Positions 1-64,000 of a DNA stretch of 64,000 bases are shown here, one piece after another. This stretch comes from a virus. Made by a program: the position numbers and the translations under genes. The DNA is taken from the IMG/VR virus record IMGVR_UViG_3300032331_002637, positions 55,757 to 119,756 of that record; one strand, written 5' to 3'. Every line of letters starts with the position of its first letter. Position 1 is the first letter of the stretch. The notes below the pieces were generated by a model. The model worked only from the letters and a program-made list of their open reading frames with translations, did no database searches and had not been told where the DNA came from.

Positions 1-1
1 T

Positions 2-1315
2 GGTACATTTTTAAGTAATTGGTATTCACCTAGAGATGAGGCTAATTCTTATTTTACTGATCCTAGTTTCTTTGACAATAGCAATTATACATTGGAAAAA
101 TATGTATCTACTGCACCTGCTGGATATAGTGTAAATTATAAAAGAAGTAACCTAGATGGAGTACAAATTGATTTTGAACCATCGTCTTATAAAGCCATTC
201 AAAATTATGTAGGGATTTCTACAATAGAAGAATGGAACGGAACTCCCACTACAACTTCTTTTGAATTTAATGCAGTTCTTGTTTATTATGATGTTTACGA
301 TCCTAATAACCCAACAGATTCAGAAACAAATCTTTATGGTATTTTATTCTTAAATGATCCTGAGCCTGTTTCTATTAATGCAGCTAAATTCCCCAATTTC
401 AAGAAATTTAAGCCGGATCCTATTACTAAATTAAATGGTAATTCTTACGGATTCAAAATAAATCTTAAGTTTGATACTGATGTGGAAAGCACAGGAGTAG
501 AGCAAGCAATAAACGATTATTCTTCATTCTCGCTTTCTATCTTTATGGATGCAGCTACTGTTTTACAGGATGCAGCTAAGAATCTTAATGATAGAACATT
601 AGAGATAATGGGAATGCAGGATCAAATTACTGCATTGACAGATCTTATTATTAATACAGACGATAGCACAGATATAAAATTAAGATTAGATACAGTTGAA
701 AAATCATTACAAGCAAATCAAGCTCTTTTTGATAACACTCAAGATATCTTAAGTTTAATTGAAAGAAATAGCGATACTATACAAAATATATTACAGAATC
801 AGACATCTATAAACATGACTTATAACCTTGACCTTCTAAAAGATGGTGATGGTACTTTTGTCGATAGATCAACTCCTAATATATTAAAAGTTGATGTTAC
901 ACAGCAAGATTATAATATAGGAACTAATTCTTTATTTACTGTTAATCCTGTTGCTGGTAACACAGTATCACTTCAACTTTACACTAATTACCTTAAGCAT
1001 AAAAATAATGGATTATCTATAACAGCAAATAATGATATTGTTATTAAGATAGATGATACCACAAACAAATGGCAAAAGGGACAAGTTCTAAGATTAGTAA
1101 TAGGTGATGATATAGATTTGGGTATTTATTCTTTGGTTATTTTAACTGATTCTTTAGGGGAATATCCCAAAGGAACTCCTTCAGGAGTACCTTATTCTAG
1201 TGTAGTTGCAGGATTTATAAATATTCAATTTCAAAATGCTTCTTACAAACCTATCTTTGATATTGTTTGTGTAGATGATAAAAATCTAATATTTGAAGTA
1301 GACCAAATAAAATAA
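2..1315 (+). CDS. Tail or baseplate structural protein (5' end outside the window)
   Basis: The reading frame is open from base 2 without a stop, so the gene enters from the left and the TTG at 92 is not a real start. About 437 residues are visible. No catalytic motif is seen. A helical, coiled-coil-like stretch lies in the middle (encoded around 560-820), with heptad-like hydrophobic spacing. Beta-rich, Asn/Thr-rich sequence flanks it, as in phage baseplate or fibre proteins. The next gene starts 6 bases downstream and is also structural. The exact baseplate role cannot be assigned from sequence alone; tail location is inferred from the neighbours. Confidence 0.6.
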   Translation, partial: GTFLSNWYSPRDEANSYFTDPSFFDNSNYTLEKYVSTAPAGYSVNYKRSNLDGVQIDFEPSSYKAIQNYVGISTIEEWNGTPTTTSFEFNAVLVYYDVYDPNNPTDSETNLYGILFLNDPEPVSINAAKFPNFKKFKPDPITKLNGNSYGFKINLKFDTDVESTGVEQAINDYSSFSLSIFMDAATVLQDAAKNLNDRTLEIMGMQDQITALTDLIINTDDSTDIKLRLDTVEKSLQANQALFDNTQDILSLIERNSDTIQNILQNQTSINMTYNLDLLKDGDGTFVDRSTPNILKVDVTQQDYNIGTNSLFTVNPVAGNTVSLQLYTNYLKHKNNGLSITANNDIVIKIDDTTNKWQKGQVLRLVIGDDIDLGIYSLVILTDSLGEYPKGTPSGVPYSSVVAGFINIQFQNASYKPIFDIVCVDDKNLIFEVDQIK

Positions 1316-1321
1316 GATAAA

Positions 1322-4300
1322 ATGTCAAACACAAAAAATTCATTCTCTTCTTTAATAGCTCAATTTTTAAGGCTTCAAAAGAATTCTTTAGAAATCATAA
1401 ATAAATTGAATGATGTTGCGACATCATCTAAAGATTCTGTTCAAATTGAATTTTTGATGGACGATAACACTTCAGAGAATATTCAAATACCTTCTTATGG
1501 ATTTTTAAAATCTGAGATTAATAGAATTGATAAAAATGTATTAGCACTTTCTGGGTTAGAAGACACTACAGCAAATATTAGAAAATCTGATGGCACTGTT
1601 TCTAAAATATATCAGGCTAATATATTAAAGGATCCTTTATCACCAGGAAGTCTTCAAGTACCTGGTACATTTCAAGCTAGAAATAATTGGTTTTTTGAAT
1701 CATTTTTAAATCCTCTTCTTTATGTTTCTATTGATGTAGAGAATCAGATCCCAGTAAATTCTGAAAATGTTTACGTAAAAAGAATTATAGCTAACACTCA
1801 AACTGATGTGCAAAAAGCATATTTCGATGCTAATTTAAAAGGAAGAAATGATATTACTGATTCTGATTTTATTGATTCATTAAAAAGCCAGGGAATTCAA
1901 TATTTTACTGATGAGCAAATAAATGAATTAGAATTAAGAACAATAAGATATATTGGATCTTTTGGAGTACTTAGAATTTATGACGAAGAAACTCAGGTAA
2001 CAGAAAATGGTATCACATCAACTAATACTGTTAGAAAATATAAGTTAACCACATTAAGATATACAGATACTTTAGCAACATCAACAGATTCTAGAACCCT
2101 AACAAAAGGTGACACTTTAATGACATCTGGAGGAACTAAATATGAAATAACATCAATTGATACCACTAATCAAACAGTATCTTTAAAAAGATTATTTGGA
2201 TTTGAAGCAATAAAAATAGGGGATAATTCTCTTACTATTTATTCTAATGTTTTATCGGATAGAATGGTAGATGTTAATGTGGGATTTGATGAAAGACAAG
2301 CTATTTTTATTAAATCTATCGACGGTGATTTTAATGTTGCATCTAGTAAATATAGTCCTGGTGTTTGTTTCTTATCTAATGAATTACAAATAAACACATC
2401 TGATGGGGTTAAGACATTATCTGAATTCTATTCTTCACAAGTTTCGGATTTTAGTAAGATATTTATTTCTTCTGCTAAGGAGAATGTTATTCCTGCAGTT
2501 TACGGACAAACACCTTCTGCTCCTATAGTTTCCCCTGGAAACTTTAAGGTAGTTAAAGTGAATTCACAGATAACAGATTCTAAAGAAAATGTAGATTTTA
2601 AAGATAAAATTAAAATTAAAACCTCTTTAAAAAATGAAATAGGATCAATAGATAGAGCAATATCACAGACAAGAAAACAGCTTTCTGAGCTAACTACAAC
2701 TTCTAAAGGGAAAACACCTACTGCTGAATACAAGAAATTAAACGATAAGATCACTTCATTAGGCAAAGATAAACAAATCAGAACAGATTTATTAGCTACT
2801 ACAATTACCGAAGTTAATAATCTAACTATTGCAGCACCTGAATTAACGGAGGCTCCTAAATATAGAGTCAGAGGATTTTGGCCTATACCTGAGCCAATTA
2901 TTGATTCTAAAACGGGAGAACAGAATATTGTTCAATTTAATGTGAGATACAGATACCTTTCATTAACAGGAAATTCTAATGGTACAACTCAGATTGATTA
3001 TGTAGACAATAATGGGGTACAAAAGACTGGACAATTTACAAATTGGACACAGTTTACAAGCGATTTAAGAAAGAAAGTATATGATTCTAATACTGGAACA
3101 TATGTTTGGCAAATTGAAGATGTTAGTGATGCTAATACGGTAAATATAAATCAATTAGATATTGCTATAACCAAAGGAGAAAAGGTTGAAATACAAGTTC
3201 AATCTATATCTGAAGCTGGTTGGCCCACTAATCCTTTGACTTCTGATTGGTCAACTTCTGCTATAGTGGAATTCCCTGCTAATTTGGTTGTGTCAATAGA
3301 CAACGGTGCTTTTATAGCACAAAATAGTATGGATCAGGCTGTAGTTAAAGTACAGGAGGATTTACAAGCTAAAGGATTAGACCAACATTTATCTACACAG
3401 TTTACATCTGGTGATAAATTTTATGCTCATAATTCATCTGCTATTGCATCAGGATTCTTTGATGGAGCAGGAAAAGCATTAGATTTATTTCAGAAGTTAA
3501 CTCAAATTGACAATGAATTACAATCATTAAGAGCATTAGTAGCTAAAGCAAAAGGCACTTTAGGTGTTTATATAAGAAGCGGTGGTACCTCTAATAAGAT
3601 TAATCCTGGTAGTACAGTTAATTTATTTGCTGGATATTATGATCAATTAATAGATCTTTCAAATCCAGGTAATAAAGGTAAAATAGCAACTGTGATTTAT
3701 TACCTAGAATTAAGAAACGAAGCTGCTACACCTTTAGAGCTTTCTTCTTTAATACCAGGAGGACAAGGTGTTAAAGCACCTATCACAATAAGCGGACAGA
3801 ACGATTATAACAATAACAGAAAATACGGAGAAACGCCAATTCAATTATCGGGTATTAACTCTGCTAATGTTGATGTTACTACACCAGGAGCATTTATACA
3901 AGCATCAGGATATCAAAGTGGTAATGCCTATTCACAATTTGTTTACACTAGGTATAAGAGTGTGGGATTAGGCGAGAATCTTTATTTTATTCCACCTACG
4001 GGTTTAATATGGAGTAGTACTCAAGGTACTGCTGATGGCACATCACAATTACCTATAAATAATGATGGTATACTTATGCCTTTTGAGCAACCAGGAGCTC
4101 CTGGAGGAGCTGGTGCTAATGCTAATATTTGGAGCGGAACTTATACTTCAGCTTTACCTGATGGAAATGGTAGTCTAAATGAATTTTGTGTACATATATC
4201 GCATCCTGATATAAATGATGGATCTTCCAATTCTTTTTCTAATTTAGAAAGACCATTAGTAACTGGATCTGGAACTATGGCTTATCCTGCATTCAGACAT

Positions 4301-4819
4301 GCTTTAGGATTTGAGACTGACACTAATATAACATCTTCCTTATCGACAAGTTTACAAACACTTTCTACTCAACAATTAAAATACTATCCAGCTAATTCGG
4401 CATCAGCATTTGGTATTGACGATAATGCTTATCCTAATAAATTAGGATTTATAGATTCTGATGAGTTCTTATGTGGTAAGTACTCTTGTGGATCTTATTT
4501 ATTTATAGCACCAACCTCACACACTGCAATACAAATAGAAGGATCAACACAGTTAGCTAAAAAGACATTAGAGTTTGGACAAGAAAACGCAATAACAGTT
4601 CCTTTAATTTTTCAAATGAGAGCTCAAGATAAATTAGGATTTATTGGAGGATGGAGAAATGCTGGTAACCTTAAAAATATCACATACAGTAAAAAAATAG
4701 GAATAGATATACAAGTAAGAAACGAGGATTTATTTTCTCTTGACGTTCTTGTAACCGGAAGCTATACTAAAACTTCGTTAGTTTCTCCAGCTTATTCACA
4801 AAGTAATCAAACTATTTAA
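1322..4819 (+). CDS. Large tail/baseplate protein with fibronectin-III-like region
   Basis: The 1165-residue protein is Ser/Thr/Asn-rich and beta-rich, typical of a virion surface or baseplate component. Residues about 430-500 form a charged helical stretch. Residues about 506-650 resemble a fibronectin type III domain, with alternating beta strands, a VRYRYLS-like strand and a closing segment ending in DWSTSAIVEFP. The C-terminal half is Gly/Ala/Asn-rich with long beta segments and may be a receptor- or assembly-facing domain. It starts 6 bases after the preceding structural gene and ends 3 bases before the next. I recognise no T4 orthologue; a wedge or fibre-connector role is possible. Confidence 0.6.
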   Translation: MSNTKNSFSSLIAQFLRLQKNSLEIINKLNDVATSSKDSVQIEFLMDDNTSENIQIPSYGFLKSEINRIDKNVLALSGLEDTTANIRKSDGTVSKIYQANILKDPLSPGSLQVPGTFQARNNWFFESFLNPLLYVSIDVENQIPVNSENVYVKRIIANTQTDVQKAYFDANLKGRNDITDSDFIDSLKSQGIQYFTDEQINELELRTIRYIGSFGVLRIYDEETQVTENGITSTNTVRKYKLTTLRYTDTLATSTDSRTLTKGDTLMTSGGTKYEITSIDTTNQTVSLKRLFGFEAIKIGDNSLTIYSNVLSDRMVDVNVGFDERQAIFIKSIDGDFNVASSKYSPGVCFLSNELQINTSDGVKTLSEFYSSQVSDFSKIFISSAKENVIPAVYGQTPSAPIVSPGNFKVVKVNSQITDSKENVDFKDKIKIKTSLKNEIGSIDRAISQTRKQLSELTTTSKGKTPTAEYKKLNDKITSLGKDKQIRTDLLATTITEVNNLTIAAPELTEAPKYRVRGFWPIPEPIIDSKTGEQNIVQFNVRYRYLSLTGNSNGTTQIDYVDNNGVQKTGQFTNWTQFTSDLRKKVYDSNTGTYVWQIEDVSDANTVNINQLDIAITKGEKVEIQVQSISEAGWPTNPLTSDWSTSAIVEFPANLVVSIDNGAFIAQNSMDQAVVKVQEDLQAKGLDQHLSTQFTSGDKFYAHNSSAIASGFFDGAGKALDLFQKLTQIDNELQSLRALVAKAKGTLGVYIRSGGTSNKINPGSTVNLFAGYYDQLIDLSNPGNKGKIATVIYYLELRNEAATPLELSSLIPGGQGVKAPITISGQNDYNNNRKYGETPIQLSGINSANVDVTTPGAFIQASGYQSGNAYSQFVYTRYKSVGLGENLYFIPPTGLIWSSTQGTADGTSQLPINNDGILMPFEQPGAPGGAGANANIWSGTYTSALPDGNGSLNEFCVHISHPDINDGSSNSFSNLERPLVTGSGTMAYPAFRHALGFETDTNITSSLSTSLQTLSTQQLKYYPANSASAFGIDDNAYPNKLGFIDSDEFLCGKYSCGSYLFIAPTSHTAIQIEGSTQLAKKTLEFGQENAITVPLIFQMRAQDKLGFIGGWRNAGNLKNITYSKKIGIDIQVRNEDLFSLDVLVTGSYTKTSLVSPAYSQSNQTI

Positions 4820-4822
4820 TAA

Positions 4823-7800
4823 GTGGCTAGAAAAATAATAAAACAGACCTCATCTTTTGGGGTACTTAGAGCAAATCCTAGAATATCTGGTAATGTTAAA
4901 ATAACAGTGGATTCTAGTAAAGGGATCTGGCTTAATTCGATAGATTCTAATTCGGAAATGTCTAATAGTGCTTATAAAGGATTTAGTATATCACCGGATT
5001 CATCATTTGATAAGGATTTATATAGATTTTTTGACGAGGGGAAGACTCCACCGCAATTTGTTTTTGGACTTATTGGAGAAGAAGAACCTGTACAAAACCA
5101 AACGAATGACCTATCTAGCACATATAATTTCTTTTATAGCTCAGGTGTATCACCTTTAGCTTCTGATAGATATTCGGAAGATTTCACTTATCTTGCACCT
5201 TTATGGCTAGGTGAGGATATTCCTGATCATTTTGTTATATTCAAAGTGAATGATCCTATAGATTATTCTTATAAGATACCGGTTACATCTTTAGTAGTGG
5301 GAAAATTATATAAAGTATTACAGGACACAACAGTAGATGCTACTGCTCCTGGTTACTTACCTTATAAAATATCAAGTAATACTGTTACATATACGGACGG
5401 AAATGTTTTTACTGCTGCATCTACATTATTTAATGTTACACAAGGAAGCGGAACAGTGATATTATTAGATTCTTCTTATAATATAAGCTCCGTAGAGGAC
5501 ACAGAAAACCATTTCTATGATAAGATCTTACCTAAGGCTACAATAGTGTCTACGTTCGATCTCACTGAAGATTCTGATATTGGTAAATATTTAAGAAAAA
5601 TAAAAACAACTCCAGGATATACGGAGAATTTAATAGACGCAAGATTTGAAGATAATCAATTAACTACATTTAATGGGGTTAATTATAACGTTGGTATATT
5701 TGATAAGAAAGGCGATTATCTTTTCGACTATTATGAAAATGCAGAAACACAAATAGGATTTGAAGATTTTATAACTAACGGATTTAGAAATAATGGAATT
5801 CTTAGTTATAAACTACTAAATATGGAATTCCTATTTAATGATACAGACTCAGAAAATTACACCATAAATAGATATTTTGGACTTTATGTTAATGCTCCAG
5901 AGTTAGCTAAATTTAAACTTGATGGGGATTCACTATTTAAAAGTCTTGGATCTTCAGGAAATACACCAATACCAGATAGAAACGATAAGGGATATTATAA
6001 CCAAGAAAATAGTTATTTCCAATACAACGACAATGGTGTTAGAATTTATATAGATCCCAATTATATCACTGGTGTTCTTCCAAATTCTGATGATGTAAAC
6101 ATTTTAGAGCAAACCAAATTATTTTGGATAAAAGATAAGAATGGAAATTTTCATTCATTAAAGAGAGAAATAGATTATGGAATAACTTCTCCGGCTTCTT
6201 CTTATACAACTTATGGATTAGGTCCAACAGAGAATGAATTAGTTATACAAGATGTTTCTTTAGATCTTAGTTTACTTACTGGTAAAGATGATTCAACAAA
6301 GAAACAATATAAAGCAGTAAGCACGGGGGAAAAAGGAAGAGGATATTCAGTAATAAGAATTGGCGGAACGTTAACAAACAACAATGAAAATTGTTTCTTA
6401 TTTTATAATCCATTAGGAGCTTATGGAGTTCCTGGTTCTAAATATGATATACTTAGAGCTTCTGATATGTCTTCGATTGTAGATGAATGGGGTCCTGGAA
6501 GTTTTTATTCTCAGGATAGCACATACTATTATCATGCAGGAGGAACAAAAGAAGATATAGCAAAAGCATTATCCGGATTATTAAACAGTTTTAATTATAA
6601 TTCATTTGAAGCATTTGAATCTGGTGATGAATTAGTAATAAGAACTAAAGCAACAGGTACACAGGAAAATAATAAATATTATCTTGACTTCTTTTTAAAT
6701 CTGTCAACTAATCAAAGAATGCCAGATTCACAAAGAGGTATCGTTTTTATAAACGAGAAAGATGCCTGTGATATAAACCAAAAGCAATCTTTTGTTGGAG
6801 GATCTAATTATTCTAATACTAGAATAAAAGTTAAAATAGAAGATGCAAATAAAATAGAAGTTGGTAAAACTTTTATTGACACAGTAAAAAATACATCAAC
6901 CGATTCTTTTAGCGGATTATCAACATATTCTAATAAGTCTTCATCTGTAGTTATAGGTAAGTATAGGTTCATTGATCAATATTCTAAAGATGAAAAGGGT
7001 GAGATTATAGGAATTAAAGACTTTGAAACTCATGCAACTTTAGAGATTAAGAATTTCACAGAAACTGTAGCCATTGGCTCATCTGGAGATATCTCTGCAT
7101 TTAATACATACGATATACCTTTAGGAGTATTCTCATTCTACGGTCTAAGAGAGATTGATATGGATTTTTGGTCAAGTCAATATGGCTATACACCCACTGA
7201 GGAATATTATAAATACTTAGATGTTCAGCCTTCTGGAGTTACTAAAATAATTCCAGGTAAAACATATTTTGTATCTAATGGAGCAGAAATAACATACGGG
7301 GCTTCATCTATAAATGGTCCTGATTTCTTTGAAGGTATTGCAGGAGATGAAGAATATACTTTAGTTACTTCTTCTACAGGAGCAGAGTCTAATGTTTTTC
7401 CCACATTATCATCAAGAGGTCTTATAACATCGGGAATAACAGGAAGTAATTTTGATTATACTTTCTATCCCGATTTAGATGCTTTCCCTGGATTTTATGG
7501 GATACAATCTCTACAATTTATTAATAATACTAATGGTATTGATACTAAATATGATGTATTAAATTTTGGTAAATTAGACTCTGAATATGATTACACTCAA
7601 GATAATTATAATCCTGAATTTGCTTTAAAAAGTAGGGTAAGTCCTTATATAACAAAATGGGTTTATAACGGAGGAACAGATATTAGAGGAAATGGATACA
7701 GACTAAATTCAAATATTGCTTTTAGTCCTCTAAATTTCTCACCAAGCTTTTTTAAAAGATCGCAAGATCCACAATACTTTACCCACGAATGGTATCATCT

Positions 7801-10438
7801 ACAGAAACCCCCTTATTCTATACCAGAATCAAATCTTCATATTGATAAAAATTATTTAGCAGAAGAAATAGATGAGACTTTATTGACTGATACCAATCCT
7901 GCTTTAAGAGATTATTTCTTAGATTATTTCTCAATTGAAGGTGAGGATCTTAATCCTTATTACCCTACAAGTTCAACAATTGATAAAATAGATTTAACGG
8001 AAAGATTCTCACTGTTCAATTTCAATTCAGGAAATGGATTTTCTGAAACATTATATAGAGGAGCTAAGGTAAGGATCAAGAGAACATTTACTGATTATGC
8101 ACAGGGTGAATCTATAAAATATGTAGATGATGATACATTTTATGATGATTACAAATTCTCTTGTGTAATAGTTCCTATAAAAAATATAAGTGACGAGATA
8201 CAGACACCGGTAAAAGTTAAAATTATTGAAAATAGAACTTTTAAAAATATCACTTTTGTTGTTGAGGTTCTTATTGAAGATGCTAGAGCATTAGATTTTG
8301 AAAATATTAGCCCGGAACTTCAATATTTGAATCTTGACTATTTCTTACTTTATTCTCTAAAAGATAAATTAGATAGTCAATATTATCCAGTAAGTTCACC
8401 ACCTAGTTGGTTACCTAATAATGATATTGAATTACCAAAAATAGGAGATGTTAAACTTTCTTCTGCTTTGAATGTCTCAACCAATCCCAATTCACAAGGA
8501 TTTTTCTCTATAGTTAATAGTTCTACAACAGGAGATTCTGGAACTATATATGTGGTACCAAATCCTAATTATGAATCAGATCTAAGAGATGAAATTAATT
8601 TTACATATTTACCTAGTGTGGTACCTTCTGTAGCTGGTCCAAATTCAACTAGCCCAGGATCTTTCTACGGAATAGTAGGAAATTCGGGAGTAGGAGGTGG
8701 TTATACTTTACCTTTCCCTACTGGAGTTTCAGAAGATTCTGTTAAATTCACAGCTATTGATGCTAATTATGGATTTGATTTCAGTGAAATTGGTTTAGCA
8801 GGTCCTTTAGATATACCATCAACCGCTAATTACACTGCTATTTCGAATATACCAATTTATCAAAGAGAAGGAGGCAAATCATACTGGGGTAATATCTTAG
8901 AAAAAATATCATTTGCTAATTTATCACTTTGGGTTAATACTGAATATCCATATATAGAATATAAGACTTATGTGTGGAATGAAACGACTAATACCACGGA
9001 TATTTTAGATAATCAGTTTGTTTTAGAATTCATTAAACCTTCTACATTTGTTCAAAATTCTATTCTATTTCCAGAAGAAATAGAAGATAAACCTCAAGAG
9101 CTTTCTTTATTTAATGTGGGATATAATATAACTGAATTAGAAGGAGAAACAGAATTATATAGATATGGCGGCGGTTATATTCCTAGCTTTAGAGAGATTC
9201 TAAAATTTGAGAATGTAAAGTATGATATACCTTTATGGACTACGCCTTCTGCTTATACATTTACTGTTAAAGTTACAGATAAAATAGAGGGGACAGAACT
9301 ATATGATTTAGGTGCTAATTTATGTTACGAAATAAACGGGAACACACAAGGGGAAATATCATTAATCAAAGGTGTCACTTATTTCTTTAATCTTAGCGAT
9401 TCTAGTAATACTGGATATCAGATATATTTTTCTCGAAATAATATTGGCAATTCTTATTCCACTGATGCTTTAACTCAAGGATATAGCTTAATTGGAACAC
9501 CAGGAACTTCAGGATCTTATGTAATGTTTAAAGTTCCCTATGACTTTTCTTCTGAAGTTTATTATGTTGCAGAGGGTGGAAAATATATGGGACATAAAAT
9601 AAATGTAATAGATTCTATAGAATATTCATATTGTTCTTTTGGACCTGGTAAGGATAATTTTGGAAACGTTAAAAACGTTAACTATTATAAATATGCAACT
9701 AATTGGATATTTAGAATAGGACAGAATTCTCCATATAATCCCGCTTATAATTTAATAGGTGAAACACCAGTAGATAAGAGAGATATTTCTCTTTTTGAGA
9801 GCTCTTGGGACGCAGGATTTTATAGACAATACTCAGGTCCTACTGGATATGTGAGTTTGCCGGGAACTAAAAATATGAAAGAAGAAAAATCTTTCTTTGG
9901 TAGCAAAGTAATGCAAACCCCTGACACAATTAATTCACAAAAACAGATTGTTTATCCTAATTCACTTAAAGGTGTATTAGATCTTAATTATAACAATTAT
10001 GCTAATTACGAAATACTTTGGGAAAACACGCCAACAGAACTAAGAGGTGTTCTATTAGTTGATAGAATGTTAACAAGATTCTTCTTAGAAAATGGAGGTA
10101 AAGAATCTTTTAATAAATTTATAATTCCTGAATTTGGATTTGGTAGTTTGTCTGATGTAGATGATGATTTTATAGAATACATAAAATTAAATGTATTACC
10201 TATTTTCCAATCTAAAGATAACGGATCTTATTTGAAAAAAACTCCAATTGCAGACACACAGACATTAATTCCTGTTACTGGAGATCTTGCAGATTACCAA
10301 AAATTAATAAATGGCTATTACCCTTCACAAGAGATTAGATACACTAAAGTTAACGAATTAAAATACGAATTTAGAATACCAAAGGATCCTTCATTTAATT
10401 ATTCTCTAGCATTTTCTATACAGATAGGAAAAATTTAA
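4823..10438 (+). CDS. Giant tail/baseplate structural protein (1871 aa)
   Basis: The gene starts with GTG, three bases after the previous stop. The 1871 residues are rich in Tyr, Asn, Ser and Gly, with many short beta-type segments and no enzyme motif, signal peptide or membrane segment. Such proteins in large myoviruses usually build the baseplate periphery or fibres. Tyr-Asn-rich segments are spread along the whole length, but no exact internal repeat stands out. It sits in an apparent structural operon between another large structural gene and a collagen-like protein. The specific T4 counterpart, if any, is not recognisable. Confidence 0.55.
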   Translation: MARKIIKQTSSFGVLRANPRISGNVKITVDSSKGIWLNSIDSNSEMSNSAYKGFSISPDSSFDKDLYRFFDEGKTPPQFVFGLIGEEEPVQNQTNDLSSTYNFFYSSGVSPLASDRYSEDFTYLAPLWLGEDIPDHFVIFKVNDPIDYSYKIPVTSLVVGKLYKVLQDTTVDATAPGYLPYKISSNTVTYTDGNVFTAASTLFNVTQGSGTVILLDSSYNISSVEDTENHFYDKILPKATIVSTFDLTEDSDIGKYLRKIKTTPGYTENLIDARFEDNQLTTFNGVNYNVGIFDKKGDYLFDYYENAETQIGFEDFITNGFRNNGILSYKLLNMEFLFNDTDSENYTINRYFGLYVNAPELAKFKLDGDSLFKSLGSSGNTPIPDRNDKGYYNQENSYFQYNDNGVRIYIDPNYITGVLPNSDDVNILEQTKLFWIKDKNGNFHSLKREIDYGITSPASSYTTYGLGPTENELVIQDVSLDLSLLTGKDDSTKKQYKAVSTGEKGRGYSVIRIGGTLTNNNENCFLFYNPLGAYGVPGSKYDILRASDMSSIVDEWGPGSFYSQDSTYYYHAGGTKEDIAKALSGLLNSFNYNSFEAFESGDELVIRTKATGTQENNKYYLDFFLNLSTNQRMPDSQRGIVFINEKDACDINQKQSFVGGSNYSNTRIKVKIEDANKIEVGKTFIDTVKNTSTDSFSGLSTYSNKSSSVVIGKYRFIDQYSKDEKGEIIGIKDFETHATLEIKNFTETVAIGSSGDISAFNTYDIPLGVFSFYGLREIDMDFWSSQYGYTPTEEYYKYLDVQPSGVTKIIPGKTYFVSNGAEITYGASSINGPDFFEGIAGDEEYTLVTSSTGAESNVFPTLSSRGLITSGITGSNFDYTFYPDLDAFPGFYGIQSLQFINNTNGIDTKYDVLNFGKLDSEYDYTQDNYNPEFALKSRVSPYITKWVYNGGTDIRGNGYRLNSNIAFSPLNFSPSFFKRSQDPQYFTHEWYHLQKPPYSIPESNLHIDKNYLAEEIDETLLTDTNPALRDYFLDYFSIEGEDLNPYYPTSSTIDKIDLTERFSLFNFNSGNGFSETLYRGAKVRIKRTFTDYAQGESIKYVDDDTFYDDYKFSCVIVPIKNISDEIQTPVKVKIIENRTFKNITFVVEVLIEDARALDFENISPELQYLNLDYFLLYSLKDKLDSQYYPVSSPPSWLPNNDIELPKIGDVKLSSALNVSTNPNSQGFFSIVNSSTTGDSGTIYVVPNPNYESDLRDEINFTYLPSVVPSVAGPNSTSPGSFYGIVGNSGVGGGYTLPFPTGVSEDSVKFTAIDANYGFDFSEIGLAGPLDIPSTANYTAISNIPIYQREGGKSYWGNILEKISFANLSLWVNTEYPYIEYKTYVWNETTNTTDILDNQFVLEFIKPSTFVQNSILFPEEIEDKPQELSLFNVGYNITELEGETELYRYGGGYIPSFREILKFENVKYDIPLWTTPSAYTFTVKVTDKIEGTELYDLGANLCYEINGNTQGEISLIKGVTYFFNLSDSSNTGYQIYFSRNNIGNSYSTDALTQGYSLIGTPGTSGSYVMFKVPYDFSSEVYYVAEGGKYMGHKINVIDSIEYSYCSFGPGKDNFGNVKNVNYYKYATNWIFRIGQNSPYNPAYNLIGETPVDKRDISLFESSWDAGFYRQYSGPTGYVSLPGTKNMKEEKSFFGSKVMQTPDTINSQKQIVYPNSLKGVLDLNYNNYANYEILWENTPTELRGVLLVDRMLTRFFLENGGKESFNKFIIPEFGFGSLSDVDDDFIEYIKLNVLPIFQSKDNGSYLKKTPIADTQTLIPVTGDLADYQKLINGYYPSQEIRYTKVNELKYEFRIPKDPSFNYSLAFSIQIGKI

Positions 10439-10480
10439 TGAGGATCGAATTTTTGATATATATTGTAACTATAAATAGAG

Positions 10481-13264
10481 ATGCCGCAGATTAACATATT
10501 AAACATTTTACAGGGAGACAATCAATCAACAATAGTTGATAAGATTAATTATAACTATGACCAAATACTTAGTGCTGGTGGTGGTCCACAAGGACAACAA
10601 GGACTCATAGGTCCTACTGGATCAGTTGGTCCCCAAGGCCCTCAGGGCGTTCAAGGGGTACAAGGTCCTTCAGGAACTAAATGGTTTGTTCAAGATAGCG
10701 CTCCAGCTATTAGTAATATAACAGGATCTAATCCATGGACATTTCCCACATTAGGAGATTATTGGTTAGATCCAGATTCAGCAAATCAAGAAGTTTATGT
10801 ACTCTCTGCTACTGGATGGGTTGATACAGGATATGGATTAAATGCCGGGGAGTTATTTCAAAAAGTTACACCAATTGATATAGTTGGTGGAGCTACTGGT
10901 TCTGGTATATTAATATCAGGAACTGGAACTAGCGGTGCTACTGCTACTACATTGGTACTTTCTGATGCTTCAATTAATGATTATACACCAGGTGGATCAG
11001 CAATATATAATGTTAATTATGAAGGAGCTAAGTTAAAAATAGCTACTAGAAATGATAGACTTAAGATATTAAGTTTTGGTAGGGCTGATCTTGATATCAC
11101 AGCAGGAGCAGGTGCTACTGGATACCTAAAAAATCCTTCATTAGAATGGGCTACATCAAGCCCCGTAGCTCCTAATTTTTATGATATCTCTTTAATAAAC
11201 CCAGGAGGAGCTATAGTTATAAATTCTTCAGCTACTGCAGCTTCAGGAGGAGTAAATATTTTTGCTAAGGGCGAAATAACAGCAACGAGTAGCGAGGATA
11301 ACATAATGATAAAAACTGCAATACCAAATAAAGGCACCTTTATTAGTGCAGCTTCTAATGGTGGATTTCTAGAATTATCAAATCAATCATCGGGAATTCC
11401 TAGCAATAATACCAATGCTCCTTTATTTGCTAATTCAACAGGATTAGGTATCGGTTTAGGTACAGGTCAATTTAAACAATCAGGAGACGATTCAAGAAGA
11501 TTAGGGGTATTTGGAAATACTAGTATATCTAAAACTCTTTCACTACATACTGGAGTTTTATTTACGGGTAATGCTTTATCTCCTCTAAATAACAATAAAG
11601 GTGTATTATTTGTAGAGGGACACAGTATGTTCGGGCACACAAATCCTACCGGGGATAATTCAGGAGGAATACAAACAACTGGCCCAGCGGAAGCGCAAGG
11701 AAAATATCCTCAATTATTTATTACATCCCCTAACTACGGTCCAGGAATACAAATAAAAACCAAAGGCATCAATTACTCACCTAGAACAATAATTGGGGAT
11801 GGGATTTTTGATGGATCAGGAACTGGTCCTAGTATAACTCAAGAATTTTTTGCAGGAACTGGATATACCTTTTATCCTAACGGGCCTTTAATAAGCTACA
11901 CACATAAGATATCTAATATTGCAAATTCTGGAGCATCTGGTCCAGTTTTCTCTATTACAACTTTCACAAATGCGGGTAATTATAGTTATCCAGACTCTGC
12001 TTATAGAACTCTTATAGAGACTAAAAATTCTAATAAAAGATTAGAATTAATGGCTAATAGTTATTGGGGGGAAAACAGTATTATTATGGGAGTATCGGGT
12101 TCATCTCTTTTAACCATACGTGGTCAATCAGGTGCTACTTCGGGTGGTGTTTCTATTGGGGTCAATTCAAATGTAACTACATCTTTATCTCCTTTAACAG
12201 GATCAAATTTTAATAGTTTTGGTGTTATTACTACACCTAACAGAAATAATCATAGTTTATATGTTACAGGGGTTCAGACTATAGGAACAGATAATCCTAA
12301 ATCGTTGTTTAATCATCTCGGTATAAATCAAGGTAATCCTGTTGGAGGGAATTCTTTGCTTAAAATATCTAGAAATTTATATACAGCAACGACTTCGCCA
12401 CCTAAAGGTAAAGGAAGTATTGCAGGTGGATACTCTATCAATAATTATCCTAACGGTATAGAGATAACATCTTATCATCCAACTACATCATCTACACTTC
12501 CAGGAACACCTAATGACTCAGTTGCTATAGCAGTTGGAGCAGTAGATTTCTTAGATGGTGGAGCTGCAGGAAATGCGCCAGCAACTGGATTCTTTGTTAG
12601 TAATACTGGGCAAAATATAGCTGTTGGACAGTCTATAGATTATACTGCTGCTATAGGAGTTTCCGGAGCTGGTACAGATTATGCTATTAAAGCAAAAGGA
12701 AATGTTGGGGTAACAGGAAATGTTGAGGTAATAGGAAATGCTGGAGTGACTGGTAATCTTAATGTTTCAAATGATATAATAGGAGGAAACGATCTTACTG
12801 TTACAAATGATGTAATTATTGGACCAAGTACAGGATCTTTAACATTAAATGGAAGTAGTAAGATAAAGAAAATTTCTTCTGGACACATATTTTTCTATTT
12901 TAATGCAAGTATTTCGGAGGACCCTATAGTATATTATCCTGCATCTCCTACTGATCCTGATAATAAATCTCTCCCAGCAGGATTTACTATTAATGCTAGT
13001 GCAGGTTCATCGCTAAGCAATGCAGCTGCTGTAGTGATTGATCACCCAGCACAGAATCCTATTAAAACGTCGGTACAGGTAACGGGTAGATATGGTGATA
13101 ATGGCTACATTATGGCATTAGGGACTTTATTTTCAGCTCAGGCATTGGCCACTAATACCAATATTTACATGAGAGCCATGGTATCACCTGCGGGAGGAAC
13201 ATTTTGGGGAACCAATCAAAACGTTAAGCTAGGATTTAATTTTACTATTATAGAATACTATTAA
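10481..13264 (+). CDS. Tail fibre or appendage protein with collagen-like segment
   Basis: The 927-residue protein begins with a short N-terminal domain. Residues about 34-66 follow a Gly-X-Y collagen-like triplet run (GPQGQQG, GPTGSVGPQGPQG). The long remainder is Gly/Ser/Thr-rich with beta-helix-like spacing. A short repetitive patch near residues 735-770 alternates GNVGVTGN-type units, and the protein ends in a compact hydrophobic C-terminal domain. Collagen-like triplets in phages typically form trimeric fibre shafts. A 42-base gap precedes the start and contains GATATATAT. It is probably a virion fibre; receptor binding is an inference. Confidence 0.6.
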   Translation: MPQINILNILQGDNQSTIVDKINYNYDQILSAGGGPQGQQGLIGPTGSVGPQGPQGVQGVQGPSGTKWFVQDSAPAISNITGSNPWTFPTLGDYWLDPDSANQEVYVLSATGWVDTGYGLNAGELFQKVTPIDIVGGATGSGILISGTGTSGATATTLVLSDASINDYTPGGSAIYNVNYEGAKLKIATRNDRLKILSFGRADLDITAGAGATGYLKNPSLEWATSSPVAPNFYDISLINPGGAIVINSSATAASGGVNIFAKGEITATSSEDNIMIKTAIPNKGTFISAASNGGFLELSNQSSGIPSNNTNAPLFANSTGLGIGLGTGQFKQSGDDSRRLGVFGNTSISKTLSLHTGVLFTGNALSPLNNNKGVLFVEGHSMFGHTNPTGDNSGGIQTTGPAEAQGKYPQLFITSPNYGPGIQIKTKGINYSPRTIIGDGIFDGSGTGPSITQEFFAGTGYTFYPNGPLISYTHKISNIANSGASGPVFSITTFTNAGNYSYPDSAYRTLIETKNSNKRLELMANSYWGENSIIMGVSGSSLLTIRGQSGATSGGVSIGVNSNVTTSLSPLTGSNFNSFGVITTPNRNNHSLYVTGVQTIGTDNPKSLFNHLGINQGNPVGGNSLLKISRNLYTATTSPPKGKGSIAGGYSINNYPNGIEITSYHPTTSSTLPGTPNDSVAIAVGAVDFLDGGAAGNAPATGFFVSNTGQNIAVGQSIDYTAAIGVSGAGTDYAIKAKGNVGVTGNVEVIGNAGVTGNLNVSNDIIGGNDLTVTNDVIIGPSTGSLTLNGSSKIKKISSGHIFFYFNASISEDPIVYYPASPTDPDNKSLPAGFTINASAGSSLSNAAAVVIDHPAQNPIKTSVQVTGRYGDNGYIMALGTLFSAQALATNTNIYMRAMVSPAGGTFWGTNQNVKLGFNFTIIEYY

Positions 13265-13265
13265 T

Positions 13266-13469
13266 ATGAAGAAATGGTTTATTGAACAATATAATGATAT
13301 ACATGATAATCTTTCCGCAATAGAGAAAGAGATTGGATATCATTTAGAGAACAAAGAGAATCTTATCGGTCACGAAGAGATTATCGAGTCTCTTAAAACC
13401 AGAGCTCAATTAGAGATTGAGCGATTAAATAAAACAAGAGAAGATGAAAGAAGAATCTTTAATTACTAA
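13266..13469 (+). CDS. Small charged helical protein of unknown function
   Basis: The 67-residue protein is rich in Glu, Lys, Asn and Ile, and is predicted by eye to be nearly all helix. It has no Cys, no membrane segment and no recognised motif. It starts one base after the collagen-like protein's stop. Its end overlaps the possible early start of the next gene by 26 bases. Position suggests a small tail-assembly or lysis-cassette accessory factor, but nothing in the sequence confirms that. Confidence 0.5.
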   Translation: MKKWFIEQYNDIHDNLSAIEKEIGYHLENKENLIGHEEIIESLKTRAQLEIERLNKTREDERRIFNY

Positions 13470-14241
13470 AATGCTTAAAAGAAAGGATATTGTGCTTCTA
13501 GCAATAGTTGCTGCACTTTGTTTATTGCTATTTAGACAGTGCGACAGCAACTTATCACTTAAGTCACAGATCAAGATACAGAATATGAATTTAGATGCGT
13601 TAAAAGACACTGTACGCATCCAAGAAAATAAAGCTGGAGAAGCAACTTATGTGAGAAAGACCTTATTGTCTTCTAAGGAAGATTTAGAAAAACTCAATAA
13701 AGGATTAGCTGAAGAATTAGATAAGCAGAAGGGAAAGGTTATAGTGATTGAGAAGGTAATAACCGAGACTAAAGTTGATACACATTATGTAAATAATTAT
13801 CTCACTAGTTATCAAAACGGTAATTATAGTTTAGATTGGAAATATGATTCTTTATTTTCTGTAAACAATTACAGAAAATTTTCAGGTAAGAGTTTCTTTA
13901 TTGTAGACACAATTAATAATAGTGTTATTCCAGGAAAAACCAGAATAGATCAAGACGAAATGGGATTCTCATTTATCACTGGTCTTAGAGAGAAAGATAA
14001 AGCTCTTGAAATATTTGTAACTCCTAAATATCCAGGAATGAAAATCACAGATATTGAGGGTGCTGTTATAGATCCTTATAAGTCTGATGTTCTTAAGTCA
14101 ATGTTTCCCAACAAAAAATGGTCAGTTGGACCTTATGTTGGAATTGGCGTGGGAGCAGGATATGGACTTAATGGTAAACCTATTGCTGGACCGGTATTTA
14201 ATATAGGATTGGGTGTTCAGTATTCTTGGTTTAAATTTTAA
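13444..14241 (+). CDS. Membrane-anchored coiled-coil protein with Gly-rich beta C terminus (possible spanin-like)
   Basis: Residues about 15-31 form a single strong membrane segment near the N terminus (IVLLAIVAALCLLLF). A charged helical region follows (about 35-105), probably in the periplasm. The C terminus (about 228-265) alternates Gly and hydrophobic residues and ends in Phe, as do outer-membrane beta strands. This layout would let the protein span the periplasm, as a spanin does. A second ATG at 13471, one base after the upstream stop, would give 256 residues and avoid the 26-base overlap, so it may be the true start. No lipobox is visible. The spanin role is speculative. Confidence 0.6.
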   Translation: MKEESLITKMLKRKDIVLLAIVAALCLLLFRQCDSNLSLKSQIKIQNMNLDALKDTVRIQENKAGEATYVRKTLLSSKEDLEKLNKGLAEELDKQKGKVIVIEKVITETKVDTHYVNNYLTSYQNGNYSLDWKYDSLFSVNNYRKFSGKSFFIVDTINNSVIPGKTRIDQDEMGFSFITGLREKDKALEIFVTPKYPGMKITDIEGAVIDPYKSDVLKSMFPNKKWSVGPYVGIGVGAGYGLNGKPIAGPVFNIGLGVQYSWFKF

Positions 14242-14255
14242 GGAATATATAGAAC

Positions 14256-16604
14256 ATGGCTAGCTACACATCAACACAAAGGTTTGTTAAAATCACTGAT
14301 TACTTATTATTAGAGTATAATTACACAACTGCACCAACTCCTGAAATATATTATGTTAATACTGGATTCCCTGCAATAGGATTTGAAAAAATAGTAAATG
14401 GGTATTTTGATAACACTGTACAGATATTAAATGATCCTAATGCAGAAGCCACAACAAACAATGTTAGGGATTTAAGTGTAGTCCAGATTGACAAAAATAG
14501 ATTTGTTACATTAGATAAAGATTACTTAGTTCCTTATTTAGATACAGATCCTAAATTAACTTCAGTAAGTAATCTTCCTGTAGTGTTTCCTTCTAACATA
14601 GGAGTTTATTATGACTCTGTAAAATTCCATATTGTATCAGGATACAATTTTGATAATCTTGATGGTGTAATTTTGCAAGCTAAATATCAAGAAAGAACTG
14701 GGAAAAAAGCCACGGTAATGCAGATTTTGTTACAAAAATCTGATGTATTATTATCAGTTTTAAATCCTAATCCTATTTATTTAGGGGGTGCTTTATATGA
14801 CAGATATGTAGAGGTTAAGATTCCTGCCTATGCTAATATGGTTTATGAGTTTGAAGTACTGAATGGAAATTCCACACAGTCAAGCACATTAGCTGCAAAG
14901 ATATCTTCAGATGGAAAAGGATTCTTAAAAGATGCTCCTGTAGAGTTTACAATATTTGAAGTCACACAGACTGTTCTTAAAAATGGATATCAGAATTATA
15001 TAGGTCAAACTAGATCACAGCTCAGTATATTTCCCAAAGATAATTTTAGTTCTTTAGCTGGGGTTATTCAGGAGAATCAATTTTATAATTATTTAGAATT
15101 CTATCCCACATGGGATGGTAATTTTTTAGAAGATTTCTTAACAGCAGAAGGAAAGGTGGGAAATACCTATTATGTTGTTAATGAGCTAGAGGTAAAAGAG
15201 CAAGTGGGTCTTTCTTATATAACTACATACAATTTTTCTAGCACACAAATAGACGATTTTAACTATCCTTCTATATTTAGGCCAGTTTTAACTAATCCTT
15301 TATCCACATCTTTTGTTGTGAATTACACTATGAGATTGGTTAATAAAGGAAATCAGAATCAGATCATAAGAAGATCTACATTTTCTTCCTTTGATATAAA
15401 CAAATACGGAAAAGAAAATAATGTAATAAATCTTACTACTGGTGCATATGCTCAGAAAGTTTATAATAAAATAATACAAGCACCTAATCTTATTTCTGGT
15501 GTGGGAGTTGCTCCTAATGTCACTCCATTAGAAAAGAAAATACCAGTATTTTATAAAGATAATAATATTTCAGTAACACAGGAAACTATAATTATAGATA
15601 AAGACGGTAATGTGATATCAGAAACATCAGGTCCAGACGTAACACAATTATACGGTCAAGGTAAAGCCAAGATTTTAATAGATCCTTTTGATAACTTCTA
15701 TAAATTCACAGTGTATAATTTAAAAGATGCAACAACTCCAGAGATAATAGATCTTGGTAATTCTTTAACTTATTATATGGTATTTTTAGATTCTAGTGGT
15801 CAGAGTGTTAGGGTGGAAAATATAAAGAATAAAACATCAATATCTAATCCTTCACAGGGACAGGTTTCATTTAAGGTTGTTGGATCTAATTCTAAAAAAA
15901 TTCTTGGATTTATTAGTAAAGAATTTTATATAGTTTCTAAGACCCCAGATGGCATAGAAACTAAGCTATATTCTGGATCTTGGCAAAATCAGTCTGAGTT
16001 TTTAGCAAGTACTAATACAATTCAAGTTGCTACTACAACTGGAGTTACTGGAGCTACTACAACCACAACTACAACTGTTTCTTCAACAGGAACAACAGGA
16101 ACAACAGGAACTTCAACAACTACAGGAAATCAAATTAATTCTAAAGTACCAATTACTAAAGTTAACAAAGCTATAAAAGATTATGTTTTGGGAAGTAGCT
16201 CTATACTAAGTGTTAAACCCGCTACACAATTAAATTCTACAGGATCTGGAGTTTCTGTTGGAAAATCGTCATTATCCATACAAAGTTCTTTACAATCGGT
16301 TAATATAAATATACCAGCTTTAGCTGATTCAATAGCAGGTAAAGAATCACTAATATTTGGGGCAACAGTGATTGTGTCTGATGTACAAAAAGTAGTTAAT
16401 TATTATTTTACACCAGGATCCCCTGGAGCAACATTATTTAAAGGTATAAAACCTAGTCAATTCTTAACTGCAGCTTTACAGATTCACCCTAAATTAGCAA
16501 ATGGAACTTTTGATCCCACATATGTCAAATATTGTAATGCTTTAGTATTTCCTGTTACTAATGATCCTGAAGCAGCTGCAAATAAAGGTAAGACAAAGAA
16601 ATAA
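14256..16604 (+). CDS. Tail structural protein with Thr/Gly-rich linker
   Basis: The 782-residue protein is beta-rich through residues 1-580. It then has a low-complexity Thr/Gly/Ser linker (about 590-625, runs of TTTTTT and GTTGT) and a C-terminal domain of about 150 residues. No catalytic signature is evident. The gene lies between a membrane protein and a tail-tube-like protein, and GGAATATATAG sits directly upstream of its ATG. The linker suggests two independently folded parts, such as a baseplate body and a tip. The assignment as virion component rests on composition and context. Confidence 0.5.
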   Translation: MASYTSTQRFVKITDYLLLEYNYTTAPTPEIYYVNTGFPAIGFEKIVNGYFDNTVQILNDPNAEATTNNVRDLSVVQIDKNRFVTLDKDYLVPYLDTDPKLTSVSNLPVVFPSNIGVYYDSVKFHIVSGYNFDNLDGVILQAKYQERTGKKATVMQILLQKSDVLLSVLNPNPIYLGGALYDRYVEVKIPAYANMVYEFEVLNGNSTQSSTLAAKISSDGKGFLKDAPVEFTIFEVTQTVLKNGYQNYIGQTRSQLSIFPKDNFSSLAGVIQENQFYNYLEFYPTWDGNFLEDFLTAEGKVGNTYYVVNELEVKEQVGLSYITTYNFSSTQIDDFNYPSIFRPVLTNPLSTSFVVNYTMRLVNKGNQNQIIRRSTFSSFDINKYGKENNVINLTTGAYAQKVYNKIIQAPNLISGVGVAPNVTPLEKKIPVFYKDNNISVTQETIIIDKDGNVISETSGPDVTQLYGQGKAKILIDPFDNFYKFTVYNLKDATTPEIIDLGNSLTYYMVFLDSSGQSVRVENIKNKTSISNPSQGQVSFKVVGSNSKKILGFISKEFYIVSKTPDGIETKLYSGSWQNQSEFLASTNTIQVATTTGVTGATTTTTTTVSSTGTTGTTGTSTTTGNQINSKVPITKVNKAIKDYVLGSSSILSVKPATQLNSTGSGVSVGKSSLSIQSSLQSVNINIPALADSIAGKESLIFGATVIVSDVQKVVNYYFTPGSPGATLFKGIKPSQFLTAALQIHPKLANGTFDPTYVKYCNALVFPVTNDPEAAANKGKTKK

Positions 16605-16611
16605 TTAACAA

Positions 16612-17163
16612 ATGATTTTAAATGCTAGACAGAATGGTTTCATCTTTAATTTTCCTAAGGGATTTGTAGTTGATAGTGTAATTGATAAGTATTCTAAATA
16701 TGTTAAGAGAATGCCCATTCCTTATGACACAGTAAATGACTTTATAAATTCAACTATTCAGCAAGTTAATTTTCCCACACTCAGAACTATAGATACTGTG
16801 GAACAAATTAGACCTGGTGGTTTTAAACAAACTTATAAGAGTGCTACAACTCTACAAAATTTAATACAAAGAGATTTCACTGTCACTTTTAAGTTGGGCG
16901 AAGGATTTATAAACTATTGGATTTTGTATGAGAACATAATAAAGTTCTTGGATTTCCAAAATCCGGAACAATATCTACAGGACTTTAGATTATTATTACT
17001 TGATAATGAGGGAGTTGTTATGGCTAGCGTGCTTCTACAACAGCCGGTCTTCACTTCATTATCTGAAATACAATTGAACTACGCTTCAAGTACACCTCAA
17101 TTTTCTACTTTCTCAATAGGATTTAAATGTAATTACGTGGATGTTAAACTTGAAATCGGATAA
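16612..17163 (+). CDS. Tail tube-like protein (T4 gp19/gp54 fold suspected)
   Basis: The 183 residues are close to the length of T4 tail tube gp19 (163). The order of elements also fits. There is an N-terminal FNFPKGF strand, a central F-x-V-x-F-K-L strand followed by an amphipathic helix, and a late LSEIQLNYASSTPQ hairpin. A final strand, FSTFSIGFKCNYVDV, resembles the gp19 pattern 'gel-qld ... tFev-ydy'. It would form the inner tail channel or its baseplate cap. The last 23 bases overlap the next gene. The similarity is read by eye and needs a profile search; other tube-fold proteins are possible. Confidence 0.45.
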   Translation: MILNARQNGFIFNFPKGFVVDSVIDKYSKYVKRMPIPYDTVNDFINSTIQQVNFPTLRTIDTVEQIRPGGFKQTYKSATTLQNLIQRDFTVTFKLGEGFINYWILYENIIKFLDFQNPEQYLQDFRLLLLDNEGVVMASVLLQQPVFTSLSEIQLNYASSTPQFSTFSIGFKCNYVDVKLEIG

Positions 17164-17818
17164 GAGAATAGTCGGTGTCGATTTTTCGTTGAACTCTCCT
17201 GGGTTTTGTATACTAACAAATGATAGCTGTAAATGGATAAGTCTTCATAGAACAACTAACATCATAGATAAGATGCTTAAAAAAGAGGGATCTCCTTTTA
17301 AAGTTCTCAATGATAATGGGAGTGTCTCAATAAATATTATTTCCAAGAAAGAATTTACTGGAGAATATCACGAGAAGGAAAGACAGAAGATTTTAAACGC
17401 TGTTTATTTTTCTGAAGTTGCTTTGGATCTTTTATCCCCATATCTCGACGAGAACACTATAGTGGGTATGGAAGGTTTATCTTTTGGATCTAATGGTAAT
17501 TCACTTATAGATATTTCTATGACAACCGCTCTAATTAGAGCTGGTGTAGTTAAGAAAATAAATCCTGATAATTTCTATGTGATCTCTCCGACTACACTTA
17601 AGAAATTTGCAGTAAAAGGAAATGCTAAGAAAGATGAGCTTTATTGTAAGCTTATAGAAGACAGAATATCTGAGGACAGATTAAAACCACTTTTGAATGT
17701 TTTGAAAGAATATAAGGATTTATGGATCAAAGGAGCAGGTAAGGTTGAGAACCCTTGTTCCGATATAATTGATGCAACATGGATCTGTTTGTTTATTGAA
17801 GAGAATTTTTTAAAATAA
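17141..17818 (+). CDS. RuvC-like Holliday junction resolvase
   Basis: The 225-residue protein has an RNase H/RuvC-type fold signature. The first strand contains the acidic residue D14 in VGVDFSL. A second acidic residue lies in VGMEGLSFG (about residue 110). The C-terminal helix carries the D-x-x-D pair in DIIDATW. An internal YVISPTTLKKF segment followed by a Lys-rich KGNAKKDE stretch matches RuvC-family DNA contacts. In T4 this job is done by the unrelated gp49 nuclease, so this would be a replacement that trims branched DNA before packaging. It overlaps the tail-tube-like gene by 23 bases and precedes the recombination genes. Confidence 0.7.
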   Translation: MLNLKSDKRIVGVDFSLNSPGFCILTNDSCKWISLHRTTNIIDKMLKKEGSPFKVLNDNGSVSINIISKKEFTGEYHEKERQKILNAVYFSEVALDLLSPYLDENTIVGMEGLSFGSNGNSLIDISMTTALIRAGVVKKINPDNFYVISPTTLKKFAVKGNAKKDELYCKLIEDRISEDRLKPLLNVLKEYKDLWIKGAGKVENPCSDIIDATWICLFIEENFLK

Positions 17819-17823
17819 AATAT

Positions 17824-18522
17824 ATGCTTAATATATGCAAAATATGTATTATTGAAAAACCTATTGATCAATTCTATAATATAAATAAGTATAGTAATTC
17901 TACATGTAAGGAATGTATAAAATCTGCAAAATCGTTAAAATATATGAATAGCGTAATAAGGGATTATAAAAAGAATAATAGGATATTAAAAGAAAGGAAG
18001 GAATTAATAGAATGTGCATATTCTATTTTTGGAGATCTTTATATGTATAATGAGATAGAATATAAAGGATCATTAAATAAGGTAAATATTCATTGTAAAA
18101 ATCATGGAGATTTTTTAATAAGACCTAGAGATTTAAAAAATGGACATGGATGTCCAAAATGTGGAAATATTAGAAAGGGATATAGCAGAAATAGATTTTT
18201 AGATAATAATAATATTTCTTATTTTTATATATTATTATGTAAAAATCATAACGAATCATTTGTAAAAATAGGAATAACTAAAAATAATATTAAAAATAGA
18301 TACAGCTCAAATAAATCTATGCCGTATGACTTTTTCATATATAAAATAATAGAAGGAGATCCTACTGAAATATTTGATACAGAGAAGGAATTAAAAATAA
18401 TGCTTAAACAATTTCAATATTTTCCGTCAATTATTTTTTGTGGATCAAAAACTGAATGCTTCAATAATAATTCATTAGAAATATTATCTAAAGTCGAAAC
18501 ATTCACTAGATTTGAGGTATAA
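17824..18522 (+). CDS. Free-standing homing endonuclease, GIY-YIG/T5orf172-like
   Basis: The 232-residue protein has three parts. Residues about 5-35 form a zinc knuckle with paired C-x-x-C motifs (CKIC and CKEC). Residues about 70-120 form a DUF723-like block with CKNHGDF and CPKCGN. Residues about 134-200 resemble the GIY-YIG/T5orf172 nuclease fold, with FYILLC, VKIGITKN and a downstream R. The gene is strikingly AT-rich, with AAA/AAT/ATA codons well above its neighbours, which suggests recent acquisition. It sits between the resolvase and the gp32 gene with no disruption, as free-standing homing endonucleases do. The precise nuclease family needs a profile search. Confidence 0.65.
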   Translation: MLNICKICIIEKPIDQFYNINKYSNSTCKECIKSAKSLKYMNSVIRDYKKNNRILKERKELIECAYSIFGDLYMYNEIEYKGSLNKVNIHCKNHGDFLIRPRDLKNGHGCPKCGNIRKGYSRNRFLDNNNISYFYILLCKNHNESFVKIGITKNNIKNRYSSNKSMPYDFFIYKIIEGDPTEIFDTEKELKIMLKQFQYFPSIIFCGSKTECFNNNSLEILSKVETFTRFEV

Positions 18523-18557
18523 CATGTATAAATTATTAAAATAAATTAGAAAAAATT

Positions 18558-19538
18558 ATGGAAAATTACAGAGAAAATCAGGATTTTGACATCTTTAATC
18601 TTGACAACGAATCGTTTGTTAAGCAGGAAATTAAAACAAAAGACGATGATGAGTTTATTTATAAACCTTATCCCGAATTAGGAAAAGACGGAGTGTATAA
18701 ATCTTTAATTAGATTCTTACCCAACATCACAAATCCTAAAAAATCTAAAATTCACCAATATTATGTTTGGCTGAAAGACCCAGTAGACGGAGCAAATCAC
18801 AAAGCTATTTGTCCATCTACAGTGGGAAAAAAATCAATACTTAAAGATCTTTTTTGGAAGCTTAAAAATTCTGCTTCTGCTAAAGATCAGGATTTATCTA
18901 AATCATTCTCTAGAAAAGAAGATTTTTATTCTTTAATTCAAGTAGTTAAAGATGCAAATCGACCAGACTTGGAAGGTAAAATTATGATATTCAAATTCGG
19001 TAGAAAGGTTAACGATATGATCGAGCAACAAATCAAACCAGAATTCGGAAATCCTTCAAATCCTTATGACTTATTCGAAGGTAAAAACTTCGGTCTTCAA
19101 GTGAGAAAAGTTGGAGAATGGAACAACTATGATCTTTGTCAATTTGTAGGAGATAAAATGGCTTTAATTATTGATGGAGTATCAGTAGAAAGATCTGAAG
19201 AAGGTAGAGAGATGGTTACAAACTTTCTTAAGACTGGCCCTTTAGATATAGAAAAATATGATTATTCTGACTGGGACGATGAAGAGAATGAAAAAATTAT
19301 GAGAATTATTAGAAACACAATTCCTGACGGAAGAATGGTTTCTGAGATTATCGGAACTAGTTCAGATTCTAAACCAGTAAGTACAACTGCTTCTGTAGAT
19401 TCATTCTACGAAGATGCTAATAGCAGAACATCAACCCAAGAATCTAATGATACAGAGGATGAAGCTCCTGCTAAACCTGCTAAAGCACCAGCTAAAAAAT
19501 CTGCACCATCTTTGGATGATCTTTATAACGATCTATAA
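18558..19538 (+). CDS. 32: Single-stranded DNA-binding protein, T4 gp32-like
   Basis: The 326-residue length is near T4 gp32 (301). The protein has a basic/aromatic central OB-fold-like body, with clustered YKPYPE, RFLPN, YYVWLKDP and Lys-rich stretches. A Ser/Ala/Pro linker follows, then an acidic tail ending DDLYNDL, much like gp32's acidic C terminus that recruits partners. It coats single-stranded DNA at the fork and helps UvsX/UvsY exchange. The His-Cys-Cys-Cys zinc module of T4 gp32 is not evident; only one Cys (CPSTVGKK) is seen in that region. It is followed 13 bases later by the primase gene. Confidence 0.8.
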   Translation: MENYRENQDFDIFNLDNESFVKQEIKTKDDDEFIYKPYPELGKDGVYKSLIRFLPNITNPKKSKIHQYYVWLKDPVDGANHKAICPSTVGKKSILKDLFWKLKNSASAKDQDLSKSFSRKEDFYSLIQVVKDANRPDLEGKIMIFKFGRKVNDMIEQQIKPEFGNPSNPYDLFEGKNFGLQVRKVGEWNNYDLCQFVGDKMALIIDGVSVERSEEGREMVTNFLKTGPLDIEKYDYSDWDDEENEKIMRIIRNTIPDGRMVSEIIGTSSDSKPVSTTASVDSFYEDANSRTSTQESNDTEDEAPAKPAKAPAKKSAPSLDDLYNDL

Positions 19539-19551
19539 ATAATGGATTGTT

Positions 19552-20625
19552 ATGGAAACAAAGGATATAAGTGTCCTATCAGTAGATAGGGTTAAAGGAA
19601 TAGTTAATTCTGCTTTACTTAAGTTCTTTGGTAATGATCCTCAAAGATTAAAAATCTATCAAGGGGGCAACAGACTAAACTTCTGTTGCCCTTATTGTGG
19701 AGACTCCAAAGACGCTAAGAAAAAAAGAGGAAATCTTTATGTCGATACATTAACATATAAATGTTATAATGGTGGATGTGCGGTCTTCAAAAATCTAAAT
19801 CAATTTACTAGAGATTTTGAAATCAACGGAATGCTTTCCACTGATGAAATTGCAGAGATAGCAGAGATATCTAGAAATTCGACTATAAGGAAAAAAATAA
19901 GAAATTCTTTAGATTACTTTTTTTCTGAAAATTACAAAGATATACTTGTTGGTAGAGAGGAATTTAAACATGCATTAAATCTTCTAGAAGTGAAAGGAAC
20001 ATACGGAGAGAAATGGTTAATCGAAAGAAATCATGTACCAGATAATAAATTCCTATGGGATCCTAAAAGAAGGAACTTATATCTCCTTAATCTATCCGGA
20101 GATGAAACAAAGATACTTGGTCTACAGATTAGGCCTATAGTAAAAAAGAATAGTGGAAGTAAATACTACACTTACAAGCTTAGTGGCATTTACAAAAATC
20201 TCCTAAAAGAAACAAACCCTGAAATTATATTAAAAGCCGAAGAAGTTGATCCAATATCTAGCGTTTTTGGATTCTCTACTGTGGATCTAGATTCAATGAT
20301 AACAACTTTTGAAGGTCCTTTAGATGCTTGGCTTTGTCCTAATGCAATAGCATTATGTTCTATAAATAATCCTTTTCCTTTTGATGTAACAAACAAAAGA
20401 TGGTTATTAGATAGCGATGAGGTTGGGAGACAAAAAGCCAGAGAATTTTTGGAAGCGGGCGAGGAAGTTTTTCTATGGGGAAAATTTATAAAAGAATGTG
20501 AATTACCAGAAAGGGATAAATGGGATTTAAACGATGTGGTTAATTATGTAAGATCCACAGGAAAGAAGATCAAAAGATTAGATAATTACTTTTCTGTTGA
20601 TAAATGGGATATTATAGATATATGA
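19552..20625 (+). CDS. 61: DNA primase, T4 gp61-like
   Basis: The 357-residue protein has an N-terminal zinc ribbon (C46-x-x-C49 and C71/C76, with GDSKDAKKKRGNLYV between). A Toprim-type catalytic core follows, with the acidic motif EGPLDAW (E254, D258). A second acidic motif, LLDSDEVGR, lies about 30 residues later. This is the arrangement of bacterial and T4 primases, which make RNA primers at the fork with the gp41 helicase. The helicase gene is not in the window. The stop codon overlaps the next start as ATGA, so translation is probably coupled. Confidence 0.8.
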   Translation: METKDISVLSVDRVKGIVNSALLKFFGNDPQRLKIYQGGNRLNFCCPYCGDSKDAKKKRGNLYVDTLTYKCYNGGCAVFKNLNQFTRDFEINGMLSTDEIAEIAEISRNSTIRKKIRNSLDYFFSENYKDILVGREEFKHALNLLEVKGTYGEKWLIERNHVPDNKFLWDPKRRNLYLLNLSGDETKILGLQIRPIVKKNSGSKYYTYKLSGIYKNLLKETNPEIILKAEEVDPISSVFGFSTVDLDSMITTFEGPLDAWLCPNAIALCSINNPFPFDVTNKRWLLDSDEVGRQKAREFLEAGEEVFLWGKFIKECELPERDKWDLNDVVNYVRSTGKKIKRLDNYFSVDKWDIIDI

Positions 20626-20807
20626 AATATAAAAAGAACAACAACAAATTTAAGTTCCCTGTAGATATAAAAGGTGATTTAGATGTTCCCGATTTTGATA
20701 TATCTGATAATTTTTCCACAGAGATAGTAAAGAATAAGATAGACTCGGAAGTTAAAGAGATATCAAAAAATAAGAAAAAGAAATGTCAGAGCAACAACCT
20801 AATGTAG
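20622..20807 (+). CDS. Small basic protein, unknown
   Basis: The preferred start is the ATG at 20622, which overlaps the primase stop as ATGA. An in-frame ATG at 20604 lies inside primase and is less likely. The 61 residues have a Lys/Asn-rich start (KKNNNKFKF), an acidic middle (DVPDFDISD) and a Lys-rich end (KNKKKK). The end overlaps the UvsY-like gene by 25 bases. No domain is recognised. Its place between primase and UvsY suggests a small replication/recombination accessory factor. Confidence 0.5.
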   Translation: MKYKKNNNKFKFPVDIKGDLDVPDFDISDNFSTEIVKNKIDSEVKEISKNKKKKCQSNNLM

Positions 20808-21250
20808 AGAAGAAAGATTTCGATAAAGGATTTCAAATAGAAAGAGAAGAATGGACAGAAAAAATTAGAGAACTTTCTATTAGAATGAAAAATATTAGAG
20901 AACTTGCAGATGTGCAGGTAGATCTTTATTATAATAGACAGATATTATTAGAATACTCTGCTAAGTTGGGTCAGGTAATGAGCAAGCTTAATGCTAAATT
21001 TAGAAAAGATAAGTCTAATAGATTAAAATACTATTCTGAAATGTCTCAAGTAAAATATGGGGCTAATGAAAAAACCCCTTTAATAGAAGGGGATCTTTCT
21101 GAATTAAAAGAAAGAATGGATCTTGTTGATGGACAAATATCTTTCCTTAACGAGACTATGAAAACTGTCGATCACATGCTTTATGGTGTGAAATCAAGAA
21201 TATCTTTAGAGGAATATTTAAGATCAGGAGCGGTTAAAAATAACTATTAA
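20783..21250 (+). CDS. uvsY: Recombination mediator, UvsY-like
   Basis: The 155-residue protein is highly helical. It has the T4 UvsY (137 aa) pattern: an N-terminal helix with YYNRQILLEYSAKL, a basic region FRKDKSNRLKYYSEM, and a C-terminal helix VDHMLYGVKSRI. UvsY loads the UvsX recombinase onto gp32-coated DNA as a ring. The gene is directly followed by UvsW, and in T4 uvsY and uvsW are also close neighbours, which strengthens the call. Sequence similarity is modest, so this rests on both pattern and context. Confidence 0.65.
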   Translation: MSEQQPNVEKKDFDKGFQIEREEWTEKIRELSIRMKNIRELADVQVDLYYNRQILLEYSAKLGQVMSKLNAKFRKDKSNRLKYYSEMSQVKYGANEKTPLIEGDLSELKERMDLVDGQISFLNETMKTVDHMLYGVKSRISLEEYLRSGAVKNNY

Positions 21251-21252
21251 TA

Positions 21253-22794
21253 ATGTTAAAATTTGTAGTAAGTGAAGATAGAAATTGGTTAAGTCTTATA
21301 GATTACGAAGAGGAATTTGAAAGAAAACAGATTGATATATCTTTAACTAGAAAAATACATAATCATTATTTTCATCCATTAGTTAAGAAAAAACATTGGG
21401 ACGGAGCAATATGCTTTGTTGATAAAAGGCTACCTATTTGGAGAGTGCCTTCTGGACTTTGGTCTGAGGTATACCAGATATGCGAAAAATATAAAATAGA
21501 GGTAGAAATAAACGGACTAGAAAGAATCATCGATAATTCTTTTACCTTAGAAAAATACACTGAATGGTGTAATAAATTCTTTAAGGGGGGTGTCGGAGGG
21601 GATCCTGAAAAAATGCCTAGGGATTACCAAATAGAAACAGCATGGAAGATTATAAAATTTAAACTTTCTGTTTCCGAGGTAGCAACAAGTTCTGGTAAGA
21701 CCCTAATCGCTTTTATGGTAATGGCTTATCTTAAGGAGGTTTTAAAGGTGAAAAAATTCCTTATGGTAGTTCCTAACACCAATCTAGTTATACAAGGATC
21801 TGAAGATTTTGAAGAATATGGTCTAGAGAAATTAGAAGACTGCGAGATACAACAAATTCATGGATCTAATAAGAAAAAGATCTCTGGTGGATTAATGATA
21901 GGTACATATCAATCTTTAGTTAAAATGGATCCTGAATTTTTTGATGACGTGGAAGCTGTATTTGTAGATGAATGTCACCAAGCTCAAAGTGCATCTATTA
22001 AAAAGGTAGTTGCATTATGTAAAGACTCTAAATGGAGATTTGGTCTATCTGGAACATTAGCTAATAAAAATACTGCAGAGTATTTAACTATACAACAATT
22101 TCTTGGACCTTTAATTATGGAGATTTCCCCAAAGTTTTTATTTGATAACAAATATGCTACTCCTGTTTCTATTAAGATAGTTAAAATGGATTGGATGGAC
22201 GAGGAAGTTAAAGAGAAGCTTGCTACATTAAAAGAAACTAAAAATGAGATGGAGGGTAACGAGCTTTTTAATCTAGAAAGAAAGCTTGTTGTTAATTCTG
22301 ACAAGAGACTTAATTATATTATAAATTTTGTTCTTAAAACATCAAAGAATTCTCTTTTACTTTTTCAATCTGTTGGCGAGGGATATGGTAAAAGAATATA
22401 TGACGGAATAAGAGAAGAGTCTAATGATAGAGAGGTTTATTATATAGACGGTGACACTGCTCCTGATAAAAGAGATATTTTCACTAAAAGAATGGAAGAA
22501 GGTATTAATAAAGTAATGGTTGCTTCTTTTGGCACTATGTCTACTGGTATATCTGTTAAAAATATACACAATATATTTCTTATTGAATCATATAAATCTG
22601 AAGTACTGATTAAGCAGAGTTTAGGTAGGGGGATGAGACTATTTGATGGTAAAGAGAAAGTTAATATTATAGACTTTGTTGATGACTTCTCTTTTGGTGG
22701 AAAAGACAACTATTTGCTTAAACATTCTAAGGAAAGAATTGAAATTTATAAAAAAGAGCAATTTGAATACAAGATATATGAGATCAAAATTTAG
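21253..22794 (+). CDS. uvsW: Recombination DNA-RNA helicase UvsW
   Basis: The 513-residue SF2 helicase has an N-terminal DNA-binding domain of about 115 residues. The Q-like motif PRDYQIETA (122-130), motif I ATSSGKT (144-150) and motif II VDECH (238-242) follow. SGTL corresponds to motif III, and the second RecA domain carries GTMSTGISVKN and QSLGRGMR (motif VI). Length and order match T4 UvsW (587), which unwinds R-loops and branched DNA and ends origin-dependent replication. It starts 2 bases after UvsY and ends before a GGATATATAA motif at the head of the accessory block. Confidence 0.88.
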   Translation: MLKFVVSEDRNWLSLIDYEEEFERKQIDISLTRKIHNHYFHPLVKKKHWDGAICFVDKRLPIWRVPSGLWSEVYQICEKYKIEVEINGLERIIDNSFTLEKYTEWCNKFFKGGVGGDPEKMPRDYQIETAWKIIKFKLSVSEVATSSGKTLIAFMVMAYLKEVLKVKKFLMVVPNTNLVIQGSEDFEEYGLEKLEDCEIQQIHGSNKKKISGGLMIGTYQSLVKMDPEFFDDVEAVFVDECHQAQSASIKKVVALCKDSKWRFGLSGTLANKNTAEYLTIQQFLGPLIMEISPKFLFDNKYATPVSIKIVKMDWMDEEVKEKLATLKETKNEMEGNELFNLERKLVVNSDKRLNYIINFVLKTSKNSLLLFQSVGEGYGKRIYDGIREESNDREVYYIDGDTAPDKRDIFTKRMEEGINKVMVASFGTMSTGISVKNIHNIFLIESYKSEVLIKQSLGRGMRLFDGKEKVNIIDFVDDFSFGGKDNYLLKHSKERIEIYKKEQFEYKIYEIKI

Positions 22795-22799
22795 AATTC

Positions 22800-22809
22800 G
22801 GATATATAA
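22800..22809 (+). promoter_or_regulatory. GGATATATAA motif, candidate late promoter/initiation element
   Basis: GGATATATAA lies 19 bases before the ATG at 22829. It is one of the recurring exact or near-exact copies found ahead of virion and targeted-protein genes. Its role is inferred only from recurrence. Confidence 0.4.
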
Positions 22810-22828
22810 AAGAAATAATTAAATCTCA

Positions 22829-23428
22829 ATGAGAAACATTAAAGAATATAGAGATTTCTGTATTAATGAATCTGAAGAATTATTCTTTAGCAGACACTTA
22901 GGAAATAATTCTAAGACTTATAAGGATAGGGCTAAAAATCATTACGAATTACCTGAAGATTCTAGCATATTACAAAAAACACAAAGCTTCTTTCAGAAGA
23001 TGGAAGATAAACTAAATAATATCGCACAAGCAGGACAAGATATAACAAGACAAAATAGAGCTGTTAGAGGTGGCGGTTTAAATACTGGATACGAAATGCT
23101 ATTTGGCCTACCTTCTGTTATACCTGGTGTACTTAAAAGAGTGTTTGGTCCTACTAAATTTGAAATTGCTAAAAAAACACCTACTAAGGATGAAGATGTT
23201 GATGTTGAGTTCATGAGACACACAAATGAGGATTTTGCTAAAAATGAACTACCTAACATTAAAACTGAGCAACAATTAGAAGATAATATCACCGAGCTTT
23301 ATCAAAAAGCTCAGGTTAATAAAGGACAGGTACCTGCTCTAGATGATATAGGAATGAATAGAGCTTACCTTTATTATACAAAACAAAAAAATCCTAATCA
23401 ACCTATATTCCAACCAAATAACGCATAA
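22829..23428 (+). CDS. Unknown protein with capsid targeting-like N terminus
   Basis: The 199-residue protein starts MRNIKEYRDFCINESEE, with a predicted prohead-protease cut after E14 (CINE|S). The mature part has a Gln/Asn-rich helical segment with several charged residues, then a Gly-rich hydrophobic stretch around GLPSVIPGVLKRVFGP (about 91-106). The C-terminal 80 residues are charged and helical. No enzyme motif is recognised. It opens the accessory block behind UvsW. I infer that it is a packaged head protein of unknown role. Confidence 0.6.
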   Translation: MRNIKEYRDFCINESEELFFSRHLGNNSKTYKDRAKNHYELPEDSSILQKTQSFFQKMEDKLNNIAQAGQDITRQNRAVRGGGLNTGYEMLFGLPSVIPGVLKRVFGPTKFEIAKKTPTKDEDVDVEFMRHTNEDFAKNELPNIKTEQQLEDNITELYQKAQVNKGQVPALDDIGMNRAYLYYTKQKNPNQPIFQPNNA

Positions 23429-23432
23429 AAAA

Positions 23433-24182
23433 ATGAAAAAATTCTCTTTAGTAATAGAAAAGAAAAGACAAGACTTAAAAGAAGCAGAACTTGTAACTGA
23501 AAGAAATCAGTATTTAGATTTCTCTAAGAAGTACAATAAAGAACATGGTGTTTCTGGACCTTTTGATAAAAAATTCAAAGGTGATGAAAAATCACAGGAA
23601 GAGTACATGCAAGGTCTTTCAATGGCTTGGGACGAGTACAAGAAAAAGAAAGGTATTAAACCTAAATCTGATAAGAAGGATTTCGCATTCAAAAAGAAAA
23701 TGAATGAGTCTAAATCTTCTGATATGGCTAAGCAGATGATCGGTGATGGCGGAGATCCTAACTATCATTTTGTTACTATGTGTGACGATTACATGTTTGA
23801 GAAAGAAGATGCTATGATGAATTATAGTAAAGAGCCAATGTCTGCTCCTTTAAAGATCAAAACCACACCGGATTTTGGAATCTATACATTCGGTCCTTTT
23901 ATGAATATAGAAGAATCAAAAATGTTTGCTGAAAGCATCGAATTAGATGAGATCAACGGACCAAGAATGGTAACTATACAAGACAGAAAAAATGGTGAAG
24001 TATTCTCTAAATTCTTATCATGTAAAATGCAACCAGTTTGGGACGAGCATATTGAAGAGCATGTAGACAGCATAGAAGACGAAGAAGACGAAGAGGAAGA
24101 AGATACTAACATGGAATACACTTATGGTGATGAAGATGAAGGTACTGACGATGTAGTTTACGATGAGGATGAGGAGGAATAA
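23433..24182 (+). CDS. Acidic-tailed protein of unknown function
   Basis: The 249-residue protein has a Lys-rich helical N-terminal region (about 1-90). A globular middle follows, with HFVTMCDDYMF, FGIYTFGPF and a TIQDRKNGEVFSKFL strand. A very acidic tail covers roughly the last 45 residues (runs of EDEEDEEEE). The start MKKFSLVIEKKRQDL lacks the F-x-x-F-x-N-E ending, so I do not count it as capsid targeted. The tail may mimic DNA or bind basic proteins, but this is only composition. It begins 4 bases after the previous stop. Confidence 0.5.
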   Translation: MKKFSLVIEKKRQDLKEAELVTERNQYLDFSKKYNKEHGVSGPFDKKFKGDEKSQEEYMQGLSMAWDEYKKKKGIKPKSDKKDFAFKKKMNESKSSDMAKQMIGDGGDPNYHFVTMCDDYMFEKEDAMMNYSKEPMSAPLKIKTTPDFGIYTFGPFMNIEESKMFAESIELDEINGPRMVTIQDRKNGEVFSKFLSCKMQPVWDEHIEEHVDSIEDEEDEEEEDTNMEYTYGDEDEGTDDVVYDEDEEE

Positions 24183-24184
24183 AA

Positions 24185-24631
24185 ATGATGAATCAATTAC
24201 AAAGTCAAGCTCTATATCCAGTACTGCAACACTATACTGGTGAAAAGATAACTTCAATATCTGTTCTTGATGATCATAATCTTATTTTTAATACTTTCAT
24301 TGGTGATGATGGTTTTGTTAATCAGAACACAGATGGAGATTGGGAAATAATAATAGAAAACAAAATTGTCTATACAATAGAGAAGGATGTTTTTGAGGTT
24401 CTTGTAAAACCAAGTAGAAAAAGTTCATTAGAGAATTACGTTGGTATTCTTAATGATCTTTTTAATGATAAAAAAATAAGCAATAGATCAAGGATATTGG
24501 TTTTTAATATCCTCCTATTTCTAGAAGAATATATAATAAACTCAGACTTTCTTCCAAAGAAGAATTTAAGAGTTGGTCCTTTTAGTATTTTTAATTACAA
24601 GGGAAATAAATTTGTTTACTGTTTAAATTAA
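24185..24631 (+). CDS. Hypothetical protein
   Basis: The 148-residue protein has alternating beta and helix character, with strands ISVLDDHNLIFNTFI and DWEIIIENKIVYTI and a hydrophobic helix RILVFNILLFLEEYI. No conserved motif or signal peptide is recognised. It is packed between the acidic protein (2 bases upstream) and the nucleotidyltransferase fusion (3 bases downstream), so co-expression is likely. It may be an inhibitor or partner of a neighbour, but this cannot be shown here. Confidence 0.45.
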   Translation: MMNQLQSQALYPVLQHYTGEKITSISVLDDHNLIFNTFIGDDGFVNQNTDGDWEIIIENKIVYTIEKDVFEVLVKPSRKSSLENYVGILNDLFNDKKISNRSRILVFNILLFLEEYIINSDFLPKKNLRVGPFSIFNYKGNKFVYCLN

Positions 24632-24634
24632 AAA

Positions 24635-26668
24635 ATGTCTGGAATAAAATATTTAGCCGATATCTACGAAAAAAAAGGAAAGGATTTTATAGAAAAACTT
24701 TTCAGCCAGGAACTTAGTGTTACTGAGAATCTTGACGGATCATCTTTTTCTTTCGAAAAAGATTTTACTGGGGACAATATTTCTTTTTATAAAAAAGATC
24801 AGGAAAATCCTATAACTAAAGTTGATAGGATATTAATGAGATACTACGATAAGCCTATAAATTATATAGATTCCCTTCCGGAGTCAGTAAAAGCTGAGAT
24901 ACCAAAAGGATGGAGATTTGGTATGGCTTATTTTCCTAATACAAAGCCAGTAAGAATTGAATATGAAAGACTTCCAAAAAATCATTTAATTCTAACACAT
25001 ATTCTTGTAAGGGACGAATTTGGCGAAACCACAAGAACTATACAGGAGAAAGACGAACTAGATGAATGGGCAGATAAGCTCGGAGTAGAAAAAGCACCTA
25101 TTATTTTCCAAGGAAAATTAAACGACGATCAGAAAATGTCTATTATGGATTTTTTATCAACTCCATTAATGGATTTAAAAACACGTTTCAAGACTGAAAG
25201 TTTTTCTAAGTATCTAATATCTTTATTAAATCCAGAAATAATTAAGACCACTTTAGGTAAGGATTTACAAGGAGAGATAGACTCCTTGGTTTTTAGATTC
25301 GAGGAAGATGGTAAGGAAGATGTTGTTTTAGCTAAAATGGTTGATCCAGTTTTTTATGAAATAACAAGAGATAGAAAAGTTACAAGGTCTTCTTACTTCC
25401 CTAGCGACATTTATTCTCTTTGTCTAATAGATATTATGAATTTCATATTAGAAAGAGGTGTAGAGAGCTTTAGCGCAGAAGGAACTGAGCCTGAGGAGAG
25501 GTATATTAATTTTGTATTCTCCGTTTTTAAAACTTTTTCGTACGAAGAGGGAGAAAGATATATTGGTGCAGACTTTGATAAACCTGAGTATCTTAAATCT
25601 GAAAACTTTGACATTAATAAGGAACTAATAGTCGATAAAGATGTTGTTGAGTATTTAGATAAAGATGAAGTTTATTGTGATATCCTCCAAATGGTATTAA
25701 ATTCATTTAGAAAATTCAAAAGAAAACCTCATGGATTTTTCACTGAGGGTCTAATAGAACAATTCAATCTTCTTGTTGAAGAGATAGCTGATTATATAAA
25801 TGCTAAAAGAAAAGATAGGATAGAAGAATCTTTAGGAGTTCCCACATTTGTTTGGTTTAAAAAAACAGGAAGTAGATTTAAAATCACTGACGATGAATCT
25901 TTAGAAGATGAAATAGATTTAGATTCTATTATAGAAAATACAGTATTTAATGAGTCTGATCTATTATCCGAATCATTAAATGATATCAATGAAAAAGATG
26001 ACGAATCTATTGAAGAATTAAAAAAATCCGAAGATGACGCATCTGAGTTCTTTTCATTTAAAGATTTTAAAAAAGTGGTATCAACTCATAAAGAGAAAAA
26101 GAAAACAAAAATATTAAACGAGGAAAACCAAAAAGTTAATTTAATAATTGGTAAATTCCAGCCATTTAATAACGGACACCTTAAAATGTGTACAAGACTT
26201 AAAAAAGAAAATGACCTCCCCGTTTTTCTTTGTGTAGTTCATCCAGGAGGAGAAACTTCATCTAAAAAATACCCTTTTTCCGAAGAGGCTATTAAGAAGT
26301 CTATAGGATCTTTAACAGCAGAAAATGATAAATTATTTGCTGGTTATAAAATAGTTCCTACTGATCTTTTAGAAGATGCTATTAAATCTATTGCAGAGAA
26401 TGTAAATCCTATATCAGTTTGTATAGGAGAGAAAGACTTCGAGAATATGGTTTTACAAAGAGACTGGGTTAGAAATAAATACGATCTTAATGGAAATGAT
26501 ATTGAAATATTTAAAACTCCATATTGGTCTAATAATGAAGAGATAAGATCGTATATACAAAATACAGATTTCCAGAAATTCAAAAATAAAGTACCTAAAT
26601 CTATTGCTGTTCTTTTTAATGAGTTTGTAAAGGAAATTCAAGAATCTTCTAATGGAGATAATATATAA
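24635..26668 (+). CDS. Ligase-like domain fused to NMN adenylyltransferase-like domain
   Basis: The 677-residue protein has two halves. Residues about 1-270 resemble the covalent nucleotidyltransferase (RNA ligase) fold: SVTENLDGSSFSF recalls ligase motif I (E-K-x-D-G) and SLVFRF plus VLAKMVDP recall later motifs. The catalytic Lys is Asn (N32), so adenylylation by the classic route is unlikely. Residues about 498-677 carry IGKFQPFNNGHLKM (the HxGH family motif, with N in the first His position), GEKDFENMV and a late EEIRSYI, as in NadM-type NMN adenylyltransferases. The acidic linker (about 400-495) contains FSFKDF and ILNE near the junction. A NAD-salvage role is inferred. Confidence 0.6.
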   Translation: MSGIKYLADIYEKKGKDFIEKLFSQELSVTENLDGSSFSFEKDFTGDNISFYKKDQENPITKVDRILMRYYDKPINYIDSLPESVKAEIPKGWRFGMAYFPNTKPVRIEYERLPKNHLILTHILVRDEFGETTRTIQEKDELDEWADKLGVEKAPIIFQGKLNDDQKMSIMDFLSTPLMDLKTRFKTESFSKYLISLLNPEIIKTTLGKDLQGEIDSLVFRFEEDGKEDVVLAKMVDPVFYEITRDRKVTRSSYFPSDIYSLCLIDIMNFILERGVESFSAEGTEPEERYINFVFSVFKTFSYEEGERYIGADFDKPEYLKSENFDINKELIVDKDVVEYLDKDEVYCDILQMVLNSFRKFKRKPHGFFTEGLIEQFNLLVEEIADYINAKRKDRIEESLGVPTFVWFKKTGSRFKITDDESLEDEIDLDSIIENTVFNESDLLSESLNDINEKDDESIEELKKSEDDASEFFSFKDFKKVVSTHKEKKKTKILNEENQKVNLIIGKFQPFNNGHLKMCTRLKKENDLPVFLCVVHPGGETSSKKYPFSEEAIKKSIGSLTAENDKLFAGYKIVPTDLLEDAIKSIAENVNPISVCIGEKDFENMVLQRDWVRNKYDLNGNDIEIFKTPYWSNNEEIRSYIQNTDFQKFKNKVPKSIAVLFNEFVKEIQESSNGDNI

Positions 26669-26670
26669 TT
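26657..26670 (+). promoter_or_regulatory. AT-rich GATAATATATAA motif
   Basis: A variant of the recurring GATATATAA element, placed 8 bases before the ATG at 26678 and overlapping the previous gene's end. Its function is unknown. Confidence 0.25.
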
Positions 26671-26677
26671 AAAAAAA

Positions 26678-27514
26678 ATGAAGAAGATATTAAGCTTTAA
26701 AGATTTTTCACTATACGAATATCAAAAATTTGACAACTCACTATACAATAAAATTAACGAAGCTACATTTATGGACGAGGTGGAGAAAAGAAAATATGAT
26801 CCAGTAGCTTTCAAAAAAATGAGAGCTGCAGTTTTCTTTCTAAACGCACAATATCCTTTCTTTGGAGGTCTTTTGTCTAGATTAATCATTAGAGAAAATA
26901 GAGGTATAAAAACAATGTGTACTGATGGAGTAAGTATTCACTACAATCCAGGATTTGTACATGAACATACTGATGATGAAATAATGTGGGTAATAGCACA
27001 CGAGGTTTTACATTGTGCTTTATTACATTTCCTAAGAATGCCAGGAAAGGATTCTAAAACAGTAAGTATATGGAATTATGCTACAGATTATGCTTTAAAT
27101 CAGATGCTTACCCCTGTGGATGAATCTGATCCTAGTAATCCTAAGCCTAGCGAAAAAAGAGGAGACTCTATAGGTAAAATGCCAAAGGGTGCATTATATC
27201 CTGGATGTGGAAGAGTTCCTTATGATAAAGAATTTGCTGGATTATCTGCTGATAGCATTTATAAGATTTTAATTAAAAATGGATTTCAACCAGATCCTGA
27301 AGATTCGCAAACTGTTAATCCTCCACCACCACCGCCACCACCAGCTCCGCCAAAGATACCTATAGTGGGAGATATTATATTCGACCCAGCTAGTGGTAAC
27401 TATGGAGTGGTAAATAGTGTAGATGAAGATAATGATTCAGTGGATTATGATCCTATACCAAAATCTAAGGTTCCTGAATATATTAGAAAAAAATACGAGC
27501 AAGACAATTTATAA
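26678..27514 (+). CDS. DUF2201-type metallopeptidase-like protein (module A), capsid-targeted
   Basis: The 278-residue protein has a conserved zinc-type motif HEVLHCALLH (H108, E109, H112, H117), typical of the N-terminal domain of DUF2201 VWA-associated proteins. TMCTDGVSIHYNP precedes it. A Pro-rich linker (about 213-226) leads to an SH3-like end (VGDIIF...YGVVNSV). The start MKKILSFKDF is targeting-like, with a plausible cut at KINE|A (E28). The VWA partner follows 9 bases later. In bacteria this domain and VWA are usually one polypeptide, so here it appears split. Peptidase activity is unproved. Confidence 0.7.
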   Translation: MKKILSFKDFSLYEYQKFDNSLYNKINEATFMDEVEKRKYDPVAFKKMRAAVFFLNAQYPFFGGLLSRLIIRENRGIKTMCTDGVSIHYNPGFVHEHTDDEIMWVIAHEVLHCALLHFLRMPGKDSKTVSIWNYATDYALNQMLTPVDESDPSNPKPSEKRGDSIGKMPKGALYPGCGRVPYDKEFAGLSADSIYKILIKNGFQPDPEDSQTVNPPPPPPPPAPPKIPIVGDIIFDPASGNYGVVNSVDEDNDSVDYDPIPKSKVPEYIRKKYEQDNL

Positions 27515-27523
27515 AATCGTAAT

Positions 27524-28507
27524 ATGAAAACAACAATAACTGGAATAAGAATCCAAGAAATGGATCCACCTGCAGGAACGGGAGGAACAGGACCAACCCC
27601 GCCACCGCCACCTGTTGGCGATCCCGAAAACGTTGATAAATGGAAAGAAGATGAGGATGAGAAAAAAAGGGATAAAGACGGAAAACCAGAAGAAAGCGAT
27701 GAAGATGACACTTTCGAAAGAGGCAAAACTGGAGGGGGAGGAACTTCTAATGTTGGAGGAGTATTACCAACAGGATCTCTAGGTGATCTTGGTGGAGATG
27801 ATGGATTAAATGGTGAAACATTAGGAGAAGAATGGGAGACATCATTAAAAAGATCAGAAAATGCTGGAAATGTACCTGCTTCTGTTAAAAGAGCATTAGA
27901 TAAATTAAAAAGACCTGTTATTGATTGGAAATCTGAACTTGAGAAATATATTGATGAGGCAGTAACAAAAACTAAATATAAATTACCTTCTAGAAGATTT
28001 ATCGGAGGCGGTGATGCTCAATACGGATATAAAAGATATAAAGAGGACTTTGAGAACTTAGTGATTGCTATAGACACATCAGGATCTATAACTAGACCTA
28101 TGATTGAGCAATTTCTTTCAGAGACAATGAAAATTACGGAGGATTACTCTCCACAAAAAACAGTAATACTTTATTGTGATACCCAAGTTTATGCCCCAGA
28201 CATTTTAGAGCCAGGAGATACCCCAGATTTTAATAAGATTGCTGGAGGTGGAGGAACTAATTTTTGGCCTCCTTTTAAATGGGTGGAAAAAAACATACTT
28301 GACGTGGGTGAAACCCCAACGGTATTTATATACTTCACTGATGGATTTGCAGAATTTCCTAAATCATCCGAATACGGAATAGATGGTTATGATGATAGAT
28401 GTATTTGGGTATTCTTATCTTTTAATGGAGAGCCTTTTGGAAACGATCAACCTTTTGGTGAAAGAATAGATATCACACTGGCAAATAAAGAAGTGGAAAC
28501 TATATAA
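27524..28507 (+). CDS. VWA-domain protein (module A, DUF2201 C-terminal type)
   Basis: The 327-residue protein begins with a disordered Gly/Pro and acidic/Lys region (about 1-100), with no targeting peptide. The VWA core (about 175-327) carries the metal-ion-dependent adhesion site: D184-T-S-G-S188, a Thr in GGGGT (245) and D273 in YFTDG. A VIDWKSELEKYID helix precedes it. It likely binds the MoxR ATPase encoded 38 bases downstream and the HExxH protein just upstream. MoxR-VWA pairs act as assembly or remodelling chaperones in bacteria; the phage target is unknown. Confidence 0.75.
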   Translation: MKTTITGIRIQEMDPPAGTGGTGPTPPPPPVGDPENVDKWKEDEDEKKRDKDGKPEESDEDDTFERGKTGGGGTSNVGGVLPTGSLGDLGGDDGLNGETLGEEWETSLKRSENAGNVPASVKRALDKLKRPVIDWKSELEKYIDEAVTKTKYKLPSRRFIGGGDAQYGYKRYKEDFENLVIAIDTSGSITRPMIEQFLSETMKITEDYSPQKTVILYCDTQVYAPDILEPGDTPDFNKIAGGGGTNFWPPFKWVEKNILDVGETPTVFIYFTDGFAEFPKSSEYGIDGYDDRCIWVFLSFNGEPFGNDQPFGERIDITLANKEVETI

Positions 28508-28512
28508 AAATA

Positions 28513-28521
28513 GATATATAA
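28513..28521 (+). promoter_or_regulatory. GATATATAA motif, candidate late promoter/initiation element
   Basis: GATATATAA sits 24 bases before the MoxR A start, followed by A-rich sequence. A weak purine run (TAAGG) also lies immediately before its ATG at 28546. Confidence 0.4.
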
Positions 28522-28545
28522 GAAATAAAATAAGAAATATTAAGG

Positions 28546-30135
28546 ATGAAAAAAATCTATAACTTTAAAGAATTCGTAAATGAATCTTACAATGTAGACG
28601 AAGGGGTATTATCTAATATCGGTAGCAAGATTTCACAATGGGCTAAACAGCTTATGACCGCAGTAAGAAATGGCATTATTAGAATGATCTCATCTGGTCC
28701 TAAAAAGGGATTACCTGCTTATGTGTTATTTAATTCAGATGAAGGATCTATCTCAGATCAAGTTGAAAAATTCTATCGCGGAACACCTTATTATGATATG
28801 AACAATATCAATAATCCTTCCGTAGCAAACGAGGCAGTGATTCCTTTGGAATGGGATAGAGCTGATGATGTACCTAATTCACTTCCCGAAGAAATAGAAT
28901 CAGATATTAGAAGAAGTCTTAAAGCTTGTTTATCCATTGCAGATCAAATGGATGCCACAACTGATATGGACGAAAAAGCAAGATTACAAAGGGAATTAAG
29001 AAAAGTTAAACCATATTTTATTTATGGAGCACCTGGTATTGGTAAAACACAAATCATAGCTAAAATATGCGATGAGCTTGGGTTAAACCTATTGAATTGC
29101 GATGGATTAAGTGCAGAACCAGTAGACTTTGCTGGTGTACCTAAAGTGGTAGATATTGAAGCTCCATCAGCAGAAAATCCATTAGGTAGGGGAGTTACAA
29201 GATCTAACGTGAGTGCGGATATTTTACCATATGATAACGGAAAAGGAGGAAAAGGTGGTATCTTATTTATTGATGAATTCAACCGTATGCCTGTTGAAGT
29301 ACAAAAGATATTCTTATTATTAGCTCAGCAAAGAAGACTTGGTGTTAATTATGACATGCCTAATAGATGGTATATCGTAGCAGCAGGAAATAGAAAAGTT
29401 GATGACCCTAAGGGTGGTATTGTTGAAATGGGATCTGCATTACAGGATAGATTTGAGATCGTAAATCTTGTTACTAATCCAGCATCAATGAGAAAATATG
29501 TAGAGACTACTCCTGGATTATCCGAGATATTCCTACCAGAACTTCTTGATTTCTTAGATTTTGATGCTAGCTGGTTCCATATGAACGATACAGATGCTAG
29601 GAAATTAAAATACCCTACTCCTAGAGCTTGGGAAGATGCTTCTAGAGCAGTTAGAAGAGTTCTTCAAGAGTATGAACAAAAAGGTATATCTGAAGTGCCT
29701 CATAGCGTATTAGCAAGAGAATTTCAGAAGAACGTAGGTAGAGATGCTGCTGTAATGTTCTTAGATTTCTATAAGATAGCTCAGCAGATCCCAGTTAAAG
29801 AATTATCGCTTCCTTTTACTGATCCTGATAGAGCTCCTATTCCTAGTGAATACCAAGGAAAAACTAAAAAATCAGGTACTACTAATAGAACTGATTATGA
29901 GCACGCTTTATTCACTGCTGTAATTAGAAAAAGCACGGAATTACCAAAATTAACAAGCACTGAGTCTTGTAACTTTTCAAAATGGTTAAGAAGAGTTAAT
30001 GCACCAGAGATGGGAGCAATGGCAATCACATCATTCTTCCAAAAACATCCTCATTTATTAGAAGATTATGCAACTATGGAATGTTTAGGACCATTAGCTG
30101 ATCAATGGGGAGCAGAAATTGGAGTTCAATTTTAA
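28546..30135 (+). CDS. MoxR-type AAA+ ATPase (module A), capsid-targeted
   Basis: The 529-residue protein starts MKKIYNFKEFVNESYN, with a predicted cut after E13. A pre-AAA domain with SGPKKGLPAYVLF follows. The AAA+ core has Walker A GAPGIGKT (161-168), Walker B ILFIDE (239-244), sensor-1 VAAGN and an arginine-finger-type DRF. The family remodels proteins by ATP-driven hexamers, with VWA proteins as adaptors. It shares the N-terminal domain and core with the paralogue at 54619. A 10-bp stem inverted repeat lies just after its stop. Packaging in the head is inferred from the N terminus. Confidence 0.8.
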   Translation: MKKIYNFKEFVNESYNVDEGVLSNIGSKISQWAKQLMTAVRNGIIRMISSGPKKGLPAYVLFNSDEGSISDQVEKFYRGTPYYDMNNINNPSVANEAVIPLEWDRADDVPNSLPEEIESDIRRSLKACLSIADQMDATTDMDEKARLQRELRKVKPYFIYGAPGIGKTQIIAKICDELGLNLLNCDGLSAEPVDFAGVPKVVDIEAPSAENPLGRGVTRSNVSADILPYDNGKGGKGGILFIDEFNRMPVEVQKIFLLLAQQRRLGVNYDMPNRWYIVAAGNRKVDDPKGGIVEMGSALQDRFEIVNLVTNPASMRKYVETTPGLSEIFLPELLDFLDFDASWFHMNDTDARKLKYPTPRAWEDASRAVRRVLQEYEQKGISEVPHSVLAREFQKNVGRDAAVMFLDFYKIAQQIPVKELSLPFTDPDRAPIPSEYQGKTKKSGTTNRTDYEHALFTAVIRKSTELPKLTSTESCNFSKWLRRVNAPEMGAMAITSFFQKHPHLLEDYATMECLGPLADQWGAEIGVQF

Positions 30136-30138
30136 TAG

Positions 30139-30411
30139 ATGAAAAAATTCAGTGAAATAATGGAAGGTCATACATCAAAGTATGACCTTTCTAATAGTAA
30201 GAGATTATTAGAAGAAGCCATGGAAAAAATAAACATGGTTAGAGAGGAGTTTTCTAAATTAGAAGATGCTGATGTGACTGAGTTAGAAGAGGGATGGAAT
30301 CTAATAGATAGATACTACGGTAATTTAACCAAGGGACAAATATTCAAAAGAAGAAAGAAAGATCAATACATACCTAATACATCCGCTAAAATTCCGGAGA
30401 GAGGTTTTTAA
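30139..30411 (+). CDS. Small coiled-coil protein, capsid targeting-like start
   Basis: The 90-residue protein starts MKKFSEIMEGHTS, a short relative of the targeting motif (possible cut after E9). It has a helical, coiled-coil-like middle (about 20-62) and a basic tail with RRKKDQYIP. It begins 3 bases after MoxR A and its first codons hold an inverted repeat (30164-30189), so it may be translationally coupled or attenuated. No function is recognised. Confidence 0.5.
   Translation: MKKFSEIMEGHTSKYDLSNSKRLLEEAMEKINMVREEFSKLEDADVTELEEGWNLIDRYYGNLTKGQIFKRRKKDQYIPNTSAKIPERGF
30164..30189. repeat. Inverted repeat, 10-bp perfect stem with 6-base loop
   Basis: AAGGTCATAC is followed by ATCAAA and GTATGACCTT. 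It lies about 30 bases after the MoxR A stop and inside the first codons of the following small gene. Only three T's follow (CCTTTCT), so it is not a classical terminator. It could be an RNA hairpin that limits read-through or a protein site. Confidence 0.6.
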
Positions 30412-30415
30412 TTAA

Positions 30416-30424
30416 GATATATAG
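30416..30424 (+). promoter_or_regulatory. GATATATAG motif
   Basis: GATATATAG ends 4 bases before the ATG at 30428. A promoter here would give an almost leaderless message, so a translation-initiation role is also possible. Confidence 0.35.
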
Positions 30425-30427
30425 AAT

Positions 30428-30961
30428 ATGAAACACATTAAATTATTTGAAAATTTCTTAAATGAAGATGGATACGGAAGAGACTTCTTTGTAAAAAAGA
30501 AAGACGGTAAACTTTCTCAATATTTTTTTAAGATTGAGGGAGAAGAGGAGGATCTAGGATTTGTAATAAATCTTGGTAAACTATCTAGAAATATCACCAT
30601 AGAATCTGCAGAGAATAGTTATGCTGTTCTTTCCGTAGAGCCTATCAGAGAATCTGTGATGGATGATTTTTTAGTGAAAGATTCGGATTTTAAATCAAGA
30701 GAAGATGATCAATTCACATTGACTAAATCTGAATATATGAGATTCTATAAGATTGTTGGTGAATGTATAAAAGATTACTTACAATCTAATCCTAAGGTTT
30801 CTATTATTTATGATGAGGTACCTTTAAATCTTGATATGGATTTTGAAGAGTATTCAGATAAAGTTAAATCTCTTATGGATGAATGGAGCTACGGTAAATG
30901 GAGCTCACAAGAGGGAGCAACAAAGAAAACATTAATTTATTCTAGAAGAGACCATGATTAA
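30428..30961 (+). CDS. Unknown protein with capsid targeting-like N terminus
   Basis: The 177-residue protein starts MKHIKLFENFLNEDG, with a predicted cut after E13. The body alternates strands and charged helices, with acidic patches (EGEEEDLG) and aromatic spacing, and no enzyme motif. The last 8 bases overlap the next gene. It sits in a run of small targeted proteins after MoxR A. A head-packaged role is inferred from the start alone. Confidence 0.55.
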   Translation: MKHIKLFENFLNEDGYGRDFFVKKKDGKLSQYFFKIEGEEEDLGFVINLGKLSRNITIESAENSYAVLSVEPIRESVMDDFLVKDSDFKSREDDQFTLTKSEYMRFYKIVGECIKDYLQSNPKVSIIYDEVPLNLDMDFEEYSDKVKSLMDEWSYGKWSSQEGATKKTLIYSRRDHD

Positions 30962-31271
30962 TAATATTCTTTCATATGATGAATTTATATTAGAATCTAG
31001 GATACCTATAGCTTGGGCTAAGCCTTCAGTAACAACTACTAAGGTACTTTCATTCATAGGAGAGAAAGAAAAAGTAACCAAGAAAGAACTATTAGAATTC
31101 TTAGATAGTATACCAGAAGATGCTTCAGGTAAGAAACCCAGTATGTCTTGGGTTAGAAATCAGAAGAAATATATCAAGTATAAAATACAAGAAGAAGATG
31201 CTAACCACTTTGAATTGACCGCTTTAGGCAAGAGAGTTTTAAAATCTTTCAGGATTAATGAAACAAAATGA
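30954..31271 (+). CDS. Small protein, targeting-like start, winged-helix-like
   Basis: The 105-residue protein starts MINNILSYDEFILESR, close to the targeting pattern (possible cut after E14). The rest (about 25-100) has a helix-rich shape with KVTKKELLEFL, a WVRNQKKYIKYKI recognition-like segment and a final FELTALGKRVL. This resembles a winged helix, so DNA binding is possible. It overlaps the preceding gene by 8 bases. I cannot assign a family with confidence. Confidence 0.5.
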   Translation: MINNILSYDEFILESRIPIAWAKPSVTTTKVLSFIGEKEKVTKKELLEFLDSIPEDASGKKPSMSWVRNQKKYIKYKIQEEDANHFELTALGKRVLKSFRINETK

Positions 31272-31305
31272 AATAATTAGGATACAATTATTAAAATAAA
31301 CAATT

Positions 31306-31485
31306 ATGGAAAATTACGAAAAAATTAAAGAATTAGTAGAAAGCATGCAAAAAGACATGGAAGCTTTCTATGTAAAAGGTAACAAATCAGCAGGAACACG
31401 AGTTCGTACTGCTTGCCAAGACCTTAAAAAATTGGCTCAAGATCTAAGAGTAAATGTACAAGAAACTAAGAACACTAAAGCTTAA
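31306..31485 (+). CDS. Histone H1-like (Hc1-type) DNA-binding protein
   Basis: The 59-residue protein is helical and basic. It follows the pattern of small Hc1-like proteins of Bacteroidetes: an N-terminal helix (KIKELVESMQKDMEAFY), the signature KGNKSAGTRVR (24-34), then DLKKLAQDLR with a short Lys-rich end. These proteins bind and compact DNA in their hosts. Here it might compact phage DNA or alter host nucleoid transcription. It ends 5 bases before the DUF4494-like gene. Its small size makes it easy to miss. Confidence 0.75.
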   Translation: MENYEKIKELVESMQKDMEAFYVKGNKSAGTRVRTACQDLKKLAQDLRVNVQETKNTKA

Positions 31486-31490
31486 TTAAA

Positions 31491-31721
31491 ATGGGATACT
31501 ACATTTGTAAAGTTAGCTTTTTTAGTGGGGAAGTTTCTAAAAGTACAGGAAAAGCGAAAGCTTCTAGGTCTGAAATTTTAGTCGAAGCAGAAACAGTAAC
31601 ACATGCCGAAACTAGACTTCATGAACATTTAGCTGGAGACAATTCTACTGCTCATTTAGACTTTGAAGTTACTTCTGTTGCTCAATCTAAGATTGAGTCA
31701 GTGGTACATCTTAAAGGCTAA
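31491..31721 (+). CDS. DUF4494-like small protein
   Basis: The 76-residue protein alternates beta strands and one helix: YYICKVSFFSGE, ILVEAETVTHAETRLHEHL and a final VTSVAQSKIESVV. This resembles DUF4494 proteins, which are common in Bacteroidetes genomes and mobile elements and have no known function. It starts 5 bases after the Hc1-like gene and is followed by a clear terminator, so the two are probably on one transcript. Confidence 0.5.
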   Translation: MGYYICKVSFFSGEVSKSTGKAKASRSEILVEAETVTHAETRLHEHLAGDNSTAHLDFEVTSVAQSKIESVVHLKG

Positions 31722-31734
31722 AAAACACTTTTAA

Positions 31735-31769
31735 CTCCTGATGGATATATAATCTATCAGGGGTTTTTT
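31735..31769 (+). terminator. Intrinsic terminator
   Basis: An 8-bp stem pairs CTCCTGAT with ATCAGGGG (one G-T pair). It is followed directly by TTTTTT and sits 13 bases after the stop of the DUF4494-like gene. The loop contains GGATATATAA, the same motif seen before many genes. Confidence 0.75.
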
Positions 31770-31793
31770 GTATCCTCTGGTTTCAATAATTAT

Positions 31794-31967
31794 ATGAAGA
31801 AGAGAAAAACTACATCAGCAGAAACTAGCTCATATCTACCACCAGATTCGCCAGTGAAGATACCGGTAGGAGATACGGGTTTTAATATGGTTAAGAAAAA
31901 CTACAATAGGTTTATATGGACTTGGAATGAATATATAGACAAGAAACCTAAAATTACAAAAAGTTAA
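31794..31967 (+). CDS. Small basic hypothetical protein
   Basis: The 57-residue protein has a Lys/Arg/Ser/Thr-rich start (MKKRKTTSAE), a Pro-containing turn (YLPPDSPVKIP), an aromatic helix (NYNRFIWTWNEYI) and a Lys-rich end. It starts 24 bases after the terminator and ends 2 bases before the DUF3008-like gene, which supports its being real. No family is recognised. Confidence 0.5.
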   Translation: MKKRKTTSAETSSYLPPDSPVKIPVGDTGFNMVKKNYNRFIWTWNEYIDKKPKITKS

Positions 31968-31969
31968 TT

Positions 31970-32308
31970 ATGCCAGCAGTTTCTAAGACACAGCAAAGAT
32001 TAATGGGACAGGCTTACGGAGTCAGAAAATTTATGGATACTAACGGTAAAGATGGTATTGATCCCGATAGTATAAAATCTGCTTATAGACAAACTATTGT
32101 TGAGCTAGCAAGTAATATGAAGAAGAAATCTTTAAAGGATTTTGCTTCAACCAAACATAATAAATTACCAGAGGAAGTTGAAGAGGGAGAAATTCCTGCA
32201 ATATATAATTATCTTAAACCTGAATCTAATAAACCAGGCAAAAAATCTAAATCTTCCAAGATGTCAAATCTTGCAGATTATAGAGAATTTATATCTAATA
32301 AAAAATAA
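31970..32308 (+). CDS. DUF3008-like protein with C-terminal targeting-like tail
   Basis: The 112-residue protein starts MPAVSKTQQRLMGQAYGV and contains SLKDFASTKHNKLPEEV (about 55-71). Both are signatures of DUF3008 proteins found on phages and in bacteria. Their function is unknown. The C terminus ends LADYREFISNKK, which resembles a capsid targeting peptide placed at the end. The next protein has a similar end (MDYKSFLTNSKK). Whether these ends are functional is uncertain. Confidence 0.6.
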   Translation: MPAVSKTQQRLMGQAYGVRKFMDTNGKDGIDPDSIKSAYRQTIVELASNMKKKSLKDFASTKHNKLPEEVEEGEIPAIYNYLKPESNKPGKKSKSSKMSNLADYREFISNKK

Positions 32309-32311
32309 AAT

Positions 32312-32785
32312 ATGGAAGAAGTAAACGAAGATTGTGGATGTGGTGGTACAACTGACAACATCAGAAGTTTTAATACTAATAGTACACCTAGATACTCTCA
32401 AGATCCTTTAGTTGGTAGAAGAGTTAGTCTAAGAGACGGTAGAAGTGGATTAGTTGATGATTCGATTAGAAACAATACAGGAGAAGTAATAGGATATGTA
32501 ATTGAAGGCGATAGAGGTAACTACAGAGTCTTTAAAGATAAAATAGTTGGTCCAATGGAAGAAAGTGGAGGTGCAATGGCATCTTTATCTAGTACACCAG
32601 GAATGGGAGATGTGATTCCCCCTGGACCAGGAAGAACAGGATCTGGTGATCAATTCCCTTCATTAACTGTGGGAACACCTGCAGCTGGAAAGAAAAAGAA
32701 AAAGAAAGATTCTAATAAGAATCCTCTTGATTCATCTGTGATGGATTATAAAAGCTTTCTTACTAATTCAAAAAAGAATCAATAA
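32312..32785 (+). CDS. SH3-like small protein with Lys-rich linker
   Basis: The 157-residue protein has an N-terminal Cys-rich patch (EDCGCGG). A small beta-barrel-like domain follows (about 34-80, with VGRRVSLRDGRSGLV, VIGYVIEG and YRVFKDKIVG). A Gly/Pro linker then leads to a KKKKKK run and a C-terminal VMDYKSFLTN. The barrel recalls SH3/PRC-like modules. It begins 3 bases after the DUF3008-like gene and may work with it. Function is unknown. Confidence 0.5.
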   Translation: MEEVNEDCGCGGTTDNIRSFNTNSTPRYSQDPLVGRRVSLRDGRSGLVDDSIRNNTGEVIGYVIEGDRGNYRVFKDKIVGPMEESGGAMASLSSTPGMGDVIPPGPGRTGSGDQFPSLTVGTPAAGKKKKKKDSNKNPLDSSVMDYKSFLTNSKKNQ

Positions 32786-32786
32786 G

Positions 32787-33368
32787 ATGAATCATATACG
32801 ATCATTTAGAAGTCTTTTTGAAGGAGTAAGTGCAGTAACAACTAATTGGTATATTGTAGATAACGAAGCTTCTTTTGATAAGATAAAAGGTAATGGATAT
32901 ATGCTTTTTAGCCAGGTAGGCATAATGACTATCGTTTATGTTAAACCTAAAGTAGAGGAAGAAGCTAGATTGGATTTTTATTTTGATAAAGCAAAATCAC
33001 CAGATAAGAAAAGCATTTGTGTTTGTAAGATAATAGCTAATGACGGTAAAGTTAGGAGCTCTAAAAATTTTGATGATGTAACTACAGATAATGTTTGGGA
33101 CATAACAGCTACGTTTTTTGATTATTGTGATTTAGAGAAGTCTGAAAAATCAATTAGAGATAAATTCATGATGGGATATTCTAAGACAATAAAGGATATC
33201 TTTAAAGGTGATACAGAAAGAATACCCGGATCATTTAAAACATATTTGAATTATATGAAAGAATGGGCAAAGAAATCTATAGAGGGTGTTTCTTTAGATA
33301 AGAATGAAGATAATTACGATTTCCGAGAGATGATTAAAGAATTTATTGCTTTCTTTAAAAAATCATAA
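32787..33368 (+). CDS. Unknown protein with capsid targeting-like N terminus
   Basis: The 193-residue protein starts MNHIRSFRSLFEGVS, with a possible cut after E13 (LFE|G). The body has strands WYIVDNE and IMTIVYVKP, a KKSICVCKIIA segment, then helical charged sequence to the end. No family is recognised. Its stop overlaps the converging minus-strand gene by 6 bases, so the two transcripts run into each other. Confidence 0.5.
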   Translation: MNHIRSFRSLFEGVSAVTTNWYIVDNEASFDKIKGNGYMLFSQVGIMTIVYVKPKVEEEARLDFYFDKAKSPDKKSICVCKIIANDGKVRSSKNFDDVTTDNVWDITATFFDYCDLEKSEKSIRDKFMMGYSKTIKDIFKGDTERIPGSFKTYLNYMKEWAKKSIEGVSLDKNEDNYDFREMIKEFIAFFKKS

Positions 33369-33668
33369 TTTTTCTTTCTGTCTCAATTGGATAAGATAAT
33401 TTTCCCAGATTGATCCTCCTTCTTTTATACCAGGTTTAGAGCTCTTATGTAACTTAGCTCTTTGTGACATTATATAAGATGCTATAATGGCGTCTTTTAA
33501 TTCTATTTCTTTTTTATCCAGCATTTCTTGTAATCTTCTGATAGATTTTAAAGCTTCGTCTCTATTTGCAAACCTTAATCCCTTGGGATAGCTTTGACCT
33601 GAGTCGAAAGGTTTAATATCATTTAGATAAACCTGCTCAAATAATTTAAAGGTTAGAATTTTTTTCAC
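33363..33668 (-). CDS. Unknown protein with capsid targeting-like start (only minus-strand gene)
   Basis: The 101-residue protein starts with GTG and reads MKKILTFKLFEQVY, with a possible cut after E11 (LFE|Q). The rest is a charged helical protein with RRLQEMLDKKEIELKDAI and a final WENYLIQLRQ helix. The strand is opposite to all its neighbours. GGAATATATAAT lies upstream on the same strand, which supports a real, separately expressed gene. It converges with the preceding + strand gene. Confidence 0.6.
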   Translation of the reverse strand: MKKILTFKLFEQVYLNDIKPFDSGQSYPKGLRFANRDEALKSIRRLQEMLDKKEIELKDAIIASYIMSQRAKLHKSSKPGIKEGGSIWENYLIQLRQKEKL

Positions 33669-33670
33669 TT

Positions 33671-33682
33671 ATTATATATTCC
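33671..33682 (-). promoter_or_regulatory. GGAATATATAAT motif on minus strand
   Basis: Read on the minus strand, GGAATATATAAT stands 2 bases before the GTG of the only minus-strand gene. Finding the motif in the right orientation there argues that it is functional rather than chance AT-richness. Confidence 0.4.
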
Positions 33683-33722
33683 AAAATGAAACCTCTTTCA
33701 ATTATTATTATAAGATAAGAGT

Positions 33723-35129
33723 ATGATAATCGATATAGAAAATACAGGAGGCGGTTTAACGGTCTCACATTACACCGAAGAAGGTGAAGTTAATATGTTA
33801 AAAATCCCAGTACCAAAGGCATTACAATTTGTTTGGCAAAAGACACAGGATTACGATAAAGCCAAAGATAAAGAATGGCTTTCTTGGGACGCAAAACCTA
33901 TTAAGAAAGTTTCTTCCACAAAATTTGATAAGTATAGAGTAGTAGAAATATTAGAAGCTATAGATCCGGAGATAACTAAACCTTTATGGGATTATCAGAC
34001 TCCGAAAAAATACTTTGTCGATATAGAGGTAGAGATCACAGATAATCGTGCAGATTCATTAGACACTGAGAATGCTAAGAATAGAGTGCTTTCAATAGGA
34101 ATGGCTTCTTCTCACGGAAAGGTACTAGTGATTGGTCTACAAGATATGACACCCGAAAGGATTCTTAAAATTGAAAAAAGAATTAAAGAGCATTTTAAAG
34201 ACCAGGAAGGAGATTGGACATTTAATTATAGGAAGTTCGAAAGTGAATTTGATATGATGTACACATTTCTTTCTAAGTTAGTTCCAAAAATGCCTTTAAT
34301 TACTGGATGGAACTGGTTTGGGTATGACTGGCCTTATTTGATAAACAGAGCTAGGAGATTAGGTATAGATCCTAAAATTGCTTCACCGAGTGGAGTTCTT
34401 CTAGGAAAGAATCAAATACCTATGCATGTACTAATGGTTGACTATCTGGACATTTACAAAAAATGGGATAGGGTAGTTAAGATCAGAGAATCTAATTCTT
34501 TAGACTATGTGGCAACTCAAGCAATTGGTATTAAAAAAATTGCTTATAATGGAACATTAAAAGATTTATATGAATCTGATTTTGATACATTCATATTCTA
34601 TAATGCTATTGACTGTGGTCTTGTTCATTATATTGATAGAAGACTCGATACTCTTTCTACATTCTTTAAAATAGCAGAAGTTAGTAGAGTGGAGATTAAT
34701 AGAGCACTTTCTCCTGTATGGACTACAGAAGTACTTATGTTAAGAAAATTCTTAGAAAGAAAAAGAGTTATACTAAGTGAAAGAAAAGAAGAGAACCACG
34801 TAAAATTTGAAGGAGCCTATGTAAAGAAACCAGAGAGAGGAATTTATGAATGGATCGCTTGCTTTGACTTTGCTTCACTGTATCCTAATACTATGATGCA
34901 ATGGGGAATTTCACCAGAGGTTTATATAGGAAAGAATCTAAAAGAAATACCAGAAGGAGCAATTAAGACATCATCAGGAGCAGTATTTTACAGCAAAGAA
35001 GGAAAGGAACCTATACTTAGAGAAATATTACAAGGATTATACTCGCAAAGGAAAGCAACTAAGAAGAAATATTTTGAATGTGAAAAAGAAATAGAAAAAA
35101 TTAAAAAAGTAATAAAAACAAAACAATAA
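33723..35129 (+). CDS. 43A: DNA polymerase B, N-terminal part (split polymerase)
   Basis: The 468 residues carry the 3'-5' exonuclease motifs: D100-I-E102 (exo I), GWNWFGYDWPYL with D202 (exo II), and YNAIDCGLVHY with D297 (exo III). The polymerase motif A FDFASLYPNT (D382) follows. The sequence ends after a fingers-type helix, LYSQRKATKKKYF. Motifs B and C are missing and lie in a separate gene at 53403-54578. Together the two total about 859 residues, near T4 gp43 (898). No intein or nuclease is at the break. It would act as a two-piece enzyme at the fork with the gp45-like clamp. Confidence 0.88.
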   Translation: MIIDIENTGGGLTVSHYTEEGEVNMLKIPVPKALQFVWQKTQDYDKAKDKEWLSWDAKPIKKVSSTKFDKYRVVEILEAIDPEITKPLWDYQTPKKYFVDIEVEITDNRADSLDTENAKNRVLSIGMASSHGKVLVIGLQDMTPERILKIEKRIKEHFKDQEGDWTFNYRKFESEFDMMYTFLSKLVPKMPLITGWNWFGYDWPYLINRARRLGIDPKIASPSGVLLGKNQIPMHVLMVDYLDIYKKWDRVVKIRESNSLDYVATQAIGIKKIAYNGTLKDLYESDFDTFIFYNAIDCGLVHYIDRRLDTLSTFFKIAEVSRVEINRALSPVWTTEVLMLRKFLERKRVILSERKEENHVKFEGAYVKKPERGIYEWIACFDFASLYPNTMMQWGISPEVYIGKNLKEIPEGAIKTSSGAVFYSKEGKEPILREILQGLYSQRKATKKKYFECEKEIEKIKKVIKTKQ

Positions 35130-35138
35130 AAATAAATT

Positions 35139-35603
35139 ATGGCAAATTCAGACAACACATGCGCAGATCTTCAAGTAGAAGATTTTCACACAGGAGCAAA
35201 CGATACATTCGGTTTGATCTACGACAAACAAAAAGAATTACAAACTAGATACGGGTTTGATTTTAGCGATTGGACGCTAAAACAAATTGCAGATTTCTGG
35301 ATGGTAAATAAACACGCAATGAGTGACGAACTAAATGAAATGTTTGACTCATTAGGAGGCGTTAAAGATGGTATTGGATCTGCAGCTTGGAAATACTGGA
35401 AAGGAGACAATAAGAAAGCAGCAGAGATGAAAATCTCAGATTTAACAGAATCCGACAAATTGGAATTATTTTATGAGTGGATTGATGGTTTACATTTCTT
35501 TATGAATTTTGCAATTTCTATGGGTATGACAAGTAAGGATATTATTAATCTTTATATGGCAAAAAATTCAGAAAATCACGACAGACAGCAAAGAGGTTAT
35601 TAA
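35139..35603 (+). CDS. Dimeric dUTPase (MazG-like all-alpha type)
   Basis: The 154-residue all-helical protein matches the dimeric dUTPase family. It has YDKQKELQTRYG near the start and SAAWKYWKGD. LELFYEWIDGLHFFMNF (E-x-x-x-D helix) and NSENHDRQQRGY follow, which contribute metal and nucleotide contacts. The enzyme hydrolyses dUTP to dUMP, keeping uracil out of DNA and feeding thymidylate synthesis. It is placed next to NrdB, consistent with nucleotide supply. It starts 9 bases after the polymerase half. Confidence 0.75.
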   Translation: MANSDNTCADLQVEDFHTGANDTFGLIYDKQKELQTRYGFDFSDWTLKQIADFWMVNKHAMSDELNEMFDSLGGVKDGIGSAAWKYWKGDNKKAAEMKISDLTESDKLELFYEWIDGLHFFMNFAISMGMTSKDIINLYMAKNSENHDRQQRGY

Positions 35604-35610
35604 TATATAA
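35602..35610 (+). promoter_or_regulatory. AATATATAA motif
   Basis: AATATATAA overlaps the end of the dUTPase gene and lies 15 bases before the NrdB start. It is a one-base variant of the recurring element, and its role is uncertain. Confidence 0.25.
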
Positions 35611-35625
35611 AAGACAAAAACATAA

Positions 35626-36606
35626 ATGGAAAAGTTACTTACGCCGAATCCTAGAAGATTCTCATTATTCCCAGTACAAGAACCAGATATCTGGATGATG
35701 TACAAAACTGCAGAAGCTTCTTTCTGGACAGCAGAAGAGATTGATTTAGCACAAGATATTTCTCATTGGAGAGATAAGCTTAATGATAACGAAAGATATT
35801 TTATTAAGAACGTAATTGCTTTCTTTAATAACTCTGATGGGATAGTTAATGAAAATCTTGCAGCTAACTTTTTCAATCAAGTTCAGTATCCAGAAGCTAG
35901 ATGCTTTTATGGATTTCAATTAGCTATTGAGAATATACACGGGGAGGTTTATTCACTTCTTATAGATTCTTACATATCTGATGAGGAAGAGAAAGAACAT
36001 CTATTTAATGCTATTGATACTGTTCCTGCTGTTAAAAGAAAAGCAGATTGGGCAATGAAATGGATTGATAATGGAACATTCACTGAGAATATGATTGCAT
36101 TTGCTGCTGTTGAAGGTATTTTCTTTTCTGGATCTTTCTGTTCTATATACTGGCTAAAGAAAAGAGGGCTTATGCCAGGTCTTTGCTTTGCCAATGAATT
36201 AATCTCTAGAGACGAAGGTCTACATTGTGATTTTGCTTGTTTACTTTACACTAAACACATCGAAAATAAACTTCCAGAGGAAACAGTGAAAGCTATTATT
36301 AGTGAAGCTGTAGAGATCGAGAAGGAGTTTGTTACTTCATCTTTACCTGTTAGATTAATTGGTATGAACGCTGATCTTATGTGCGAGTATATTGAATTTG
36401 TAGCAGATAGGCTTTTAACATCTCTGGGATGTTCTAAAATCTATGATACTAAATGTCCTTTTGATTTTATGATAAATATTGCTTTAGAAAACAAAGGAAA
36501 TTTCTTCGAGGGTAGAGTTGGCTCATATCAGAAATCAGGAGTTATGGACAGTACTAAAGATAATGGAAATACAGGAAAAGCTTTTACAATGGATGCGGAT
36601 TTTTAA
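35626..36606 (+). CDS. nrdB: Ribonucleotide reductase class Ia, beta subunit
   Basis: The 326-residue protein has the NrdB di-iron ligands and radical Tyr. D71 lies in NNSDGIV. E102, H105 and Y109 follow in ENIHGEVYS, with the same spacing as E. coli E115/H118/Y122. A later [11 protein letters not shown] supplies further ligands. The short C terminus ending FTMDADF would bind NrdA. With NrdA at 39254 it makes deoxyribonucleotides. Unusually, a collagen-repeat fibre gene lies between the two. Confidence 0.93.
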
Positions 36607-36629
36607 TTTCCAATAACATAGTAATTATT

Positions 36630-38992
<2,363 letters not shown>

Positions 38993-38993
38993 T

Positions 38994-39158
38994 ATGTACG
39001 ATCACGTATACAGAATAACTGATTACCAAATAGAGGTAGATGGCGTAATGGAAAACCGTCAAAGAATTCAATATTGGAATAACGAGGAAGATTATCTGAT
39101 AGAGGAATATTACGGAGCACCGGGGGAAATACGTTCAGGATACACCCAAATTCAATAA
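38994..39158 (+). CDS. Small hypothetical protein
   Basis: The 54-residue protein starts one base after the fibre stop. It is rich in Tyr, Asn and Glu, with YRITDYQIEVDGV and YWNNEEDYLIEEYYG strands. No family is recognised. Its tight spacing to the fibre suggests a shared transcript, perhaps as a fibre accessory or chaperone; this is only inference. Confidence 0.5.
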   Translation: MYDHVYRITDYQIEVDGVMENRQRIQYWNNEEDYLIEEYYGAPGEIRSGYTQIQ

Positions 39159-39180
39159 AAAAAGCGAAATAAATATTATT

Positions 39181-39206
39181 ATTAGTGGAAACTAATGGGT
39201 TTATTT
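39181..39206 (+). terminator. Possible weak terminator
   Basis: A 6-bp stem (ATTAGT/ACTAAT) with a GGAA loop is followed by GGG and a T-rich run, 22 bases after the small gene's stop. The short AT stem makes it weak. Confidence 0.3.
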
Positions 39207-39253
39207 TTCTATAATTTTTTACATCAAATAAAATAAATAAAAATATAAAAATA

Positions 39254-41623
39254 ATGGAAGTAACAAAAAGAGACGGAGCTAAAGAAAGAGTTAAGCTTGA
39301 TAAAATTTTAAATCGTGTTAAGAAGCAATCTTATGGTTTAAATATGGATTATATTGAGCCAATGGAAATTGCAAAGAAAGTTATACATGGTTTATATGAT
39401 GGTATTTCTTCAGTAGAACTTGATACTTTAGCAGCAGAAACAGCAGCTGCTTTAACTCCTACTCATCCTGACTATTCTATTTTAGCTTCCAGAATATGTG
39501 TTACTTCATTACATAAAAGAACTCCTAAAAGTTTTTCAAGTGTGATCGATCAGCTTTATAACTATGTTGATCCTAAAACTGGATTAAAAGCTCCAATGAT
39601 TGCTGATGATGTCTATGATATTATTATGAAGAATTCTAAAGATATAGATTCTCAAATTATTGCTGATAGGGATTTAGATTATGATTATTTTGGATTTAAG
39701 ACTCTGGAAAAATCATATCTTTTAAAGATTGACGGTTTACCAGCAGAAAGACCACAGCAAATGTTAATGAGAGTTGCTATTGGTATACATAAAGAAGATT
39801 TAACTTCTGCTTATAAAACATATGACTTAATGAGTCAAGGTTACTTCACACATGCTACACCTACTTTATTTAATGCAGGTACTAGAAGACCTCAGCTTTC
39901 TTCTTGTTTCTTAGTTTCAATGGATGGGGATTCAATTCAAGGTATTTATAAAACATTAGCGGATGTAGCCCAGATATCTAAAAATGCAGGGGGTATTGGT
40001 TTACATATACATAATGTAAGAGGCACAGGAGCTTATATTAGAGGAACAAATGGTACTTCTAATGGAATTATCCCAATGCTAAAAGTCTTTAATGAGACTG
40101 CAAGATACGTAGACCAAGGTGGAGGAAGAAGAAAAGGTTCCTTTGCTATTTATTTAGAACCTTGGCATTGTGATGTTGAAGACTTCTTAAATCTTAGAAA
40201 AAATCACGGTAAAGAAGAGATGAGAGCTAGGGATCTTTTCTTAGCTTTATGGACCCCGGATTTATTTATGCAAAGAGTTAAAGAAGACGGCGAATGGACT
40301 TTATTCTCCCCTGATGAAGCTCCTGGATTAGATGATGTATATGGAGAAGACTTTGTTAAGATTTATACAAAATATGAATCAGAAGGAAGGGGAAGAAAAA
40401 CAATTAAAGCTCAAGAACTTTGGTACAAGATTATCGAAGCACAGATTGAAACAGGAACTCCTTATATGCTTTATAAGGATGCAGCTAATATAAAATCTAA
40501 TCAAAAGAATTTAGGAACTATTAAATCTTCAAATCTTTGTACTGAGATTATGGAGTACTCAGATTCAAAAGAAACTGCAGTTTGTAATTTAGCTTCTATT
40601 GCATTACCTAAATTTATTATTCCCGGTAAGAAACCTAAATACGATCTTAATGCTCTTAAGGATATAGCTTACACAGCTACAATCAATCTTAATAGAGTGA
40701 TTGATGTTAACTATTATCCTACTAAAGAAACTAAGACTTCTAATATGAAGCACAGGCCAATTGGTATTGGAGTTCAAGGTCTAGCTGATACGTTTGCTAT
40801 TCTAAAAATACCCTTTGAATCAGATGAAGCTAAGAATTTAGATAGAGATATTTTTGAAGCAATCTATTACGGAGCTATGTGTGCATCAGTTGATCTTGCA
40901 GAAAAAGAAGGAGCATATCAAACATTTAAAGGATCACCATTATCTAAAGGACTATTCCAATTTGATTTATGGAACGAATCACCTAGTACAAGATGGGACT
41001 GGGAAGAATTAAGAGAAAGAGTTTTAACACATGGAGCTAGAAACTCTTTATTGCTTGCTCCTATGCCTACTGCTTCTACAAGTCAGATCTTAGGAAACAA
41101 CGAATGCTTTGAACCATTTACATCTAATATTTACATCAGAAAAACATTATCTGGCGAATTCCCAGTAGTTAATAAGCATCTTGTTAAAGATCTAGTTAAA
41201 CTTAATATGTGGGATGATAACCTTAGAGATAAGATCATAATCAATAACGGATCAGTGCAGGATATTGCAGAAATACCAGACGAGATTAAGATCATTTATA
41301 AAACTGCTTGGGAGATGAGTCAGAAGATCATTATAGATCATGCTGCAGCACGAGCACCTTTTATATGTCAAAGTCAAAGTATGAATCTATTTGTACAAGA
41401 TGCTAACTTTGCCAAACTTTCTTCCGCACATTTTTATGGATGGGATAAAGGACTAAAGACTGGAAGTTATTATATAAGAACTAAAGCTGCTACTACAGCT
41501 ATAAAAGGTCTAGGTATAGATCTTAGTAGAAATCAAGACATTCCTAAATCTGAAGATGATAACTATAGCGACTTAGCTTGTAGTATAGACAATCCAGAAG
41601 ATTGTGAAGCTTGTGGATCATAA
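39254..41623 (+). CDS. nrdA: Ribonucleotide reductase class Ia, alpha subunit
   Basis: The 789-residue protein begins with an ATP-cone-type region (about 1-90, [13 protein letters not shown]). It carries the catalytic Cys in SSCFLVS and the loop [12 protein letters not shown]. The active-site trio N427-L-C429-T-E431 matches E. coli N437/C439/E441. Radical-transfer Tyr residues lie in GSYYIRTKA. The C-terminal Cys pair (CEACGS) would re-reduce the active site. It partners NrdB encoded at 35626. The next gene starts 8 bases later with adenylate kinase, extending a nucleotide-supply cluster. Confidence 0.95.
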
Positions 41624-41631
41624 TATTAAAA

Positions 41632-42279
41632 ATGAATAGAACTAAGAAGCTTAGCAATTTTAAAGAATTCGTAAGAGAATACGGAGACATAGATGGGAAA
41701 GAAGATTCTAAAAAAACCCCATGTATAATTTTAGCAGGACCTCCGGGATGTGGTAAGGGAACACAAGCTAGAATTATAGCCAAAGGTATGAGATGGAAAC
41801 ACATTTCAACTGGGGATATATTAAGGGATTCTGATAATAAAGAGATCAAGAAGTTAATGAAAACTGGTAATCTTCTTCCTGATGAGATTGTAGGTAAAGA
41901 GCTTATAGATTATCTTAAAAAATTAACTAAACATAGCGATCCTAAGGGATATATTTTTGACGGATATCCTAGAAATCTTCAACAGAAGTCTATATTTGAC
42001 GAGATTTGTAGAATTAATAATATCTCATTAGAATATGTTTTCTTTTTAAATGTCGCAGAGAAGATATTAAGGGAAAGAATAAAAGAAAGAAGTAAATCTT
42101 CTGGTAGATCTGATGATAAAAACGAGGAAGCATTCCAAATTAGAATGGATGAATATAATGAACAGACGTTACCTATGATAGAATCTATGAGAAACGGAGG
42201 AGGCTTTTTGGAAATATCAGGAGAAAATAAATTAGATGATATTACTAAGCTGATATTTAATAAAATTAATGAAATTTAA
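41632..42279 (+). CDS. adk: Adenylate kinase with capsid targeting-like N terminus
   Basis: The preferred start is the ATG at 41632, just after nrdA, and not the upstream in-frame codon that overlaps nrdA. The protein begins MNRTKKLSNFKEFVREYG, with a possible cut after E15. The P-loop is GPPGCGKGT (36-44). ISTGDILR, FDGYPRN and a LID-region RSDDKNE follow, as in adenylate kinases (AMP + ATP to 2 ADP). At 215 residues it is close to the bacterial enzyme. A nucleotide kinase with a targeting peptide is unusual and suggests it may be carried in the virion. Confidence 0.85.
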   Translation: MNRTKKLSNFKEFVREYGDIDGKEDSKKTPCIILAGPPGCGKGTQARIIAKGMRWKHISTGDILRDSDNKEIKKLMKTGNLLPDEIVGKELIDYLKKLTKHSDPKGYIFDGYPRNLQQKSIFDEICRINNISLEYVFFLNVAEKILRERIKERSKSSGRSDDKNEEAFQIRMDEYNEQTLPMIESMRNGGGFLEISGENKLDDITKLIFNKINEI

Positions 42280-42316
42280 TTCCTATTTTATTGTATAATA
42301 GTTAAATCTTAAAAAT

Positions 42317-43564
42317 ATGTCAAAATCAAAATCAGAAGAAATAGTTAAGGCAACTCCTACTATATGTCTTACTATGATCGTTAAAAATGAATCTAAAGTC
42401 ATAAGGAAATGTATAGATTCAGTTAGAGATTATATTAGTTATTGGGTTATTGTTGATACTGGATCAACCGACGGAACTCAGGATCTTATTAAAGAAATAA
42501 TGGCCGAATATGGTATTCCTGGAGAATTACACGAAAGACCATGGGTAGATTTTGGATATAATAGAACAGAAAATCTTAAACTTGCCAAAGACAAATCTGA
42601 CTATAGACTTATTATAGATGCTGATGATGTGTTATTCGTAGAGAACGGAGAAAATCCATTTATTAACCTAACTGAAGACTTCTATAAGATTAAATTAAGA
42701 TTGGGAAGTCTGGCATATTATAGAACACAAGTAATTAGAGGAGATCAAGATTGGAAATATATTGGTGTACTTCATGAATATCTTTCTGGACCTGAAGGAA
42801 TAGATCTAACCGAAGAATTTTTACCCGAAGGTGTTGAAATGCACGCAGCAGTATCCGGGCATAATAGAGATATCAAAGGGAAAGATAAGTATTACAATGA
42901 TGCTTTAATATTTGAAAAGGCCATTATAACTACACCTAAGGAGGAACTTCCTATTGATTTAGAAAGAAGATATGTTTTTTATATGGCTCAAAGTTATAGA
43001 GATGCTGGAATGCACGAAAGATCTATAGAAGCTTATCAAAGAAGAGTAGATCTAGGTGGATGGGCAGAAGAGGTTTACGTCTCTAAATATTGGATTGCTA
43101 GACAGAAACACTCATTAAACAAATCAGACGAGGAGATTATTGATGCTTATTTAAAAGCTTGGGAATATAGACCTAATAGACTTGAATCCCTTTATCATTT
43201 AATAAAATTCTTAGGAAGTAAAAAAAGATATGCTTTGGCTTTTGCTCTAGCTGCTGTTGGAATGAAAACAGGATCTTGCTCAGATATTCTTTTCGTTGAA
43301 GATGAGATCTGGAAATGGAGAATGCCTGATGAATATTCAGTATTGGCTTATTATAATGGAAATGCAGAGGAAGCACACAAAGTAACCACAATAATTATTA
43401 ATTCCCCTCTATTTGATAAGATTTCTCCTAACGAACAAGAAAGAATCAGAAAGAATATGGAATTCTATAGTAAAGCTATTACAAAAGCTACAGAACCTAC
43501 AGAACCTACAGAACTTATAGAAGCTACAGAAGATGTAGAAGCTACAGAAGAAGTTAAAAACTAG
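42317..43564 (+). CDS. Glycosyltransferase family 2 with TPR region
   Basis: The 415-residue protein has a GT-A fold start, CLTMIVKNESKVIRKCIDS, with VDTGSTDGTQ and the metal-binding DADD motif (about residues 96-99). A helical TPR-like half (about 210-380) follows. The last 25 residues repeat TEPTE/ATE units. Such enzymes move sugars onto DNA bases, glycans or virion proteins. The acceptor cannot be told here. The gene follows a 37-base gap with a possible TATAAT-like promoter. Confidence 0.75.
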   Translation: MSKSKSEEIVKATPTICLTMIVKNESKVIRKCIDSVRDYISYWVIVDTGSTDGTQDLIKEIMAEYGIPGELHERPWVDFGYNRTENLKLAKDKSDYRLIIDADDVLFVENGENPFINLTEDFYKIKLRLGSLAYYRTQVIRGDQDWKYIGVLHEYLSGPEGIDLTEEFLPEGVEMHAAVSGHNRDIKGKDKYYNDALIFEKAIITTPKEELPIDLERRYVFYMAQSYRDAGMHERSIEAYQRRVDLGGWAEEVYVSKYWIARQKHSLNKSDEEIIDAYLKAWEYRPNRLESLYHLIKFLGSKKRYALAFALAAVGMKTGSCSDILFVEDEIWKWRMPDEYSVLAYYNGNAEEAHKVTTIIINSPLFDKISPNEQERIRKNMEFYSKAITKATEPTEPTELIEATEDVEATEEVKN

Positions 43565-43582
43565 GAATTAGTGAGGACGGAA

Positions 43583-43591
43583 GATATATAA
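43583..43591 (+). promoter_or_regulatory. GATATATAA motif, candidate late promoter/initiation element
   Basis: GATATATAA lies 15 bases before the ATG of the targeted protein at 43607, in a 42-base gap after the glycosyltransferase gene. Confidence 0.4.
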
Positions 43592-43606
43592 CATAAAAGT
43601 TATATC

Positions 43607-44092
43607 ATGAGAATTTTAAAATTTTCCGAATTCCTTAATGAGCAATCAGTTTATAATACAGGAGTCCCTTTATACAGAGGCACAAGTTTTGAGCCAGAAA
43701 GAACTATTAAAAGAAATCAATTAATTTCTGAATTAAGAAGTCTTTTAACTCAAGTAATGAATGGTACTCTTTCCGAAATATCTTTAGTAGCAGAAATACC
43801 TACACAAGGTAAAAATGCTCCACAATATTTAAAAGATATTTATTCTGAAATGGGATACAATCCAGGTAAAGATATGGAAGATGAGTACGATGAAGAAAAC
43901 GACACTTATCTTGGTAACAGAGACAGAACTGGAGATGAACCATCTACAAACATATTTGTAGATTCTGAATTTTTAGTTAAAGATGTAGATGAAGCTAGAA
44001 ATGTTATTATAGCAATTCCTTATTCATTAAAAAAGAAAAACATCTTAGTTGAACTTACTCCAGAAATGATTGATGAAGCATTCATTAAATAA
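43607..44092 (+). CDS. Unknown protein with capsid targeting-like N terminus, weak ART-like motif
   Basis: The 161-residue protein starts MRILKFSEFLNEQSV, with a predicted cut after E12. Just behind it stands PLYRGTSF, which resembles the YRG strand of R-S-E ADP-ribosyltransferases such as T4 Alt, itself a packaged protein. I do not see the S-T-S strand or a clear E-x-E, so the match is weak. An acidic region DEYDEENDTY and a C-terminal PYSLKKKNILVELTPEM complete it. It may be a fragmentary enzyme or an unrelated fold. Confidence 0.55.
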   Translation: MRILKFSEFLNEQSVYNTGVPLYRGTSFEPERTIKRNQLISELRSLLTQVMNGTLSEISLVAEIPTQGKNAPQYLKDIYSEMGYNPGKDMEDEYDEENDTYLGNRDRTGDEPSTNIFVDSEFLVKDVDEARNVIIAIPYSLKKKNILVELTPEMIDEAFIK

Positions 44093-44098
44093 TTAATT

Positions 44099-44458
44099 AT
44101 GGAATACGAAGATTTTCATTTAGTAAAAATCGGGGACCATACTTTTGTTTTAGAACAATGTAAAGATTTTTCAAAGGGACTTTCCAATAGAGAGCATCTT
44201 CTCGAAAATGAGGGGATGCTTTTTAATTTTAAAGAATCTGGTCCTAAAAGCTTTCATATGAAAGATTGTTATCTACCTCTTGATATTCTATTCATAAAAG
44301 AAGGCAAAATCCAAAAAATTTATCACAATTGTAGTCCATGCGAAACTGATGAGTGTCAAAAATTTGAACATGATTCCGCAGATACTATTATTGAACTCCT
44401 AGGAGGCACATGTGAGAGCAATAATATTAGCGAAGGACTAATCTACAGACTGATGTAG
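44099..44458 (+). CDS. DUF192 family protein
   Basis: The 119-residue protein matches DUF192: GLSNREHLLENEGMLF, then FHMKDCYLPLDILFI with the conserved M-K-x-x-x-x-P-L-D core. I-x-x-I-Y-x-x-x-x-P and an ELLGGTCESNNISEG end follow. The family forms a small beta barrel of unknown biochemical role and is common in bacteria and some phages. Extra Cys residues (CSPCETDEC) are an unusual insert. It starts 6 bases after the targeted protein. Confidence 0.75.
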   Translation: MEYEDFHLVKIGDHTFVLEQCKDFSKGLSNREHLLENEGMLFNFKESGPKSFHMKDCYLPLDILFIKEGKIQKIYHNCSPCETDECQKFEHDSADTIIELLGGTCESNNISEGLIYRLM

Positions 44459-44532
44459 GAAACTTTTCCCTCTTTTACTGTTAAAATATATGTTACTAAG
44501 GTAAATTGTATTTTATAAAAATTAAATCTTGA

Positions 44533-46320
44533 ATGTCATCTAACAAAGAAATTAAAGTATTATCAGAGAGGGAGCACATCCTATTAAGACCAACCGTTTA
44601 TGTTGGGAGCGTTAAACCAACAGACGAGAAAGTACCAGTGATTCGCGATAGCCGTGTTTTTGTTGAGTCTAAGACCATATCAGTTGGAATGTATAAGTTA
44701 TTTGATGAGGTATTCTCTAACTCATTAGACGAAGCTAAACGAATGAATGGCAAGATGAAGAAAATCACTATAGCTATTGATTCTAAAAGCAATTCCGTTT
44801 CTGTTAAAGATTCTGGTAATGGATTTTATAAAGGTACGGAGATTAATAAGATAAGTGAAAAATCTAATATCGAAACTGCAGTATCACAATTAAGAGCAGG
44901 ATCAAATTTCGAGAATGATGATGTTGAAGAATCACTAGTGGGTACTAATGGTATGGGTGTCAGCTTAGTTAATGTACTTTCTAAATATTTCAGTATCGAA
45001 ACAGTAAATGATAAATTCTATTACTTTCAGGAATGGAAAAATTACGAGGGTAAAGATCCTAAGGTCTCTAAGAGATCGTCTGATATGAAAACTGGTACTT
45101 CAGTTACATTCACACCTCTTTCTGAAACATTTGGATATTCTAAATGGGACAAAGAAGTTCTTTCATCTATACTTATTCTAAAATACGATCTAATCAAAAG
45201 AGACCCGATTATAGGTAAACTTGAAATAGAATTATCTTGGGACGGGGAGTCAATAGATCTATCTCCTGAATTTTTACCACAGGATTCTTTTAAGATTAAT
45301 ACAGAGATAGGTCAGATAACAATATGGGAAAAGTATGAAGGATCAGGATCATTAAGCTTTGTTAACTCCGCTCTTTGTTCTGGAATACACCAGAAGATAT
45401 TTAATGACTTTGTAAACACAAAATTAGAAGACACATTAGGTCATCACTTTTATGATTGTCTAATTGTGCTAAATCTTCCACCTAAGTATGTTAAATTCGG
45501 AGATCAGAATAAAACTAGATTTGTTACAACAAGGGAAGAGATTGATAATTTACTGATGAATAAATTTGGAGCTAAGTTGCAAGGACTTTTTAAAACTGAA
45601 ATATTTGAAAGAATAGCAAAGAAAGTTGAAGAGAGAAAGAATGATGGATACGTAAAAAAACTTAGAGCAGAGAAAAGAAAAGTAAATCTTAAACATTCAC
45701 ACAAGTACTTTCCTGCACAAAAAGCTATTGCAGAAAATCTATTTATAGTTGAAGGACTTTCTGCTATGGGATCTATATTACAAAAAAGAAATCCTAAGGA
45801 AGATGGAGTTTATGCTCTAAAAGGCAAGATAAAGAATTGTAAAAATATTGGAGATCTTTCAGATAACAAAGAGATTCTTGAACTAATGCACATTCTAGGA
45901 TTAGATCCCACTTCTAGAAACAACGAAATAATAGGATACAAAAGAATAGTTATTGCTACTGACCCGGATCCTGATGGATCGCATATCACATCTTTATTAA
46001 TAAATCTTTTTTATAAATGGTTTCCTACTGTTATTAAAAATAAAAGGTTAAGTTCATTAAAAATCCCTCTTGTTTCTGTAGGTGATGGAAAGAAAAGAAA
46101 ATACTATTGGGACATGGATGATTTTAAAACTGCTAAGCCCACTGGTAATGTTAGATACTTAAAAGGATTAGGTTCTCTTTCTTTAGAAGATTGGGAATGG
46201 GTAATGAATAGAAAAGATTTTGTTGGAATAGATGAAAATTCAGATAGTAAGGAAAAACTAGAAATGGCATTTGGTGATTCTTCTGAGGCTCGAAAAAAAT
46301 GGTTATCTAATATTAAATAG
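44533..46320 (+). CDS. 39: DNA topoisomerase II large subunit (gp39/60-like, GyrB type)
   Basis: The 595-residue protein combines the ATPase and Toprim domains that T4 splits between gp39 and gp60. The GHKL ATPase includes SVKDSGNGF and VGTNGMGVSLVNVLS. The transducer follows. The Toprim part has FIVEGLSAMGS (catalytic Glu) and TDPDPDGSHI (DxDxDG type metal site). With the GyrA-like subunit at 51232 it passes DNA through DNA and relieves fork supercoils. A 74-base gap without motif lies upstream. Confidence 0.9.
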   Translation: MSSNKEIKVLSEREHILLRPTVYVGSVKPTDEKVPVIRDSRVFVESKTISVGMYKLFDEVFSNSLDEAKRMNGKMKKITIAIDSKSNSVSVKDSGNGFYKGTEINKISEKSNIETAVSQLRAGSNFENDDVEESLVGTNGMGVSLVNVLSKYFSIETVNDKFYYFQEWKNYEGKDPKVSKRSSDMKTGTSVTFTPLSETFGYSKWDKEVLSSILILKYDLIKRDPIIGKLEIELSWDGESIDLSPEFLPQDSFKINTEIGQITIWEKYEGSGSLSFVNSALCSGIHQKIFNDFVNTKLEDTLGHHFYDCLIVLNLPPKYVKFGDQNKTRFVTTREEIDNLLMNKFGAKLQGLFKTEIFERIAKKVEERKNDGYVKKLRAEKRKVNLKHSHKYFPAQKAIAENLFIVEGLSAMGSILQKRNPKEDGVYALKGKIKNCKNIGDLSDNKEILELMHILGLDPTSRNNEIIGYKRIVIATDPDPDGSHITSLLINLFYKWFPTVIKNKRLSSLKIPLVSVGDGKKRKYYWDMDDFKTAKPTGNVRYLKGLGSLSLEDWEWVMNRKDFVGIDENSDSKEKLEMAFGDSSEARKKWLSNIK

Positions 46321-46328
46321 ATATATAC
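46320..46328 (+). promoter_or_regulatory. GATATATAC motif
   Basis: GATATATAC overlaps the topoisomerase stop and ends 4 bases before the ATG at 46333. Confidence 0.3.
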
Positions 46329-46332
46329 TTTA

Positions 46333-47085
46333 ATGATTTTAAGATTAAGCGATTTTGTTAATGAGCAGGATTCGAATATTCCTGATGGAAGCGAGGGAAC
46401 TCAAGCTCCCGTTAAGAGCTATGCAGGTAAACTAAAAATAAACTGGGATATGCCAGACCTTGCTGAGGAAATATCTCATTATGACGATAAAGCTAAATTG
46501 GAATTCTACCAGCATAATATTACTATTGGTAATAAAGATATAGGTAAAGTTGCTGCTAGATCCACCAAGTTTTTTAAATATATTAATGAGCCATTTAAAA
46601 AAGGACACATGGAAACAATTCCTATTGTTTCTGAGGATGGATTTGATGTTAATAGTATTCAGAATTTAATGGCTTATGAGTTTGATAACATCATTGCTGG
46701 AGCATACGGTAGATCTTACGGAGATGTTCTAATAAAAATATCAGATGATCTTAAAAGAAAAGGCACTTTATCATTGCCTGCTCCTATTGTGATTAAATTT
46801 ATAAATTTTGGAGAGACAAGAACATCTTCAGAATACAGCTATTATCTTTTTTCTGGTAATAGAATAGCTAACTTAGCATTACAATATAATATTCCACTAA
46901 GAGCTTTAGTATTAGATTTAGTTCCTTCAAGAAGAGACGTTAGAGAATTTGCACAAAAATCGGGTGCTACTACAGATCCGGTTAAATTCAAAAAGCTTCT
47001 TAGAAGAGAAACTGGTAAAGAAACTCTTGACGATCTTAATGCTAGAGAAAGATTTAAAATTATACAATCTCTTAAAGATTTCTAA
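46333..47085 (+). CDS. Targeted protein with ParB/Srx-like segment
   Basis: The 250-residue protein starts MILRLSDFVNEQDS, with a predicted cut after E11. Residues about 150-200 contain PAPIVIKFINFG and YYLFSGNRIANLALQYNIPLRALVLDL-type spacing. This resembles the ParB/sulfiredoxin fold in which GNR binds nucleotide. The C terminus (about 195-250) has helices with a basic run (KKLLRRETGK). A nuclease or CTPase-like activity is possible but unproved. Confidence 0.5.
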   Translation: MILRLSDFVNEQDSNIPDGSEGTQAPVKSYAGKLKINWDMPDLAEEISHYDDKAKLEFYQHNITIGNKDIGKVAARSTKFFKYINEPFKKGHMETIPIVSEDGFDVNSIQNLMAYEFDNIIAGAYGRSYGDVLIKISDDLKRKGTLSLPAPIVIKFINFGETRTSSEYSYYLFSGNRIANLALQYNIPLRALVLDLVPSRRDVREFAQKSGATTDPVKFKKLLRRETGKETLDDLNARERFKIIQSLKDF

Positions 47086-47148
47086 TTCATTTAGAAAAAA
47101 CTCTGGAATCATCTGAGGCCCTATTTAATTTGTAGATATATTTGTAGT

Positions 47149-48072
47149 ATGGTATACAAAAATAATATGGGATATTGTTGTATATGCCTTTCTTTAGATA
47201 AGGAAGGTGTTACTACAAATAGAGGAATGGTTAAAAAAACATTTATTAGAGAAGGATTAAAGTATGTTTCTGAGCTAGCTTTAAAAAACACTAGCGATTT
47301 AATTCGTATAATCAAATTCAATTCTGATAATTCAATAAAAATGTATAGAATAAGTTCTGATATGTTTCCTTGGATGTCTGAATATGAAATAGACGATCTT
47401 CCTGATATAAAAGAGATATTAAATAACCTAGAGGAAGCTGGTAGAATAGCAAAAGAAGCTGGACAAAGACTTAGCTTCCATCCATCACATTTTTGTGTGA
47501 TTGCTTCACTAAATCCTGAGGTTGTTACAAAATCTGTAAAAGAGCTTAGACAGCATGCAGAAATTATGGACAAAATGGGATTAGAAAGAAGCTATAAATA
47601 TCCTATAAATATACACATCAATACAACTAAGCCATCCAAAGAAGAATCTGCTGAAAGATTCATAAAAGAATATAATAAATTACCAGATACTGTTAAATCT
47701 AGATTAGTACTCGAGAATGATGACAAAAAAAGTCAATTCACACCAACGGATCTTTACACCTTGATATATAAAAGAATAGGAGTACCTATTACTTATGATT
47801 ATTTACATCATAAATGTAATCCGGACGAATTATCCGAAATGGAAGCTTTGGAACTTTGTATATCTACTTGGCCAGAAAATATACCAGCTCTAACTCACTT
47901 TTCGGATTCGAGAAAGCTTTTTGAAGATTCTAGTGTTAAAGATGTAGCACACTCCGATTGGATATGGAGTAAAATAGAAACTTATGGGAAAGTTTTTGAT
48001 ATAGAATTAGAAGTAAAGATGAAAGATCTTGCTCTATTAAAATATTTAGATAAATGGAAGAATCAGATTTAA
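47149..48072 (+). CDS. uvsE: UV damage endonuclease (UvdE family)
   Basis: The 307-residue protein is a TIM-barrel UvdE. Features are GYCCICLSL near the start, YRISSDMFPW, RLSFHPSHFC (metal-ligand His residues), NIHINTT, LVLENDDK, TYDYLHHKCNP and a late HFSDSRK. It nicks DNA 5' to UV lesions for repair. Alternative start M7 (47167) is possible; a TATATTTG Bacteroidetes-type -7 box at 47137-47144 would make the ATG at 47149 nearly leaderless but suits M7. The end overlaps the next small gene by 19 bases. Confidence 0.85.
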   Translation: MVYKNNMGYCCICLSLDKEGVTTNRGMVKKTFIREGLKYVSELALKNTSDLIRIIKFNSDNSIKMYRISSDMFPWMSEYEIDDLPDIKEILNNLEEAGRIAKEAGQRLSFHPSHFCVIASLNPEVVTKSVKELRQHAEIMDKMGLERSYKYPINIHINTTKPSKEESAERFIKEYNKLPDTVKSRLVLENDDKKSQFTPTDLYTLIYKRIGVPITYDYLHHKCNPDELSEMEALELCISTWPENIPALTHFSDSRKLFEDSSVKDVAHSDWIWSKIETYGKVFDIELEVKMKDLALLKYLDKWKNQI

Positions 48073-48260
48073 CAAACAAAAAATGGATCCCAGAGAATGA
48101 GCTTTATTTATTAAGTGTATCTGAAGGGATAATAGAAAATTATCCCGATATAGATCTCGAAAAAGAACTAGGGGAGCTAGGATACATTATCGAAGATTTA
48201 ATACAGCCAGAGAAAATTAAAATCTTCATGGAAAGACTCCAGGAAAAATATCCAGATTAA
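48054..48260 (+). CDS. Small acidic hypothetical protein
   Basis: The 68-residue protein overlaps the UvdE gene's end by 19 bases. It is helical and Glu/Asp/Leu-rich (YLLSVSEGIIENYPDIDLEKELGELG), with no family recognised. Overlap suggests translational coupling. It may regulate or partner with its neighbours, but nothing shows this. Confidence 0.45.
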   Translation: MEESDLTNKKWIPENELYLLSVSEGIIENYPDIDLEKELGELGYIIEDLIQPEKIKIFMERLQEKYPD

Positions 48261-48291
48261 TGGTATTTATTATTGGGATTAAAAAATAGAG

Positions 48292-49350
48292 ATGGAGAAT
48301 TATTACAATATATTAGGTGTACAAGAAAATTCTGATCAGAACTCGATAAAAAAAGCTTATCGTGAGATGGCTAAAAAATATCACCCGGATAAAAACAAAG
48401 AACCCAACGCTGAAGAAAAATTTAAAAAAATAACCGAGGCATACGAAAATATTGGTGATCCAGCTAAAAGACAGGAATACGATAGGAAAAGAAGCTTTCA
48501 GAATCCTTTCTCTAGCGGATTTGACGATTTTAGTAGATTTAACACCAATTGGAATCATACAGATCCTTTTGCTGACCATTATTCTCATGGTAGGGGATTT
48601 ACACCGGAAGCTCCTAAAGGTACTTCATTAAATATAACACTTAAATTAGATTTACAAGATATACTTAAAGGTGTTGATAAGAGGATAAAAATCAAGAGAG
48701 ATAAAAAATGTAATCCCTGTTCAGGAACTGGTTCGGAAAATGGTGCTTCTTTCCAGACATGTGGTACATGTAAAGGATCGGGATTTATAACAGTAAATAG
48801 AATAAATGGATTTGTTCAGATGAATTCAGTTAGCACTTGCGGTTCATGTGGAGGTGTAGGTAAGGTAGTACTTGAAGTTTGTTTATATTGTTTAGGTAAT
48901 GGACTAAAATCAGAGGAAGATATTATAGATGTCAACATACCTGCTGGAGCATCAGATGGTATGCAATTTGTTGTTTCTGGTAAAGGTAACGAGGGTAAAG
49001 GTAACGGTAAAAGCGGGGATCTTTATGTTAAGATTAAAGAAATACCTAATACTGAATTTATTAGAAAAGGAGTTGATCTTATCACTAGTAAACAAATAAC
49101 TTTTATAGAAGCAATATTAGGAACTAATATAGATGTGGAAATGCCTGATGGAGAGAGTGTTAAAACAGTAGTATCTCCAGGAACTGTACCTGGTACAGTT
49201 CTAAGTTTTGCTCAGAAAGGAATTCCTGTTTTAGGATATGGTGGTATTGGTAATTTTCTTGTTGAATTAAATATAAAAATCCCAGAAAATCTTACGGACG
49301 ATCAAAAAAAATTCTTAGAAGAATTAAGACAAAACGAAATATTTAATTGA
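48292..49350 (+). CDS. dnaJ: DnaJ/Hsp40 co-chaperone
   Basis: The 352-residue protein is a full-length type I DnaJ. It has a J domain with H31-P-D33 (the DnaK-activating motif), a G/F-like region (about 63-105) and a zinc domain with four C-x-x-C-x-G-x-G-type motifs (CNPCSGTG, CGTCKGSG, CGSCGGVG, CLYCLGNG). Two beta-rich C-terminal domains follow. It would redirect host DnaK to phage proteins. Complete DnaJ in phages is uncommon. It is followed at once by a membrane protein. Confidence 0.9.
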   Translation: MENYYNILGVQENSDQNSIKKAYREMAKKYHPDKNKEPNAEEKFKKITEAYENIGDPAKRQEYDRKRSFQNPFSSGFDDFSRFNTNWNHTDPFADHYSHGRGFTPEAPKGTSLNITLKLDLQDILKGVDKRIKIKRDKKCNPCSGTGSENGASFQTCGTCKGSGFITVNRINGFVQMNSVSTCGSCGGVGKVVLEVCLYCLGNGLKSEEDIIDVNIPAGASDGMQFVVSGKGNEGKGNGKSGDLYVKIKEIPNTEFIRKGVDLITSKQITFIEAILGTNIDVEMPDGESVKTVVSPGTVPGTVLSFAQKGIPVLGYGGIGNFLVELNIKIPENLTDDQKKFLEELRQNEIFN

Positions 49351-49352
49351 TT

Positions 49353-49673
49353 ATGACTTTTATATTTTATATACTTGGTGTTTGGGGACTTACACATATT
49401 CTAGTAGCTTCTAAAATTCTTGAGGAATTTAGAAATTGGTTATTAATAAACTCCCCTTTCTTTGGCGATATGCTTAATTGCTATCAATGTACTTCATTCT
49501 GGGCATCAATGATTTTATACTTCTTTTTTGATAATTTAAGGCTAGAAACTATAGATTTTATTATAAAAGGTTATAGAATAAGCCCCGATTTTTTATTGTA
49601 TTCTTTTATTGGGTCTGGTATAGTTTCTTTTATTGCTGTCATATTATCTCTATTGATAAAAAGATCCAAATAA
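49353..49673 (+). CDS. Small membrane protein (DUF1360-like)
   Basis: The 106-residue protein (ATG at 49353; a TTG at 49347 would overlap dnaJ's stop) has three membrane-like segments. They are FIFYILGVWGLTHILV near the start, SMILYFFF in the middle, and SFIGSGIVSFIAVILSLLI near the end. LNCYQCTSFW has a C-x-x-C motif typical of DUF1360 proteins in phages and bacteria. The family role is unknown. It could sit in the host inner membrane and act in superinfection control or lysis; this is speculation. Confidence 0.6.
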   Translation: MTFIFYILGVWGLTHILVASKILEEFRNWLLINSPFFGDMLNCYQCTSFWASMILYFFFDNLRLETIDFIIKGYRISPDFLLYSFIGSGIVSFIAVILSLLIKRSK

Positions 49674-49675
49674 TT

Positions 49676-49685
49676 GGATATATAG
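49676..49685 (+). promoter_or_regulatory. GGATATATAG motif
   Basis: GGATATATAG lies 3 bases before the ATG at 49689, with a full GG start. The message would be nearly leaderless if this is a -10 box. Confidence 0.35.
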
Positions 49686-49688
49686 ATT

Positions 49689-51182
49689 ATGGACAAAAAA
49701 TTATTTACGTTTAAACAATTTATAAACGAGCAAGACGATGCAATACCATCGAGTGCAACTGGATCACCAGATACAGGAAAACCTGAGACTGAAAGAGAAG
49801 CAAAATCCAGAATTGCAACGGGTATAATCAAAGGTCTATTTGGTGAAAATGTTGGACTTACTGGAGGTGTGGATTCTTTTATAGACCAAACCAAGGAAGT
49901 TAAAGAATCTTTACCGTATAGAGGATGTGGTGCTAGCGAGCCTTATAAATTAGAGAAAAATCCTCTTTCTGTAATGACTATTAAAATACTTCTTAATTAT
50001 CTTCAGGAAAAAAAAGCGGGAGATTATAGTAGAATTATAACAGAATTGAACGAGAAAAGAGCAGTAATAATAGGAATAAGAAATAAGCTTGAAATAAAGA
50101 AGGAGACATCAAATCAGGATAGATTCACGGATGCTCTTTATTTTATTCCGGGTAATGCTAAAGATGGATCTGATGTTGTGAGTGCCACTGGACCTACCGG
50201 ACCTACTGGATCTACTGGACCTGCACCAGTTAAAGAAACACCTGTTAAAGATAAATCTGTATTTGATAGAATAAAGGACAAAAAGAATGAATCTATGGAA
50301 GATAGATTAAATTCTATTAACTACGTGATTGAATCTGGTGTTTTTACTTTCGAAGAATATTATTCATTGAACGAAGAAAAGAATCAAATATTATCAATTC
50401 TAAACGAGGACGATGACGACAATCCAAGTAGTTGGTTTGCCCCTGGTGCTTTTAAAAGAAGAATTGAAAAGGCTAAAAAAGATGCAGAGGATGCTAAAAA
50501 CAAAAATAATCCTACGGGACCAATTGTACCAACTGGACCAACTGGACCAACTGGACCAATACCGCCAGCAAGTCTTGGAGATAAAATAACTCCATATCAA
50601 ATAACAACTGTACCTAGTTTAGCATACTACGGAAAGAAACCAATGAATCCTAAAGGTGTTGGTGTTAAACTTCCAGGAGATACCCTATACATTCTTAAAG
50701 AAAGCTCCTTAGGTAGTGGCAATAAATATAAAATGATGGTAGAGGGTGAACCAATTAAAGTTGGAAGATACCCTATCGGAGTAACTAAATTTGAAAGTTA
50801 CAAACCAGCTGAGGTTTACACTGAATCTTGTGGAATGCAAATACACAGGTCGTCTACGAAAGGTGTTGGTATTTGTGTGGGACCTTGGTCAGCAGGATGT
50901 CAAGTATTTGCTGACAATCAAGAATGGCAGGATTTCATATCTAAAGCTGAGAAAGAACAGATGAATGCTACTAAATTTTATTACGCATTAATACAATTAG
51001 ATGATATTCCAAAAGAGGTTATGGACGATGCAATGAAAGGCCTTGTTTATCAAGGATCTGTAGATCTTGCTTCAACAAACCCTACTGGAAGTACTGGAAG
51101 TACTGGAACTACCGGATCTACGGGAACTACAGGAGCTAATAAAAAAGCAAGAGTACTTACTAACTTCGATAATATCTCTTAA
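49689..51182 (+). CDS. Virion-type protein with L,D-transpeptidase-like domain and collagen linkers
   Basis: The 497-residue protein starts MDKKLFTFKQFINEQDD, with a predicted cut after E14. Gly-Pro-Thr triplets break the chain in three places (about 163-178, 276-296 and 460-485). The last large domain (about 305-450) has SCGMQIHRSSTKG (H386) and GPWSAGCQVF (C404). This recalls the His and SxGC motif of YkuD-like L,D-transpeptidases. It may alter peptidoglycan during entry or assembly. The transpeptidase call is by motif only; a hydrolase or inert binding domain is also possible. Confidence 0.6.
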   Translation: MDKKLFTFKQFINEQDDAIPSSATGSPDTGKPETEREAKSRIATGIIKGLFGENVGLTGGVDSFIDQTKEVKESLPYRGCGASEPYKLEKNPLSVMTIKILLNYLQEKKAGDYSRIITELNEKRAVIIGIRNKLEIKKETSNQDRFTDALYFIPGNAKDGSDVVSATGPTGPTGSTGPAPVKETPVKDKSVFDRIKDKKNESMEDRLNSINYVIESGVFTFEEYYSLNEEKNQILSILNEDDDDNPSSWFAPGAFKRRIEKAKKDAEDAKNKNNPTGPIVPTGPTGPTGPIPPASLGDKITPYQITTVPSLAYYGKKPMNPKGVGVKLPGDTLYILKESSLGSGNKYKMMVEGEPIKVGRYPIGVTKFESYKPAEVYTESCGMQIHRSSTKGVGICVGPWSAGCQVFADNQEWQDFISKAEKEQMNATKFYYALIQLDDIPKEVMDDAMKGLVYQGSVDLASTNPTGSTGSTGTTGSTGTTGANKKARVLTNFDNIS

Positions 51183-51231
51183 TAGAAACTTTATTCTATT
51201 CCACTGATAAAATAATAAAATAATTTATTTA

Positions 51232-52641
51232 GTGGAGAATAGAATAACGATCTCGGATCAAATCAATGTTGACTATAGAAAGTATGCCTTGTATGTTATA
51301 CAGAGTAGAGGTATACCTAATTTTTATGATGCTTTAACTCCTGTTCAGAGACTAATTCTACAGAATTCTCCCAGTATTTTTAAGAAGACTGTTGGCGTAA
51401 TTGGTGAGGTTTTTAGTACTGGCCTTTATCATCATGGGGATTCTTCAATGGCTCAGGCCATATCAAAATTAGCTAGACCATTTTCGTGTGCAGAACAGAT
51501 ACTATTAGGTGATGGATTCTTTGGAACTCCTGTTAATCCTTCACCATCTGCTCCAAGATATACGCAAGTAAAAATTTCTAGTAAGTACAAAGAAATAATT
51601 GAAAAGTATAAAGATCTAAATGTACCTAATGAAGAAGGCGGGTATGATTGGATACATGTTGATTACCCTATTGGTTTATCAACTCACATTGTAGGTATTG
51701 CAGTAGGATATAAATCTAATATATTACCAAGAAAACCTGATGATGTTGTTGCATATTTAGAAGGCAACAGAACAAAGAAGCTAAAGCCTTATTTTAAAGG
51801 ATTTAAAGGAAATGTATCTAAAATGGATGGACTTAAATCCTCATGGCTTATTGAAGGAGACGTTGAGATCGACTTAGCTACAAGGACTTTTAAAATCAAT
51901 TCAATATCTCCATTACAAAGATATGAATCATTTTTTATAAGACTCAATTCTTTATTAGAAAGAAAAGGCCTAAATTATAAAATGGATAATTTTTCCACTG
52001 ATAATGTTAAGATAAGTATCAAATTCAGATGTACAGATCAGGAATTTAAAGATATGTCAGTCCTTTTAGCAAAAGAAACTAAGCAAATTGTCACAGAAAA
52101 TATTGTATTTGTTAGAGATGGAAATGTTTTAGAGTATGATTTTATAGAGGATTACTTAGATGAATTTATTTTACAGAAAGAAAAAACAATACTTAAAAGA
52201 TATGAAAGAGATCTTGTGTATCTTAATGATGAACTAGAATATCTTGAAGCAAAATTACAATTCTTATTGTTCATGTCTGATAAGAAAAGGGCATCTGATG
52301 AAGTTATGGGATTTTTATCTAAGTATAGAAGAGAAATATCAAGGAGATTAGAATCAATACCATTGATTAAATTGAATAAGGAGGAAATTATTAAGACTTC
52401 TGTGGAAATTAATTCAATAAAGGATGATATAAAGAATAAGAATCAAGAGATTAAAGATCAGAAAATTAAACTTAAATTAGCTGAAAAATTAAATTCGACC
52501 TTATCTAAAAAGAGTTCTAAAGCAACTTCATTACTAGGAGAAGTTAAGGAGGAATTTCACGAAGGTATAAGAATTTTTGATCCTGAAGATGATATAGAAG
52601 AACAAGAAGAAGAAACAAAATTAAATATAGAAAATGACTAA
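51232..52641 (+). CDS. 52: DNA topoisomerase II medium subunit (gp52-like, GyrA type)
   Basis: The 469-residue protein starts with GTG. It has the winged-helix breakage domain, with ALTPVQRLIL and the catalytic Tyr in SAPRYTQ (Y110; T4 gp52 uses Tyr116). A tower region follows, and a long coiled coil (about 310-440) rich in Glu, Lys and Leu. The tail is acidic. It cuts DNA for the large subunit at 44533, about 5 kb upstream. The last 8 bases overlap the clamp gene. Confidence 0.9.
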   Translation: MENRITISDQINVDYRKYALYVIQSRGIPNFYDALTPVQRLILQNSPSIFKKTVGVIGEVFSTGLYHHGDSSMAQAISKLARPFSCAEQILLGDGFFGTPVNPSPSAPRYTQVKISSKYKEIIEKYKDLNVPNEEGGYDWIHVDYPIGLSTHIVGIAVGYKSNILPRKPDDVVAYLEGNRTKKLKPYFKGFKGNVSKMDGLKSSWLIEGDVEIDLATRTFKINSISPLQRYESFFIRLNSLLERKGLNYKMDNFSTDNVKISIKFRCTDQEFKDMSVLLAKETKQIVTENIVFVRDGNVLEYDFIEDYLDEFILQKEKTILKRYERDLVYLNDELEYLEAKLQFLLFMSDKKRASDEVMGFLSKYRREISRRLESIPLIKLNKEEIIKTSVEINSIKDDIKNKNQEIKDQKIKLKLAEKLNSTLSKKSSKATSLLGEVKEEFHEGIRIFDPEDDIEEQEEETKLNIEND

Positions 52642-53401
52642 GAAAAATCAAATTTGGAATTTTAGAATCTCTAACCCTAATAATTTTATTGCTTTCCTTA
52701 AGAAGCTAAAACTTGTAGACAAGAGTGTACCTTTAGAAATTGAGGGAAGTAATTTATTTGCAAAAGTTAGAACACCTGATAAATCAGTAATTAAATTTGT
52801 AAGTGTAGATGTTAACGATATTCTTGAAGGCGATTTTCCTTCCACAAGATTAAAGATCGGAATTCTGGAAATAGGTAAATTGATTGATGTTTTTAAATAC
52901 TTTGGACCGGAGGAAGAACTAAATCTTATAATAGATTCACAAGAATATGAAGGCGGATTAATAGCTACCGGTCTTAAATTCTCATCTTCTTCATTAAACA
53001 TTTTTATTAAATGTGCAGATATTAGTTTACTTGCATATATTGATGATAATATACAAAGACAGATTCATTCCACCGAAGGATCGGAAGTTAATTTTGAAAT
53101 CACAAGAGAGAACTTCCAAAAGGTAGCTTCTTTAACTGGAATAGAAACGAACTCAGAAGAACTTCTTAATTTTGATATTGAAGAAAATGGAGTTATCATT
53201 AGAGGAAATTCATTCCAATATAATTTAATTAAAGGTAGAACTGCAAACGGATTTGAAAGTCCTAGCGTATATACAATCTATAAAAATCAATTCTCTTATA
53301 TCGACCAAGAGGCATCGGAGATTCACTTTCATGAAAATAGAATCTTAGTGAAGTCAATAGAGTCCGATTCAATAATTGCAATAGGTTTAGTAGAGGTATA
53401 A
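52634..53401 (+). CDS. 45: Sliding clamp (gp45-like)
   Basis: The 255-residue length is near T4 gp45 (228). Paired beta-alpha-beta repeats are visible (FIAFLKKLKLV, DFPSTRLKIGILEIGKLIDV, VNFEITRENFQKVASL), with acidic-basic spacing typical of a DNA-encircling ring. The gene follows topoisomerase by an 8-base overlap and precedes the polymerase C-terminal part by one base. This places processivity and polymerase together. In T4-like phages gp45 also boosts late transcription. No clamp loader is in the window. Confidence 0.75.
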   Translation: MTKKNQIWNFRISNPNNFIAFLKKLKLVDKSVPLEIEGSNLFAKVRTPDKSVIKFVSVDVNDILEGDFPSTRLKIGILEIGKLIDVFKYFGPEEELNLIIDSQEYEGGLIATGLKFSSSSLNIFIKCADISLLAYIDDNIQRQIHSTEGSEVNFEITRENFQKVASLTGIETNSEELLNFDIEENGVIIRGNSFQYNLIKGRTANGFESPSVYTIYKNQFSYIDQEASEIHFHENRILVKSIESDSIIAIGLVEV

Positions 53402-53402
53402 T

Positions 53403-54578
53403 ATGGAAGAAATAGATTACATGTCAATGAGCTTAGAAGAGCTCAATCAAAAACTTTCGGAGTATCAAAAAAAATCTTCGGATTTCTATAATACTGAACA
53501 AGGTATTAAGCTAACACTTAACAGTATATACGGAGCGACTGGGAATCAGTATTTTGCTTTGTTCAATACAGATGTTGCAGAGAGTGTTACGTTACAAGGC
53601 CAGGACATTTGGAAATTTGCTGAGAAGATAATAAACAGGTATTTCAATGATATGTGGCATCTTGATACGGAGCTTCACGAAAAAATGGGAGTTCGTAATG
53701 TCAGAAAAATAACATTAGACTTTATTATATACGGGGATACAGATTCCAATTATATCAATCTAGGAGCTGTTATGGATTCTTGTGAATTTGATTCAGATCT
53801 AGAACCATTTGAATTTGTAAAAAGACTTAATGAATTTAGACTTAAAGAATACATTAAGAAATGCTATGACATCTATTCTGAAAAATGGGGCACAGATAAC
53901 TATCAGGATTTTGAGCTAGAGAGTTTATCATATGCTGGTATATTCTTGGGTAAAAAGAAATATGTATTACATATAGCTTGGCAGGATCCTAATAAGGATT
54001 TATTTCCTAGGCTTTCTAAAGTTAAATCAACTGGTATCGAATTAGCTCAAGGTGGTACTGCTCCTTTCGCTAGAGAGAAACTTACGTTCTTATTACAGCA
54101 TATTTTCGAGAAAGGTAAAGCTTTTGATATTAGAGAATTTGTAAAGATCCTTAAGAATATAAAATCTGAATTTAAGGTACAAAGCCCAGATCAAATATCT
54201 GTAGGAACTTCTGTTAATAATATAGAGAAATTCATTGTAAACGACACAACAAAATTCGAAGTTGCAAAAGGATGTCCAATGCACGTAAGAGCAGCAGGAT
54301 ATCACAACTTCCTTCTAAACAATTCCAAGCATAAAGTTAAATACAGCTTAATCAGATCATCTGAGAAGATTAAGTACTATTATGTTAAGGTAAACAACGA
54401 GAGAGAGAATAATGTATTTGGATATCTTAACGGAGCTTATCCCTATGAGCTAGCTCCCCCCGTAGATTTTGACGAACAATTCAATCGAGTAATTTTAGAT
54501 CCAATAAATAGATTCATTGAAGCTATGGGATACTCTCCTTTATCACCCAACCTACTTCTTGTAAGAGCTTTGTTTTAA
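53403..54578 (+). CDS. 43B: DNA polymerase B, C-terminal part (split polymerase)
   Basis: The 391 residues begin with a fingers-type helix. Motif B is KLTLNSIYG (K36, N40, Y43) and motif C is YGDTDS (110-115), the two catalytic Asp residues. The thumb follows to the end. The exonuclease and motif A are absent and lie in the gene at 33723, about 18 kb away. The break falls between the two fingers helices. No nuclease or intein flanks it. It starts one base after the clamp gene, so the two are probably co-translated. Confidence 0.88.
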   Translation: MEEIDYMSMSLEELNQKLSEYQKKSSDFYNTEQGIKLTLNSIYGATGNQYFALFNTDVAESVTLQGQDIWKFAEKIINRYFNDMWHLDTELHEKMGVRNVRKITLDFIIYGDTDSNYINLGAVMDSCEFDSDLEPFEFVKRLNEFRLKEYIKKCYDIYSEKWGTDNYQDFELESLSYAGIFLGKKKYVLHIAWQDPNKDLFPRLSKVKSTGIELAQGGTAPFAREKLTFLLQHIFEKGKAFDIREFVKILKNIKSEFKVQSPDQISVGTSVNNIEKFIVNDTTKFEVAKGCPMHVRAAGYHNFLLNNSKHKVKYSLIRSSEKIKYYYVKVNNERENNVFGYLNGAYPYELAPPVDFDEQFNRVILDPINRFIEAMGYSPLSPNLLLVRALF

Positions 54579-54589
54579 TTTATTTTTTT

Positions 54590-54599
54590 GGATATATAA
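54590..54599 (+). promoter_or_regulatory. GGATATATAA motif, candidate late promoter/initiation element
   Basis: GGATATATAA follows a T-run and lies 19 bases before the MoxR B start. It is identical to the copies at 22800-22809 and 31743-31752. Confidence 0.4.
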
Positions 54600-54618
54600 A
54601 AGGATCTAAAAAAATTAA

Positions 54619-56118
54619 ATGAAAAATAGTAGAATAAAAAACTTCAATGATTTTGTTAATGAATCTTACAATCCGGAGCTTAACGAAGGTTTCTTTTCCA
54701 GTATAGCTAATCTTATAAAAAAAGTTGGTGGCTGGGCAGGAGAAATGATCAAAGCAATAGGACAGGGTTTAATTAAACCAATACCTTCTGGACCAATGAA
54801 AGGTATGCCTGTAGCAATGTTATTCTTACCTGAAAATGGGCCTATCTATCAGCAAATGTTGAAATATCAGCAAGGGATTAATCCTATAATGGAAGCAAGA
54901 ATACCTTTAGAATACACAGGTGAAGACCAGAGTGTTAGAAACATTTCAGCTGAGCAATTAAAGAATGACGTAGTTAAATTATATAGGAGTAAAGACAGAG
55001 GGGGAAGAGCTAAACCCATCTTTATTTATGGAGCACCTGGTATTGGTAAGACTGAAATAGTCGGACAAGCAGCAGATGAGCTTGGTGTACCTGTTATGAA
55101 GTTGGATCTTCAATTTATGAATCCGGAAGATTTCTTAGGAATACCTAGTAGACATGATATAACTCCTGTTGAGGTCGAAGACGGTAAAGTTACTAATTTT
55201 GGTAAAGGATTCACTAGAGCAAATCCCCCTGCATTATTACCACCAGATAATGGTAAAGATAATAGAGGTGGTATCATATTTATGGATGAGATGAACAGAG
55301 CTAATAAAGCAGTTCTAAACTCTATCATGCAATTCGTACAAAAAGGAGAAGTTGGGCCTTACAAATTACCAGACAAATGGGTTATTGTTGCAGCGGGTAA
55401 CAGACCAGAAGAAGCGGAAGGTGTAGCAGATTTTGACTTTGCACTTGCTGACCGTTTCACTATTAAGAACTATGTTCCTACAATTGAAGGATATGCTTCA
55501 TGGGCAGATAAGAACGAAAAAATTCTGCCTGAACTTGTAACATTCTTAACATTTAATCAGGAGTATTTCCACAATTTAGATTCGGATAAAAAATCATTAA
55601 ACTACCCAACACCTAGATCCTGGACAGATGGAGCTTTAATTCTTCATGATGAGATAACAGATCAAAGAGTTAATACTTGGAGAGATATACCTAGAGAAGA
55701 AATTCTTAACATTTTCTATGATCAAGTTGGGCCTCAAGCAGCTGGTAAATTTGTTGCTTATCTTGATATACTTAGAAAAGTTAGTGATACAGAGATGGAT
55801 AATATGATTAACAATCCTGCATCTGCTAAGATGGTTGCTGAAGCACAAGCACCAGGAGGTAAAAGTATCCTTTATGGGCTTATTGAAATGGTGATGAAAA
55901 GAGTAGATTCTTATTCTCCGCAAAGTCTTTATAATGTAATGGAGTACTTTAATAGATATAACGAATTAGAACCTCTTAGCTGGCTGTATAAAGATATTCT
56001 AGTAAGATACCCAGATTTTAGATTTGGAGGTTCATCATCTACACCAGAAGATGAATTAAAACACAAAGCAGCTTTACTAGTAACTGGAGGAGCTAAAAGT
56101 AAAGGACTTCAACAATGA
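54619..56118 (+). CDS. MoxR-type AAA+ ATPase (module B), capsid-targeted
   Basis: The 499-residue protein starts MKNSRIKNFNDFVNESYN, with a predicted cut after E15. It shares the pre-AAA segment SGPMKGMPVAMLF with the module A ATPase. Walker A is GAPGIGKT (138-145), Walker B IIFMDE (219-224) and sensor-1 VAAGN, with ADRF later. After the predicted cut, the mature proteins of A and B both begin SYN. Module order here is MoxR, HExxH protein, VWA. It overlaps the next gene as ATGA. Confidence 0.8.
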   Translation: MKNSRIKNFNDFVNESYNPELNEGFFSSIANLIKKVGGWAGEMIKAIGQGLIKPIPSGPMKGMPVAMLFLPENGPIYQQMLKYQQGINPIMEARIPLEYTGEDQSVRNISAEQLKNDVVKLYRSKDRGGRAKPIFIYGAPGIGKTEIVGQAADELGVPVMKLDLQFMNPEDFLGIPSRHDITPVEVEDGKVTNFGKGFTRANPPALLPPDNGKDNRGGIIFMDEMNRANKAVLNSIMQFVQKGEVGPYKLPDKWVIVAAGNRPEEAEGVADFDFALADRFTIKNYVPTIEGYASWADKNEKILPELVTFLTFNQEYFHNLDSDKKSLNYPTPRSWTDGALILHDEITDQRVNTWRDIPREEILNIFYDQVGPQAAGKFVAYLDILRKVSDTEMDNMINNPASAKMVAEAQAPGGKSILYGLIEMVMKRVDSYSPQSLYNVMEYFNRYNELEPLSWLYKDILVRYPDFRFGGSSSTPEDELKHKAALLVTGGAKSKGLQQ

Positions 56119-57068
56119 TAAGAAAATTAAACGAGAATAAATATAAAACTGGCAAGATAATTACTAGTTTTTCTAATTATGTAAGGTTTATAAATGAATC
56201 CTATTCTTTTGATCCTGAAGAGGTTAATAGGAAAATTAAAAGAGTAATTCTATGGATAAACATCAATCAAGGATTCTACGGTGAATTACTAAGCCACGTA
56301 AATATATTCGGATCATCTAATATTGATCCTAAGACTATGTGCACAAACGGTAGGGATATTATATTCCATCCCGAATTTGTAATGAATCAGACAGAAGCAG
56401 CATTAAGGTTTGTTCTATGTCACGAAATTCTTCATTGTATAGGAGATCATGGTAAAAGAAGAGAAAATAGGAATCCCCAAGGATGGAATATAGCTTGCGA
56501 TTATGCTATAAATCCTCTACTCCAGGGAGAGACAGGATTCGAATGGCCAGTATCAGAGGACGGATCTAGAGCAGGTTTATATGATGCTAGATTTGAAGGA
56601 ATGAGAGCGGAAGATATTTATCAACAATTAGAAGATGAAGGTGCTCTTAATAAACTTATTAATGATCCTAATGTTAAAAAACAAACAGATACTGGTAGGG
56701 TAGAAGACGAGGATAAAGAACAACCAGAGCCTGACTCTGATCTGGTTATACAAGAAGGTGATTTCCCTCAAGAGGATGAACCTGGAGATGAACCTGGTGA
56801 TGAGCCCGGAGATGAACCTGGTGATGAACCCGGAGAACCTGGTGATGAACCTGGAGAACCTGGTGATGAACCTGGAGAACCTGGTGATGAGCCTGGAGAA
56901 CCTGGTGACGAGCCTGGAGAACCTGGTGACGAGCCTGGAGAACCTGGTGACGAGCCTGGAGATAATAAAAAACAATTACCTAGAGTTGGACAGAAAGTTA
57001 TAACAAAAGAAGGAAAAGAAGGAACTATAACCAAAGTTTACCCTAACGGGGATATAGAAATTAGTTAA
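56115..57068 (+). CDS. DUF2201-type metallopeptidase-like protein (module B), capsid-targeted
   Basis: The 317-residue protein has a displaced targeting peptide, SFSNYVRFINESYS, with a possible cut after E28. HEILHCIGDH (H103, E104, H107, H112) matches the module A protein, as does TMCTNGRDIIFHPEF. Residues about 221-283 are a PGDE repeat. An SH3-like end (VGQKVITKEGKEGTITKV) follows, as in module A but with a different linker. The ATG overlaps the MoxR stop. The HExxH suggests a zinc peptidase, but activity is unproved. Confidence 0.7.
   Translation: MIRKLNENKYKTGKIITSFSNYVRFINESYSFDPEEVNRKIKRVILWININQGFYGELLSHVNIFGSSNIDPKTMCTNGRDIIFHPEFVMNQTEAALRFVLCHEILHCIGDHGKRRENRNPQGWNIACDYAINPLLQGETGFEWPVSEDGSRAGLYDARFEGMRAEDIYQQLEDEGALNKLINDPNVKKQTDTGRVEDEDKEQPEPDSDLVIQEGDFPQEDEPGDEPGDEPGDEPGDEPGEPGDEPGEPGDEPGEPGDEPGEPGDEPGEPGDEPGEPGDEPGDNKKQLPRVGQKVITKEGKEGTITKVYPNGDIEIS
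56775..56963 (+). repeat. Tandem repeat coding for Asp-Glu-Pro-Gly units
   Basis: Units of GATGAACCTGGA/GAACCTGGT type repeat through about 63 codons, encoding DEPG and DEPGEPG. Other frames are also open here and are artefacts. The equivalent linker in module A is Pro-rich, so the linker evolves fast. Confidence 0.85.
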
Positions 57069-57073
57069 ATTAT

Positions 57074-58015
57074 ATGTTAATTAAAGACGGTGATTATTCA
57101 GTAATATCTGATAATAAGGAGAAGGGTAAGGAAGGTAATCCATCAAATCCAAATGGGCCTAGTAATCCTGGTGATCCTGATTTTGATGATAGTCCTAAAA
57201 AGATGGATGATATACCCCAAGTTGGGCAAGAAGCTCCTGGAGTAAAAACATTTAGGGATTTTGATACAACTGGTTCTTCTACACAAAAAGCAAAAGAGGT
57301 AAAAGCAGATAAGCCAAGTAAGATATTTAAAGGAGATTTAAAGACACCAAATTGGGCTGATATATCTAATCAGGCTTTAAGTAGATCTAAGCTATCTGAC
57401 AAAGCTAAAAGACTGGTAAGGGCTTTAAAAACTAGTGAACCTCTAGTTGATTGGAAAAAAGAATTAAAGAAATTCTTTGATAATACATTCAAATCTAGCG
57501 AATGGGTTTTACCTAATAAAAGATTCCTTGCTGGCGGTGATATGATATACGGTCGTAAAGAAACTGGAGAAGACACTTTAAAAACAATTGTTGCTGCTGT
57601 AGATACTTCAGGTTCGATTTCGAAAGAACAGGTTAAAGCATTTGTTAATGAGATAATGTATCTATGTAAAACATTTGATGCTGACAAGACTATAATTATA
57701 TACTGTAGTGATGATATTGATAATGTTGATATAGTTAAAAAAGGGGGTCAGCCAGATCTCACTAAAATAGCTTCTACTGGGGGTAATGATAAAGGATTTA
57801 TTCCGCCATTCCAATGGGTCGAGAAGAATAAAATAAAGCCATCAATATTTATTTACCTAACAGATACAGGAGGAGAAATGCCAGATCCTTATAAATATGG
57901 AATAAGTAAATATAGAAAGAAAGTATTATGGTTTATATGCTCTCCAGAAATGTACAATCCTCCTTCATTTGGAAAAATACTTTTTGCACCAGTTGGTTCT
58001 ATAAGACCTAAATAA
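57074..58015 (+). CDS. VWA-domain protein (module B)
   Basis: The 313-residue protein has a disordered Asn/Pro/Asp-rich start (about 1-60) and no targeting peptide. The LVDWKKELKKFFD helix matches module A. The adhesion site is D177-T-S-G-S181, and D264 lies in YLTDTGG. The predicted MIDAS Thr (in ASTGGN) is less clear than in module A. It is the last gene of the module, 5 bases after the HExxH protein. The same gene split as in module A suggests both descend from one ancestral arrangement. Confidence 0.75.
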   Translation: MLIKDGDYSVISDNKEKGKEGNPSNPNGPSNPGDPDFDDSPKKMDDIPQVGQEAPGVKTFRDFDTTGSSTQKAKEVKADKPSKIFKGDLKTPNWADISNQALSRSKLSDKAKRLVRALKTSEPLVDWKKELKKFFDNTFKSSEWVLPNKRFLAGGDMIYGRKETGEDTLKTIVAAVDTSGSISKEQVKAFVNEIMYLCKTFDADKTIIIYCSDDIDNVDIVKKGGQPDLTKIASTGGNDKGFIPPFQWVEKNKIKPSIFIYLTDTGGEMPDPYKYGISKYRKKVLWFICSPEMYNPPSFGKILFAPVGSIRPK

Positions 58016-58030
58016 TAAGAAATTAAAGAA

Positions 58031-58900
58031 ATGAAAAGAATTAAATCTTTTAAGTTATTCGAATCATATTCTATAGGAATATTTGGAGTTAATGAAGTTG
58101 ATACTGATGACGAATATATTAATGCTTATGCTTCGGCAAGATCAGGAATGATCAAATCTAATTTTTATAAGGACTTTAAAAATTGGTTAGTTTATAAAGC
58201 TTATGAGAGAATATTAATGGATAATGAAGGAGAATCATATAATGATCCCACGTCAATAATAAAATCCGAGGATTCTAAAATACAATCTCTCGTAAAATAC
58301 CCTATGAATTATTCTGACGACGGATTTGATTACGAAAAATCTATTAAGGAAATGGGGGTTACAGATAACATTAATGATGTAATAACTAGATTAGCTAGAG
58401 AATTAAAAATATGTGAACCTGCTAAAAATCCAAATCTACCTCAAGTAAATAAAGCAGTTTCGGTTATTATCGATGGAGACATTAATGAAGTATTAGATAA
58501 CATATTTTGGCCAGGTAATATGACTAATATTAAAGAATTAAAATATTTAGATCTTTTTGGAGATGAAAGAAGAGAAAATTTTGGGATCAATAATTCACTA
58601 AGAGAATCATTAGAGAGAACATGTAATAAATATGCTTCTATGGAGAGGGATATAAATTCATTGGGTAAAAAATTCATGAATCTTTTAAAAGAGATTGGTG
58701 AAAGCCAAATAGAATCTTTAAGAGTATTAGAATTTCCTCAGGTTGTTACTGAAGCTATAGTGGAATATTTTAGTAAAGCTGAAGATTCATTTAAAGTTGC
58801 TGATGAGGTAAGAAAAGGAAGTGAGCATATATACAATAAGATAAAATCCTTATTACCTAATATTGATACTGCAGCAGATCTAGGAGATCTAGGATTCTAA
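58031..58900 (+). CDS. Unknown protein with capsid targeting-like N terminus
   Basis: The 289-residue protein starts MKRIKSFKLFESYSIG, with a possible cut after E11, leaving SYS like the module B proteins. The rest is mostly helix with charged and Asn-rich segments, and no enzyme motif is recognised. It starts 15 bases after the VWA gene, so it may belong to module B. Its role in the virion, if any, is unknown. Confidence 0.5.
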   Translation: MKRIKSFKLFESYSIGIFGVNEVDTDDEYINAYASARSGMIKSNFYKDFKNWLVYKAYERILMDNEGESYNDPTSIIKSEDSKIQSLVKYPMNYSDDGFDYEKSIKEMGVTDNINDVITRLARELKICEPAKNPNLPQVNKAVSVIIDGDINEVLDNIFWPGNMTNIKELKYLDLFGDERRENFGINNSLRESLERTCNKYASMERDINSLGKKFMNLLKEIGESQIESLRVLEFPQVVTEAIVEYFSKAEDSFKVADEVRKGSEHIYNKIKSLLPNIDTAADLGDLGF

Positions 58901-58921
58901 AAAATAAAATAAAATAAAAAT

Positions 58922-59359
58922 ATGACTTTTGGCGAATATAAAGAAAACGGAATGGAAGGTACAGAAGAAGATTCTCAGCTTCAAGGAATTAAACAATTAG
59001 GTTCTTCATTAGATGAGCATTTTGTAAACCTATTGCTTTTCCAAGCACAACTTAAAATTATGCACTGGGGTACAGAATCTTATTCACAGCATAATGCTTA
59101 TGGTATGACTTATGATTCTATATCTGATGGATTAGACACATTAGTAGAATCTTATCAAGGATATCACGGAAGAATAGATTTTGGTAATAGCTGCGAGTTC
59201 ATAAGCTTCTCTGATGTGGAACCTAATTCATGGTTAAAAACCATGATGGAATGTTTAACTACATTAAGAGAAAATGTTAAAGAATCTGATTTACAAAATC
59301 TGATAGATGAACTTATAGCAGGTGTTTCTAAATTGATGTATTTATTAACTTTGAAGTAA
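58922..59359 (+). CDS. Dps/ferritin-like protein (DUF5856-type)
   Basis: The 145-residue helical protein has LLLFQAQLKIMHWGTESYSQH, YDSISDGLDTLVESYQG and a last helix with DLQNLIDELIAGVSKLMYLL. These match the four-helix bundles of Dps-like phage proteins (DUF5856), with His/Glu/Asp positioned as in metal-binding ferritin-like proteins. The role could be oxidative or DNA protection, or purely structural. The start MTFGEYKENG only weakly resembles targeting. Activity cannot be inferred. Confidence 0.6.
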   Translation: MTFGEYKENGMEGTEEDSQLQGIKQLGSSLDEHFVNLLLFQAQLKIMHWGTESYSQHNAYGMTYDSISDGLDTLVESYQGYHGRIDFGNSCEFISFSDVEPNSWLKTMMECLTTLRENVKESDLQNLIDELIAGVSKLMYLLTLK

Positions 59360-59373
59360 TCATTTCTTTTAAC

Positions 59374-60294
59374 ATGAGAATAATGAATTTTTCACAATTT
59401 TTAAACGAGAACTCAGAAGGCGGATATTCTTCTTTTGAAGCTTTACCTAAACCTCTGAAAGATTTTTTTATTGACGGGGTTGGAAAAAACATACTATCTA
59501 AAGTAGTCGGACTTAAAAACTTTTCAATAGAACTTCAAGGATCAGAGATATATTTTGTTATTAACGGTAATAAAATACTAGTTCCGTTTGTTAATTATGT
59601 TTATGATCAAGTTGTGCCTAATACTAAATCATTAACAAATGAACCAATCATTTATAATTTTTATAACAGTTTAGGAATGGATTTAGATAATTCTAGCTAC
59701 AGATTCTATAAACATGATATAAATGGTTTATCTAGATTATTCTATCCTATATTTACCAAACTTAGAGATATTATAAAAGATGATAGACCACTTCTAAATC
59801 CTTTTAATGATATTGATCTAAAAAACAACCGTCTTATACAATTATTAGATAAATTAGGTGCTTATATTGATACTAGTGATCAAAGGAAAAAGAAAGGGAT
59901 TTTAAGATTCTCATTAAAAGATTTTGGTTATGGACTTATCATACAACCTAATGGTTATATGAGAATTGATTACGGTGATAAAACACCAATTCTTACAACT
60001 AAGATGGAAATAACAGCACCTGCTTATACTGAGGATGATCTCAATTTAAAATTATCATATTTAGTTGTTTATCTTATGAAAGATATACTTAAAAAATATA
60101 ATGTTCCAGTAAAAACTATAAACTTGCTGGCTAAATTCTACGGAGATAGTGATCTTAACGAATATGATAACCTAATAAAAGAAATATCTTTAAACTATCC
60201 AGGAGCAACTTCTCTTCTTCCTGATCCTAACTCGGTACTAAATCCTAGCGTAAAGAAAGGATCTAGTATGCTAAGAAGATTTGGAGTTATCTAA
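59374..60294 (+). CDS. Unknown protein with capsid targeting-like N terminus
   Basis: The 306-residue protein starts MRIMNFSQFLNENSEGG, with a predicted cut after E12. The body has mixed strands and helices (SIELQGSEIYFVING, LIRFSL-type strands, GLIIQPNGYMRIDYG) and no recognised enzyme motif. It follows the Dps-like gene by 14 bases with no promoter motif. It extends the series of targeted proteins after module B. Confidence 0.5.
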   Translation: MRIMNFSQFLNENSEGGYSSFEALPKPLKDFFIDGVGKNILSKVVGLKNFSIELQGSEIYFVINGNKILVPFVNYVYDQVVPNTKSLTNEPIIYNFYNSLGMDLDNSSYRFYKHDINGLSRLFYPIFTKLRDIIKDDRPLLNPFNDIDLKNNRLIQLLDKLGAYIDTSDQRKKKGILRFSLKDFGYGLIIQPNGYMRIDYGDKTPILTTKMEITAPAYTEDDLNLKLSYLVVYLMKDILKKYNVPVKTINLLAKFYGDSDLNEYDNLIKEISLNYPGATSLLPDPNSVLNPSVKKGSSMLRRFGVI

Positions 60295-60354
60295 ATATTG
60301 AAACTTAATTTCCCTTGTTAAATATAAAGTTAAACCAATAATCTTTATATTATT

Positions 60355-60711
60355 ATGTCATTCCACAAAAGATTTTATACTTGGGAGAGAATAAAAGATA
60401 AAACTAGCTCCAATTTTAACGAATTTGATATGTGGCTTTATAAGCCGGATGCACATATTCTGCAAGACACTGAATCCTCCGATTTTTTTGGTGCCTATTT
60501 TGCTTTACCTAACGATTTAAAAGAGAATCTTTATGAATCTTTGAAAGTTGAAGAGGAAAGTTTCCTTAAAGATCTTATTAAATGTATTAAAGTTGTACAT
60601 GAGAATAAGAACGGTGAAAATCACGACGAAGCAATACAAAATTATAGGTCTTTATTCGTATCTAAGTGGGATACTAAGGCATTGAAATACCAAAATCTAA
60701 TAGAAAAATAA
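60355..60711 (+). CDS. Hypothetical protein
   Basis: The 118-residue protein has an aromatic/charged N-terminal part (FHKRFYTWERIKDK, MWLYKPDAHIL), a central DFFGAYFALP stretch and helical charged sequence after it. No family is recognised. The 60-base gap upstream holds an AT-rich stretch but no clear promoter. Confidence 0.45.
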   Translation: MSFHKRFYTWERIKDKTSSNFNEFDMWLYKPDAHILQDTESSDFFGAYFALPNDLKENLYESLKVEEESFLKDLIKCIKVVHENKNGENHDEAIQNYRSLFVSKWDTKALKYQNLIEK

Positions 60712-60712
60712 A

Positions 60713-60985
60713 ATGGATAATAATCAAGTAAAAGTTGATCTGACAGAAACACCTTGGATTAAGTGTGAAGATGGAAATATGATGTGGGAAACATCTATGC
60801 TATTTAAAAGGATATCACCTCTTCTGAGTCCTTCAGGAAAAGAAGAGCTTGTTCCCGCAGAACTTGTCACGTGTAAAAAATGCGGAAAGGTTCCTAGATT
60901 CTTTTTTGATATGGCTAAAGGCATTCCAGACGAACTAAAATCAACATGTCATCTTAAATCATCTCTTAATGCTTCGGTATATTAA
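60713..60985 (+). CDS. Small zinc-knuckle-like protein
   Basis: The 90-residue protein has CKKCGK (C-x-x-C) in the middle and another Cys in KSTCHL 27 residues later; C-x-x-C suggests a metal site. WIKCEDGNMMWET near the start recalls small phage proteins of unknown function. It begins one base after the preceding gene. Function is not assignable. Confidence 0.45.
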   Translation: MDNNQVKVDLTETPWIKCEDGNMMWETSMLFKRISPLLSPSGKEELVPAELVTCKKCGKVPRFFFDMAKGIPDELKSTCHLKSSLNASVY

Positions 60986-61028
60986 AGAATAATTTAGGAA
61001 ATCATTTTTTTAATCTAGACTTTTCTAT

Positions 61029-61036
61029 TATCTTTG
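61029..61036 (+). promoter_or_regulatory. TATCTTTG, Bacteroidetes -7-like box
   Basis: TATCTTTG fits the TAnnTTTG -7 consensus of Bacteroidetes promoters and lies 22 bases before the start at 61059. No good -33 TTG is seen, so the call is weak. Confidence 0.3.
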
Positions 61037-61058
61037 TTTAAATTCTAAAACTAAAGAA

Positions 61059-61376
61059 ATGGAAAAAGCACAGATTAAATCGAAAATTTCGGAGATTATT
61101 TTAAAAGGCGGGAAGGTATTATTATTCCTCTTTATCTTTACCCTTGGTTACGTTGTTTGCGATATTTACCATAGAGCTAAAAAAGAGCCAGGCGTAACTT
61201 CAGTAGCAAAGGTAACTAAAACGATTGGGAAAGTGTCCGTTGCTATTAATGAAAGGAATGAATTAATGATCATAGATCGAACTAACGGAAATTATGAGAT
61301 CTATCAGGATTCTGTTGGAAGGTGTATATTTAATCTTTATGCCAATAGCATCCAGTCTAAATACGAAGGGCAATGA
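61059..61376 (+). CDS. Small membrane-anchored protein
   Basis: The 105-residue protein has one N-terminal membrane segment (VLLFLFIFTLGYVVCDIY, about 20-37). A soluble C-terminal part follows with TKTIGKVSVAINERNELMII and a beta-rich end. It overlaps the lytic transglycosylase gene by 4 bases (ATGA), so the pair is probably coupled. A role in anchoring, lysis or secretion is possible. No family is recognised. Confidence 0.5.
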   Translation: MEKAQIKSKISEIILKGGKVLLFLFIFTLGYVVCDIYHRAKKEPGVTSVAKVTKTIGKVSVAINERNELMIIDRTNGNYEIYQDSVGRCIFNLYANSIQSKYEGQ

Positions 61377-61900
61377 AATCCGCAGCTTTAATTATTAAGC
61401 TTGGTATATTTGGCATTTTAACTGTGCCATTTAGGCTTTATTTCGAGCCTAGCGAGACTAAATATGAAAAGCAAGAGGTAAACATGGGGAGCGTCGATAT
61501 CGACGCTCCTACACCTCTTAAAATGTTTAATGCCATAGAGAAATATTCTGCTATTTATAAGATACCTCTTAAATATGCACTAGGTGTAGCTTATGCAGAA
61601 ACTAGATACTCCGGTCCTTTTCATTGGAAATATAATCCCCAACAAACATCATGTGCAGGAGCACTTGGTCCTATGCAAATAATGCCGAGTACTGCAAATT
61701 CAATATGGAATAAGAACATACCGAGATCAGAATTAATCTCTGATATAGATCTAAATGTCGAGACCTCTATGAAGCTTCTAAGAAAGCTTTATGATAGGTA
61801 TAGAAATTGGAAGATTGTATTCGGGTGTTATAATACAGGAAGGCCTTGTGTTAATGATTACGCAGAAAGAGTTTATAATTTTAATCCAAATATAAGATGA
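61373..61900 (+). CDS. Lytic transglycosylase (SLT-like)
   Basis: The 175-residue protein has an N-terminal hydrophobic segment (about 5-22) that may be a signal or anchor. The SLT core follows, with catalytic Glu E76 in AYAETRYSG, then GALGPMQIMPSTANS (98-110) and VFGCYNTGRPC. It would cleave peptidoglycan for lysis or entry. A second in-frame ATG at 61484 is preceded by AGAGGT and followed by a perfect palindrome, so a 138-residue form without the hydrophobic segment is possible. Confidence 0.75.
   Translation: MKSAALIIKLGIFGILTVPFRLYFEPSETKYEKQEVNMGSVDIDAPTPLKMFNAIEKYSAIYKIPLKYALGVAYAETRYSGPFHWKYNPQQTSCAGALGPMQIMPSTANSIWNKNIPRSELISDIDLNVETSMKLLRKLYDRYRNWKIVFGCYNTGRPCVNDYAERVYNFNPNIR
61488..61509. 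repeat. Perfect 22-bp GC-rich palindrome within the transglycosylase gene
   Basis: GGAGCGTCGAT is followed directly by its reverse complement, and 14 of the 22 bases are G or C in an AT-rich genome. It begins 2 bases after the internal ATG and could fold as an RNA hairpin or serve as a protein site. It codes SVDIDAP-type residues. Confidence 0.7.
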
Positions 61901-62592
61901 TCTATTGCTCAATTGATTTAGAGACAACTGGACTTAAACCAGAAAGCCACCATATATTAACTTTCTCTGGTATATTAGAAGATACTTCTAAAGTTCTTCC
62001 TTTTGAAGAAATACCTAAATTTAATATCTACATATTAAGAGATGATATAACAGGAAGTCCTTTTGCAATAAATATGAATTCAGAAATCATAGAACGTATT
62101 GCAACATATCTTAATACTAGGGATACAGATGCTAGAATGATACAACGTCAAATAGTTGATGGCGTATTTCTTTATGAGTATGAGGTTACTTTCTATTTTT
62201 ATTTATGGTGCTTAGTACACCAAGAAGAGAGATCTGATTTAGAACATCTTTTACATTCAGAAGAATGGGGATCTAGAAAGAACCCTTTAATATCAGTGAT
62301 CTCCGAAATTAGATACACAAATTCTAAAATAGGATGCAATGCAGCAGGAAAGAATTTCTCTAGCTTCGATAAAAGATTCCTAGATAAGATTGATAAGCTA
62401 TATGACTTTGTTTATTTTAGACAAAGAGTATTGGATCCTAGCGCTCTTTATATAGATTGGGATAATGATAAGACATCACCAGATCTTAGCACATGTAAGA
62501 GAAGAGCTGGTCTAGATGATTTTGTCTCCCACGATTCTATTGATGATGCTTGGGACGTTGTTGAATTATTTAGAAAACACTATAAGAAATGA
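61897..62592 (+). CDS. dexA: DEDDh 3'-5' exonuclease (DexA-like)
   Basis: The 231-residue protein (T4 DexA is 227) has exo I D7-L-E9 (SIDLETTG), exo II AAGKNFSSFDKRFL, and exo III SHDSIDDAWDVVELF with the His and Asp of the DEDDh type. DexA is a DNA exonuclease that degrades single strands during recombination and host DNA breakdown. It overlaps the transglycosylase gene by 4 bases and the next gene by 4 bases, so a small coupled operon is likely. Confidence 0.75.
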   Translation: MIYCSIDLETTGLKPESHHILTFSGILEDTSKVLPFEEIPKFNIYILRDDITGSPFAINMNSEIIERIATYLNTRDTDARMIQRQIVDGVFLYEYEVTFYFYLWCLVHQEERSDLEHLLHSEEWGSRKNPLISVISEIRYTNSKIGCNAAGKNFSSFDKRFLDKIDKLYDFVYFRQRVLDPSALYIDWDNDKTSPDLSTCKRRAGLDDFVSHDSIDDAWDVVELFRKHYKK

Positions 62593-62616
62593 AAAAGACA
62601 GCAGTAGAATTTTTAG
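62581..62616 (+). repeat. 36-base direct repeat, copy 1
   Basis: TATAAGAAATGAAAAAGACA and the next 16 bases span the start codon of the small gene at 62589. They match 63284-63319 with a single mismatch. This could be a duplicated leader and start, or shared control. Confidence 0.75.
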
Positions 62617-62831
62617 CTAGTGTGCTATCTCAATCAGGACCAATAACTAAAGATGACTTTGATAGTTTAGTTAAACAAGCCAGAGCAATGGAGAAGGAGC
62701 AGATTATTGATGCATTTGAAGCAGCAGAAAAAGATTGTGGTAGAGATTTCCTACATGGAGATTTATACTACAACGAAATCTTCAAATTAAAGAAAAAATC
62801 CTATCAGGATAATATGAAACAAATAATATAA
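62589..62831 (+). CDS. Small hypothetical protein with MKKTAxEFL start
   Basis: The 80-residue protein starts MKKTAVEFLASVL, and its N terminus is shared with the gene at 63292. The rest is helical and charged, with an acidic QIIDAFEAAEKDCGRDF segment. Short proteins with this start occur in Flavobacteria and their phages. Function is unknown. The ATG overlaps the exonuclease stop. Confidence 0.55.
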   Translation: MKKTAVEFLASVLSQSGPITKDDFDSLVKQARAMEKEQIIDAFEAAEKDCGRDFLHGDLYYNEIFKLKKKSYQDNMKQII

Positions 62832-62849
62832 ACAAATAAAAAAAAACAA

Positions 62850-63260
62850 ATGAGTAAAGAATTAGTAAAGGTTGGTGATAAGGTAATTGCTGACGATACA
62901 TTCATAAATTTGAGTGGATTCATTGATGGTGAAGTAATTGAGGTTACACCATATAAAAATGTAATTACAATGACTAACGAACCCAAGTATGAAGATAATA
63001 GGTTAGGGGTGAAAATATTAGGTAAATTCAAGAGGAGAGATTTTTTAACCGACGTGGAATATGAAGAGACTCGTAGAATTTCTTCTTGTGATTTTATGGT
63101 AAATCCTACATACGATGTTAATACTACTTGGGGAAAGTTTCACGGATATGCTAAAGCATTATTTTTCACATCGCAGGAAATTAAAGATGATTTTAATGAA
63201 TCACTTAGAATTAAAAATATGAATTACCATTTGAATTCTGCCAAAAATTTGGAGATTTAA
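62850..63260 (+). CDS. Hypothetical SH3-like-start protein
   Basis: The 136-residue protein begins ELVKVGDKVIADDTFINL and GEVIEVTPYKNVITM, which resemble small SH3-like barrels. A charged remainder follows with KILGKFKRRDF. No catalytic motif is seen. It starts 18 bases after the previous gene in an A-rich region. Function is unknown. Confidence 0.45.
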   Translation: MSKELVKVGDKVIADDTFINLSGFIDGEVIEVTPYKNVITMTNEPKYEDNRLGVKILGKFKRRDFLTDVEYEETRRISSCDFMVNPTYDVNTTWGKFHGYAKALFFTSQEIKDDFNESLRIKNMNYHLNSAKNLEI

Positions 63261-63283
63261 AAATATTTTTCGTATATTAAATG

Positions 63284-63319
63284 TATAAGAAATGAAAAAG
63301 ACAGCATTAGAATTTTTAG
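63284..63319 (+). repeat. 36-base direct repeat, copy 2
   Basis: Matches copy 1 at 62581-62616 with one mismatch (GTAGAA versus TTAGAA). It covers the start codon of the gene at 63292. Confidence 0.75.
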
Positions 63320-63459
63320 AAAGTATTGATGTTGAGAAGTTGGCTGAAGAATTTGCTAAGAATCATTCAATATATCCAACAGCACAAGATGATACTGAGT
63401 ATGGTTTTAAACACGGATTCCAAAAAGCAATTGAACTAATTAAACAACAAGAACAATAG
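63292..63459 (+). CDS. Small hypothetical protein with MKKTAxEFL start
   Basis: The 55-residue protein starts MKKTALEFLESID, close to the gene at 62589, and continues as a charged helix ending in KQQEQ. Start and leader are within a 36-base direct repeat. The rest of the two proteins differ, so only the start has been duplicated or conserved. Confidence 0.5.
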   Translation: MKKTALEFLESIDVEKLAEEFAKNHSIYPTAQDDTEYGFKHGFQKAIELIKQQEQ

Positions 63460-63503
63460 TAACAATTAAAACAAAATAAAATAATACAGACTATCAAGAA
63501 ATT

Positions 63504-63797
63504 ATGGACAAGACGGGTGTTTATGAGATTAAAGACCATCTTTATGCAATGAAAGCAGGTTATAAGTGCTCACGATTGAGCAACTCTTTAAGAGAGAATG
63601 TTGCTGAGTTGAAATGGAATAGGAATGCAGGGGCTCAAATGTTAGTAGGTGAACTTCTTGAAGCAATTGATGATAATGATACCATTGCATCAACTGATAA
63701 GATAGACCACTTATTACATATGGTTCTTGCTGACAAAATAATTAATAGAACTCCTAATACATTCAAGCAACTGTGGAGTTCAGAGAATGAGGATTAA
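63504..63797 (+). CDS. Hypothetical helical protein
   Basis: The 97-residue protein is helix-rich and mixed-charge, with RLSNSLRENVAELKWN and LLHMVLADKII segments. No family is recognised. It is preceded by a 44-base A-rich gap. It may belong to the same group of small accessory proteins as its neighbours. Confidence 0.45.
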   Translation: MDKTGVYEIKDHLYAMKAGYKCSRLSNSLRENVAELKWNRNAGAQMLVGELLEAIDDNDTIASTDKIDHLLHMVLADKIINRTPNTFKQLWSSENED

Positions 63798-63815
63798 CCT
63801 TTAACAACAAGAACA

Positions 63816-64000
63816 ATGAATATAAAACAAAGTGAAATTTTAGATGATTATCAAGTTGGTGATGTCTGCATATTTAGAAAGGTAGAAGAAGGACACCCAA
63901 GAGTATTTACAACTCATAAAGTTGATATGGATTATGGTGTTGTTTATTACTACAAACTTGATGGTGTTGAAGAAAGCATCGGCACAAGTTACATAAACAA
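63816..64000 (+). CDS. Hypothetical protein, 3' end outside the window
   Basis: The gene runs off the right end after about 61 codons. It starts MNIKQSEILDDYQVGDV, and the visible part alternates short strands (VCIFRKVEEG, GVVYYYKLDG) as in a small beta domain. AACAACAAGAACAAT directly before the start also occurs at 63443-63457. No family can be called from the fragment. Confidence 0.4.
   Translation, partial: MNIKQSEILDDYQVGDVCIFRKVEEGHPRVFTTHKVDMDYGVVYYYKLDGVEESIGTSYIN

Follow-up and report, generated by a model that had tools for sequence, protein, structure and literature searches.

Does a phage carry an ATP-driven protein machine in its own head? The question is raised by three adjacent genes in the window, the whole 64,000-nucleotide stretch of viral DNA that was analysed, two of which begin with a short peptide resembling the signals that bring proteins into phage proheads.

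Gene module and predicted domains

The sequence-only reading recognized a trio of HExxH protein, VWA protein and MoxR ATPase at 26678-30135, and open reading frames, Pfam and PHROGs matches and intact motifs bear this out (module A, Table 1). The HExxH protein matches DUF2201_N above the cut-off (E 9.2e-25, profile 5-134 of 271); the VWA protein matches the DUF2201 VWA-like family (E 3.2e-18) and also covers the remaining part of DUF2201_N (profile 143-257, E 1.2e-6), and in PHROGs the two form parts of a single family, phrog_1314 (15-154 and 191-391 of 394). The zinc motif consists of H108, E109 and H112 together with D137 within WNxAxDY; HExxH and D137 are invariant across six aligned sequences. 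The MIDAS of the VWA protein is of the DxSxS type (DTSGS, GGGGT, FTDG). The ATPase matches AAA_5 above the cut-off (E 1.7e-6) and phrog_1297 (9.5e-39), and with Walker A GAPGIGKT, Walker B FIDE, AAGN, DRF and PTPR it has the full AAA+ set of Walker A/B, sensor 1, arginine finger and sensor 2. MoxR-type profiles scored as follows: AAA_3 17.3 of 27 bits for copy A and 25.2 of 27 for copy B, and bpMoxR 25.4 of 27 for copy B.

Sequence searches against solved structures returned no match for the HExxH protein at E < 0.4, none for the VWA protein and weak RuvB-type matches for the ATPase. By Foldseek, the predicted MoxR model (pLDDT 63.5) resembles NorQ of NorQ-NorD structures at E about 1e-5, with RuvB chains ranking higher (2.4e-6). 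Among the library families listed, the HExxH model (pLDDT 63.8) is similar to small zincins, e.g., selecase (Foldseek E 0.035 and Z 7.3 at best); the resemblance may lie in the common arrangement only.

A second copy, module B, is present in the window (54619-58015), relatives G001-G004 also have two copies, and the trio is seen in both modules and in relatives. The two tagged neighbours of module A adjoin it in G002-G004 too.

Table 1. Coordinates of the modules, tags and candidate upstream elements in the window
Feature	Position	Strand	Details
HExxH A tag-coding stretch	26678..26719	+	MKKILSFKDFSLYE
HExxH metallopeptidase A	26678..27514	+	278 aa; DUF2201_N N-terminal half; ORF, Pfam, PHROGs
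VWA protein A	27524..28507	+	327 aa; C-terminal DUF2201_N part and DUF2201 VWA; untagged; intact MIDAS
Candidate late promoter element	28513..28520	+	GATATATA; 33 nt before MoxR A
MoxR A tag-coding stretch	28546..28584	+	MKKIYNFKEFVNE; 20.7 bits, shuffle p 0.0005
MoxR-like AAA+ ATPase A	28546..30135	+	529 aa; Pfam, PHROGs, motifs
Tagged neighbour of module A	30428..30961	+	tag MKHIKLFENFLNED; GATATATA at 30416
Tagged neighbour of module A	30954..31271	+	tag MINNILSYDEFILES
Candidate late promoter element	54591..54598	+	GATATATA; 28 nt before MoxR B
MoxR-like ATPase B	54619..56118	+	499 aa; tag MKNSRIKNFNDFVNE; second LNE-G site
HExxH protein B	56115..57068	+	317 aa; tag end FSNYVRFINES
VWA protein B	57074..58015	+	313 aa; untagged; second MIDAS loop changed to STGGN

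N-terminal tags

The first and last genes of module A were said to carry a targeting peptide and the VWA gene to lack one, and this holds, with the peptide of the HExxH protein the weaker. The tags are MKKILSFKDFSLYE on HExxH A and MKKIYNFKEFVNES on MoxR A; in both copies of the module the tags of ATPase and HExxH protein end in [LIV]xE, and HExxH A has an extra KINE-A site at residues 25-29. The consensus, IxxFxxF[ILV]NE, is found on many genes. A regular-expression count gave 23/170 ORFs versus 25/2760 internal windows; among the 23 are two genes that enter twice because their loci overlap, and a few matches evidently due to chance.

Scoring used a profile of 19 non-module tags, with the chance level taken from 1197 internal windows and from shuffles. 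At 20.7 bits the MoxR A tag exceeds the maximum of 12.2 bits over the internal windows, and in four phages the tags on MoxR A and MoxR B range from 16.9 to 21.7 bits, each with a shuffle p of 0.0005. The HExxH A tag is considered weaker because its ungapped score is low (4.9 bits, shuffle p 0.06), A-type HExxH tags as a whole reaching 3.0-4.9 bits (p 0.06-0.12). Allowing one extra residue before the E raises it to 10.1 bits (p 0.007), by a gapped score devised after the low ungapped scores were known. In G005 the HExxH protein owes its score of 8.1 to LVERDSFIFED (residue 23; a TTG start is assumed ahead of it), and FKDFLVE is not the source.

Conservation was followed in 22 related loci, chosen by means of a tree built on the HExxH and VWA parts, at a cut-off of 8 bits. 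MoxR is tagged in 20/22 (the two below the cut being LR756500 at 3.9 bits and L100 at 5.7 bits), 12/22 loci have a tag on the HExxH or fused protein, and for the VWA protein the count is 0/20; the two MoxR proteins below the cut and the 10/22 loci in which the HExxH or fused protein falls below 8 bits count against a head-cargo reading. Among the remaining 70 loci the same cut-off finds tags on 0/66 MoxR and 0/70 fused or HExxH proteins, and a 6-bit cut finds 2/66 MoxR. Nine cultured phages with the module were read for the tag and all are untagged, which likewise counts against head cargo; for V2275, PA5oct and pVco5, the rows labelled MoxR hold truncated ORFs or neighbours, no good MoxR genes, and were left out of every count.

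Split of the HExxH and VWA proteins

The HExxH and VWA parts are fused in 9/9 phage records fetched for comparison, and both halves belong to one polypeptide in DUF2201/phrog_1314 and in the pair of Iyer et al. 2021; here they are separate genes, divided by a TAA stop and a new ATG in the window and in four 99% identical records. The split is probably secondary, the VWA protein being probably the C-terminal half of a once-fused HExxH-VWA protein, and its lack of a tag would then probably follow from its being the C-terminal half of a protein tagged at the N-terminus. LR756500 (L031) has such a fused protein, itself N-terminally tagged at 21.0 bits, so the untagged VWA protein is explained without special pleading. 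Stop-codon recoding as the cause of the split was rejected, as the stop is TAA in 5/5 near-identical records; TAA is also the commonest stop of this phage (42/54 plus-strand ORFs of at least 100 aa). A 612-aa "open frame" across the two genes was likewise discarded, since the search in question reads through stops.

Head genes and the candidate late element

The sister phage G006, 99% identical, encodes an S77 (T4-type) prohead protease (5.5e-11) and a Gp23-type major capsid protein (4.4e-40); PF03420 and PF07068 gave no match in G000 itself, which is probably a fragment, and controls were silent. Six capsid proteins have in common an [LIM]xE[SN] column after the N-arm, which reads LNES in G006, and in phage PAU the tags KLNES/KLNEA resemble AKLNES of the PAU capsid protein. 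Observed/expected ratios of the site [LIV]xE[SAGNQ] are 0.88 (MoxR), 1.24 (HExxH) and 0.77 (VWA) in the tagged group, 1.42 (MoxR) and 0.97 (fused) at other loci, and 1.23 in other proteins of the window phage. The depletion of protease sites in mature proteins that is expected for surviving cargo is not clearly seen in these counts, which may count against cargo.

The 45 nt upstream of the gene contain the motif GATATA[TA] in 13/27 tagged versus 13/148 untagged genes (counts that contain some duplicates from overlapping loci), the untagged ones including the protease gene. In relatives it precedes 11/36 tagged versus 20/215 untagged genes (p 0.0013); without the two module MoxR genes, 9/34 tagged genes have it (p 0.008). 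Upstream of MoxR it occurs at 17/22 loci, or 18/22 when the tag-bearing start of L092 is used, versus 0/66 in controls. This candidate element, which the protease gene and the gene that follows the capsid gene have too, suggests late expression of the module.

Proposed role as head cargo

The claim of head targeting made from the sequence thus gains support from several sides: the [LIV]xE tag end has its like in a site of relatives' capsid proteins, a Gp23-type capsid protein and an S77 protease are encoded by the sister phage, over divergent loci it is repeatedly the ATPase and the HExxH protein that bear the tag, and the candidate late element is common to the module and head genes. On this ground, the predicted prohead targeting of the ATPase and HExxH protein appears well supported at the sequence level, and the phage may ship an ATP-driven remodelling/protease machine inside its particles. 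That a late-expressed AAA+ machine is aimed at the phage head, packaged and ejected with the DNA is given a probability of roughly 0.45.

In such a scheme, the ATPase and the HExxH metallopeptidase would enter the prohead core via N-terminal capsid-targeting propeptides, which the phage's T4-type S77 prohead protease would remove after [LIV]xE; the VWA protein would most likely enter by piggyback, binding its old HExxH partner and the ATPase. The complex would be packaged together with the DNA and then ejected, delivery into the host being plausible. In the new host it would use cellular ATP, the VWA domain would engage a target and the MoxR ring would remodel it, with cleavage following if the zinc site is active. 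A fuller version, rated a shade less probable, has a virion-borne, tag-loaded ATP-dependent protease-chaperone ejected with the genome and active from time zero, ahead of all phage gene expression, against proteins of the host or of its defences, with A and B, which differ in their MIDAS loops, aimed at different targets.

If true, this would put a known machine to a new use inside phage particles. Finding the complex in virions would mean that phages inject an energy-driven protein remodeller, beyond passive enzymes, and finding it only in proheads would reveal a new helper of head maturation; with either outcome a large orphan family would acquire a function. Two partners that have retained head-type tags through split and duplication, and an ATPase gene that lies behind an element also found at head genes, mark out the virion as the place to search.

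Alternative explanations

The main rival, a less likely but serious one, keeps the tag-led entry into the core and has the module act there before packaging, as a head or core chaperone-protease that is afterwards degraded, expelled or inert. It amounts to moving inside the prohead what has been published for untagged relatives: in the parts of their paper drawn on here, Iyer et al. suggest that the fused pair acts in virion assembly, with peptidolytic processing, and a MoxR-vWA system is described as required for tail assembly of Acidianus two-tailed virus (PMC7824862). That the candidate late element is found before the protease gene too, and before the gene following that of the capsid, suits an assembly factor as well. 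The tag, however, looks like the signal that marks T4 internal proteins as cargo, and T4 can assemble without IPI-III, gp68 and gpAlt according to the sections of PMC9958956 used. Moreover, the module is common in other phages without a scoring tag (MoxR 0/66), so that the module as such needs no place in the head, and duplication in four relatives along with tags on unrelated neighbours fits cargo better.

An unlikely reading takes the peptide to be a localisation or processing tag for somewhere else (e.g., a membrane, replication or assembly site), leaving the module cytoplasmic, as presumably in N4-type phages. Many tagged genes are of unknown function, adenylate kinase is weakly tagged, and untagged homologues lie near nucleotide-metabolism genes (dCTP deaminase, thymidylate synthase), all of which would agree with it; but the likeness of the tag end to the conserved capsid-protein site, and the position of the PAU tagged genes among portal, protease and capsid genes, count against it. 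Published virion mass spectrometry for untagged, fused relatives is mixed. CBB_216/217 are absent from the part of the printed CBB virion table that spans them, which favours a non-head role and counts against cargo; in phAPEC6 virions an ATPase, whose mass and gene neighbourhood identify it as the MoxR homologue, is present and its partner absent, DNA enzymes also being detected. Among published virion proteomics, none was found that covers a tagged phage. As for chance N-terminal similarity on a random gene trio, the GC content of the genome is only 0.326, proteins encoded by such AT-rich DNA may easily come to have MK-I-F-F-E-like starts, and the HExxH A tag by itself reaches only p 0.06 ungapped; the tagging of MoxR in 20/22 divergent loci versus 0/66 controls at 8 bits, together with the presence of the trio in both modules and in relatives, makes such an artefact very improbable.

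Comparison with known systems

Pairs of MoxR with a metallopeptidase-VWA protein are widespread among phages, and a match to the VWA protein occurs in 288/50,697 phage records; to our knowledge, no tested function has been assigned to these pairs. Annotations often call their members 'HNH endonuclease' or 'homing endonuclease'. The module shares with NorQ-NorD and RavA-ViaA an AAA+ ring with a VWA partner, and we know of neither a metallopeptidase partner nor a head tag in those systems. MoxR-vWA ternary conflict systems have the same MoxR-vWA core, rarely with a metallopeptidase domain, but in the portion of PMC7159879 drawn on they are cellular, with VMAP, iSTAND and similar as third parts; VMAP, iSTAND, FtsH and beta-propeller families were all missing from the Pfam matches of the neighbours scanned.

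For T4, the parts of PMC9958956 consulted state that foreign proteins given a CTS are led into the core, that internal proteins are trimmed by gp21 and that IPI is injected. The tags are like the CTS of IPII and IPIII with gp21-type processing in being short N-terminal peptides ending in [LIV]xE, the HExxH case being weaker, and the S77 protease and Gp23-type capsid protein of G006 are T4-like as well. They differ in their consensus and in having many bearers, with an AAA+ ATPase and a metallopeptidase among these.

To the sequence-only reading, a virion-borne AAA+ machine delivered on entry would be new, which stands in part: Iyer et al. 2021 already described a MoxR and fused metallopeptidase-vWA pair in group 2.2 jumbo phages (PMC7824862, in the passages drawn on). 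That pair, phrog_1297 with phrog_1314, and N4 gp24/gp25 represent the same two families in adjacent genes, with the same HExxH and D residues. What is new here is the head-type tagging of MoxR and HExxH proteins, the separation of HExxH from VWA and the duplication of the module in this phage and G001-G004, to which a candidate late element before the ATPase gene is added as a further difference from the pair of Iyer et al.

Module A and its divided metallopeptidase protein

The viral record is 119,756 bases long and the window covers its bases 55757-119756, in which all 63 ATG ORFs of at least 60 aa lie on the + strand once overlapping ORFs are removed by length. The three adjacent genes claimed by the sequence-only reading are confirmed as real and adjacent; module A encodes an HExxH protein (the metallopeptidase half), a VWA protein and a MoxR ATPase. 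The single phage family phrog_1314 matches the first two genes in different parts, placing the gene boundary inside a protein that is undivided elsewhere, and phrog_1297, named 'ATPase', matches the third. A sequencing slip or recoding is rejected as the source of the split, since the intervening stop is TAA, the commonest stop of this phage, and is kept in four 99% identical records.

The name of phrog_1314 in PHROGs is 'HNH endonuclease', and this or 'homing endonuclease' is found in many records of the family (e.g. N4 gp25 and the RefSeq record of CBB_217); such names on a metallopeptidase-VWA family are apparently misannotations. The 677-aa protein ahead of module A contains ENLDGSS in its N-terminus, presumably where RNA ligases have K-x-DG; ENLDG is also present in the homologue of the related phage record G004.

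Features of the window and of related loci
Feature	Position	Match or remark
Module A gene 1 (HExxH)	26678-27514	Pfam DUF2201_N, E 9.2e-25, profile 5-134 of 271
Module A gene 2 (VWA)	27524-28507	Pfam: rest of DUF2201_N (143-257) and DUF2201 VWA domain
Module A gene 3 (MoxR)	28546-30135	Pfam AAA_5
Module B (second copy)	54619-58015	Gene order MoxR, HExxH, VWA
MoxR B	54619-56118	Second LNE-G site behind the tag
HExxH B	56115-57068	EPGD repeat linker
677-aa protein	24635-26668	C-terminus weakly similar to cytidylyltransferases (Pfam 0.0011, under the cut-off)
Adenylate kinase	41632-42279	Pfam ADK 2.1e-34
927-aa gene	10481	
GATATATA copies ahead of genes	10455, 22801, 28513, 30416, 43583, 46320, 49677, 54591	
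Tandem VWA genes, G002 module A	L064 2257-3240, 3244-4251	
Look-alike gene series, G005	L030 7566-11304	
Gene after capsid gene	L065 1831	NEG site

Copies in relatives and conserved motifs

In the relatives G001-G004 MoxR is present for both modules; G001 and G002 have the two trios complete, and a contig end cuts off module A in G003 and module B in G004. G005 carries one full module within a 123-kb fragment, and the 99% identical sister G006 carries one (module A) within a 124-kb fragment. HExxH and the WNxAxDY after it are invariant in six aligned HExxH sequences, as are the MoxR motifs in six MoxR sequences; in a wider alignment of HExxH proteins H108, H112 and D137 are present in 18/18 and E109 in 17/18, pVco-5 showing I there in that alignment. 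The MIDAS loop of module B is changed, with STGGN for GGGGT. In G002, module A carries a tandem pair of VWA genes, of which one has the B-type loop STGGN. The EPGD linker of HExxH B varies in length among relatives and ends in a small sequence that is KOW/SH3-like by eye.

N-terminal tags

A profile made from 19 distinct N-terminal tags, all of genes outside the modules, has the consensus IxxFxxF[ILV]NE[SAQ]. Eight MoxR proteins from four phages score 16.9-21.7 bits against it (shuffle p 0.0005 each), the highest score among 1197 internal windows being 12.2, and seven split HExxH proteins score 6.2-13.9 bits (p 0.002-0.037) when one or two extra residues are permitted before the E, the G005 HExxH start being an assumed TTG. 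With the same gapped scoring, all eight VWA proteins are at -4.0 or lower, which bears out the earlier claim that the first and last genes are tagged and the VWA gene is not. Fused proteins of ten other phages have no tag score above 2.5.

A further LNE-G site lies behind the tag of MoxR B, and the stretch after it (GFFSSIANLIKK) looks amphipathic; comparable NEG sites are present in other MoxR proteins and in a gene that follows the capsid gene. The adenylate kinase has a tag-like N-terminus (NFKEFVREY, 8.8 bits) and is possibly another head-aimed enzyme. A series of look-alike genes in G005, with starts MKHIKEYRVFES and similar, resembles a family of internal head proteins that has expanded.

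Distribution of tags and origin of the split

At least 80 loci were taken from each of two profile scans (at least 160 together), along with seven previously found loci and ten named phages, and 155 entries have both halves. The HExxH and VWA sequence tree has 102 rows among the matches listed once near-copies are removed. Among these matches, 18 split rows cluster together (SH-aLRT 87); the split rows L170 and L171 group with the fused loci L031 (LR756500) and L180 (support 93). A branch with modest support (82), drawn open, separates these 22 rows, treated below as the 22-row group, from 79 others, and LR756501 is unplaced. The separate split HExxH/VWA/MoxR locus L195, which has no scoring tags and is excluded from the 22, lies elsewhere on a long branch; this locus may point to more than one split event.

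Among the matches listed, a score of at least 8 bits, the cut-off for a tag, is reached by MoxR in 20/22 group loci, by the HExxH or fused protein in 12/22 (15/22 at 6 bits) and by VWA in 0/20, these being counts of non-independent events as the loci are kin. Low-scoring HExxH starts are mostly tag-like by eye (e.g. LVKWKDYSKIYED, LVLEN, KAINES) and are left out of the counts. For the remaining 70 loci that had sequence, among the matches listed, MoxR reaches 8 bits in 0/66 and 6 bits in 2/66, and HExxH or fused proteins reach 8 bits in 0/70.

The halves are still fused in two loci of the 22-row group among the matches listed. The LR756500 fused protein starts MKYIKSYENFIFEN (21.0 bits) and its MoxR scores only 3.9 bits; that of L180 starts MLIKFKRYQQIIKINE, which scores -1.0 and resembles a tag by eye only, and the L180 MoxR scores 11.0 bits. 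A tag at the start of a fused protein that was later split would stay with the HExxH half, and VWA would then most simply be brought in through putative binding to its former partner.

A shared upstream element

The window contains GATATATA 11 times on the + strand and 0 times on the - strand, a count not above shuffles (mean 8.6; 11 reached in 23/100), and 8/11 copies lie 12-33 nt ahead of a gene. For the looser form GATATA[TA] the counts are 45 on + and 14 on -. It is found at most 45 nt upstream of 13/27 tagged vs 13/148 untagged genes (Fisher 4.6e-6), the latter including the 927-aa gene, the protease gene and the gene that follows the capsid gene; its rate in shuffled upstream sequence is 6.5%. 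Among the matches listed for the 22-row group, it precedes MoxR in 17/22 loci (18 with the tag-bearing start of L092), HExxH in 8/20 and VWA in 1/21. It precedes 0/66 control MoxR and 0/69 control fused genes among the matches listed, which says little on timing since control phages may use other promoters. For this group of phages, the element is a putative late promoter.

Probable head targeting and possible roles of the module

Searches of the record itself give no capsid or S77 match, with silent controls. G006 has an S77 prohead protease domain within a 678-aa protein, whose gene is adjoined by that of a Gp23-type capsid protein. Aligned capsid proteins of six phages have a common [LIM]xE[SN] column behind the N-terminal arm (LNES, LYEN, LMEN, ILES, IYES, MNEN), which resembles the tag ending and may be the cleavage site. 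In Sphingomonas phage PAU, genes with starts MKSLTKLYESKLNES and the like are interspersed with those for portal, protease and capsid; AKLNES is present within the arm of the capsid protein. Extracts of PMC9958956 describe how a capsid-targeting sequence of ~10 residues carries foreign proteins into the T4 core, how internal proteins are trimmed by gp21, and how IPI is injected. On these sequence comparisons, head targeting by the tag is probable, at about 0.75.

Given head targeting, the module could be an ejected effector or chaperone, or an assembly factor, the former being somewhat more likely. Ejection is favoured since T4 IPI-III and gpAlt are dispensable for assembly (extracts of PMC9958956), since many phages make do with untagged versions of the module, and since the tagged neighbours of module A in G002-G004 are a syntenic set of cargo-like genes.

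Relatives in published virion proteomes

In phage CBB, MoxR (CBB_216) is untagged (-1.6 bits) and its partner is CBB_217; the mass-spectrometry table, in the portion of PMC5259590 covered, runs CBB_213, 214, 224, with neither protein among these. Virions of phAPEC6, counted within the species of 121Q, contain a 'gp265c ATPase' of 49.52 kDa with six unique peptides (PMC7247149, in extract). As the 121Q MoxR, which starts MTTQNDILNVK, has a calculated mass of 49.51 kDa, and as thymidylate synthase, 35.51 kDa in both phages, is five genes away from it vs six in phAPEC6 numbering, gp265c is likely the MoxR homologue. The phAPEC6 table, as extracted, has no protein with the mass of the MoxR partner (calculated 54.06 kDa); it also has RecA, SSB, topoisomerase and thymidylate synthase, so contamination is possible.

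Comparison with known systems

Titles and abstract openings in the open-licence literature searched make no mention of tagged or packaged MoxR-VWA modules. The pair of MoxR and metallopeptidase-vWA is itself published and, in extracts of Iyer et al. 2021, is proposed for virion assembly plus proteolysis; the modules described here differ from that pair in that two components are tagged, the metallopeptidase-vWA protein is split, the module is duplicated with an altered MIDAS loop in copy B, and an upstream element is shared, all of which are new as far as seen.
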